DNA of 36,975 nt from Clostridia bacterium (GTDB lineage Bacteria > Bacillota > Clostridia > DUPQ01). Position numbers and translations under genes: made by a program. Of the stretch, positions 1-36,975 are shown piece by piece. The notes beneath the pieces are model-generated. The model did no database searches. It was not told the origin of the DNA and was given only the letters and a program-made list of their open reading frames with translations. The stretch is taken from positions 1-36,975 of the forward strand of contig JAUUZE010000005.1 of the NCBI GenBank assembly GCA_030590175.1. Reading direction: 5' to 3'. The stretch's first letter is position 1; each line of letters starts with the position of its first letter.

Positions 1-588
1 AAAACTTTTATTGAGCAAAATGAAGAGTACAGAATAGTTGGTGAGGCTAAAAATGGTATTGAAGCTATTGAAGTATGTAAAAAAGCGTATCCTGATGTCG
101 TATTGATGGATGTGAAAATGCCAGAATTAGATGGTATTAAAGCCGCTAAAGAATTGAAACGAGAATTTCCACGTATTAAAATTATTATTCTAACCTCATA
201 TGAAGATAATGAAAGTATTTTTGAAGCCTTCGCAATGGGAGTAGATGGATACTTACTTAAAAATACTAACCCAAAAGATTTGATGGAAGCCATCAGATTG
301 ACTGTAAATGGATTATGTGTAATTCAGCGGAATATAATGGAACATTTTATGACTCAATTAGGGGGTAAGAGCTTTACTGATTACGAAAAAATTGATGTTG
401 ATCTTTCAGTTGAAGACATAAAAGTATTAGAAATGCTTAGTGTTGGAAAAACAAATCGTGAAATTGCAAAAGCACTAAATTATTCGGAGGGTACTATAAA
501 AAATAGAGTATCTAAGATGATAAATTTATTAGATGTAAAAGATAGAACTCAATTGGTTGTATTCGCATTGAAACACGATATTATTTAG
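1..588 (+). CDS. NarL/FixJ-family response regulator (5' partial)
   Basis: The reading frame is open from base 1, so the start lies outside the window; the track start at 103 (TTG) is internal. The visible part holds the end of a receiver domain, with the phospho-acceptor Asp in LMDVKMPELDG (codon 109-111), the switch Thr in IILTSYED and the conserved Lys in GYLLKN. A LuxR/GerE-type helix-turn-helix follows (LSVEDIKVLEMLSVGKTNRE, then SEGTIKNRVSKM). In this family, phosphorylation by a partner kinase promotes dimerisation and DNA binding. The kinase gene begins 7 nt downstream with a ribosome site overlapping this stop codon, so the two form one two-component operon. No target can be inferred from the sequence; LiaR/DegU/NarL-like regulators are the nearest relatives by layout. 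Confidence 0.93.
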   Translation, partial: KTFIEQNEEYRIVGEAKNGIEAIEVCKKAYPDVVLMDVKMPELDGIKAAKELKREFPRIKIIILTSYEDNESIFEAFAMGVDGYLLKNTNPKDLMEAIRLTVNGLCVIQRNIMEHFMTQLGGKSFTDYEKIDVDLSVEDIKVLEMLSVGKTNREIAKALNYSEGTIKNRVSKMINLLDVKDRTQLVVFALKHDII

Positions 589-595
589 GAGTATT

Positions 596-2320
596 ATGAA
601 TCAAACTTCCCTTTCGTTATCACAAATTATCTCGCTTGAGGTTGTTTATACTGTTATTTTAATTATCTCATTATTCTTTATGATTTATATTTTAGTAAAT
701 GCAAAGAAAAGCACATTACGGAATTTTTATGTTGGTTTAAGTTCTCTTTTATTATTATCACTATTTGCAACAATACTACTAATTCTATCTTCTTCCATTA
801 GTTTTACTTACATCTTAATTATTATTAAATATCTAGCGATTAGTATAACCAGTGTAATATTTATTAGTTTTGCTTATTATTACATGACTGATAGACTTCT
901 AAACCCAATTACAATTATATTACTTTCAATTTATCCATTATTTACTTTTTTATTGATTTTAACCAATCCAATTCATTCATTATTCATTGGTGATATGTCT
1001 GTTGGGATTATTACTGGCAATTTATTTTATTATATTAATTCATCTATTGCTGATATTTATATATTTGTTGGTATGGTTATATTTGTTTTCAAAAGACGAA
1101 ATAAAGCTAAAAATATTGTTAATAAGTCCACTGCTTCATTATTAATCTTATCCCTTATATTAGTTAGTAAATCTATTAACTATTTGTTAATTGATAATTT
1201 AATTTTTAATTTCTTTGTAGCTATTTCTAGTGTGTGTATGATATTTGTAGGCTATTATCTCTTTACAAATAAATTGTTTAATATTGAATCATTTGGGATT
1301 GATAAAGCTATAAATAATCTACAAGAAGGCGTAGTTATATTAAATAAAGAAAAGAAAATAATTACTTCTAATCAAAGTTTTCGTAGCTTATTAAAAAAAG
1401 CTTATCCTGGGACTATTAAAGTAGAAAGTAATATTGAATTTCAGCGATTACTAGAATTAAAAAAATTGTTACCTGGTAATCATGTTGAAGGTAATCATAA
1501 TTTAGAGAGGGAAAAAGAAGATCAAGTGTTTGTGAATGTGGTAGAAAGTACAACCTATGATTATCAAGGGAATATAACAGGGTATGTTTTAATCTTTAGA
1601 GATATTAGTGAATATATTACAATGCAAGAAGACTTACAAAAGAAAAATATTGAATTGACAAAAACACGAGTACGACTAGAAAATCATATAAATGATATTA
1701 AAACCATTGATTCATTAGAAAAGAGAAATGCATTAGCAAAAGAACTACATGATATATTAGGTCACACACTAACAGTTACTAATCTTAAATTACAGTATTG
1801 TATTGATACTTTTGATCAAAATGATGAAACTACATTGAATAATATTCAAGACATAAAAGAGATTGTAAGAAAAGGTATGAATCAATTAAGTAAATCAATT
1901 GATGAAGAACAAGTTTATGAAAGTGTGTCACTTCTTCGTTTGCGACAAGAATTGATTAGGCTATGTGAACATGTTGAAAATAGTGGGCTTATGACAGAAG
2001 TTACTGTGAAAGGAATTTATAAGATGATTCCAGTTCATGTGTATAATGCTGTATATAGAGTATGTCAAGAAGCGATTACAAATGCTCTTAGACATGCTAA
2101 AGCTGAAAATATTTACTTAATTATAAAATATAAAGATAATCAATTATCACTAAATATATTTGATGATGGAAATGGTTCTCTAGAAATTATTAAAGGAAAT
2201 GGTTTAAGTGGTATGGAACAACGAATACAAGAATTAAATGGAAAAATCACCTTCAAATCAATAGAAAATGAAGGATTTTATATCAAAGCATCAATTCCTA
2301 TTCTGTCCGAAAGTAACTAA
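596..2320 (+). CDS. 7TM-PAS sensor histidine kinase (HisKA_3 / NarX-DesK type)
   Basis: Membrane sensor kinase of 574 residues. The first ~225 residues hold about seven hydrophobic segments (around 12-35, 45-67, 70-92, 103-124, 150-165, 180-199, 202-223), like the 7TM N-terminal module of some Bacillota kinases. A PAS-like domain follows (about 235-340, LQEGVVILNKEKKIITSN to LIFRDISEY), then a short coiled coil. The dimerisation/phospho-acceptor helix has AKELHDILGH with His385. The C-terminal ATPase has the N-box CQEAITNALRHA and G-boxes FDDGNG and GNGLSGMEQR. This matches kinases that partner NarL-type regulators such as the one just upstream (gap 7 nt, AGGAG ribosome site). The input signal is unknown; with no large extracellular domain it may sense membrane state or a small hydrophobic ligand, which is inference. 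Confidence 0.93.
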   Translation: MNQTSLSLSQIISLEVVYTVILIISLFFMIYILVNAKKSTLRNFYVGLSSLLLLSLFATILLILSSSISFTYILIIIKYLAISITSVIFISFAYYYMTDRLLNPITIILLSIYPLFTFLLILTNPIHSLFIGDMSVGIITGNLFYYINSSIADIYIFVGMVIFVFKRRNKAKNIVNKSTASLLILSLILVSKSINYLLIDNLIFNFFVAISSVCMIFVGYYLFTNKLFNIESFGIDKAINNLQEGVVILNKEKKIITSNQSFRSLLKKAYPGTIKVESNIEFQRLLELKKLLPGNHVEGNHNLEREKEDQVFVNVVESTTYDYQGNITGYVLIFRDISEYITMQEDLQKKNIELTKTRVRLENHINDIKTIDSLEKRNALAKELHDILGHTLTVTNLKLQYCIDTFDQNDETTLNNIQDIKEIVRKGMNQLSKSIDEEQVYESVSLLRLRQELIRLCEHVENSGLMTEVTVKGIYKMIPVHVYNAVYRVCQEAITNALRHAKAENIYLIIKYKDNQLSLNIFDDGNGSLEIIKGNGLSGMEQRIQELNGKITFKSIENEGFYIKASIPILSESN

Positions 2321-2337
2321 CAATATTATACAAAGGT

Positions 2338-2366
2338 CATAGTGATTAGTAACCTATGGCACTATG
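2338..2366 (+). repeat. Inverted repeat CATAGTG...CACTATG downstream of the kinase gene
   Basis: Perfect 7-bp arms CATAGTG (2338-2344) and CACTATG (2360-2366) are separated by 15 nt. No T-run follows, so it is not a classical terminator by itself. It lies just after the histidine kinase stop and may be a 3'-end hairpin or part of an uncharacterised transcript. The function is unknown. Confidence 0.5.
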
Positions 2367-2435
2367 AATGAAAAGGCATATACCATATAATTCCAATATG
2401 TACTTTGATTAGTATACAAATATATCCCTTAAGCT

Positions 2436-2475
2436 GTTGTTCACCACTCGTCTTTGTGGCGAGTGGGGGAACAAT
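2436..2475 (+). repeat. Strong two-part hairpin in intergenic region
   Basis: TTGTTC (2437-2442) pairs with GAACAA (2469-2474) and CCACTCG (2444-2450) pairs with CGAGTGG (2460-2466), around a 9-nt loop with a small internal bulge. The hairpin is far more GC-rich than its surroundings. No poly-T follows directly; the nearest T-run belongs to a separate small terminator about 25 nt further on. It could be the core of a small RNA or a leader element. No known RNA family is recognised. Confidence 0.6.
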
Positions 2476-2500
2476 AATACATAAGAAATAAAGAATTTTA

Positions 2501-2526
2501 AACACAAGACTGTGTTATTTTTTTTT
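2501..2526 (+). terminator. Rho-independent terminator
   Basis: Stem AACACA/TGTGTT (2501-2506 with 2511-2516) with loop AGAC is followed by A and nine Ts (2518-2526). It probably ends the two-component operon or a small transcript from the intergenic region, and lies upstream of the promoter of the next gene. The stem is short and only moderately GC-rich. Confidence 0.6.
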
Positions 2527-2556
2527 GCAAAAAAAGTATATAAATATGAAAACAAT

Positions 2557-2565
2557 TGATATAAT
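2557..2565 (+). promoter_or_regulatory. Extended -10 promoter for the oxidoreductase at 2600
   Basis: TGaTATAAT (TG at 2557-2558, TATAAT at 2560-2565) is an exact extended -10 element 35 nt ahead of the ATG. No good -35 hexamer stands 16-18 nt upstream (TATATA there), as is usual for extended -10 promoters. The ribosome site ATAGGA follows at about 2588-2593. Confidence 0.6.
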
Positions 2566-2599
2566 GTTTTGATAATAAAAAAACCAGATAGGATTAATT

Positions 2600-3736
2600 A
2601 TGAATATTGGAATTATTGGGACAGGGAACAGAGCAACAGCATATTATGACATAGAAAAATATAATAAAACAGTAAAAGTAGTAGCAATATGTGATCTAGA
2701 TAAAGAAAAAAACAGTAAAGTTGTTAATAAGTATTTTAGCAAAAATAATATAAGAATTTACTATAATTATTTAGATTTACTAAATGATGATGATATTGAT
2801 GGAGTAATAATTTGTACTCCAGATTTCACACATACTCAAATAACAATTGATTCTATAAAAAGGAATAAAAAAATATTACTTGAAAAACCTGTCGCAACAA
2901 ATTTAGATGACTTAAAAGTATTATATCGTGAATGTATTAATTATGATAAAACAATATTACCAGGTTTTGTTTTGCGATATACAGATATTTTTAAGAAAGT
3001 AAATGAATTAATTAAAAGTGGTTCCATTGGAGATATCATAACAATTGAAGCAAGTGAAACCCTTAAACCCATTCATGCAGCTAGTTTTTTTAGACGTTGG
3101 CATAAAAGTGAAATCAATAATGGAGGCTTTTTAAATGCAAAATGTAGCCATGATTTAGATTTATTAAATATGTTTATTAATAAAAAACCTTTATTCGTAT
3201 CATCCTTTGGTTCTAATATACATTTTACAAGTGAAAAAAATAATGTGGCAAAATGTAGCTTATGTGAAAAATATGATGAGTGTATATATGTGGATAAAAG
3301 TAATAATGAGTTTTCTGGTATTAATTATGACTTGTGTCCATACATGGTTAGTAGTGACATAGTTGACCATCAAGTAGTGCTGATTGAATATGAAACTGGC
3401 ATTACAGCAAGTTTTACAGTATCAATGCATGCAGAAAAAGGCAATAGAAAGATGGCTATATTTGGAACAAAAGGAGTAATAAGAACTGATTTTTTTACAC
3501 AAAAAATCACCATAGATTTTCCTAATTCTAAAGAACGTGAAGTATATGATATTAATGCTTCTTCAAAAGGGCATGGCGGTGGTGATGAAAGCTTGTGTAA
3601 GCTATTTGGAATAAACAATGATAATAATGAAATATATAATGGTATATTAAGCACTTCAATTGCACTAGCAGCTGAAAAAAGCAGAAAAGAGAAGGTTATT
3701 GTTTCTATGAAAGAATTTGTTCCTTTTATATTCTAA
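2600..3736 (+). CDS. Gfo/Idh/MocA-family oxidoreductase with four-cysteine insert
   Basis: NAD(P)-dependent dehydrogenase of 378 residues, of the type that oxidises or reduces sugars, polyols or their derivatives. The Rossmann N-terminus has GIIGTGNRA (5-13), then CTPDFTH (72-78) and the family EKP motif (95-97). The C-terminal domain has FRRWH (164-168) and a likely catalytic stretch KCSHDLD (181-187). An insert carries Cys219, Cys222, Cys228 and Cys246 (C-x2-C-x5-C-x17-C), and HGGGD follows at 325-329. The RRWH motif, cysteine set and HGGGD recur in the oxidoreductase at 34479 but not in the one at 4851, so these two are the same subfamily. The cysteines look like a metal site, which is inference. 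It is a single-gene unit with its own promoter, just ahead of the LacI regulator. The substrate is unknown. Confidence 0.9.
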   Translation: MNIGIIGTGNRATAYYDIEKYNKTVKVVAICDLDKEKNSKVVNKYFSKNNIRIYYNYLDLLNDDDIDGVIICTPDFTHTQITIDSIKRNKKILLEKPVATNLDDLKVLYRECINYDKTILPGFVLRYTDIFKKVNELIKSGSIGDIITIEASETLKPIHAASFFRRWHKSEINNGGFLNAKCSHDLDLLNMFINKKPLFVSSFGSNIHFTSEKNNVAKCSLCEKYDECIYVDKSNNEFSGINYDLCPYMVSSDIVDHQVVLIEYETGITASFTVSMHAEKGNRKMAIFGTKGVIRTDFFTQKITIDFPNSKEREVYDINASSKGHGGGDESLCKLFGINNDNNEIYNGILSTSIALAAEKSRKEKVIVSMKEFVPFIF

Positions 3737-3765
3737 AATTTTCTATTAAAAAACAAATAAAGTAT

Positions 3766-3793
3766 TTGCATTTTCTCAAAAATGACATATAAT
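3766..3793 (+). promoter_or_regulatory. Promoter of the LacI-regulated operon
   Basis: TTGCAT (3766-3771), 16-nt spacer, TATAAT (3788-3793). The predicted start point (~3800) falls directly in front of the LacI-type operator at 3803-3818, so a bound repressor would block transcription. Confidence 0.7.
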
Positions 3794-3802
3794 TGTAAAT
3801 GT

Positions 3803-3818
3803 TAGTAAACGTTTACTA
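3803..3818 (+). promoter_or_regulatory. LacI-family operator (perfect 16-bp palindrome)
   Basis: TAGTAAACGTTTACTA is a perfect palindrome with the central CG step typical of LacI/PurR/CcpA-family operators. It sits between the -10 box and the ribosome site of a LacI-type gene, so negative autoregulation of the regulator and its downstream operon is expected. That it binds this particular regulator is inferred from position. Confidence 0.75.
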
Positions 3819-3819
3819 T

Positions 3820-3825
3820 AAGGAG
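3820..3825 (+). promoter_or_regulatory. Ribosome binding site that fixes a TTG start
   Basis: AAGGAG stands 7 nt before TTG at 3833. No ATG or GTG competes nearby, and the TTG directly begins the canonical LacI-family N-terminus (DKKATINDVAKVANVS), so the unusual start is well supported. Confidence 0.8.
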
Positions 3826-3832
3826 TAGAATT

Positions 3833-4849
3833 TTGGATAAAAAAGCCACAATCAATGATGTAGCAAAAGTTGCAAATGTTTCAATTGCAACTGTATCTAG
3901 ATATCTTTCAAATAATGGTTATCCAATTAAAGAGCAAACTAAAATATCAATAAAAAATGCCATTGAACAACTTTCATATACTCCAAATATTGTTGGCCGA
4001 ATGTTAAAAACTAATAAAAGTATGGATATTGGTGTTATTATACCTACTATTTTAAATCCATATTATCCTGCTGTTATTTATGGAATTGAAAAAAAGGCAT
4101 ATGAAAAAGGTTTTAATATTTTATTATGTAATTCTCAAAGAGATGCAAGTAGACAAAAGCAATATGTAAATACATTAATACAAAAACAAGTAAAAGGATT
4201 AATAATTTCATCAATTGGAGATGATTTCTTGTTATATTCAGATATCGTAAGTAAAGGAATTGCTTTAGTATCACTTGAAGATGAAATAAGTTTAGATAAA
4301 GTTGGGCAAGTATTATTTAATTATGAAAAAGGTGCTTATATGGCAGTTTCTCATTTACTTAAATTAGGTCATAAAAAAATTGCTTTTTTAACTTCTCCTT
4401 TAGTTAGGAAAAGTAGAAAAGATATTTTAAAAGGGTATATAAAGTGTTTAAAAGATAATAACATTACATACAATAAAGTTGTTGAAATTAATGAAGAAAA
4501 TGAATATGAAAATGGTGCGCTTCTAGGAGCTAAACTTTTATCAGAAGATGATTTGCCAACAGCACTACTTGCAGTAAATGATATGGTAGCGTATGGTGTT
4601 ATGCAATATTTAACTCAAAATAATATTAATATTCCAGAAGATATTTCAATTGTGGGGTTTGACGATATTAAAATATCAAAAATGATGAATCCTGCTTTGA
4701 CAACTATTAGTCAACCTTCACAAAAAACAGGAGAGCTTGCGGTATCAATGTTATTTGACATATTAGATGGAAAAGAATCTAAAAGAATTCTATTAGAGCC
4801 TGAATTAGTAATAAGGGCTTCAACTAAAAAAATAAGAGGAGAGATTTAA
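3833..4849 (+). CDS. LacI-family transcriptional regulator
   Basis: Sugar-responsive repressor of 338 residues. The N-terminal helix-turn-helix (ATINDVAKVANVSIATVSRY, residues 5-24) and hinge helix region (about 45-60) are canonical. The rest is a periplasmic-binding-protein-like effector domain (IGVIIPTILNPYYPAVIYGI near 67; AVNDMVAYGV; ISIVGFDDI; TTISQPS). It starts at TTG 3833 behind AAGGAG. A perfect operator-like palindrome precedes it, and the next gene starts 1 nt after its stop with its ribosome site inside this gene. It therefore most likely represses itself and the oxidoreductase-transporter-aminotransferase-SEDS genes. A degenerate copy of the operator lies at 22712-22728. The effector is unknown, probably a sugar, polyol or related phosphate. 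Confidence 0.95.
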   Translation: MDKKATINDVAKVANVSIATVSRYLSNNGYPIKEQTKISIKNAIEQLSYTPNIVGRMLKTNKSMDIGVIIPTILNPYYPAVIYGIEKKAYEKGFNILLCNSQRDASRQKQYVNTLIQKQVKGLIISSIGDDFLLYSDIVSKGIALVSLEDEISLDKVGQVLFNYEKGAYMAVSHLLKLGHKKIAFLTSPLVRKSRKDILKGYIKCLKDNNITYNKVVEINEENEYENGALLGAKLLSEDDLPTALLAVNDMVAYGVMQYLTQNNINIPEDISIVGFDDIKISKMMNPALTTISQPSQKTGELAVSMLFDILDGKESKRILLEPELVIRASTKKIRGEI

Positions 4850-4850
4850 A

Positions 4851-6038
4851 ATGGATGCAAAAAACAAAGTTGATGTATTAGTTGTGGGTGGAGGTATGAT
4901 TTCACAAGAAGTTATTTTACCCACAGTATTTCAAGAACAAAAATATGGACGTGTTGGTAATATTTCTATTTCATCATTAACGGGAGATATTATTGAAAAA
5001 CTACAGGGGATGTTTCCACCATTCACAGGATATCCAAATCCTAAAACTGAGGGAACTACTAAAATGTATCCTGATATGTTTAAACAAGCAATAGCAGATT
5101 TACCTGAAAACGGTGTTGTTATTGTAGCTACACCAGATCATTTTCATACACCTGTTATTAAAGCTGCTATTGAAGCTGGTAAACATGTAATAGTTGAAAA
5201 ACCACTATGCTTAAAAGTTGAAGAAGCAAATGAAATTATTAAAATGGCAGACGAAAAAGGTGTTTATGTATTAACTGATTATCATAAAAGACATGACAGA
5301 TCAATAAGAGCTTGTAGACATAAATTTAAAAAAGGCTTATTAGGTGAAATGTTACATGGTCACGCTTGGATTGAAGAACCAAAATATATGGCTCTTGATG
5401 TCTTTAAAGACTGGTGTGAAAAAAGTTCACCATTTGAATATATTGGAGTACATTATGCAGATGCATATTATTTTATAACTGGTTTAAAACCAAAAAGACT
5501 TGTTGCATTTGGTCAAAAAAAATATTTACCAACCCAAGGGAAAAATGCATATGATGCCGTACAAGCTACAATTGAGTGGGAAGACGGGTCAGTACAATTT
5601 GTTCAGACTTCATGGGTTAATTCTGAAAATAACTCTGCTATGACTAATCAAGGTATGATGATGCTAGGAACCATGGGTGAGTATTGGGCAGATCATAAAG
5701 ATAGAAATACTCATTTTGCAACTGAAGAGGAAGGGTTTGATGAGTTTAATCCTAATTTCTTTAAAAAGTATGATAGTTTTGATTTTCCTGGAGAAGAAGA
5801 ATGCGTTGGATATGGCTATGATTCAATAGTACAAGGGATTAACGATGTTAGAACCATAGTTACTACTACAAACACATTAAAAGAGCGTAAAGCATTACTG
5901 ACAACAATGGAAGATACTAGAGCACTACCAAGACAAGCACTAATTGGCGTTGCTATTAATAACGCAGTAAGAATGAGTGCTGATGCTGGTGGAAAATTTG
6001 TTACATTTACAAAAGATATGGCTATTTCATTTGAATAG
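4851..6038 (+). CDS. Gfo/Idh/MocA-family oxidoreductase (LacI operon)
   Basis: Predicted NAD(P)-dependent dehydrogenase of 395 residues. It has a Rossmann motif VVGGGMISQE (11-20), ATPDHFHTP (93-101), the EKP signature (116-118) and a likely catalytic segment YIGVHYADAYY (197-207) with His201 and Asp204. DYHKRHD (143-149) is also typical of the family. It lacks the RRWH motif and the four-cysteine insert of the oxidoreductases at 2600 and 34479, so it belongs to a different subfamily. It starts 1 nt after the LacI gene, with GAGGAG inside that gene as ribosome site. A transporter and a class III aminotransferase follow, so a route that oxidises a polyol or sugar and then transaminates it (or the reverse) is a reasonable but unproven reading. 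Confidence 0.9.
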   Translation: MDAKNKVDVLVVGGGMISQEVILPTVFQEQKYGRVGNISISSLTGDIIEKLQGMFPPFTGYPNPKTEGTTKMYPDMFKQAIADLPENGVVIVATPDHFHTPVIKAAIEAGKHVIVEKPLCLKVEEANEIIKMADEKGVYVLTDYHKRHDRSIRACRHKFKKGLLGEMLHGHAWIEEPKYMALDVFKDWCEKSSPFEYIGVHYADAYYFITGLKPKRLVAFGQKKYLPTQGKNAYDAVQATIEWEDGSVQFVQTSWVNSENNSAMTNQGMMMLGTMGEYWADHKDRNTHFATEEEGFDEFNPNFFKKYDSFDFPGEEECVGYGYDSIVQGINDVRTIVTTTNTLKERKALLTTMEDTRALPRQALIGVAINNAVRMSADAGGKFVTFTKDMAISFE

Positions 6039-6050
6039 GAGAAACGTATA

Positions 6051-6989
6051 ATGAGCATTTTTGATGCTATGCTACCTATGGCTTTTTTTATTATATTAGG
6101 CTATGTACTTAGAAAAATTGGTTTAATAAATGAGCTTGTTAAGAACTTTTTAAATAAACTATTATTCTATGTTGCGCTACCAGCTATGGCTTTTCGTAGC
6201 ATTGCTTCATATGATTTTTCTAAAGCCTTTTCACTGTCTCTTGCCATGCACAATGTAACAGTTTTATTACTTACATTTGCCATTGGAATGTTTTTTGCAT
6301 ATTCCATAAAGGACAAGAAGAAGCGAGGGTCATTTCATCAAGCTTGTTATAGAAATAATCAGGCATACATTGGATTACATGTATCGAAAAATGTTTTTGG
6401 TGAGTTAGCGTTAGCAAAAGCAACCATAGTTAATGGATTCGAAATTCCAGTTGTAAATATTATTGCAATTATTAGTCTTGAAATATTTAGAGAAGAAAAT
6501 GGAACAGTTAATATAACTAAAAAAACTATAAAAACTATTATTAACATTTTAAAAAATCCATTCCTAATTGCAATTGGAGCTGGTATATTAGTTTCATTAC
6601 TTAATATTAGAATACTTGATATAATTGCAATAGATAGCGTATTTGAAATGTCTGGGCGAATTGCACTACCTATGGCACTTATTTTAATTGGTGGTTCAAT
6701 CACTTTTAAGTATTTACGTGAAAACTTGTTCATGGTTACAGGTATAAGTTTAATTAGATTACTAATTGTACCAGTAATTGCTTATTTTTTAGGTATTTGG
6801 GTATTTGGGTTACAAGGGCTTGATTTAAGTATTGGGGTGACACTGTTGTCTACTCCAGTAGCCATATCAAGTTATGTATTTGCACGAGAAATGGGAGCAG
6901 ATGAAAAATTAATGGCATCATTTATTGGGTTATCAACAATATTGTCTATTGCAACAATGCCACTAATTAATATATTATTTAATTTATAA
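6051..6989 (+). CDS. AEC-family membrane transporter
   Basis: A 312-residue, highly hydrophobic protein with about ten membrane segments, in the size and layout of the auxin efflux carrier (AEC) family. The N-terminus AMLPMAFFIILGYVLRKIG, the early LLFYVALPAMAFRSIA, the family-like SFHQACYRNNQAYIG and a late LSTPVAISSYVFAREMG support this. Bacterial AEC members move organic acids, amino acids or siderophore-like molecules, usually driven by an ion gradient; direction and substrate cannot be read here. AGGAG precedes the ATG, with 12 nt to the upstream stop. Membership in the LacI-controlled operon suggests it moves the substrate or product of the neighbouring oxidoreductase and aminotransferase. 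Confidence 0.88.
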   Translation: MSIFDAMLPMAFFIILGYVLRKIGLINELVKNFLNKLLFYVALPAMAFRSIASYDFSKAFSLSLAMHNVTVLLLTFAIGMFFAYSIKDKKKRGSFHQACYRNNQAYIGLHVSKNVFGELALAKATIVNGFEIPVVNIIAIISLEIFREENGTVNITKKTIKTIINILKNPFLIAIGAGILVSLLNIRILDIIAIDSVFEMSGRIALPMALILIGGSITFKYLRENLFMVTGISLIRLLIVPVIAYFLGIWVFGLQGLDLSIGVTLLSTPVAISSYVFAREMGADEKLMASFIGLSTILSIATMPLINILFNL

Positions 6990-7000
6990 GGAGACACATC

Positions 7001-8407
7001 ATGGCAAAAAGTTTTTTATTACAACCTAGGAAGGTTCCAAAAGTATCAACCAAACACAGAACTATCTGTACAGAAATTCCTGTACCTGAAAGTTTAGAGG
7101 TTGTAAAACAATTAAGACAGTATGAACCTAAATCAATGACAGGACAACCATTAGTTATTTGGGACCATGGAAAAGGTGATAAAGTTTATGATAAATATGG
7201 TAATAAGTGGATTGACTTTAGCTCAGGTGTATTAGTTACTAACTCAGGGCATGGTAATGAGAAAATAAAGAAAGCTATTATTGAAATGGTTAATAGTGAT
7301 TTAATGCACAATTATTGTTTTCCCACAGAAGTACGTGCTGATTTAGTAAAAAAATTAGTAGAAATTTCACCAAAACCACTAGAAAAAGTTTTCTTACTAA
7401 CTACTGGTAGTGAGGCATGTGAATGCGCAATTAAACTTTCTAGAACATATGGCCAAAAAGTTGGTGGAACAAAAAAAATAAAGATTATTACATTTATTGA
7501 TGATTTTCATGGTAGAACCATGGGTTCACAAATGGCAGGTGGTTCTAAAGCTGCTAAGGAATGGATTATTAATGTTGATAAAGATATGAATCAAGTTCCA
7601 TTCCCTAATGCATATAAATATGAATGGGCAGATGAATCTAGAGATGATTATTCAGATGATAATTGTTTCAACACTTGGATGACTTATCTAGAAGAACAAA
7701 AAATTACACCTGATCAAATAGCTGCATTTATGCCAGAAACATTTCAAGGTGGTTGGGCACAGTTAATGCCTAAGGGTTTTGTGAAACGCTTACGTCAATT
7801 TTGTGATGATAATGATATATTATTAGTTTTTGATGAGGTACAAGCAGGATTTGGTCGTTCTGGAAAATTATATTCATTTTTGCATTATGATGTGAGTGCT
7901 GATGTTGTTTGTTTGGGTAAGGGAATATCAAGTTCACTACCATTATCAGCTGTAATAGGACGAGCTGATGTTATGGATTTATATGGTCCAAATAAGATGA
8001 CAAGTACCCATACTGGAAATCCTGTATGCTGTGCAGCTGCATTGGCAAATATTGATTTCATATTTGAAAATAAATTAATTGAAAAATCAGCTATGCTTGG
8101 AAAGATATGTGAAGCGAACTTAACTACACTGAAACAAAAATATTCTGAGTATATTGGAAATGTTAAAGGTTCTGGATTAGTGTGGGCTATGATTTTCACT
8201 AAAAAAAATAGTAAAGAAATAGATTGTGATTTGGCACATGATATTGTTAGACTATCAATTGAAAAAGGATTGTTATTCTTTGCACCTGTTGGTGCTGGGT
8301 CAACTATTAAAGTGACACCACCATTGGTAATTAGTGAAGAGGCATTACTAGAAGGATTAGAAGTATTAGAAGAAGCCATAGAAGAAGCAATTGTATTGAG
8401 GAAATAG
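7001..8407 (+). CDS. Class III PLP-dependent aminotransferase (GabT-like)
   Basis: An omega-type aminotransferase of 468 residues. The cofactor phosphate site TTGSEACECAIKL (134-146), the FHGRTMGS stretch (169-176), VFDEVQAGFGRSG (276-288, Asp278 against the pyridine nitrogen), Schiff-base Lys307 in CLGKGISSS, and STHTGNPVC (335-343) are all present. Family members include 4-aminobutyrate, acetylornithine and amino-sugar/inosamine transaminases; length and motifs are closest to the GabT-like branch, but substrate choice is not readable. AAGGAG lies 7 nt before the ATG. It follows the AEC transporter by 11 nt, and the next gene, a SEDS protein, starts 1 nt after its stop. The reaction would swap an amino group between an amine and a 2-oxo acid (or keto-sugar) in the cytoplasm. 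Confidence 0.93.
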   Translation: MAKSFLLQPRKVPKVSTKHRTICTEIPVPESLEVVKQLRQYEPKSMTGQPLVIWDHGKGDKVYDKYGNKWIDFSSGVLVTNSGHGNEKIKKAIIEMVNSDLMHNYCFPTEVRADLVKKLVEISPKPLEKVFLLTTGSEACECAIKLSRTYGQKVGGTKKIKIITFIDDFHGRTMGSQMAGGSKAAKEWIINVDKDMNQVPFPNAYKYEWADESRDDYSDDNCFNTWMTYLEEQKITPDQIAAFMPETFQGGWAQLMPKGFVKRLRQFCDDNDILLVFDEVQAGFGRSGKLYSFLHYDVSADVVCLGKGISSSLPLSAVIGRADVMDLYGPNKMTSTHTGNPVCCAAALANIDFIFENKLIEKSAMLGKICEANLTTLKQKYSEYIGNVKGSGLVWAMIFTKKNSKEIDCDLAHDIVRLSIEKGLLFFAPVGAGSTIKVTPPLVISEEALLEGLEVLEEAIEEAIVLRK

Positions 8408-8408
8408 T

Positions 8409-9524
8409 GTGTTTAATAAAGTGCGAGGTTTAAATATTTTAAAACGATTTGACTATCCACTGTTACTATTAGTAGCTGTGATAACTGTAATAGGATTTTT
8501 TGTCCTAAGAAGTGCCACAGCTACTATGAATACAGGTAGTTCAATTGTTAGAATACAATTAATTTCAATAATTATTGGGGTAGTTATTTGTATTGTATTA
8601 TCATTGATTGATTACACATATTTTAAACCGTGGGGATATTTTATTTTTATTGTTGCAATAGGTTTACTTATTTATGTTACATTGTATGGATATGGGCGAG
8701 ATATAGAAGGTATTGGATCAAATAGTTGGATTGTTTTATTTAGCGGGTACACTTTTCAACCAGCCGAGGTAGCAAAAGTAGCATATGTGATGGTTATACC
8801 AGCTTTGTTAGCAAACTTAAAAGAAGAGTTTTCGCTTAAATTATTCTTACTTACAATAGTAGCTTCACTAGCACCTATTGGATTAATTTTATCACAGCCT
8901 GAATTTGGATCTGCAGTTGTTTTTACTGTATCATTAATTTTTATGTTATTTATATATGGAATCAAATTTAAATGGTTTGCAATTGGTATAGGTGCAGTTG
9001 CAGCATTGTTACCAGTTATCTGGTTGTTTTTACAAGATTTTCAGAGAAAAAGAATTTATAGTATTCTTACACCAGGTGCTGAAGGAGTTGATACATCTCA
9101 TATTGATAAAGCTAAAATGGCAATTGGTAGTGGTAGATTAACAGGAATGGGTTTATTTAATGGAACTCAAACTCAAGGTGGTCTACCAATTAAAGATACT
9201 GACTTTATTTTCTCAGTAGTGGGAGAGGAACTAGGATTCATAGGAGCTAGTTTAGTAATTATATTAATATTTTTAATTATTGTTAGGATTATATATATAG
9301 CCGCAAAAACTGATGACTTATATGGACGATACATGACCATAGGAATTGCTGGAATGATGATGTTTCATTTTATTGAAAATGTTGGAATGAATCTTGGTTT
9401 ATTACCTGTTACTGGAATTCCACTACCTTTTGTTAGTGGAGGAGGGACTGCCATGATTATTAACTTTGCATTAATAGGACTTGTCTTATCTGTTTCAATG
9501 CGGCGAAAACAATCTATTACATAA
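8409..9524 (+). CDS. rodA: RodA-like SEDS peptidoglycan glycosyltransferase
   Basis: A 371-residue polytopic SEDS protein, a family that polymerises lipid II with a class B penicillin-binding protein. Visible signatures are FDYPLLLLVAVI at the N-terminus, SNSWIVLFSGYTFQPAEVAK in the central part, DTDFIFSVVGEELGFIGA with the conserved Asp of the family, and NVGMNLGLLPVTGIPLPFVS near the C-terminus. It starts at GTG 8409 with GAGGAAA as ribosome site inside the preceding aminotransferase gene. A terminator follows it, so it is the last gene of the LacI-type operon and not the first of the dcw cluster. The FtsW-like paralogue at 17670 is in the usual dcw position, so this copy is more likely RodA (elongation). 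The functional split is inferred from context. Confidence 0.85.
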   Translation: MFNKVRGLNILKRFDYPLLLLVAVITVIGFFVLRSATATMNTGSSIVRIQLISIIIGVVICIVLSLIDYTYFKPWGYFIFIVAIGLLIYVTLYGYGRDIEGIGSNSWIVLFSGYTFQPAEVAKVAYVMVIPALLANLKEEFSLKLFLLTIVASLAPIGLILSQPEFGSAVVFTVSLIFMLFIYGIKFKWFAIGIGAVAALLPVIWLFLQDFQRKRIYSILTPGAEGVDTSHIDKAKMAIGSGRLTGMGLFNGTQTQGGLPIKDTDFIFSVVGEELGFIGASLVIILIFLIIVRIIYIAAKTDDLYGRYMTIGIAGMMMFHFIENVGMNLGLLPVTGIPLPFVSGGGTAMIINFALIGLVLSVSMRRKQSIT

Positions 9525-9541
9525 CAAATAAAAAATATTTT

Positions 9542-9569
9542 AAAATAACCTAATCATGGTTATTTTTTT
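9542..9569 (+). terminator. Rho-independent terminator after the RodA-like gene
   Basis: AAAATAACC (9542-9550) pairs with GGTTATTTT (9558-9566) around TAATCAT, and the T-run continues to 9569. It cleanly separates the LacI-type operon from the dcw promoter. Confidence 0.85.
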
Positions 9570-9580
9570 GCGTAAATTCC

Positions 9581-9610
9581 TTGACAAGTGCTAGAAAGTG
9601 ATGCTAAAAT
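9581..9610 (+). promoter_or_regulatory. Strong dcw (mraZ) promoter
   Basis: Consensus -35 TTGACA (9581-9586), 18-nt spacer, -10 TAAAAT (9605-9610) preceded by TGc (extended -10). This is the best promoter match in the window. The predicted start (~9617) coincides with the first of a row of AAGTGG-type repeats. Confidence 0.88.
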
Positions 9611-9646
9611 GTAATCAAGTGGTGACCAAGTGGGGATTAGTAGTGA
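9595..9646 (+). promoter_or_regulatory. MraZ-box-like direct repeats at the dcw promoter
   Basis: AAGTGATGC (9596), AAGTGGTGA (9617), AAGTGGGGA (9628) and TAGTAGTGA (9638) start 21, 11 and 10 bp apart, that is on the same face of the helix. Two direct AATTCCCA elements (9649 and 9669, 20 bp apart) have TGGGA on the other strand. MraZ is known to bind short direct repeats containing TGGGN in E. coli and AAAGTG-type repeats in Mollicutes upstream of mraZ. The position over the start point fits autorepression by the MraZ encoded next. Confidence 0.65.
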
Positions 9647-9695
9647 GAAATTCCCAAAATTTGCGGTCAATTCCCACAAATAAAAAGTAGGGCAT

Positions 9696-10136
9696 ATGTT
9701 TTTTGGAGAATACCTCCACCGAGTGGATGAAAAAGGAAGAACGATTATACCGCTTAAGTTCAGAGGTGAACTTGGCTCTTCATTTATGGTGGCAAAAAGC
9801 ACAGACAAATGTTTAATTCTTTATCCAATGGACGAATGGATGAAAGTTGTTAGAAATATTGAAGCTCAACCTTTTTCAGGAGAAGCAATGCGAAGAACAA
9901 TTAGACAGTTTTTAGCAGGAGCTTGTGAGTGTGAAGTAGATAAACAAGGTCGATTATTAATTCCTATAACATTGCGAGAGTACGCTGGCATTAAAACAGA
10001 AGTAAATATGAATGGTATGGGATCAAAAGCTGAAATATGGGATGCAGACACATGGGTTACTTACAGAGATCATAAAGCTAATGAACAAAAGGAAATTGAT
10101 GCTGCTACTAAAGCAAGAGAATTATTAGGCTTTTAA
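9696..10136 (+). CDS. mraZ: MraZ, transcriptional regulator of the dcw cluster
   Basis: A 146-residue protein with two swapped-hairpin AbrB/SpoVT-like halves, each with the MraZ signature: DEKGR (11-15) followed by TIIPLKFR, and DKQGR (82-86) followed by LLIPITLREYA. The length equals typical MraZ (~143-150). MraZ forms a ring-like oligomer that binds repeats in front of its own operon and controls dcw expression, and such repeats are visible here. The ribosome site is weak (GTAGGG close to the ATG), which together with the repeats may keep expression low. The next gene, rsmH, starts 1 nt after its stop, the universal mraZ-rsmH order. Confidence 0.97.
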   Translation: MFFGEYLHRVDEKGRTIIPLKFRGELGSSFMVAKSTDKCLILYPMDEWMKVVRNIEAQPFSGEAMRRTIRQFLAGACECEVDKQGRLLIPITLREYAGIKTEVNMNGMGSKAEIWDADTWVTYRDHKANEQKEIDAATKARELLGF

Positions 10137-10137
10137 T

Positions 10138-11085
10138 ATGAGCATTAAATTTTCCCATGAACCAGTTTTATTAAATGAATGCATTAAAGCATTGAACATA
10201 GACAAAAAAGGCACATATATTGATTGTACCGCCGGAGGTGGTGGTCATAGCATTGAAATTGCCAAACGACTAGGTCGTGAAGGAATGCTAATTGCGATTG
10301 ATAGAGATCAAGTGGCTGTAGATGTTGTAACTAAGAGATTAAAAGATGAAAATCTTTTGGCTAAATATATAGTTGTCAAAGATAACTACTTGAACATTGA
10401 AAATATCATAAAAAAATATGCTAAAGAAAATATTTTAGGAATTCTAATGGACTTAGGAGTTTCATCCTATCAGTTGGATACCATTGAGAGAGGATTTTCC
10501 TATCACGATGATGCCAAACTTGACATGAGGATGGATACAAGTGAAACAAAGACTGCATTTAATGTAGTCAATACATATACAAAAGAAAAACTTATCGAAA
10601 TACTTTTTAAGTATGGTGAGGAAAAATACACAAGAAAAATCGTTAACGCGATAATGTACAAAAGAAAAAACAAACCAATAGAGACCACATTAGAATTAGC
10701 AGAATTAGTAAAAAGCTGCTATCCACCTAAAGAACGGTTTAAAGGGAAGCACCCGGCAAGGAAAACATTTCAAGCTATTAGAATTGAAGTTAATGATGAA
10801 TTAACAATACTAGAAAATACCCTTGTCGCGGCGGCTGAATCCCTACAAAAAGGTGGCAGATTAGCTGTCATAACATTTCATTCTCTGGAAGACAGAATAG
10901 TAAAGGTTATATTTTCTAAGTTGGAAAACCCATGCGAATGTCCCCCCGATTTTCCAATATGTGTTTGTAACAAAGTCAGTATGTTTAAAAGAATAAATAG
11001 AAAACCCATACTGGCATCCGACTTAGAGTTAAATAACAATAGGCGATCAAGAAGTGCAAAATTACGTGTAATTGAGCACAGATGA
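10138..11085 (+). CDS. rsmH: 16S rRNA (cytosine(1402)-N4)-methyltransferase RsmH
   Basis: A 315-residue SAM-dependent methyltransferase (formerly MraW) that N4-methylates C1402 in the decoding centre of 16S rRNA. Family motifs are present: HEPVLLNEC at the N-terminus, SAM-binding YIDCTAGGGGHS (27-38), ILMDLGVSSYQLD, RGFSYHDDAKLDMRMD, FQAIRIEVNDEL, and ITFHSLEDRIVK near the C-terminus. The cysteine-rich CECPPDFPICVC also belongs to the family. It follows mraZ by 1 nt and ends at TGA, which confirms that TGA is a stop codon in this organism. Confidence 0.98.
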   Translation: MSIKFSHEPVLLNECIKALNIDKKGTYIDCTAGGGGHSIEIAKRLGREGMLIAIDRDQVAVDVVTKRLKDENLLAKYIVVKDNYLNIENIIKKYAKENILGILMDLGVSSYQLDTIERGFSYHDDAKLDMRMDTSETKTAFNVVNTYTKEKLIEILFKYGEEKYTRKIVNAIMYKRKNKPIETTLELAELVKSCYPPKERFKGKHPARKTFQAIRIEVNDELTILENTLVAAAESLQKGGRLAVITFHSLEDRIVKVIFSKLENPCECPPDFPICVCNKVSMFKRINRKPILASDLELNNNRRSRSAKLRVIEHR

Positions 11086-11141
11086 TAGTCATACAAAAGA
11101 TAAAATTTTAAAGTACAAAAGACACGAAAGATGAAAAGAAC

Positions 11142-11173
11142 TCGGCCGGTGTACTACCGGCCGATGTATTTTT
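11142..11173 (+). terminator. GC-rich hairpin with U-tract between rsmH and ftsL
   Basis: TCGGCCGGT (11142-11150) and ACCGGCCGA (11156-11164) form a perfect 9-bp stem with loop GTACT, followed by TGTATTTTT. The stem is much richer in GC than anything nearby. It lies inside the dcw operon, 22 nt before the ftsL start, so it would act as a partial terminator, attenuator or RNA-processing barrier rather than a final stop. No convincing new promoter is seen between it and ftsL. Confidence 0.75.
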
Positions 11174-11194
11174 CAACAAACAGGGGAGTCAATT

Positions 11195-11668
11195 ATGAAT
11201 GCACAAAGAATACTAAACAATGAACAACACATAATGACTGAATCTAAGGAAAAACAAGGGATTAAACCAACCTTATTGAAGGGAAATAAAGGAAACAAAA
11301 GACGCATCGTAATATGGGTCTTATTTGTATTTATCGCTTTATTTGGTATTATTTCCCGTTATAGTTATATAACACAAATGAATTATGATGTAGCATCATT
11401 ATCACAGCAATTAACAGCACAGGAAGCTGTTAATTCAGCTTTACAACTTCAATTAGATCAATATATGAATTTACCACAAATTCGTTACACTGCCATGACT
11501 CAGCTTGGAATGCAACAACCTGATAACTATCAAACTATTTATATTTCAGTTCCTAGGTATGATGAAATATCATTGGCTACCAAACCACTAACATTTTATG
11601 ATAGAATACTATTGTCAATTGATGATTTTAAGGTTAGTCTGATGAATATCAGAAATATATTCGGGTAG
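11195..11668 (+). CDS. ftsL: FtsL-like cell division protein
   Basis: A small bitopic protein of 157 residues: a basic cytoplasmic N-terminus (~37 residues), one membrane segment (VIWVLFVFIALFGIISR, about 38-55) and an extracytoplasmic coiled coil (about 60-92, SLSQQLTAQEAVNSALQLQL), followed by an FtsL/DivIC-like end with the helix break ...RYTAMTQLGM. FtsL proteins bridge DivIB/FtsQ and DivIC/FtsB to the FtsW-FtsI synthase. Sequence conservation in this family is low, so the call rests on topology and on its place between rsmH and the transpeptidase. Ribosome site AGGGGAG, 6 nt from ATG. A strong hairpin precedes it. Confidence 0.88.
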   Translation: MNAQRILNNEQHIMTESKEKQGIKPTLLKGNKGNKRRIVIWVLFVFIALFGIISRYSYITQMNYDVASLSQQLTAQEAVNSALQLQLDQYMNLPQIRYTAMTQLGMQQPDNYQTIYISVPRYDEISLATKPLTFYDRILLSIDDFKVSLMNIRNIFG

Positions 11669-11691
11669 ATTCACCTACTATAAAGGAAAAA

Positions 11692-13884
11692 ATGATGGTG
11701 AATGACCAACAAAAAGTAAAAAGAAATAAAGAAAAAAAACGACTGTTAATAATAATCGTTTTTTTTGCATTGTTTTCATTTTTATTATTAGCAAGGATTT
11801 TCTATATTCAGTTTATTAAAGGAGAAGAATATCAAAAATTAGCATATCAGCAACAAACAAGAAATCAAACATTAACACCTTCTAGAGGTGCAATCTATGA
11901 TAGATATGGTAACGATTTAGCTATTAGTATATATGTAAACACTATATCAATAAGTCCAACAATTTTAAGAGCTAATCAACTATCCATAGATTTATTAGCA
12001 GAGGGACTAGAAGATATACTTAAAATAGACAAAGAAACCATAATAGAAAAAATAAACAAAGAAAGTGAATATGAATTACTAGTAAGACAAATAGACAAAG
12101 AAATTGGAGATGAATTACAAACTTGGTTAAGTGATAATCATATTGCAGGTGTAACCATTGAAGATGATACAAAAAGATATTATCCTAATAGCAATTTAGC
12201 TGCACATATTATTGGATTTACAGGTATTGATAATCAAGGCTTAATGGGTATCGAATATACCATGGAGGAAATATTAAAAGGAATTCCTGGAAAAATCACA
12301 TCTGAAATTGATAAAAATGGTACTTTGATTCCTTTTGCCACTGACAATCAGATCGCAGCATATGATGGGCTTGATGTTGTATTAACTATTGATGAAAATA
12401 TACAATATATTGTAGAAAAAGCTCTTGATGAAGCCATATTAAAAAATAAAGTTACAAGAGGTGCAACTGCAATTGTTATGGATCCTAAAACAGGTGAAAT
12501 TCTAGCAATGGTATCGAAACCTGATTTTGACTTAAATAATCCAAGAGAATGCCCTGATGGGTTTGATCCTACTAACTGGACTGGATACTCTACTAGTGAT
12601 ATTACTTTACTTAATCAAACAGTATGGAGAAATAAAGCACTTTCTGATACATATGAACCAGGGTCTACATTTAAGGCGATAACTGCTTCTATGGTATTAG
12701 AAGAAAATGTTATTTCACTGTCTACCATGACAGATGATTATGAAATTGAGGTACAAGGTTGGGATATAAACTGTTGGCGTAGTTATCCCCATGGAGAAGA
12801 AACATTCTTAGAAGGAATTTATAACTCATGTAACCCTGTATTTGTAAAAGTCTCTCAGTTATTAGGAATTGATCTGTTTTATGAATATGTTGAAATGTTT
12901 GGATTTTATGATAAAACAAAAATAAACTTACAAGGAGAGTCAAACTCTTTATTCCAAAAAGATTTTGGGTTGGAATACCAAGAAATTGATATGGCAGTTG
13001 CTTCTTTTGGTCAGCGATTTAAAATTACTCCAATTCAAATAATTACAGCTTACTCAGCAATTGCAAATGGAGGGAAGTTACTCCAACCATATATTGTGAA
13101 AGAATTACTTGATTCACAAGGTAATATTGCAAAGAAATTTGAAACTATAACCGTTAGACAAGTAATATCTTCACAAACTTCAAAAACAATGAGAGAAGTA
13201 TTAAAAGGAGTAGTATCTGAAGGAACTGGTAAAAATGCTTATGTACCTGGATATGATGTAGCAGGTAAGACGGGTACATCTGAAACAGATGAAGAAAATG
13301 TTTATACAGCATCTTTTTGTGGGTTTGCTCCAGCTGATAACCCAGTTATTACTGTATTGGTTGTTCTCCATGACCCACAAGGTGATTCGTATTATGGAGG
13401 TGTTATAGCAGCACCTGTTGTTGGGCAGATTATTGAAGAAACTTTAGAGTATTTGCATGTTCCTAGAAACTTAGATGAAACGCTTATTGAGAGAGATGTA
13501 TTAATTCCTGAGTTGATTGGTTACTCTATTGACCAAGCAACTGACATACTAGAAGAACTACGATTACAATCAATTCTTATAGGCGATAATATTTTAGAAG
13601 ATGTGGCTGTAGCATATCAATATCCATTGGCAAAAACCATAGTAAAAGAAGAAAGTATTGTGGTATTATATAGTTACTTACCTGAGGAGAAACAGCAAGT
13701 AATAATGCCTAATTTATTAAATAAGACTATCTATGAGGCAAAGGTAACACTGAGTGCTTTAGGATTAAATATTGATACAAAAGGATTAGGTGCATGTATT
13801 GACCAAAGTATTAAAAAAGGGGAAAAAATTGAAAAGGGCAGTATAATAACAGTTACATTTAGATATACTGATAATGTGGAGTAA
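11692..13884 (+). CDS. ftsI: Class B penicillin-binding protein with PASTA domains (FtsI/PbpB/SpoVD type)
   Basis: D,D-transpeptidase of 730 residues that cross-links septal (or spore) peptidoglycan with an SEDS partner. It has an N-terminal membrane anchor (about 18-40), a PBP dimer domain (about 60-215, RGAIYDRYGNDLA) and a transpeptidase domain with all three active-site motifs: S325-TF-K328 in PGSTFK, S379-C-N381, and K526-TGT. Two C-terminal PASTA repeats follow (about 603-662 and 669-725). It starts at ATG 11692 or the adjacent ATG 11695, after AAAGGAA. PASTA repeats and the place between ftsL and murE fit Bacillota PbpB/PBP2x (division) or SpoVD (sporulation); the window cannot tell these apart. 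murE follows after 2 nt. Confidence 0.95.
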   Translation: MMVNDQQKVKRNKEKKRLLIIIVFFALFSFLLLARIFYIQFIKGEEYQKLAYQQQTRNQTLTPSRGAIYDRYGNDLAISIYVNTISISPTILRANQLSIDLLAEGLEDILKIDKETIIEKINKESEYELLVRQIDKEIGDELQTWLSDNHIAGVTIEDDTKRYYPNSNLAAHIIGFTGIDNQGLMGIEYTMEEILKGIPGKITSEIDKNGTLIPFATDNQIAAYDGLDVVLTIDENIQYIVEKALDEAILKNKVTRGATAIVMDPKTGEILAMVSKPDFDLNNPRECPDGFDPTNWTGYSTSDITLLNQTVWRNKALSDTYEPGSTFKAITASMVLEENVISLSTMTDDYEIEVQGWDINCWRSYPHGEETFLEGIYNSCNPVFVKVSQLLGIDLFYEYVEMFGFYDKTKINLQGESNSLFQKDFGLEYQEIDMAVASFGQRFKITPIQIITAYSAIANGGKLLQPYIVKELLDSQGNIAKKFETITVRQVISSQTSKTMREVLKGVVSEGTGKNAYVPGYDVAGKTGTSETDEENVYTASFCGFAPADNPVITVLVVLHDPQGDSYYGGVIAAPVVGQIIEETLEYLHVPRNLDETLIERDVLIPELIGYSIDQATDILEELRLQSILIGDNILEDVAVAYQYPLAKTIVKEESIVVLYSYLPEEKQQVIMPNLLNKTIYEAKVTLSALGLNIDTKGLGACIDQSIKKGEKIEKGSIITVTFRYTDNVE

Positions 13885-13886
13885 GT

Positions 13887-15338
13887 ATGAAATTAGAAAA
13901 ATTATTAAAAACCATTGAAATAGAAGAGTTCTATGGTAATAGCGAAATTAATATTACTGGAATAGCTTATGATTCTAGAAAAGTTGAAGAAGGCTTTTTA
14001 TTTGTTTGTATTGATGGTATTGATGAAGATGGTCATGCTTATTTAACAAAAGCTTTTGAAAATGGAGCAGTTTGTGCTTTAATTACTAAAAAAGTTTCAC
14101 TACCATTTAAAAATTATGTTCGTGTTCTAGATGGACGAATAGCTTTAGCAAAGTTAGCTGATTGTTTTTATGATCATCCTAGCAAAAAAATGACTATAAC
14201 TGGTATTACTGGCACAAAAGGTAAAACTACAATTACTAAAATGATTAAAACTATTATGGAATATAGTAAATTGCCTACTTCATCCAGTGGAACATTAGGT
14301 ATGTTTATTGGTGATGAACATATAAAAACAACTAATACCACACCAGCTTCTCTTGATCTTCAGCAGTTTTTTGCTAATAGTTTATCAAACAAAATTAATC
14401 ATGTGGTCATGGAAGTTGCCTCAATTGCATTAAAACAAAAACGTGTGCAAATGATTGATTTTGATATTGGTATTTATACTAATTTGGCAAAAACTCATAT
14501 AGGAAAAAGAGAGCATGAAGATTTTGAAGATTATTTACTATCAAAAACTCAATTATTTAATCTATGTAAAGTAGCTATCTATAATATTGACGATCCATAT
14601 TATGAGCGAATGATGTATCAAAAATCAGCAAAACCATTAACTTATTCAGTTAATAATAAACAAGCTAATATTTACGCAACTAACATTCATAAAGATGGTG
14701 TTTATACCACTTTTACTTATAATGGATTAGATAAAGTTATTACAGTAACTTATACTTTACCTGGACAATTTAATATTAGTAATGCAATAGCTGCCATAAC
14801 TGCTTCTCTTTTAATGGGAGCAAGCAATGAAGGCATTATTAATGGATTAGCAAAAACTACTGTAAAAGGACGTTGTGAAGTGCTAGACACAAACACACCA
14901 TATATGGTTATGATTGATTATGCACATAACCAAAGTAGCTTATTAAAACTACTTACAGAAATAAAAGAAGATGTTAAAGGACGATTGATTGTTGTCTTTG
15001 GGTGTGGTGGAGATCGTGATAACGAAATGAGATATGAAATGGGTGAAATTGCAGGTAATCATGCTGATTATTCAATTATAACAACAGATAATCCACGAAC
15101 TGAAGAGCCCATATCAATTATTAATATGATTGAAGAAGGCATGAAAAAAACAAATGGTAAATATATAAAAATAATTGATAGAACGAAAGCGATAAAACAT
15201 GCTTTAGAAATCGGAAAAGCAAATGATTTGATTATTTTAGCTGGAAAAGGTCATGAAACTTATATTGAAAAACATCATGTGAGAACACACTATGATGAAC
15301 GAGAAATTGTAAATAATTTATTAAAGGAGATATTGTAA
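13887..15338 (+). CDS. murE: UDP-MurNAc-tripeptide synthetase MurE (meso-DAP type)
   Basis: Cytoplasmic ATP-dependent ligase of 483 residues that adds the third residue to UDP-MurNAc-L-Ala-D-Glu. The N-terminal substrate domain has GIAYDSRKVEEGFLFVCI (25-42), the P-loop is GTKGKTT (109-115), the acceptor loop TTNTTPASLDLQ (148-159), and Lys220 is the probable carbamylated lysine. DNPR at 401-404 (with TEEP after it) is the motif associated with meso-diaminopimelate rather than L-lysine. It follows the transpeptidase by 2 nt with GGAG overlapping that stop, and abuts murF. DNPR predicts mDAP-type peptidoglycan in this organism. Confidence 0.97.
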   Translation: MKLEKLLKTIEIEEFYGNSEINITGIAYDSRKVEEGFLFVCIDGIDEDGHAYLTKAFENGAVCALITKKVSLPFKNYVRVLDGRIALAKLADCFYDHPSKKMTITGITGTKGKTTITKMIKTIMEYSKLPTSSSGTLGMFIGDEHIKTTNTTPASLDLQQFFANSLSNKINHVVMEVASIALKQKRVQMIDFDIGIYTNLAKTHIGKREHEDFEDYLLSKTQLFNLCKVAIYNIDDPYYERMMYQKSAKPLTYSVNNKQANIYATNIHKDGVYTTFTYNGLDKVITVTYTLPGQFNISNAIAAITASLLMGASNEGIINGLAKTTVKGRCEVLDTNTPYMVMIDYAHNQSSLLKLLTEIKEDVKGRLIVVFGCGGDRDNEMRYEMGEIAGNHADYSIITTDNPRTEEPISIINMIEEGMKKTNGKYIKIIDRTKAIKHALEIGKANDLIILAGKGHETYIEKHHVRTHYDEREIVNNLLKEIL

Positions 15339-16691
15339 ATGAATTTATGGATTGATGAAGTACAATCACTATTTAACTGTTGTAATAAATTTAACATGAC
15401 TCATCAATTACTTAAAGGTGTTTCAACTGATAGTAGAAACATTGAAGCTGGCCAATTATTTATTGCCTTAAAAGGTGAAAACTTTGATGGACATGACTAC
15501 ATTGATAAAGCAATAGAAAAAGGTGCTTCGCTAATTTTATCTGAAAATAGCCATATAAATCCAAAAGTCATAAAAGTAGATGATACTATTAAAGCATTAG
15601 GTTTATTGGCTAAATATTATAGATCAAAATTTAAAATCCCTGTTATTGGTCTTACAGGAAGTGTGGGTAAAACCACAACAAAAAACATGATAAACAGTGT
15701 ATTATCATTTTCAAAAAACGTTCATACTACCAAAGGAAATAAAAATAATCATATTGGGTTACCAATGTCGTTACTTGACCTAACGAGTGAACATGATATT
15801 TCTGTTCTTGAAATGGGAATGAATCATTTAGGTGAAATTGACTATTTAAGCTCTATTGCTAAACCTACAATTAGTATTTTAACTAATATTGGTGTTAGTC
15901 ATATTGGGAATTTGCAGTCAAAAGAGAATATTTTTGCGGCTAAAAAGGAAATACTAAATCACTTATTACCTAAAAGTCTTTTATTATTAAATGGTGATGA
16001 CGAATTTCTCAAATCATTACAAGATAATAGCCCATATAGGGTGATTACTTATGGATTTGGCAATCATAATATGGTTAAAGCAAGTCATTATAAACTACTT
16101 AATGAAAATAATGGAAGTCAGTTTATGATAGGTGATGAACTTTATACATTAAATACTCTTGGGAAACATAATGTATATAATGTATTACCTGCTATTATTC
16201 TTGGAAAAGAGTTTGGGTTAGACACGCAAATGATTAATCAAGGGTTAAAAACATTTACACAAGAAAAAATGAGAATGGACATATCTAAAATTCGTGAGAT
16301 GACCATTATAAATGATGCATATAATGCAAATACTCAGTCAATGAAAGCTGCGATTGATGTGTTAGTTACACAACAAGGGCGTAAAGTTGCTATTTTAGGA
16401 GATATGCTTGAAATGGGTGATTTTTCAAAAGATAATCATTTAGATGTTGGACAGTATGTGGCTAATTCTATGGTTGATGTACTAATTGGAGTAGGTAACG
16501 ATGCTATCTTTTATATTGATGGAGCTAAAAAAGAAAAGATAAGTAATTTAAATTTGTATTATTTTCCTGATTTGACACAATTAGCAACAAATATTAATGA
16601 TATAATACAGCCAGGCGATTTTATTTTATTAAAAGGGTCAAGGGGCTCAAAAATGGAATCAGTTATTGAATTTATAAGTAAAAAGGAGTAG
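15339..16691 (+). CDS. murF: UDP-MurNAc-tripeptide-D-alanyl-D-alanine ligase MurF
   Basis: Cytoplasmic ligase of 450 residues that adds D-Ala-D-Ala to the UDP-MurNAc-tripeptide. The N-terminal GVSTDSRNIEAGQLFIALKG (27-46), P-loop GLTGSVGKTTTK (104-115), HTTKGNKNNHIGLP, ISVLEMGMNHLGEIDYL, and the C-terminal NDAYNANTQSMKAA are diagnostic for MurF. It begins immediately after the murE stop (AAGGAG inside murE) and is followed by mraY after 3 nt. Confidence 0.97.
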   Translation: MNLWIDEVQSLFNCCNKFNMTHQLLKGVSTDSRNIEAGQLFIALKGENFDGHDYIDKAIEKGASLILSENSHINPKVIKVDDTIKALGLLAKYYRSKFKIPVIGLTGSVGKTTTKNMINSVLSFSKNVHTTKGNKNNHIGLPMSLLDLTSEHDISVLEMGMNHLGEIDYLSSIAKPTISILTNIGVSHIGNLQSKENIFAAKKEILNHLLPKSLLLLNGDDEFLKSLQDNSPYRVITYGFGNHNMVKASHYKLLNENNGSQFMIGDELYTLNTLGKHNVYNVLPAIILGKEFGLDTQMINQGLKTFTQEKMRMDISKIREMTIINDAYNANTQSMKAAIDVLVTQQGRKVAILGDMLEMGDFSKDNHLDVGQYVANSMVDVLIGVGNDAIFYIDGAKKEKISNLNLYYFPDLTQLATNINDIIQPGDFILLKGSRGSKMESVIEFISKKE

Positions 16692-16694
16692 AAC

Positions 16695-17657
16695 ATGGGA
16701 TTATCATTTGTCATTACATTTTTAACAACAGCTTTATTTGGGCGATTACTTATTCCATTACTACAGAAATTAAAATTTGGACAAATTGTTAGAGATGATG
16801 GACCAAAAACTCATTTAAGTAAGATGGGTATTCCAACTATGGGTGGAATCATGTTTATTATTCCTATTTTATTGTTTGCAGTTGTTTTTAATAAGTTTTC
16901 AATGGATAGTCTTGTTATTTCAGCTATTGTTTTGCTATTTTCCTTTGTTGGTTTTTTAGATGATATATTAAAAATAAAAAGAGAAAGCAAAGATGGGCTT
17001 AATGTTTTACAAAAAACAATTGGTTTATTATTTGTTTCCACATTATTTGCCATATATTTTGTATATTTTTCCAATGTGGGAACAGAGATGATTGCACCAT
17101 TTTCTAATATGATGACAACTTTTATGGTTCCAAAGTTCTTATATGTTTTGTTCATTATAATTGTGATGTATGCTACAACCAATTCAGTGAATCTAACAGA
17201 TGGTGTTGATGGATTGGCATCAAGTGTCACAGCTATAGTTATGATGTGTTTAATGATAATAGCTTTTGCTAATATAAATAATGAGTTAGTTATTATTTTT
17301 TCAATTAGTTCAGTTGGTGGCTTATTGGCATTTTTATTATATAATGGACACCCTGCAAAAGTCTTCATGGGTGATACAGGCTCATTAGCTCTAGGGGCAT
17401 TAGTTGGAATTATGGTTATTTATTTACAAATACCTTGGATTTTACTAATCGCTGGGATTATTTATGTGATTGAAGCACTATCAGTTATAATTCAAGTTGG
17501 TCATTACAAAAGAACAAAGCGAAGAGTTTTTAAAATGGCACCTATTCATCATCATTTTGAATTAAGTGGATGGAAAGAAGCAAAAGTTGTTGTTGTCTTT
17601 ACAATAGTAACGGTTGTGGCTTGTGCCTTATCATATGCCATATTATTATGGCTATAA
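16695..17657 (+). CDS. mraY: Phospho-MurNAc-pentapeptide transferase MraY
   Basis: Integral membrane enzyme of 320 residues that moves phospho-MurNAc-pentapeptide onto undecaprenyl phosphate to make lipid I. It has about ten membrane segments and the family landmarks KTHLSKMGIPTMGGIMF, the aspartate pair in FLDDILK, NSVNLTDGVDGLAS, FMGDTGSLALGAL and the C-terminal APIHHHFELSGW. AAGGAG lies 8 nt before the ATG. In most dcw clusters murD would come next; here a 12-nt gap leads directly to ftsW. Confidence 0.98.
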   Translation: MGLSFVITFLTTALFGRLLIPLLQKLKFGQIVRDDGPKTHLSKMGIPTMGGIMFIIPILLFAVVFNKFSMDSLVISAIVLLFSFVGFLDDILKIKRESKDGLNVLQKTIGLLFVSTLFAIYFVYFSNVGTEMIAPFSNMMTTFMVPKFLYVLFIIIVMYATTNSVNLTDGVDGLASSVTAIVMMCLMIIAFANINNELVIIFSISSVGGLLAFLLYNGHPAKVFMGDTGSLALGALVGIMVIYLQIPWILLIAGIIYVIEALSVIIQVGHYKRTKRRVFKMAPIHHHFELSGWKEAKVVVVFTIVTVVACALSYAILLWL

Positions 17658-17669
17658 GATGGGATACTA

Positions 17670-18788
17670 ATGAAAAAAATATTTTATACAAAACCTTTTG
17701 ATTATTGGATATTTGTCTTTACTCTAATGTTGGTTTCTTTGGGAATCATCATGGTTTTTAGTGCTAGTACTCCTTATGCAAAAATGGCTTTTGATAATAT
17801 TTATTATTTTTTGAACAAACAGTTAATTGCAGCTGGAATTGGTTTAGTACTTATGATTGGTTTATCTTTTATTGATTATCGATTATTTAAACTCATTGCT
17901 GTCTTATTTCTTAGTATTTGTTTTTTATTATTAATCGCAGTATTAATTCCAGGAATTGGACAAATCTATAATGGAGCAAGAAGGTGGATTGATTGGGGAC
18001 CTGGATTTCAACCATCTGAGTTTTTTAAGTTAGCTTTAATTATTTTTCTATCTTATAGTATTGCTAAGAACCAAGAAAAAGTTTCTACTTCAATACTTAG
18101 TGTATTATATCATTTAATATTTCTAGTTGTTGCTGCACTATTACTATTACTAGAACCGCATTTAAGTGCTACGGTTATTGTAAGTGTAATAACTTTTTTA
18201 TTACTATATATTGGTGGAGCAAAATTACATCATTTACTAATATGTGGATTTATAGGGGCATCAGCGTTGGCAAGCTTTGCAATATTAACAGATTATACAA
18301 ATGAGAGGTTAACAATTTTTTTAAATCCTTTTAAAGATCCTCTAGATTTAGGATATCAATTGATTCAATCTTTTTATGCCATTGGTGCTGGAGGATTGCT
18401 AGGAAGAGGACTTGGAAAAAGTGTTCAGAAATTTTTGTATATGCCTGAGCAACATAATGATTTTATATTTTCAATATTAGCAGAAGAATTAGGATTTATT
18501 GGTTGTTTAGTAGTAATCTTATTATTCTTTTTATTAGTATATCGAGGAATGATGGTGTCTATAAATACCAAAGACCCATTTGGGAAACTTTTAGCTGGAG
18601 GAATTTCTTGTTTATTTTTTATTCAAGCAGTATTTAATATAGCGGTTGTTACAGGTGCACTTCCAACCACAGGAATTTCATTACCATTTTTTAGTTTTGG
18701 TGGAACAAGTTTGGTTGTCAATATGATTGAAATTGGTTTATTATTAAGTATATCAAGACATACAAAGAAAAGTAGGAGAAAAGTATGA
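17670..18788 (+). CDS. ftsW: FtsW/SpoVE-type SEDS glycosyltransferase
   Basis: A 372-residue polytopic SEDS protein, expected to polymerise lipid II at the septum with the class B PBP encoded upstream. Signatures are PFDYWIFVFTLMLVSLGIIM at the N-terminus, GARRWIDWGPGFQPSEFFKL, LYMPEQHNDFIFSILAEELG with the catalytic-region Asp, and TGALPTTGISLPFFSFGGTS near the end. It lies between mraY and murG as FtsW or SpoVE do in Bacillota. The ribosome site is modest (GATGGG). Its TGA stop overlaps the murG ATG (ATGA), implying translational coupling. Compared with the RodA-like copy at 8409 it has the more canonical GARRWI motif. Confidence 0.95.
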   Translation: MKKIFYTKPFDYWIFVFTLMLVSLGIIMVFSASTPYAKMAFDNIYYFLNKQLIAAGIGLVLMIGLSFIDYRLFKLIAVLFLSICFLLLIAVLIPGIGQIYNGARRWIDWGPGFQPSEFFKLALIIFLSYSIAKNQEKVSTSILSVLYHLIFLVVAALLLLLEPHLSATVIVSVITFLLLYIGGAKLHHLLICGFIGASALASFAILTDYTNERLTIFLNPFKDPLDLGYQLIQSFYAIGAGGLLGRGLGKSVQKFLYMPEQHNDFIFSILAEELGFIGCLVVILLFFLLVYRGMMVSINTKDPFGKLLAGGISCLFFIQAVFNIAVVTGALPTTGISLPFFSFGGTSLVVNMIEIGLLLSISRHTKKSRRKV

Positions 18789-19882
18789 AAGTAGTTATTG
18801 CAGGTGGAGGAACAGCTGGACATATAAATCCAGCCTTAGCAATTGCAGATTTATTAGTTGAAAAATTAGATATTAATAAAGGTGATATTACTTTTATAGG
18901 AACAAAAAGAGGATTAGAAAAAGATTTAGTTCCTAGGGCTGATTATGATTTAAAATATATTACTATAAGAGGATTTAAACGTAAATTCTCAATAAATACA
19001 ATCGTTGGTTTATTTGCACTATGTGTTGGTATGGTACAATCTTACAAAATTTTAAAAGAATTATCTCCTGATATTGTTATTGGTACAGGTGGTTATGTGG
19101 CAGGACCTATTATGTATTTGGCTAGTAGAAAAAAAATTCCCACATTTTTACATGAATCAAATGCATATCCGGGTATCACAACACGATTGTTAGCTAAAAG
19201 GGTTGATGTAATTGGTATTAGTTTTTCAAAAAGTAGACAATTATTAAAAAATAGCAAGAAAATCATTTTAACTGGCAATCCATTAAGAAATGACATATTA
19301 AATCTTGACCGTCATGAGTGTCGAGAAAAAATAGGATTAAAAAATAATGAAAAATTAGTAGTTGTTATGGGTGGGTCATTAGGTGCAAGAGCCATAAATG
19401 AGGCAATGGTTCAACTTATTAATAAGCAACTAAAAGATAATGATTTCACACTTATATATGCACCAGGAAAACAATATTATTCTGAAGTAATTGGTAAGAT
19501 AAATAAAGATTTTAATAATGTATCTATTGTTGATTATATATATAATTCACCAGAAGTATATCACAGCGCAGATTTAATGATTACAAGAGGAGGCTCAATG
19601 ACAATAAGCGAAATGTTGGCTATTGGTGTTCCATCAATTATTATTCCATCATCAAATGTGGCTGAAAATCATCAAGAACTAAATGCTAGAGCTGTTGAAA
19701 ATAATGGAGCTTGTGAAGTAATACTAGATGAGCAATTAAGTGGTTTAGTCTTATATGAAAAAATAATTAATCTATTGCAAAATGATAAAAAAATGATTAA
19801 TATGAGAGAAAGTGCTTTGGAAATGGGCATTATTGATGGAAAAGAGAGAATTTTAGATATTATCAGAAAGTTGGTTAAGTAA
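18785..19882 (+). CDS. murG: UDP-GlcNAc:lipid I N-acetylglucosaminyltransferase MurG
   Basis: Membrane-associated GT-B glycosyltransferase of 365 residues that makes lipid II from lipid I. The N-terminal glycine loop GGGTAGHINPALA (7-19), HESNAYPGITTRLLAK, VMGGSLGARAINEA and IPSSNVAENHQELNA match MurG. The donor-site loop reads TRGGSMTISEMLAIG where many MurGs have SRAGA.T..E, a small departure that is unlikely to abolish activity. AGGAG precedes the ATG, which overlaps the ftsW stop by four bases. The next gene overlaps its stop by one base. It is the last classical dcw gene here; murB/murC/ftsQ/ftsA/ftsZ do not follow. Confidence 0.97.
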   Translation: MKVVIAGGGTAGHINPALAIADLLVEKLDINKGDITFIGTKRGLEKDLVPRADYDLKYITIRGFKRKFSINTIVGLFALCVGMVQSYKILKELSPDIVIGTGGYVAGPIMYLASRKKIPTFLHESNAYPGITTRLLAKRVDVIGISFSKSRQLLKNSKKIILTGNPLRNDILNLDRHECREKIGLKNNEKLVVVMGGSLGARAINEAMVQLINKQLKDNDFTLIYAPGKQYYSEVIGKINKDFNNVSIVDYIYNSPEVYHSADLMITRGGSMTISEMLAIGVPSIIIPSSNVAENHQELNARAVENNGACEVILDEQLSGLVLYEKIINLLQNDKKMINMRESALEMGIIDGKERILDIIRKLVK

Positions 19883-20553
19883 TGGAGGTAACAGTTTTAG
19901 GAAATAGTGGTCCATATTGTTTAAAAGACGGTGCTTGTTCTAGCTATTTAGTTCAATCAGGTCAAACTTCAATACTTAATGACTGTGGTCCAGGTTCAAT
20001 AGCAAATCTACGTACTATTATGGACCCTATTGATTTAGACGCTATTTGTTTATCACATTTTCATTATGATCATATTAGTGATTTATTAGGACTTTCTTAT
20101 TATTTTCAAAGTAAGAATAAGAAAATGCTCTTATATGTGCCTAATAATCCAAGAAATATCTTAGAGTTATTCTTAGATAATGAAGCATTTGAGGTATACA
20201 CTATTAGTGATTGTAAATTAACACATATAAAAGATATGACTGTAACTTTTTGTGAAATGACTCATCCAATAAAAAGTTACGCCACTAAATTTAGAGATGA
20301 TACACATACTTTTGTTTATACTGGAGATACAAATTATAATGGGCGATTAGAATCTTTCGCTGAAAATTGTGATTTGCTTATTGTAGATGGGGGAAACACC
20401 CCACCACATTTATCCCCAGAAGATTGTGATAGTATTGAAATAGAAGCTTACCCTAAAAAAATGTTAATATCTCATTTAAATCCAGAATTTGACAACGAAA
20501 AATTGTTTTCACAACCTTTAGCAATTCTATTAAAAACATATGAATTAGATTAG
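19882..20553 (+). CDS. Metallo-beta-lactamase-fold hydrolase coupled to murG
   Basis: A 223-residue cytoplasmic protein of the MBL fold with a complete set of metal ligands: SHFHYDH (His59, His61, Asp63, His64), His128 in EMTHPI, Asp149 in YTGDTN and His198 in LISHLN. The arrangement resembles RNase Z/phosphonate-hydrolase-like small MBL proteins (two-metal phosphodiesterases or esterases). Its ATG overlaps the murG stop (TAATG) and no separate promoter is seen, so it is made together with the dcw enzymes. The substrate is unknown; a role in cell-wall precursor or nucleotide turnover would be pure inference. It converges on and overlaps the GH3 gene by 4 nt, with no terminator between them. 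Confidence 0.85.
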   Translation: MEVTVLGNSGPYCLKDGACSSYLVQSGQTSILNDCGPGSIANLRTIMDPIDLDAICLSHFHYDHISDLLGLSYYFQSKNKKMLLYVPNNPRNILELFLDNEAFEVYTISDCKLTHIKDMTVTFCEMTHPIKSYATKFRDDTHTFVYTGDTNYNGRLESFAENCDLLIVDGGNTPPHLSPEDCDSIEIEAYPKKMLISHLNPEFDNEKLFSQPLAILLKTYELD

Positions 20554-22670
20554 TATTTTATTTCGCTTTTTACTTCTATAGTTAAAAGAGCTTTTTGTGT
20601 ACTTTTATTTGGTTGTCCTTCATCAATATATATTGTGTATTCTCCATCTAATATAACTCGTTTTCCTTCATCAGTAATAAAGGATAATGCTTGTTCATCC
20701 AATGTAAAAGTTATTTCTTTTTGTTGATTAACTTTAAAAAACTCATTACTAAATCGCTTTAGTTGATAATGTGGAGACTTCATAGATGTTTTTGGTGTTT
20801 TTATATATAACTGAATAACATTATTACTATCATATGGACCATCATTTATAACTTTGATTGTAACTTCATATAAGTAATCACTTTTTTTATTAATATTAAT
20901 ATTACCAAAGGAAAACTTTGAGTAGGTTAAACCGAAACCAAATGGGAAAAGTGGAGCTTCTTTAAGATATCTATATGTTTGAGTAGTTAACTCATATTGA
21001 TCATAAGAGGGAAGTTGCTTAATAGAGTTATAAAAAGTAACAGGTAGCTTACCACTAGGTGAAAAATCACCAGCTAATAGGTTTGCAACTGCTTTTCCAC
21101 CTAATGCTCCTGGATACCAAGCTTGTATTATTGCATCTGCATGTTCATTAGCTGTAACCAAAGAAACACAACTACCACTTAAGTTAACAATAATTAGTGG
21201 TTTGTTAATTGTTGAAATTTTACTTATTAATTGATTTTGTAATCCTGGTAATTCAATATCTTCTCTATCACCACCACCAAATTCAGGATAACGAGGATCA
21301 GCTTCTTCACCTTCAATCAAAGAATTAATACCAGTTACCAAAATGGTTACATCACATGCTTTGGCACAAGATATGGCTTCTGAAATAAGTGAGGTTTCAT
21401 CATCTCGCAATGTTGTATTGGCAATATGACATCCTTTTGAATATTTAATTTCACAATCGCTGAATTTTTCAATGATTCCCTCTAAAATAGTACTATATCT
21501 TGAAGGAATTCCTTTATAGTTAGCCAAAAGAACTTCTCTATCATCTGCATTTGGTCCTATAACTGCAATACTTTTCACATTAGATTTTAAAGGTAGAATT
21601 CCACTATTTTTTAGTAATACTAATGATTTTTCAGCTACTTTAATTGCATAATCGCGATGTTTATTACTATCGTTAACCTCATAAGGTATGGAAGAGTAAG
21701 GGACTTTATCATCATCATCAAACATTCCTAATTTAAATTTAGCGACTAACAATCGCTTAACAGCTTTATTGATTTGTTCTTCTGTAATTATATTCTCTTC
21801 ATAAGCAAGAGTTAATGATTCAAATGCTTTGCCACAGTTTAAATCACAACCGTTTTTAACAGCCATAGCAGCTGATTCTTGAGGCGTTTTTGTTAAATGA
21901 TGGTGTAAGTGTAAATCAATTATGGCATGACAATCAGATACAACAAATCCTTTAAATGAAAATTCATCTCGTAAAATATCCAAAAGGAAAGTTCTAGAAG
22001 CACAACAGGCTTCTCCATTAGTTCTATTATATGCTCCCATTATTGAATACGCTTGTCCTTCTACAATACACTCTTTAAATGCTGGTAGGTAGGTTTCTCT
22101 AAGATCTTTTTTTGATACTACTGCATCAAAATGATGACGATCACTTTCAGGTCCACTATGAACTAAATAATGTTTTGGGGTTGCAATCGTTTTTAGGTAT
22201 TTAGGATGATCTCCTTGCATCCCTTTAATGAATGAAATACCCATTCGACCAGTTAAATAGGGATCTTCACCATATGTTTCGTGTCCACGACCCCATCTAG
22301 GATCTCTAAAAATATTAATATTAGGACTCCACATTGTTAGTCCTTTATAAATTCCCATGTCATTTTGTCTTTTATATTCATGGTGTTTTGCTCGAGCTTC
22401 ATCTGAAATATATGTGGCAGTTTGATAAACCATTTGTTTATCAAATGTGGCGGCCAAAGCAATGGCTTGTGGAAACACTGTGGCGGTTCCAGCCCGTGCT
22501 ATACCATGCAATGCTTCGTTCCACCAAGTATAGGCTGGAATTGATAATCTATCAATTGCAGGTGAGAAATGAAGCATCTGTGAAACTTTTTCTTCGATTG
22601 TCATTAATGATAATAAAATTTCTGCTCGTTTTTCAAAAGATAGCTGTTGATTTTCATATGGATAATTCAT
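20550..22670 (-). CDS. Glycoside hydrolase family 3 beta-glycosidase (beta-xylosidase/glucosidase type)
   Basis: A 706-residue GH3 enzyme releasing terminal beta-linked sugars. The N-terminal TIM-barrel domain shows WWNEALHGIAR (49-59), MWSPNINIFRDPRWGRGHE (113-131), the KH substrate pair (166-167) and the nucleophile Asp246 in GFVVSDCHAI. The alpha/beta sandwich (about 335-570) has EGEEADPR and GGGDRE, and a fibronectin-III-like tail ends the protein. WNEALHGIA and VVSDC are common in the xylosidase-like branch, but substrate specificity is uncertain. No signal peptide is seen, so it acts in the cytoplasm on imported oligosaccharides. AAGGAG lies 7 nt before the ATG. It is divergent from the exporter operon, with a LacI-operator-like sequence over its likely -10 box. 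Confidence 0.93.
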   Translation of the reverse strand: MNYPYENQQLSFEKRAEILLSLMTIEEKVSQMLHFSPAIDRLSIPAYTWWNEALHGIARAGTATVFPQAIALAATFDKQMVYQTATYISDEARAKHHEYKRQNDMGIYKGLTMWSPNINIFRDPRWGRGHETYGEDPYLTGRMGISFIKGMQGDHPKYLKTIATPKHYLVHSGPESDRHHFDAVVSKKDLRETYLPAFKECIVEGQAYSIMGAYNRTNGEACCASRTFLLDILRDEFSFKGFVVSDCHAIIDLHLHHHLTKTPQESAAMAVKNGCDLNCGKAFESLTLAYEENIITEEQINKAVKRLLVAKFKLGMFDDDDKVPYSSIPYEVNDSNKHRDYAIKVAEKSLVLLKNSGILPLKSNVKSIAVIGPNADDREVLLANYKGIPSRYSTILEGIIEKFSDCEIKYSKGCHIANTTLRDDETSLISEAISCAKACDVTILVTGINSLIEGEEADPRYPEFGGGDREDIELPGLQNQLISKISTINKPLIIVNLSGSCVSLVTANEHADAIIQAWYPGALGGKAVANLLAGDFSPSGKLPVTFYNSIKQLPSYDQYELTTQTYRYLKEAPLFPFGFGLTYSKFSFGNININKKSDYLYEVTIKVINDGPYDSNNVIQLYIKTPKTSMKSPHYQLKRFSNEFFKVNQQKEITFTLDEQALSFITDEGKRVILDGEYTIYIDEGQPNKSTQKALLTIEVKSEIKY

Positions 22671-22711
22671 AATAACTCCTTGTTATAAAATGTAAATAAT
22701 TTGTGAACATT

Positions 22712-22728
22712 TAGTAAAAAGTATACTA
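22712..22728. promoter_or_regulatory. Degenerate LacI-type operator in the divergent intergenic region
   Basis: TAGTAAAAAGTATACTA resembles the operator at 3803-3818: its left 8 bases match TAGTAAAC in 7 and its right 8 match GTTTACTA in 7, with one extra central base. It overlaps TATACT on the minus strand (22720-22725), a candidate -10 for the GH3 gene, and sits where a -35 of the exporter promoter would be. The extra base changes half-site spacing, so binding is uncertain. Confidence 0.35.
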
Positions 22729-22743
22729 CAATTTTTTTATTAA

Positions 22744-22752
22744 TGCTATAAT
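22744..22752 (+). promoter_or_regulatory. Extended -10 promoter of the ABC exporter operon
   Basis: TGcTATAAT (22744-22752) is an exact extended -10 element 28 nt ahead of the first candidate GTG. The -35 position (about 22724-22729) holds TACTAC, a poor hexamer, and overlaps the operator-like sequence. Confidence 0.6.
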
Positions 22753-22779
22753 CGAACAATATGATGAAAAAAGGTTAGA

Positions 22780-23763
22780 GTGTTTATTGTGAAAAAAAAT
22801 ATATTATTAATCATAGTAGTTATAGTGATATCAACTTTCTTATCTGGATGTATGTTTTTACCTAAAGAAGATGAGAGACTTTCTCCACCAATTATTGAAT
22901 CAAAAGCAACAGAATATAAGACTGAAGCAGTATCATATGGAACTGTTTCAAAGGATGTTAGTGCATTTGGATCATTTAAACCTGTAAATGAAATCGCTTA
23001 TTCATTTAAGTATTTGGGAGGAACATTTCTACAGTTCTTTGTAAGTAAAAATGACGATATCGTTGTAGGACAAATTATAGCTGAATTAGATACTGGTGAT
23101 TTAGATAAGGACATAAGAGATAGCGAAATAGAATTAAAAAGGGCACAACTCACATTTGATAGATCTGTTGAATTATATAACAATAATCAAATTAGTGAAT
23201 ATGATTATCAAATTGCCCAATTAAATTATCAAAAAGTATTAAATTCACATAATGATTTAATATTAATTAAAGAGCAATCACAAATTGTTGCAGACGAAAA
23301 TGGCTCAATTTCTTACTTAGCACCCCTTGAAGAAGGAGATCAGGTAACAAAAGGAAATTTAGTTTTTAAAATTGTTTTAAATAACGAAATGAAATTAACT
23401 TGTATTGGTAGTGGTATTTATAAATTTGATTCTGATATGCCTGTAGTAATTGAATCACTAAACTTTCAAACAGAAGGAATTATAACAGTTTCTAGCCATA
23501 ATAGTATGGTGGTGGTTCCCAATGAATTTAACGAAGATTGGGGAATTGGAACATCTGTTATGGTTACACAAAATTTAGATACTGTTGAAAATGTGTTAAT
23601 GGTCAACCAAAAAGCTATTAAAACATTTGGTGGTAGAACTTATGCTAAGATATTAGAAGATGGTGTTCCAATAGAAAAAGAAGTGGTACTTGGACAGACT
23701 AATGGTAGATACTACGAAGTGATATCAGGATTAGTTGAAGGCGAATTAGCCATTATTTATTAG
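22780..23763 (+). CDS. Lipoprotein adaptor of ABC exporter (HlyD/MFP-like), alpha type, copy 1
   Basis: A 327-residue predicted lipoprotein: hydrophobic N-terminus ending in lipobox LSGC (Cys24 from the GTG at 22780). GTG 22789 (KKNILLIIV...) is an equally good start; AAGG at 22771 favours 22780. After the anchor come a biotinyl/lipoyl-like half-motif (KNDDIVVGQIIAELDTGDL, about 93-111), a coiled-coil hairpin (about 112-165), the second half-motif (ADENGSISYLAPLEEGDQV) and a beta domain ending GLVEGELAIIY, the usual order in membrane fusion adaptors. It resembles the adaptor at 29382 more than those at 28303 and 33394. It probably joins the FtsX-type permease encoded 9 nt downstream on the outer face of the membrane. 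First gene of the exporter operon. Confidence 0.85.
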   Translation: MFIVKKNILLIIVVIVISTFLSGCMFLPKEDERLSPPIIESKATEYKTEAVSYGTVSKDVSAFGSFKPVNEIAYSFKYLGGTFLQFFVSKNDDIVVGQIIAELDTGDLDKDIRDSEIELKRAQLTFDRSVELYNNNQISEYDYQIAQLNYQKVLNSHNDLILIKEQSQIVADENGSISYLAPLEEGDQVTKGNLVFKIVLNNEMKLTCIGSGIYKFDSDMPVVIESLNFQTEGIITVSSHNSMVVVPNEFNEDWGIGTSVMVTQNLDTVENVLMVNQKAIKTFGGRTYAKILEDGVPIEKEVVLGQTNGRYYEVISGLVEGELAIIY

Positions 23764-23772
23764 GAGAAATAC

Positions 23773-26676
23773 ATGCTTAGATTAGTACTTAGAAAAATAG
23801 TTAATAATAAATGGTTGGTATTATGTCTTTTGATTGGTAGTGTGTTAGCAGTAGCCGTAGTTAGTTCTATACCAATATACTCTAGTGGCATGCTACAACG
23901 TATGCTAGTAAAAGATTTTGAAACAACACAAGAGGAAACTAATATTCATCCAGCTACTTATGAATTTGTTAGCAGTTGGTCAAATCTTAATGTATTAGAA
24001 GACCGAATTAATTTATTTGAATATTATGATAGTAAAATTAAAGATGATATGTCAAAAAATATACCAATGAGTATTTTAACCGATTTTACATTATTGGAAA
24101 CTTCAAATTTTCTTTCAGTAGATATTAGAGGATGGGATCTATATTTAGAAGAAGTAGCTAAAGAAATGATGTTTCCAACTACAAGATTAAATCGTATTAA
24201 TATTTATGGTATGACAAATTTAGAAAATAATGTCAAAGTAATTTCTGGGCGAATGTATGAAAAAGAACCAATAGAAAGTATTAATTCTATAACTGGAAAA
24301 ACAGAGTTTATGTATGAAGTCATTGTTAGCTCAGAAGTCATGAAACGTAATAATTATGTTTTAAATGGAGAATATGCAATTATTGAAGCTAAAAATGATG
24401 TTGAGTATTTAGATAAGTTTAAAATTGTTGGTGTTGTTGAAATGCAAGAAGACAAATCATCATATTATACATTTGACAGTTATGGATTATATATGGATGC
24501 AGATGTCTTTTATAGCGATTTTATTAAAACAGAAGAGTATAGCCTTGATACTACTAATTGGTATTATGCATATAATTACTATGAATTATCATTAACAGAA
24601 ACCAAAGATATTTTAACTCAATATGATGAGAATGGCACATGGATTGTTAATAACCATGGATATATGAAACACAGAATGTCATTTGCTCCAATTTTACAAG
24701 ATTACATGGACCGTGCCAGTCGATTATCAGGTTTGCTTATTTTGTTAGTTATTCCCGTTATTTTAATGATTAGTTTTTATGTATCAATGATTGCACAATT
24801 GATTATGGAACAAGAAAAAAATGAAATTGCCATGTTAGAAAGTCGTGGTGCATCTAGAAAACAAATATTCAAGATTTATTTTTATGAGAGTTTATTAATT
24901 GGAGCTATTTCATTTGTTGCTGGCATTATATCGGCAATATTCCTGTGTAGATTATTAGGAGCATCAAATGGTTTTATGGAATTTGTAAACCGAGCTCAAA
25001 TGGACATTAATCTAAGTTGGGAAGCAATACTTTATGGCTTCATTTGTGCTTTATTCTTTATTATAATGATGGTATTTCCAGCTATTAAAGCATCAAAATT
25101 TACTATTGTTCAATATAAACAAGGCAAAGATATAATAAGCAAAAAACCATTTTGGCAAAAATTATATTTAGATATTATATTGCTTGCTGTGGCTTTGTGG
25201 GCACTAAATAATTACAATACATTTAAAGACAGTATTGGATTATCAGGAGATGGGCAGATTGACTATTTGATCTTCTTTGCAGTTACTTTCTTTATTTTAG
25301 GTTTAAGTTTAGTAATTATGAGAATATATCCATTACTTATTAACTTACTATTCAAATCAACTAAACGATTTATGTCACCACCTATGTATGCTGCATTTAC
25401 ATATGTAGGCCGTGGTGGTTCCATGAAACAATTTATTATGATTTTCTTGATTTTAGCTTTAGGTGTAGGAATTTTTAATGCTAATAGTGCTAGAACCATA
25501 AATGAAAACCTTGTAGATATTGTGAAGCATCAGTATGCTACTGATGTTTCTATTACCCTAAGCAATTGGATTGTAGATGAAAATGGTGAATTAGTACAAG
25601 AGGAAGGCTCTGAAGTAATAGCCAAAGATTTATTGAAATTTGAAAAAATTAAATCAAGTGAATTAATAGATACTGCTACAAAAGTTGCTAAGTATAAAAC
25701 ATTGATTAAAAAATATAGTACATATGGTGGCGCTACACTTAGCTCAACCTTGATAGGAATAACCCCAGAGGATTATGGCCGTGTAGTATGGACACGAGAC
25801 GATTTACTAACTGTTCATATTAACTTTTATTTAAATTTAATGGCATCCTATCCAGATGGTGTAATTATTTCTTCATTTACAGCGAATGAATTAGGAGTAA
25901 ATCCTGGAGATTTTCTTTCAATTGAAGTTCCTGACATAGATAATATTATTGAAGCACCTATATTAGCAATTGTAGATAACTGGCCTGGGTATAATCCTTA
26001 TACAGGGTACGATTTTGCAACAAATAGAACAGTAACAAATGATGATGTTTCATTTGGGTTTGTAGTTATGCATTATGATTTACTTTTATCAAATGCAGGT
26101 GATATTGATTACATGATTTGGATGAAAAAAAGTGATGGTGTGTTAGATAGTGAGATAAATAGCTTCTTATCAGAAAATGAAATTACTATTTCTTCTGGTG
26201 AATATGCAGACTTTGAAGTGTCTGAACAGAAAAAAGATCCAATGGTATTAGGAATGAATGGAATGCTTACATTAGATTTTATTGTCACAATGATTATTTG
26301 TGGTGCTGGATTTATAATTTTCTGGATTTTATCAATTAGGCAGAGGGTTTTACAATTTGGTATTTTTAGAGCTATGGGATTAAGCAAAAAAGAACTTATT
26401 CATATAATTTTCTGGGAGCAGTTACTAATTTCAGCAGTGGCAATAGTTCTTGGAATTGTAATTGGAGGAATATCGTCAGATGTCTTTGTTCCACTATTTG
26501 AATTAATCAGTGCACAAAGTGGACGTTTAATTGGATTTAAAGTGTTCTCGTTTAGAGAAGATTATTATAGAATTTATATAATTGTTGCAGCTATGTTAAT
26601 TATTGGTATTTCTACCATTGGACGATTCATTACTCATATTAAGATGGATCAAGCTGTTAAACTAGGAGAGGATTAA
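23773..26676 (+). CDS. Large FtsX-type ABC transporter permease, copy 1
   Basis: A 967-residue permease with about ten membrane segments. TM1 (14-36) is followed by a large extracellular domain (about 37-315). A first FtsX core follows (319-445, with VSMIAQLIMEQEKNEIAML and ESRGASRKQIFKIYFYE), two linker helices (464-517), and a helix at 552-570 leading to a second ectodomain (about 571-835). The second FtsX core ends the protein (FGIFRAMGLSKKEL), with final residues KMDQAVKLGED. These large two-core permeases differ from the 4-TM MacB type and have no single well-characterised function known to me. AGGAG precedes the ATG. The homologue at 30392 shares start, core and end motifs (KMDQAIKLGED), so the two may form a heterodimer. 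Confidence 0.88.
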   Translation: MLRLVLRKIVNNKWLVLCLLIGSVLAVAVVSSIPIYSSGMLQRMLVKDFETTQEETNIHPATYEFVSSWSNLNVLEDRINLFEYYDSKIKDDMSKNIPMSILTDFTLLETSNFLSVDIRGWDLYLEEVAKEMMFPTTRLNRINIYGMTNLENNVKVISGRMYEKEPIESINSITGKTEFMYEVIVSSEVMKRNNYVLNGEYAIIEAKNDVEYLDKFKIVGVVEMQEDKSSYYTFDSYGLYMDADVFYSDFIKTEEYSLDTTNWYYAYNYYELSLTETKDILTQYDENGTWIVNNHGYMKHRMSFAPILQDYMDRASRLSGLLILLVIPVILMISFYVSMIAQLIMEQEKNEIAMLESRGASRKQIFKIYFYESLLIGAISFVAGIISAIFLCRLLGASNGFMEFVNRAQMDINLSWEAILYGFICALFFIIMMVFPAIKASKFTIVQYKQGKDIISKKPFWQKLYLDIILLAVALWALNNYNTFKDSIGLSGDGQIDYLIFFAVTFFILGLSLVIMRIYPLLINLLFKSTKRFMSPPMYAAFTYVGRGGSMKQFIMIFLILALGVGIFNANSARTINENLVDIVKHQYATDVSITLSNWIVDENGELVQEEGSEVIAKDLLKFEKIKSSELIDTATKVAKYKTLIKKYSTYGGATLSSTLIGITPEDYGRVVWTRDDLLTVHINFYLNLMASYPDGVIISSFTANELGVNPGDFLSIEVPDIDNIIEAPILAIVDNWPGYNPYTGYDFATNRTVTNDDVSFGFVVMHYDLLLSNAGDIDYMIWMKKSDGVLDSEINSFLSENEITISSGEYADFEVSEQKKDPMVLGMNGMLTLDFIVTMIICGAGFIIFWILSIRQRVLQFGIFRAMGLSKKELIHIIFWEQLLISAVAIVLGIVIGGISSDVFVPLFELISAQSGRLIGFKVFSFREDYYRIYIIVAAMLIIGISTIGRFITHIKMDQAVKLGED

Positions 26677-26682
26677 AAGGGG
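26677..26682 (+). promoter_or_regulatory. Ribosome binding site that fixes a TTG start
   Basis: AAGGGG, overlapping the stop of the permease gene, lies 7 nt before TTG 26690. The TTG starts NYIYETKGICREF, the expected first strand of an ABC ATPase, and no nearby ATG fits. Confidence 0.7.
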
Positions 26683-26689
26683 TAATAAA

Positions 26690-27370
26690 TTGAATTACAT
26701 TTATGAAACAAAAGGTATATGTAGAGAATTTATTCAAGGTAGACAAACAGTTCATGCCTTGAAAGATATTAATATTAAGATTGAAGAAGGCGCCTTTACA
26801 ATCCTTAAAGGGACTTCAGGATCTGGTAAAACAACCTTAATGAATATATTAGGTGGACTAGACCGACCAACTAGTGGGCAAGTGTTCTTTGATAAAAAAG
26901 AACTAACCGCCATAAGTGACTCAGAACGAGATATGATAAGAAGAAAAAATATCGGCTTTGTCTTTCAATCTGTTGCATTAATATCAGTTATGGATGCTTA
27001 TGAAAATGTGGAATTTGGTTTGCGAGTATCAGGAGCTCTAAGAAAAGACTGGAAACAATTAACTAGAAACAGTTTAATTAGAGTGGGACTTGAAAAGAGA
27101 ATGAATCATAAACCATTCCAACTATCAGGTGGAGAACAACAACGTGTTGCAATATCTAGAGCAATTGCTAATAAACCTAGAATTGTATTTGCTGATGAAC
27201 CAACAGCTGAACTAGATACACATTTAGGATTACAGATTGTAAAACTCTTTAAAACTTTGGTAACAGAATCAGGATTAACTATAGTCATGAGTACTCATGA
27301 CCCAAGTATGATTGAAATTGCTGATCATGTTATTTCATTAGAGGATGGTGAAGTTATTGATGAACGATAG
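26690..27370 (+). CDS. ABC transporter ATPase, first subunit
   Basis: A 226-residue stand-alone nucleotide-binding domain of the LolD/MacB/FtsE type. Walker A is GTSGSGKTT (41-49), the Q-loop Gln93 in FVFQSVALI, the signature LSGGEQQR (145-152), Walker B IVFADEP (165-171) with D-loop AELD, and the switch His203. It starts at TTG 26690 behind AAGGGG, 13 nt after the permease stop. It powers one of the FtsX-type permeases, probably paired with the second ATPase that overlaps its 3' end. A 29-bp stretch around the signature motif is identical in DNA to the second ATPase gene. Confidence 0.95.
   Translation: MNYIYETKGICREFIQGRQTVHALKDINIKIEEGAFTILKGTSGSGKTTLMNILGGLDRPTSGQVFFDKKELTAISDSERDMIRRKNIGFVFQSVALISVMDAYENVEFGLRVSGALRKDWKQLTRNSLIRVGLEKRMNHKPFQLSGGEQQRVAISRAIANKPRIVFADEPTAELDTHLGLQIVKLFKTLVTESGLTIVMSTHDPSMIEIADHVISLEDGEVIDER
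27119..27147 (+). repeat. 29-bp direct repeat, copy in first ATPase gene
   Basis: The 29 bases that start caactatcaggtggagaaca and end caacgtgt are identical at 27119-27147 and 27843-27871, 724 bp apart. They encode the ABC signature LSGGEQQRV. Identity at silent positions exceeds what the protein motif requires. Confidence 0.85.
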
Positions 27371-28322
27371 TAGTACAAATTTATATACTGGAGAAGATGA
27401 GAATTATTATGATCCTAAAAATGTCATAACTTGTGAGAATCTTGTAAAAATTTACAAAACAAAAGATACTGAAGTTGTAGCATTACAAGGACTTGATTTG
27501 GAAATAAAATATGGAGAAATGATGGCTATTATTGGGAACAGTGGTAGTGGGAAATCTACTCTATTAAATATGATCGGTGGTCTTGATAGACCGTCAGCTG
27601 GAAAATTGATTGTTAATGGACACAATCTCCTTAGAGTTAAAAAAACTGCGCTAACAGACTATAAACGAAATACAGTAGGGTTTGTGTGGCAAAATAATGC
27701 GCGGAATCTGATTCCTTATTTATCTGCTAAACAGAATGTGGAATTACCAATGATTTTAGCTAATCGAGCTGACTTTAAGAAGCGAAGTGCAGAATTGTTG
27801 AAAATAGTTGGATTAGAAGAGCGTATGAGAAATAAACTTAGTCAACTATCAGGTGGAGAACAACAACGTGTAGCTATTGCAATAGCCATGGCTAATGAAC
27901 CTAAGATAATATTAGCCGATGAACCAACTGGAGCTGTTGACTCTGATACAGGTAAACAAATATTTAATGCTTTTAGAAAATTAAATAGAGAAACAGGTGT
28001 AACAATTATAATCGTTACACATGATAGAGGAGTTGCTAAAAATGTAGATAGAGTAGTAGCAATTTCTGATGGTCGTACATCAAGTGAGTATATTCGTAAG
28101 ATAAGCTATAAAGAAGAACTAGAAGAACTTGATAGAATGTCAGGTGTTGAAGAAAGTGATACTCATGAAGAACTGGTTGTTGTTGATAGGCATGGACGTT
28201 TAAAATTACCAGAAGAATATCTAGGAGCGACTGGTATCAGTAAAAATAGCCGTATTAAAATGGATGTAGAAGACAATAAAATCGTCATATATAGACAGAA
28301 AGATGACAATGAAGAATCATAA
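27345..28322 (+). CDS. ABC transporter ATPase, second subunit, with C-terminal AbrB/SpoVT-like domain
   Basis: The track starts at ATG 27345, but ATG 27360 (MNDSSTNLYTG) is the likelier start: it gives an 11-bp overlap with the upstream gene and leaves room for a ribosome site. In track numbering Walker A is GNSGSGKST (64-72), the signature LSGGEQQR (168-175), Walker B IILADEP (188-194) and the switch His226. A charged linker follows (about 253-275), then about 40 residues reading VVVDRHGRLKLPEEYLG to VEDNKIVIYR (277-317). This is the pattern of an AbrB/SpoVT swapped-hairpin domain (V-D-x-x-G-R-h-x-h-P, then E-D-x-x-I-h-h). In standalone proteins that fold dimerises and binds DNA. Its role here is unknown: dimerisation of the ATPase, or transcriptional feedback. 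The adaptor gene starts inside its 3' end. Confidence 0.9.
   Translation: MVKLLMNDSSTNLYTGEDENYYDPKNVITCENLVKIYKTKDTEVVALQGLDLEIKYGEMMAIIGNSGSGKSTLLNMIGGLDRPSAGKLIVNGHNLLRVKKTALTDYKRNTVGFVWQNNARNLIPYLSAKQNVELPMILANRADFKKRSAELLKIVGLEERMRNKLSQLSGGEQQRVAIAIAMANEPKIILADEPTGAVDSDTGKQIFNAFRKLNRETGVTIIIVTHDRGVAKNVDRVVAISDGRTSSEYIRKISYKEELEELDRMSGVEESDTHEELVVVDRHGRLKLPEEYLGATGISKNSRIKMDVEDNKIVIYRQKDDNEES
27843..27871 (+). repeat. 29-bp direct repeat, copy in second ATPase gene
   Basis: Second copy of the 29-bp identical stretch described at 27119-27147, again over the ABC signature motif. Confidence 0.85.
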
Positions 28323-29376
28323 AAAATATTTATTATTAATAGTACTACTTATAGTTATGTCACTACTATTTTCAGGGTGTATGTATTTTATGCCTATTGA
28401 ACGTACAATATATGAACCTGAATTATTACCTTCAGAAAAACTGATTTTGCCAACTATAAATGTTATTGAAGGTGATTTACGAATTGTATATGATAAAGAA
28501 GCTATTATTGTTGCAGACATTGAAAATACTGAAATTGTAAGTTGTACTACTCTTGGAACAATTAGCGAATTGTATGTTAAAGTTGGAGAAGTTGTTAAGA
28601 AAAATCAATTAGTGGGAATTCTTGACATGAAATCTATTAATGAACAAGTATTTAAACAAGAAATTACTGTAGAAAAAGCTAAAATGAATTATGATAGGCA
28701 ATTAGGATTATATAATATCGGAAAGATTGATTTTTACACATTAGAGTTTGCACGTTTATCTTTAGAGGCATATGAGAATTATTTATCTGATTTATATGAA
28801 AAACAAGTTGCTCATTATCTATATGCCACATCTTCTGGAACTATTGTTGAAATTTTTAAATTTGAAGGAGATCCAGCTAAAGGTGATGTGCTAAGCATTT
28901 GTCCATTAAGTAATTTTTTAATTCAATATGAAATACCAGCAACTGATAATCTTGCCCCAACAGATGCATTACTAATGAGATTGCCTAGTGGAAAGTCAAA
29001 TGATGATGGGAAAGTTAAGATTATTTATGATGGTAATCAATATACTGGCTATATTTATAGAACTTCTTCACAGTATTCATTGGCATATGATTACTTTGGA
29101 AATGACGTCTATGGTCAAATAGCTTTTACAATTTTACCAGAACAATTAGTTTTAGGAAAAACAACAACCATTAGATATGTGGAAGATGAAGCTTTTAATG
29201 TAATGGTTATTCCTATTTCAACTGTTTATCCAAATGATGATGGTACATTTTATACCTATGTAGTAGTCAACAATGAAATTGAATTTAGGATTATTGAGAT
29301 TGGAATTACTGATGGAATTTTTTATGAAGTAAAAAGTGGTCTAGTGGCAGGCGACAAAGTTTTAAAGAGTAGGTAA
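28303..29376 (+). CDS. Lipoprotein adaptor of ABC exporter, beta type, copy 1
   Basis: A 357-residue predicted lipoprotein with lipobox FSGC (Cys26; ATG 28309 is an alternative start six bases on). Adaptor layout: TISELYVKVGEVVKKNQLVG as the first biotinyl/lipoyl-like strand pair, a helical hairpin (about 120-165, EITVEKAKMNYDRQL), TSSGTIVEIFKFEGD as the second, and the C-terminal VKSGLVAGDKVLKS typical of membrane fusion proteins. It is clearly closest to the adaptor at 33394 (shared EQVF.QEI..EKA...Y and IVEIFK patterns). It overlaps the second ATPase gene by about 14-20 bp, so the two are likely translated in a coupled way. The ribosome site is weak. Confidence 0.85.
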   Translation: MTMKNHKKYLLLIVLLIVMSLLFSGCMYFMPIERTIYEPELLPSEKLILPTINVIEGDLRIVYDKEAIIVADIENTEIVSCTTLGTISELYVKVGEVVKKNQLVGILDMKSINEQVFKQEITVEKAKMNYDRQLGLYNIGKIDFYTLEFARLSLEAYENYLSDLYEKQVAHYLYATSSGTIVEIFKFEGDPAKGDVLSICPLSNFLIQYEIPATDNLAPTDALLMRLPSGKSNDDGKVKIIYDGNQYTGYIYRTSSQYSLAYDYFGNDVYGQIAFTILPEQLVLGKTTTIRYVEDEAFNVMVIPISTVYPNDDGTFYTYVVVNNEIEFRIIEIGITDGIFYEVKSGLVAGDKVLKSR

Positions 29377-29381
29377 CATTA

Positions 29382-30374
29382 ATGAATAATATAAAGAGTA
29401 AAAAAGGAATATTGTGGATTATAGGTTTATCACTTATTTTTTCACTTATTGGATGTCAGAAGGTGATTGTTAATCCTCTTACTATTCCTGAGTATATAAA
29501 AAAAGAGCCAAATTATTTAACTGAAATAATTGTTAAGGTTGATTTATACGATTCTAAAACTATATATGCAAAAGTTCATCCAATTCGCGAGGAAACCTAT
29601 TCGTTTGATTCAACTGGCTATATTGAAAGAATTATTCCAGTAAGGGGAGATGAAGTTGTAAAAGGACAATTACTAGCTATTTTAAACAATGCTGATTTAT
29701 TAAAAGAAGCAAGAGATATGGAAATCACCTATCAGGTAGAAAAATTAAAAATTGAAAAACTTCAAAAAATATATGATTCAACTGGTAGTGGAAAATATGA
29801 CTTAGATATAGCTATTCTTGATTTTAAAATTACTCAATATCAATATGACCAGTTACAAGTTCGAGTAGATGATTTGAATATTTATGCAACATTTGATGGT
29901 GTTGTTTCTGCAATTAAAGCTACTGTAAATAAATATGTTACTTCATCTAATGGGATTATTTCAGTAATTGATGAAAGTGATACATATATTTCATTTACAG
30001 ATCCTGATATACCAGGGTTAATAATTGGATCAATTGTTAACTTATATATAACTAAAGATGAAATAGTTGAAGCAACTGTTATTGATATTGACAAAAAAGA
30101 AGAAATTATTATTATTGATACTGGTATTGAAGATATACGGCTAGAAGATATTGGACAATTGTTTAAAGTTGAAATAATTTTAGATCAGGTGAATCAGGCA
30201 ATAGCAATAAAAGAAGGTTGGTTACATGAGGCTGCTGGTAGAGAGTTTGTCTATGTACTTGACAATGGAGTTATGACTGAACGGGAAATATCAAAGGGGA
30301 AACAACTTGGGGGATGGATTGAAATTTTACTTGGTCTTCAAGAAGGGGATGAGGTAATTGTTAATACTAATTAA
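29382..30374 (+). CDS. Lipoprotein adaptor of ABC exporter, alpha type, copy 2
   Basis: A 330-residue predicted lipoprotein with lipobox LIGC (Cys25). The order matches the first adaptor at 22780: GDEVVKGQLLAILNNADL, an alpha-hairpin (about 110-160), ATFDGVVSAIKATVNKYV, then a beta domain and LLGLQEGDEVIVN at the end. EETYSFDSTGYIERIIPVRG parallels NEIAYSFKYLGGTFLQFFVS of the first copy. It follows the beta adaptor after 5 nt with AGTAGG as ribosome site, and precedes the second permease by 17 nt, the same adaptor-permease order as at the start of the operon. Confidence 0.85.
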   Translation: MNNIKSKKGILWIIGLSLIFSLIGCQKVIVNPLTIPEYIKKEPNYLTEIIVKVDLYDSKTIYAKVHPIREETYSFDSTGYIERIIPVRGDEVVKGQLLAILNNADLLKEARDMEITYQVEKLKIEKLQKIYDSTGSGKYDLDIAILDFKITQYQYDQLQVRVDDLNIYATFDGVVSAIKATVNKYVTSSNGIISVIDESDTYISFTDPDIPGLIIGSIVNLYITKDEIVEATVIDIDKKEEIIIIDTGIEDIRLEDIGQLFKVEIILDQVNQAIAIKEGWLHEAAGREFVYVLDNGVMTEREISKGKQLGGWIEILLGLQEGDEVIVNTN

Positions 30375-30391
30375 TAATTACAAAACTTTTA

Positions 30392-33300
30392 ATGCTAAAA
30401 ATTGTAGTACGTAAAATCATATATAATCGATGGATTAGCATTAGTTTATTAATCTGTTGTACTTTAGCAATTGCTGTAGCAGGCGCAATTCCCATGTATT
30501 CATATTCTGTTATAAATAATAGTATATCAAATGAATTCGAAGATATGATTACCAATGGTGACGAAATTGGTATGACATATCAATTTGAAGCAAATTTTGA
30601 ATATGTTGATGAAAATCAACTATCTATTTATCAATTATATGATGAGAAGATTAATAGTACTCTAAGTAAAAAAATACATGCAGATATAATTGTTAATTAT
30701 AGTGAAGTTTCTTCAGTTAAATACAAAACAAAAAATATAAACAATCCTAATAATATTACAATTATTAGTAAAGATGTATATCAAATACCTGCAGGGTATA
30801 CTGACTTATATGTAACTGCAATTGAAAATTTTACTGAAATGGTTGGTATTTCAAAAGGACGTATGTACCAAGCAAATGATGAATATTTAGAAGTAGTTGC
30901 TACTGATGCTTTTATGAGGCAAAATAAATTTGAATTAGGTGAAATCTATGAAAATTACTTACTAGACGATGAAATCATAAAGGGAGGAACCTTTATGATT
31001 GTTGGTATTGTTTATGACAAAGATACTACAAATGGTTATTTAAACTTAACTAATCAACAAGTATATGCTGATATTAATATATTGAAATCCCAATTTACAG
31101 GTAGTGAAAGTTTTAAAATTGGTTTAGTTTCTTGGTTCTACATATATGATTTTTATACTTTTCAGTTATATAATGTGACTAAAACTGCAAAAGGATTAGC
31201 AGATAATGAACAATGGATAACTGATAATTATGGTTACCTTAGCCATCAAAGTAATTTTAATCATATAATCGCAAAATTTGAAGATAATGTGAAAAACACA
31301 TCACTAATAGTTGTTATGCTTATTATCCCAATTATATTTATGATTGCATTATATATTTCTATGATAACTAATTTATTAATTAATAATGAAAAAAATGAAA
31401 TTGCTACAATGAAAAGTAGAGGAGCTACTAAAAAACATATTATAAAAATATATTTTTATAATAGTTTACTTATCTCGATAGTGTCGTACTTTTTAGGGAT
31501 TTTGCTTGCAATATTTATCTGCAAACTGTTAGGTGCATCAAATGGATTTTTAGAATTTATTACTCGTGATGATATAGTAGTTAAAGTTAATTGGAAAGTT
31601 TTCTTATATGCTTTTATTGCATTAGTATTTTTTAATATATCAATGTTAATTCCAGTTTTTCGCTATTCAAAATATGACATAATTCAACTTAAAGCAGATG
31701 AATTACTATTTAATCACAAACCATTTTGGGAAAAAATGTATATTGATGTTATTTTATTAGCCATTTCTATTTATTCAATTATTAATTATCAAAACTTTAG
31801 GTCACTTATTACACTAACATCTGAACAGGCTTCCTATTATCCAATTTTTATAGCTGCGTCCTTTTTTATGCTTGGTAGTTGTATGCTTTTTACTAGAATT
31901 TATCCATTTATGATGAAGCTATTTAGCTCTATTGGAAAGAGAAGTAAACAAGTAACTCTATATAGCTCTTTATTATTTGCTGCACGTGGAGATAAAATAA
32001 GACAAACTGTTATGATATTTTTAATGTTTGCTGTTTGTATTGGAATTTTTAATGCTAATAGTGCCAGATCAATAAATGCAAATTTAGTAGATGAAATTAA
32101 ACATCAAAATCAAAGTGATATTATTATAAAACCAATTGACTATATTGTTAGACCTACAGAACGACGTATTTCACATACTCTAGCTGTATTAATTTATCAA
32201 GAGACAAGAATTAGACCACCATTCAATGGAGAATATTATTATTTAAAAGTATATGAAAAGGTAATGACTTTAGGTATTATACAAAATCAACGACGATTAT
32301 ATGAAGGGCTAAAAGAATATGAAAACTTTATTATGGTTACATCGATATTACAATCTCAAGGTATAACAAATTTACCAGTTGAAAGAGAAATTCCCAGATA
32401 TTTTTATAGTAGTAGTCGAGATACTGATACAAAGTTTGTTGAAAATCCTGATAATATTAATTTACAGATTTTAGGAATTAATCCTGAGGAATACTCAAAA
32501 GCTGTCTGGTATAGAGAAAACATTAATGAACATCCATTAAACTATTATTTAAGTTTATTAATAACATATCGTAATGGAATGATAATTTCTAGAAATTTAG
32601 CAGAAGAAAAGAACTTGGCTGTTGGAGATACATATCGTATTTATTTAAAAGATACAGAACGACCAATTGACTTATTCATATTAGAAATTGTAGATTACTG
32701 GCCTGGATACACTTCACAATCTAACTACAATAAGCCTTTAGATGAATATGTAAAAGATGAAGATAATATTATGGGACTTTGTGTGATGGATTATAATTTC
32801 TTAGTTTCATACACTGGTGAAAATGATTTAAAATTTATTGCTAAGAAAAAAGAGGGTGTTAAGGATAGCGAAGTAATCAGGTATATGATTGATAACAATT
32901 TAGGTGTACTTGGTTCTCATTTTACTGACTATGAAATTGAAAGCATGAAAAAAGAAGTATCAATTTACACCATGAATAGTACATTAACATTAAACTTTTT
33001 AATAAGCCTAATTATTTGTGCAATTGGTTTTGTGATTTTCTGGTCTGTATCTATTAAAAAAAGAGAATTACAATTTGGTATTTTGCGCTCAATGGGAATT
33101 ACAAAAAAAGAATTAATGTTAATTATTTTTGGAGAACAAGCTTGGGTATTTTTAATTGCTATTGTAGCTGCAATTCCCATAGGAAGTATTGCTAGTAATA
33201 TATTTATTCCAATATATTCATTTATTAATGAAAAAAATATGATGATGCTTGATTTTATTATGAAAAAAGACCCATTCGATTACATTAGTATTTATGGCAT

Positions 33301-33394
33301 GTTAGTTATAATGATTGTTGCTGGAATATTTATTATTAAAAGTATTATTAACAAACTTAAGATGGATCAAGCTATTAAGTTAGGAGAAGACTAA
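30392..33394 (+). CDS. Large FtsX-type ABC transporter permease, copy 2
   Basis: A 1000-residue homologue of the permease at 23773. The N-terminus MLKIVVRKIIYNRW aligns with MLRLVLRKIVNNKW, which confirms the start. NNEKNEIATMKSRGATKKHI and LLGASNGFLEFI mark the first FtsX core, LQFGILRSMGITKKELM the second, and KMDQAIKLGED the end. The second ectodomain is longer than in copy 1 and holds an insertion around RPTERRISHTLAV to RRLYEGLKEYEN. WPGYTSQSNYN corresponds to WPGYNPYTGYD of copy 1. There is no recognisable Shine-Dalgarno in the 17 nt before the ATG, unlike its neighbours. No ATPase accompanies this copy, so it probably shares the two ATPases encoded upstream. Confidence 0.88.
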   Translation: MLKIVVRKIIYNRWISISLLICCTLAIAVAGAIPMYSYSVINNSISNEFEDMITNGDEIGMTYQFEANFEYVDENQLSIYQLYDEKINSTLSKKIHADIIVNYSEVSSVKYKTKNINNPNNITIISKDVYQIPAGYTDLYVTAIENFTEMVGISKGRMYQANDEYLEVVATDAFMRQNKFELGEIYENYLLDDEIIKGGTFMIVGIVYDKDTTNGYLNLTNQQVYADINILKSQFTGSESFKIGLVSWFYIYDFYTFQLYNVTKTAKGLADNEQWITDNYGYLSHQSNFNHIIAKFEDNVKNTSLIVVMLIIPIIFMIALYISMITNLLINNEKNEIATMKSRGATKKHIIKIYFYNSLLISIVSYFLGILLAIFICKLLGASNGFLEFITRDDIVVKVNWKVFLYAFIALVFFNISMLIPVFRYSKYDIIQLKADELLFNHKPFWEKMYIDVILLAISIYSIINYQNFRSLITLTSEQASYYPIFIAASFFMLGSCMLFTRIYPFMMKLFSSIGKRSKQVTLYSSLLFAARGDKIRQTVMIFLMFAVCIGIFNANSARSINANLVDEIKHQNQSDIIIKPIDYIVRPTERRISHTLAVLIYQETRIRPPFNGEYYYLKVYEKVMTLGIIQNQRRLYEGLKEYENFIMVTSILQSQGITNLPVEREIPRYFYSSSRDTDTKFVENPDNINLQILGINPEEYSKAVWYRENINEHPLNYYLSLLITYRNGMIISRNLAEEKNLAVGDTYRIYLKDTERPIDLFILEIVDYWPGYTSQSNYNKPLDEYVKDEDNIMGLCVMDYNFLVSYTGENDLKFIAKKKEGVKDSEVIRYMIDNNLGVLGSHFTDYEIESMKKEVSIYTMNSTLTLNFLISLIICAIGFVIFWSVSIKKRELQFGILRSMGITKKELMLIIFGEQAWVFLIAIVAAIPIGSIASNIFIPIYSFINEKNMMMLDFIMKKDPFDYISIYGMLVIMIVAGIFIIKSIINKLKMDQAIKLGED

Positions 33395-34482
33395 TGAGAA
33401 AGAAACAATTATTTAAGTTAATTGCTTTATTAGTAATGATGATATTACTACTTTCTTCTTGTGACTTATATTTACCTAAAAAGGAGATAATATATAAAAC
33501 TAATCTTATTACTGGAGATGAGTATGAACTTCAAACAGTTTCACCTTTTATTGGGAATCTGGTTGTTGAGCGTCGTAAATATGGTACATTTATTCCTGAT
33601 GAAGAAGAAACATTTACAATTAACTGTAAAATAAACTCAGTTATTAGTGAAATATTTATAAGAGTGAATGATCATGTAGAAAAAGGACAATTAATTGCCA
33701 AAGCTAACAGTGAGAAAATTGCTGAACAAGTATTTTACCAAGAAATATACACAGAAAAAGCTGTACTTAGTTATGAAAAAGCTAAAGATCAATTTGGAAA
33801 TAAACTTATTGATCAATATCAACTAGAATTACTTAGATTGATTGTTGTTAGTGCTAAGAACCAACTTGACGACTACCGTGAACTATATAATGATAGTTTT
33901 ATATATGCTAGTGATGAGGGCGAAATAATAGAAATATTTAAATCAGTCAGTGATTACAGTATTGGGAAAATAGCTTTAGTTTGTAATAAAGACAATGGAA
34001 TTTTGCGAGTTTCTACTGATAAAGAAGTAGATGAAGCTTTAATTAATTTTGGGGTTGCTACACAAAAAGTTATATCTAGTATTGATTATATATATATGCG
34101 TTTAAAAAATAAAGATGAAATAAAAATAAAAGTCATTGATCAAGTATATGATGGTATTATTTTTAGAGACATAAATACCTTTATTCTTCAATATGGGAAT
34201 GAATTTGAAATGAATTATATAGATATCCTTTTCAAAGATGCACCTGATGATATATACTTTCAACAGAATATGACAGCAATATATATTGAAACCCAACTAA
34301 ATGATATATTGCTACTTGAAACAATAGCTATATATTCTGATGTTGATGATAAAAAATATGTATATTTTGTTGAAAATAATAGAACAATTATCAAAGAAGT
34401 AATAACAGGATTAAGTTCAAATGGATATACACAAATTATTAGTGGACTAGTTGAAGGGGATAAGGTTTTTATAGTTAAATGA
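33394..34482 (+). CDS. Lipoprotein adaptor of ABC exporter, beta type, copy 2
   Basis: A 362-residue predicted lipoprotein with lipobox LSSC (Cys23). It parallels the adaptor at 28303: SVISEIFIRVNDHVEKGQLI, EQVFYQEIYTEKAVLSYEKA in the alpha-hairpin, EGEIIEIFKSVSDYSIGK, and IISGLVEGDKVFIVK at the C-terminus. Its ATG overlaps the permease stop by one base (TAATG) with AGGAG upstream. Its own TGA stop overlaps the ATG of the oxidoreductase that follows. This is the last transport gene of the operon. Confidence 0.85.
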   Translation: MRKKQLFKLIALLVMMILLLSSCDLYLPKKEIIYKTNLITGDEYELQTVSPFIGNLVVERRKYGTFIPDEEETFTINCKINSVISEIFIRVNDHVEKGQLIAKANSEKIAEQVFYQEIYTEKAVLSYEKAKDQFGNKLIDQYQLELLRLIVVSAKNQLDDYRELYNDSFIYASDEGEIIEIFKSVSDYSIGKIALVCNKDNGILRVSTDKEVDEALINFGVATQKVISSIDYIYMRLKNKDEIKIKVIDQVYDGIIFRDINTFILQYGNEFEMNYIDILFKDAPDDIYFQQNMTAIYIETQLNDILLLETIAIYSDVDDKKYVYFVENNRTIIKEVITGLSSNGYTQIISGLVEGDKVFIVK

Positions 34483-35687
34483 AAAAGTATGTATTAGTAG
34501 GAGCTAGTGGTAGAGGATTCAATACTTATGCCAAAAACATGGTAAAACATTTTAGCGAACATACAAAGATTGTAGGTATGTTTGACATTAATACTACTAG
34601 AATGAATTATATTAATCAACAATTGGATACATCAATTCCCACGTATACAGATTTTGATTTAATGATGACTGAATGTAAACCTGATTGTGCAATAATTACA
34701 ACAGTAGATGCATATCATCATGAATTTATTATTAAAGTATTACAATATAATTGTGATGTAATTGTGGAAAAGCCACTAGCAACTGATGAAAAAAAAGCTG
34801 TAGCTATAAAAGAGGTTTATCAAAAGTCTAATAATAATATTACAATTACATTTAATTATCGATTTACTCCATATGTTACTGCCATTAAACAATTGTTAAC
34901 TACAAATATTATTGGAGAAATTCATCATGTTGATTTTGAATATTTACTAGACAGAAGTCATGGAGCAGATTATTACAGAAGATGGCATAGATATATGAAT
35001 AAATCAGGTGGATTACTTGTACACAAATCTACTCATCATTTTGATTTAGTAAACTGGTGGTTAGATAAACGACCACTATCGGTTTCTGCTCATGGTTCAT
35101 TAGAGTTTTATGGTGCAAATGGTGAAATAAGAGGGGAGAGATGTTCTACTTGTCCCCATCATGAAGAATGCGAATTTTATGTTAATTATATTGAACAAGA
35201 TTACTATAAACAATTCTATTTTGATGCAGAATTTGAAGATGGTTATCATAGGGATGGTTGTGTTTTTGATAAAGCAATTGATATATATGACACTATGTCA
35301 GTACGAGTACTTTATGAAAACAATACAACCTTAACCTATTCATTAACAGCTTTTAATCCTTACGAGGGATTTAAAGCCTCTATTTTAGGTACTAAAGGAC
35401 GAATAGAAATTGCAGAATACCATAGTGGTGAGCATAAAGATGATAAAACTTACACTATTCATATTTATGATTTACAAGGTAATCATACAAAAAAGGTTAT
35501 TAATAAATCATCTGGTGACCATGGTGGAGGAGATCAATTACTATTAAAAATGCTCTTTTTAGAAAATATAAAAGATCCACTTGGTCATATGGCCTCATTA
35601 CAGGCGGGAATCAACTCTGCTATGATTGGAATTGCTGCAAATGAGAGTATTAGTAGTAAGAAGAATGTAAATATTACAGAATTGTGA
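34479..35687 (+). CDS. Gfo/Idh/MocA-family oxidoreductase with four-cysteine insert, coupled to exporter
   Basis: Predicted NAD(P)-dependent sugar/polyol-type dehydrogenase of 402 residues. The N-terminal Rossmann motif is LVGASGRGFN (6-15), with VEKP at 96-99. The catalytic domain shows YRRWH (166-170) and HKSTHHFDLVNWW (182-194). A cysteine insert (Cys222, Cys225, Cys231, Cys261; C-x2-C-x5-C-x29-C) and HGGGDQ (348-353) match the oxidoreductase at 2600. Its ATG overlaps the last adaptor's stop (ATGA) and AAGGGG lies some 20 nt upstream, so translation is coupled to the exporter. A weak terminator follows, then a DegT-type aminotransferase. The linkage suggests that the exported substrate or its precursor is a sugar or polyol derivative; this is inference. 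Confidence 0.9.
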   Translation: MKKYVLVGASGRGFNTYAKNMVKHFSEHTKIVGMFDINTTRMNYINQQLDTSIPTYTDFDLMMTECKPDCAIITTVDAYHHEFIIKVLQYNCDVIVEKPLATDEKKAVAIKEVYQKSNNNITITFNYRFTPYVTAIKQLLTTNIIGEIHHVDFEYLLDRSHGADYYRRWHRYMNKSGGLLVHKSTHHFDLVNWWLDKRPLSVSAHGSLEFYGANGEIRGERCSTCPHHEECEFYVNYIEQDYYKQFYFDAEFEDGYHRDGCVFDKAIDIYDTMSVRVLYENNTTLTYSLTAFNPYEGFKASILGTKGRIEIAEYHSGEHKDDKTYTIHIYDLQGNHTKKVINKSSGDHGGGDQLLLKMLFLENIKDPLGHMASLQAGINSAMIGIAANESISSKKNVNITEL

Positions 35688-35700
35688 TATATGTTAAGAT

Positions 35701-35725
35701 AAATGGAAGATTGCCATTTTCTTTT
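35701..35725 (+). terminator. Probable weak terminator after the exporter operon
   Basis: AAATGG (35701-35706) pairs with CCATTT (35714-35719) around AAGATTG, followed by TCTTTT. The short AT-rich stem suggests partial read-through into the aminotransferase gene. Confidence 0.5.
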
Positions 35726-35739
35726 AGAATGAAAATTCA

Positions 35740-35745
35740 TATAAT
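35740..35745 (+). promoter_or_regulatory. Candidate -10 box for the DegT-type aminotransferase
   Basis: TATAAT at 35740-35745, 30 nt before the ATG, lies within AT-rich DNA. The -35 region (TTTTCT) is a poor match. A small inverted repeat ATGAA-AA-TTCAT (35729-35740) abuts it. The ribosome site GGAGGAA (35764-35770) is strong. Confidence 0.4.
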
Positions 35746-35774
35746 ATTAATAATAACTTTTTTGGAGGAATTAC

Positions 35775-36975
35775 ATGAAAAATACGTTAGCAATTAATGG
35801 TGGAACCCCATTTATAAAAGATGGATTAAAAAACAGATACAATATTGGTATTGAAGAAAAAAATGCAGTTAATGAATTATTTGATGAAGCCATAAATTCA
35901 GGACAAGCATTTGGCTATAATGGTGAAAAAGAAGAACAATTCTGTAATGATTTTGTTAAACTAATGGGTGGTGGTTATGCAGATGGTGTTAATTCAGGTA
36001 CTAATGCTGTATATGTTGCATTAAGAGCTTTAGAACTTGAACCTTTTTCAGAAGTAATTGTTAGCCCAATTACTGATCCAGGTGGAATAATGCCAATTGT
36101 ATTAAATAATTGTATTCCAGTTATTATTGATAGTGCTAAAGGGACATATAATATGGATCCTTTAAAAATTGAAGAAAAAATTTCAGATAAAACTAAAGCA
36201 ATAATTGTAGCTCATATAACAGGTGAGTCATGTGATATGCCAGCTATAATGGCAATTGCTAAAAAACATGATTTGTTAGTTTTAGAAGATTGTGCACAAG
36301 CACACTTATGTGAGTTAAATGGACAGTTAGTAGGAACATTTGGCCATGTAGCTAGTTTTTCTACAATGTTTGGAAAACACTTTAATACAGGTGGTCAAGG
36401 TGGTGTTGTTTATACTACAAATGAAGATGTTTATTGGAAACTAAGACAATATGCTGATAGAGGAAAACCATTTGGGCTTAAAGACAGTACTACTAATGTT
36501 GTAGCATCGCTAAACTTTAACATGGACGAGTTAAGTGCAACAATTGGGATTGAACAATTAAAAAAATTACCAGGATTAGTAGAAAAGAGAAGAAAATTAG
36601 TTAAATATATGACTAGTCAACTACATAAACTTAAAACAGTTAGCATTCCCACACTTATAGAGGGTTCTAACCCATCATATTGGTTCTTAAGATTAGTAGT
36701 AGATAATAGCATATTATCAGTTTCAAAGGATGAGTTTTTACAAGCTGTAATAGCAGAAGGTGTACAACTATTAGTTGATTACTCATTTGCACAACCTCAT
36801 TTAATGGATTGGTATATTAATAAAAAAGTATATGGAACAAAAGGGTTCCCATGGACAGCTCCTCAATATGGTAAAGATGATCCATCTGATCTTATATGTA
36901 AAAATGTAGCAAATACATGCAAAACTTGTTTTAACCTTCATTTATATGAAAGTTGGACAGAAATTGAGATTGATC
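35775..36975 (+). CDS. DegT/DnrJ/EryC1/StrS-family aminotransferase (3' partial)
   Basis: This frame is missing from the ORF track because it runs off the right edge. The ATG at 35775 follows GGAGGAA, and 400 codons are open. PLP-dependent fold-type I motifs of the DegT family are present: NSGTNAVYVALRAL (73-86), SPITDPGGIMPIVLNNCIPV (97-116), AIIVAHITG (142-150), LEDCAQAHL (170-178) with the pyridine-binding Asp172, and the Schiff-base Lys201 in STMFGKHFNTGGQGG. The last visible residues (NLHLYESWTEIEID) look like the usual C-terminal end, so little is missing. Family members transaminate keto-sugars or keto-inositols. With a Gfo/Idh/MocA dehydrogenase directly upstream, an oxidise-then-aminate route to an amino-sugar or amino-cyclitol is a reasonable hypothesis. 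Confidence 0.92.
   Translation, partial: MKNTLAINGGTPFIKDGLKNRYNIGIEEKNAVNELFDEAINSGQAFGYNGEKEEQFCNDFVKLMGGGYADGVNSGTNAVYVALRALELEPFSEVIVSPITDPGGIMPIVLNNCIPVIIDSAKGTYNMDPLKIEEKISDKTKAIIVAHITGESCDMPAIMAIAKKHDLLVLEDCAQAHLCELNGQLVGTFGHVASFSTMFGKHFNTGGQGGVVYTTNEDVYWKLRQYADRGKPFGLKDSTTNVVASLNFNMDELSATIGIEQLKKLPGLVEKRRKLVKYMTSQLHKLKTVSIPTLIEGSNPSYWFLRLVVDNSILSVSKDEFLQAVIAEGVQLLVDYSFAQPHLMDWYINKKVYGTKGFPWTAPQYGKDDPSDLICKNVANTCKTCFNLHLYESWTEIEID

Follow-up and report, generated by a model that had tools for sequence, protein, structure and literature searches.

The window analyzed here, a stretch of 36,975 nucleotides from a Clostridia bacterium, encodes an ABC ATPase (ATP2) that ends in a short extension resembling the DNA-binding domain of AbrB-type regulators. 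This locus raises the question of what such a domain does on the ATPase of a transporter. We put at roughly one in two the probability that ATP2 and its neighbor ATP1 form the ATPase pair of an exporter, and that the tail is a protein-protein module which ties two exporters together through their ATP2 tails.

The genes of the locus and the parts of ATP2 are listed in Table 1. The ATP2 translation contains ...VDRHGRLKLPEEYLGATGISKNSRIKMDVEDNKIVIYRQ..., identical to the segment quoted by an earlier reading made from the DNA letters alone (the sequence-only reading); translation could also start at a second in-frame ATG, at 27360. As that reading described, a complete nucleotide-binding domain precedes a charged linker and then the tail. 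The Walker A, signature, Walker B and H-loop motifs of the domain are intact. The nucleotide-binding domain is of the LolD/MacB type found in type VII exporters, and its score against the LolD equivalog TIGR02211, 224 bits, lies under the curated cut-off of 307.75. Confidence in the AlphaFold model falls below a pLDDT of 50 at linker residues 265-271. The domain had been placed at 28173-28296, which agrees with our mapping over residues 277-317, but it begins slightly earlier, at H273 (28161).

Table 1. Features of the exporter locus and of the tailed ATPase (window coordinates)
Feature	Position	Strand	Remarks
MraZ	9696-10136		same superfamily as the ATP2 tail
MFP1, HlyD/MacA-like adaptor	22780..23763	+	327 aa; RND_mfp 2.4e-20; lipobox-like N-terminus (LSGC)
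PERM1, permease with two FtsX domains (duplicated, MacB/YbbP-like)	23773..26676	+	967 aa
ATP1, partner ABC ATPase, no tail	26690..27370	+	226 aa; catalytic motifs intact
ATP2, type VII (MacB/LolD-like) ABC ATPase with AbrB-fold tail	27345..28322	+	325 aa; TIGR02211 LolD 1.6e-66, PF00005 4.6e-32
ATP2 nucleotide-binding domain	27423..28076	+	aa ~27-244
ATP2 family-specific Q-loop FVWQNNARNLIPYL	27681-27722	+	aa 113-126; exceeds that of the partner ATPase by two residues
ATP2 charged linker	28077..28160	+	aa ~245-272; predicted helix aa 255-264
ATP2 swapped-hairpin AbrB/MazE-fold domain	28161..28295	+	aa 273-317; from sequence profiles and predicted structure
MFP2, adaptor-like lipoprotein	28303..29376	+	start overlaps ATP2 stop
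MFP3, HlyD-like adaptor	29382..30374	+	
PERM2, second permease with two FtsX domains	30392..33394	+	1000 aa
MFP4, adaptor-like lipoprotein	33394..34482	+	

The window tail on its own matches the AbrB family PF04014 weakly (E = 0.0042; 17.5 bits against a cut-off of 24.7 bits), and its match to AbrB in the PDB (1z0r) has an E-value of 0.09. When 56 homologous tails were searched individually, however, 45 matched PF04014, the best at 5.3e-9, and 18 weakly matched PF02381 (MraZ); the curated PF04014 cut-off was exceeded by one (locus L054) of ten full-length members tested. A profile of the tails found B. subtilis AbrB as its top match in the PDB (4.4e-4), and its weak matches to SRP54 structures and SymE were low-scoring and without support from the fold search. 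In the predicted structure the tail adopts the beta-beta-alpha-beta-beta hairpin fold of the AbrB/MazE/SpoVT superfamily. The full-length AlphaFold model places a strand at residues 274-278, a helix at 290-296 and further strands at 304-309 and 312-317, with moderate confidence (about 60-81 per ten-residue block), and a model of the tail alone reached a pLDDT of 76.9. Foldseek comparison of the latter with the PDB returned AbrB, Abh, MazE, SpoVT or Sso7c4-type structures as all of its first 13 matches, with probabilities of 0.96-1.00 and E-values that are poor (0.03 upward) because the chain is so short; the match to AbrB 1yfb had a probability of 1.00, a TM-score of 0.78 by target and an rmsd of 1.4 over 47 columns.

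We also scored the tails with an independent profile built from standalone AbrB/SpoVT domains only. Real tails scored a median of 10.5 bits, compared with 8.4 bits for the best of 1980 shuffled tails and no more than 2.6 bits for the C-termini of 77 tail-less partner ATPases. The window tail scored 7.0 bits, a value reached by three of the 1980 shuffles, and the weakest real tail 1.9 bits, so that proof of the fold lies with the family and not with every single member. A chance likeness of an unrelated extension to AbrB would fit both the shuffles that reach the window score and the sub-threshold Pfam score of the window sequence, but the fold search and the family-level sequence matches converge on one superfamily; we rejected this explanation on the family-level evidence and consider it extremely improbable. 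It is thus nearly certain that the tail belongs to the swapped-hairpin superfamily, as the sequence-only reading had proposed.

The tail is fixed in this ATPase family as sampled, across many Firmicutes. Every one of the 11 genomes of the order has a close homologue that aligns over its full length, tail included; so do 41 of the 291 class genomes (E<=1e-70) and 13 of the 399 phylum genomes. A scan of genome contigs recovered 80 loci from Clostridia, Ruminococcus, Caldicoprobacter, Paenibacillus, Cohnella and others. All 99 distinct aligned homologues (Clostridia, Paenibacillaceae) carry the tail, in which E275, D280 and R284 are invariant and G283, P288, V278 and H273 nearly so. A search of 282 class genomes with the nucleotide-binding domain only (E<=1e-62) yielded a single match in each of 40 genomes, every ORF being at least 298 aa long, and no tail-less member; fixation of the tail is deduced from this result.

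The best sequence and fold matches of the tail in the PDB, the AbrB/SpoVT/MazE superfamily (PF04014; AbrB N-domain 1yfb, 1z0r), share its D-x-x-G-R-x-x-(I/L)-P core. The tail differs from these proteins in lying at the C-terminus of an ABC ATPase, in lacking the DNA-face residues R8, K9, R23 and R24, and in the family-specific conservation of H273, E275, Q286 and Y291. MraZ, which is encoded in the same window, has two hairpins per chain and is a free-standing transcription regulator, whereas the tail has one hairpin; we saw no evidence of a functional link between MraZ and the tail. Elsewhere in the same genome (L001:1330-1578), a canonical AbrB-like regulator (VRKVDELGR...ELRRSLG) adjoins a divergently transcribed ABC ATPase gene.

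The other genes of the locus point to an exporter. An FtsX-domain permease is encoded with the ATPases, as in the type VII systems YbbAP-TesA of E. coli, MacAB and LolCDE. The nucleotide-binding domain of ATP2 is closest to MacB, LolD and MJ0796, and among the solved relatives listed no match extends past about profile position 250. Each of the two window permeases is a duplicated protein, as is YbbP, and the adaptors resemble MacA; lipobox-like N-termini (e.g. FLSGC, LFSGC) on all four adaptors between 22780 and 34482 suggest that these are lipoproteins. The last adaptor gene is overlapped at its end by a GFO/IDH/MocA oxidoreductase gene (34479-35687); Caldicoprobacter (L046) has a 41% identical relative upstream of its ATPase pair. 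Positions 103-2320, some 20 kb upstream from the exporter genes, encode a LuxR-type response regulator and a HisKA_7TM-type histidine kinase.

An ATPase without a long tail is encoded upstream of the tailed ATPase in 77 of the 80 loci, the other three being cut by the contig end. None of the 73 partners paired by a strict overlap rule carried the tail when tested with the tail profile. The two ATPase types also differ in Q-loop spacing, which is 14 in 80/80 tailed ATPases and 12 in 76/77 partners, as would fit contacts of ATP1 and ATP2 to different halves of the permease. Every complete ORF of either type retains its active-site motifs, one unclear signature aside. Gene order varies: adaptor, permease, ATP1, ATP2 is typical of clostridia, and ATP1, adaptor, permease, ATP2 of Paenibacillus, while in Ruminococcus-type loci ATP1 and ATP2 are followed by an ORF of about 1000 aa that our window-derived permease profile does not recognize. 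With that profile, which misses the Ruminococcus-type ORF, permeases were found at 42 of the 80 related loci. A near relative (L035) shares the extended order of the window, with a second duplicated FtsX permease and extra adaptor-like lipoproteins; most other loci have one recognized permease, or none.

In E. coli, internal duplication allows one YbbP permease to bind two ATPases (PMC12646458). Since the recognized permeases are likewise duplicated FtsX proteins, the working ATPase is probably an ATP1-ATP2 heterodimer bearing one tail, which would dock on one permease. YbbAP differs in that both of its ATPases are YbbA (a 2:1:1 complex; PMC12646458), whereas the window has two different ATPases, one of them tailed. 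Read most simply, the locus encodes an asymmetric permease that carries a heterodimer of ATPases, although the two permeases of the window make other stoichiometries possible, such as an ATP2 homodimer on one and ATP1 on the other. The sequence-only reading had suggested that the tail could force ATPase pairing. Pairing is plausible, but not inside one transporter: with the tail on one ATPase of the pair, a homodimeric barrel cannot close within a single heterodimeric transporter and would have to link two.

We thus propose that ATP1 and ATP2 form an asymmetric pair that would drive a type VII (MacB/YbbAP-like) exporter made up of a duplicated FtsX permease, adaptor lipoproteins and the ATPases. 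The C-terminal ~45 residues of ATP2, an AbrB-superfamily swapped hairpin, would have become a protein-protein module. As the barrel needs two chains and the hairpin is found on ATP2 only, two ATP2 tails are the likeliest to interlock; such dimerization is expected by homology of fold, and bridging by the interlocked barrel, which fold and stoichiometry together suggest, would leave two exporter complexes tied, coupled or stabilized.

The alternatives to this proposal are, by falling likelihood, a docking platform, a domain regulating the ATPase and DNA binding. In the first, which we regard as unlikely though the strongest of the three, the barrel is closed by a hairpin or strand of another protein, which might be a further subunit or a free-standing regulator of the AbrB type; a consequence, equally unlikely, would be that the exporter is recruited to its partner or that a regulator is titrated. 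The positions that contact DNA in AbrB are hydrophobic in the tails (A/V, V, L) and conserved, and so are the family-specific H273, E275, Q286 and Y291, as at a protein interface. The genome encodes three stand-alone PF04014 proteins, and AbrB/Abh heterodimers are known (PMC4022651). An obligate partner gene would nevertheless be expected close by, and we noticed no AbrB-type partner in an unsystematic look through the conserved operon. Slightly less probable again is a C-terminal domain that regulates ATPase activity, perhaps in response to a ligand or to the state of transport. The tail lies where other ABC ATPases, MalK and MetN among them, carry such accessory domains, the linker contains a predicted helix, and MetN is among the Foldseek matches of the full model, mainly through its nucleotide-binding domain. 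However, these domains of MalK and MetN have folds unrelated to the tail, belong to importers, and act as pairs with one on each ATPase, whereas here one ATPase of the pair is tailed. We know of no AbrB-fold domain of comparable size that binds a ligand.

DNA binding, by which the tail would carry a signal from transport to transcription, was the other role suggested by the sequence-only reading, and we find it improbable. It is favored by the AbrB fold itself and by R15, one of the four proposed DNA-contact residues of AbrB (R8, R15, R23 and R24; PMC4022651, PMC5222340), which is kept in 98/98 tails. R15 is, however, part of the D-x-x-G-R core common to tails and standalone controls, and the R15A substitution weakens DNA binding by AbrB only about five-fold, so that single residues are not decisive (PMC4022651). 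The remainder of the arginine face is gone. A basic residue occupies the R8 position in none of 98 tails but in 31 of 32 standalone controls, the R23 position in 0/98 against 32/32, and the R24 position in 9/98 against 31/32; the K9 position is basic in no tail. R8 and R23 are mostly replaced by hydrophobic residues and R24 is acidic in 61/98 tails. Net charge over the barrel segment did not discriminate (-1.1 in tails, -0.8 in DNA-binding controls), but in the window the tail and linker together are acidic (net -9 from about aa 252), and the ATPase is expected at the membrane. A promoter and terminator scan of 22600-23000 gave no signal above shuffles. Judged by its residues, the tail is a domain that has lost most of the AbrB/SpoVT-type DNA-contacting face, and AbrB-type DNA binding is unlikely; since the 32 controls, the strongest PF04014 matches, are mostly SpoVT/AbrB, it is this type of face whose loss is demonstrated, and the tail may still bind nucleic acids in another mode. 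The tail probably joins pump subunits rather than controlling genes. More tentatively, and at somewhat less than even odds, we suggest that throughout a wide family of Firmicutes exporters a DNA-binding fold has become a transporter coupler, the interlocking tails on one ATPase of each pair making exporter dimers work in concert.

We found no description of an AbrB, SpoVT or swapped-hairpin domain on an ABC ATPase in the open-access literature, and the term "AbrB" is absent from a survey of B. subtilis ABC transporters and from a review of the MacB family. The architecture is conserved and apparently undescribed. As some members exceed the Pfam cut-off, domain databases probably list it for some proteins; most members tested fall under it and would therefore tend to be annotated routinely as plain ABC ATPases. 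If our reading is correct, a swapped-hairpin domain stripped of its DNA face is an obligatory component of an ABC ATPase, which cautions against equating an AbrB fold with a transcription factor, and this tail of about 45 residues would offer a testable handle on whether type VII exporters form higher-order assemblies.
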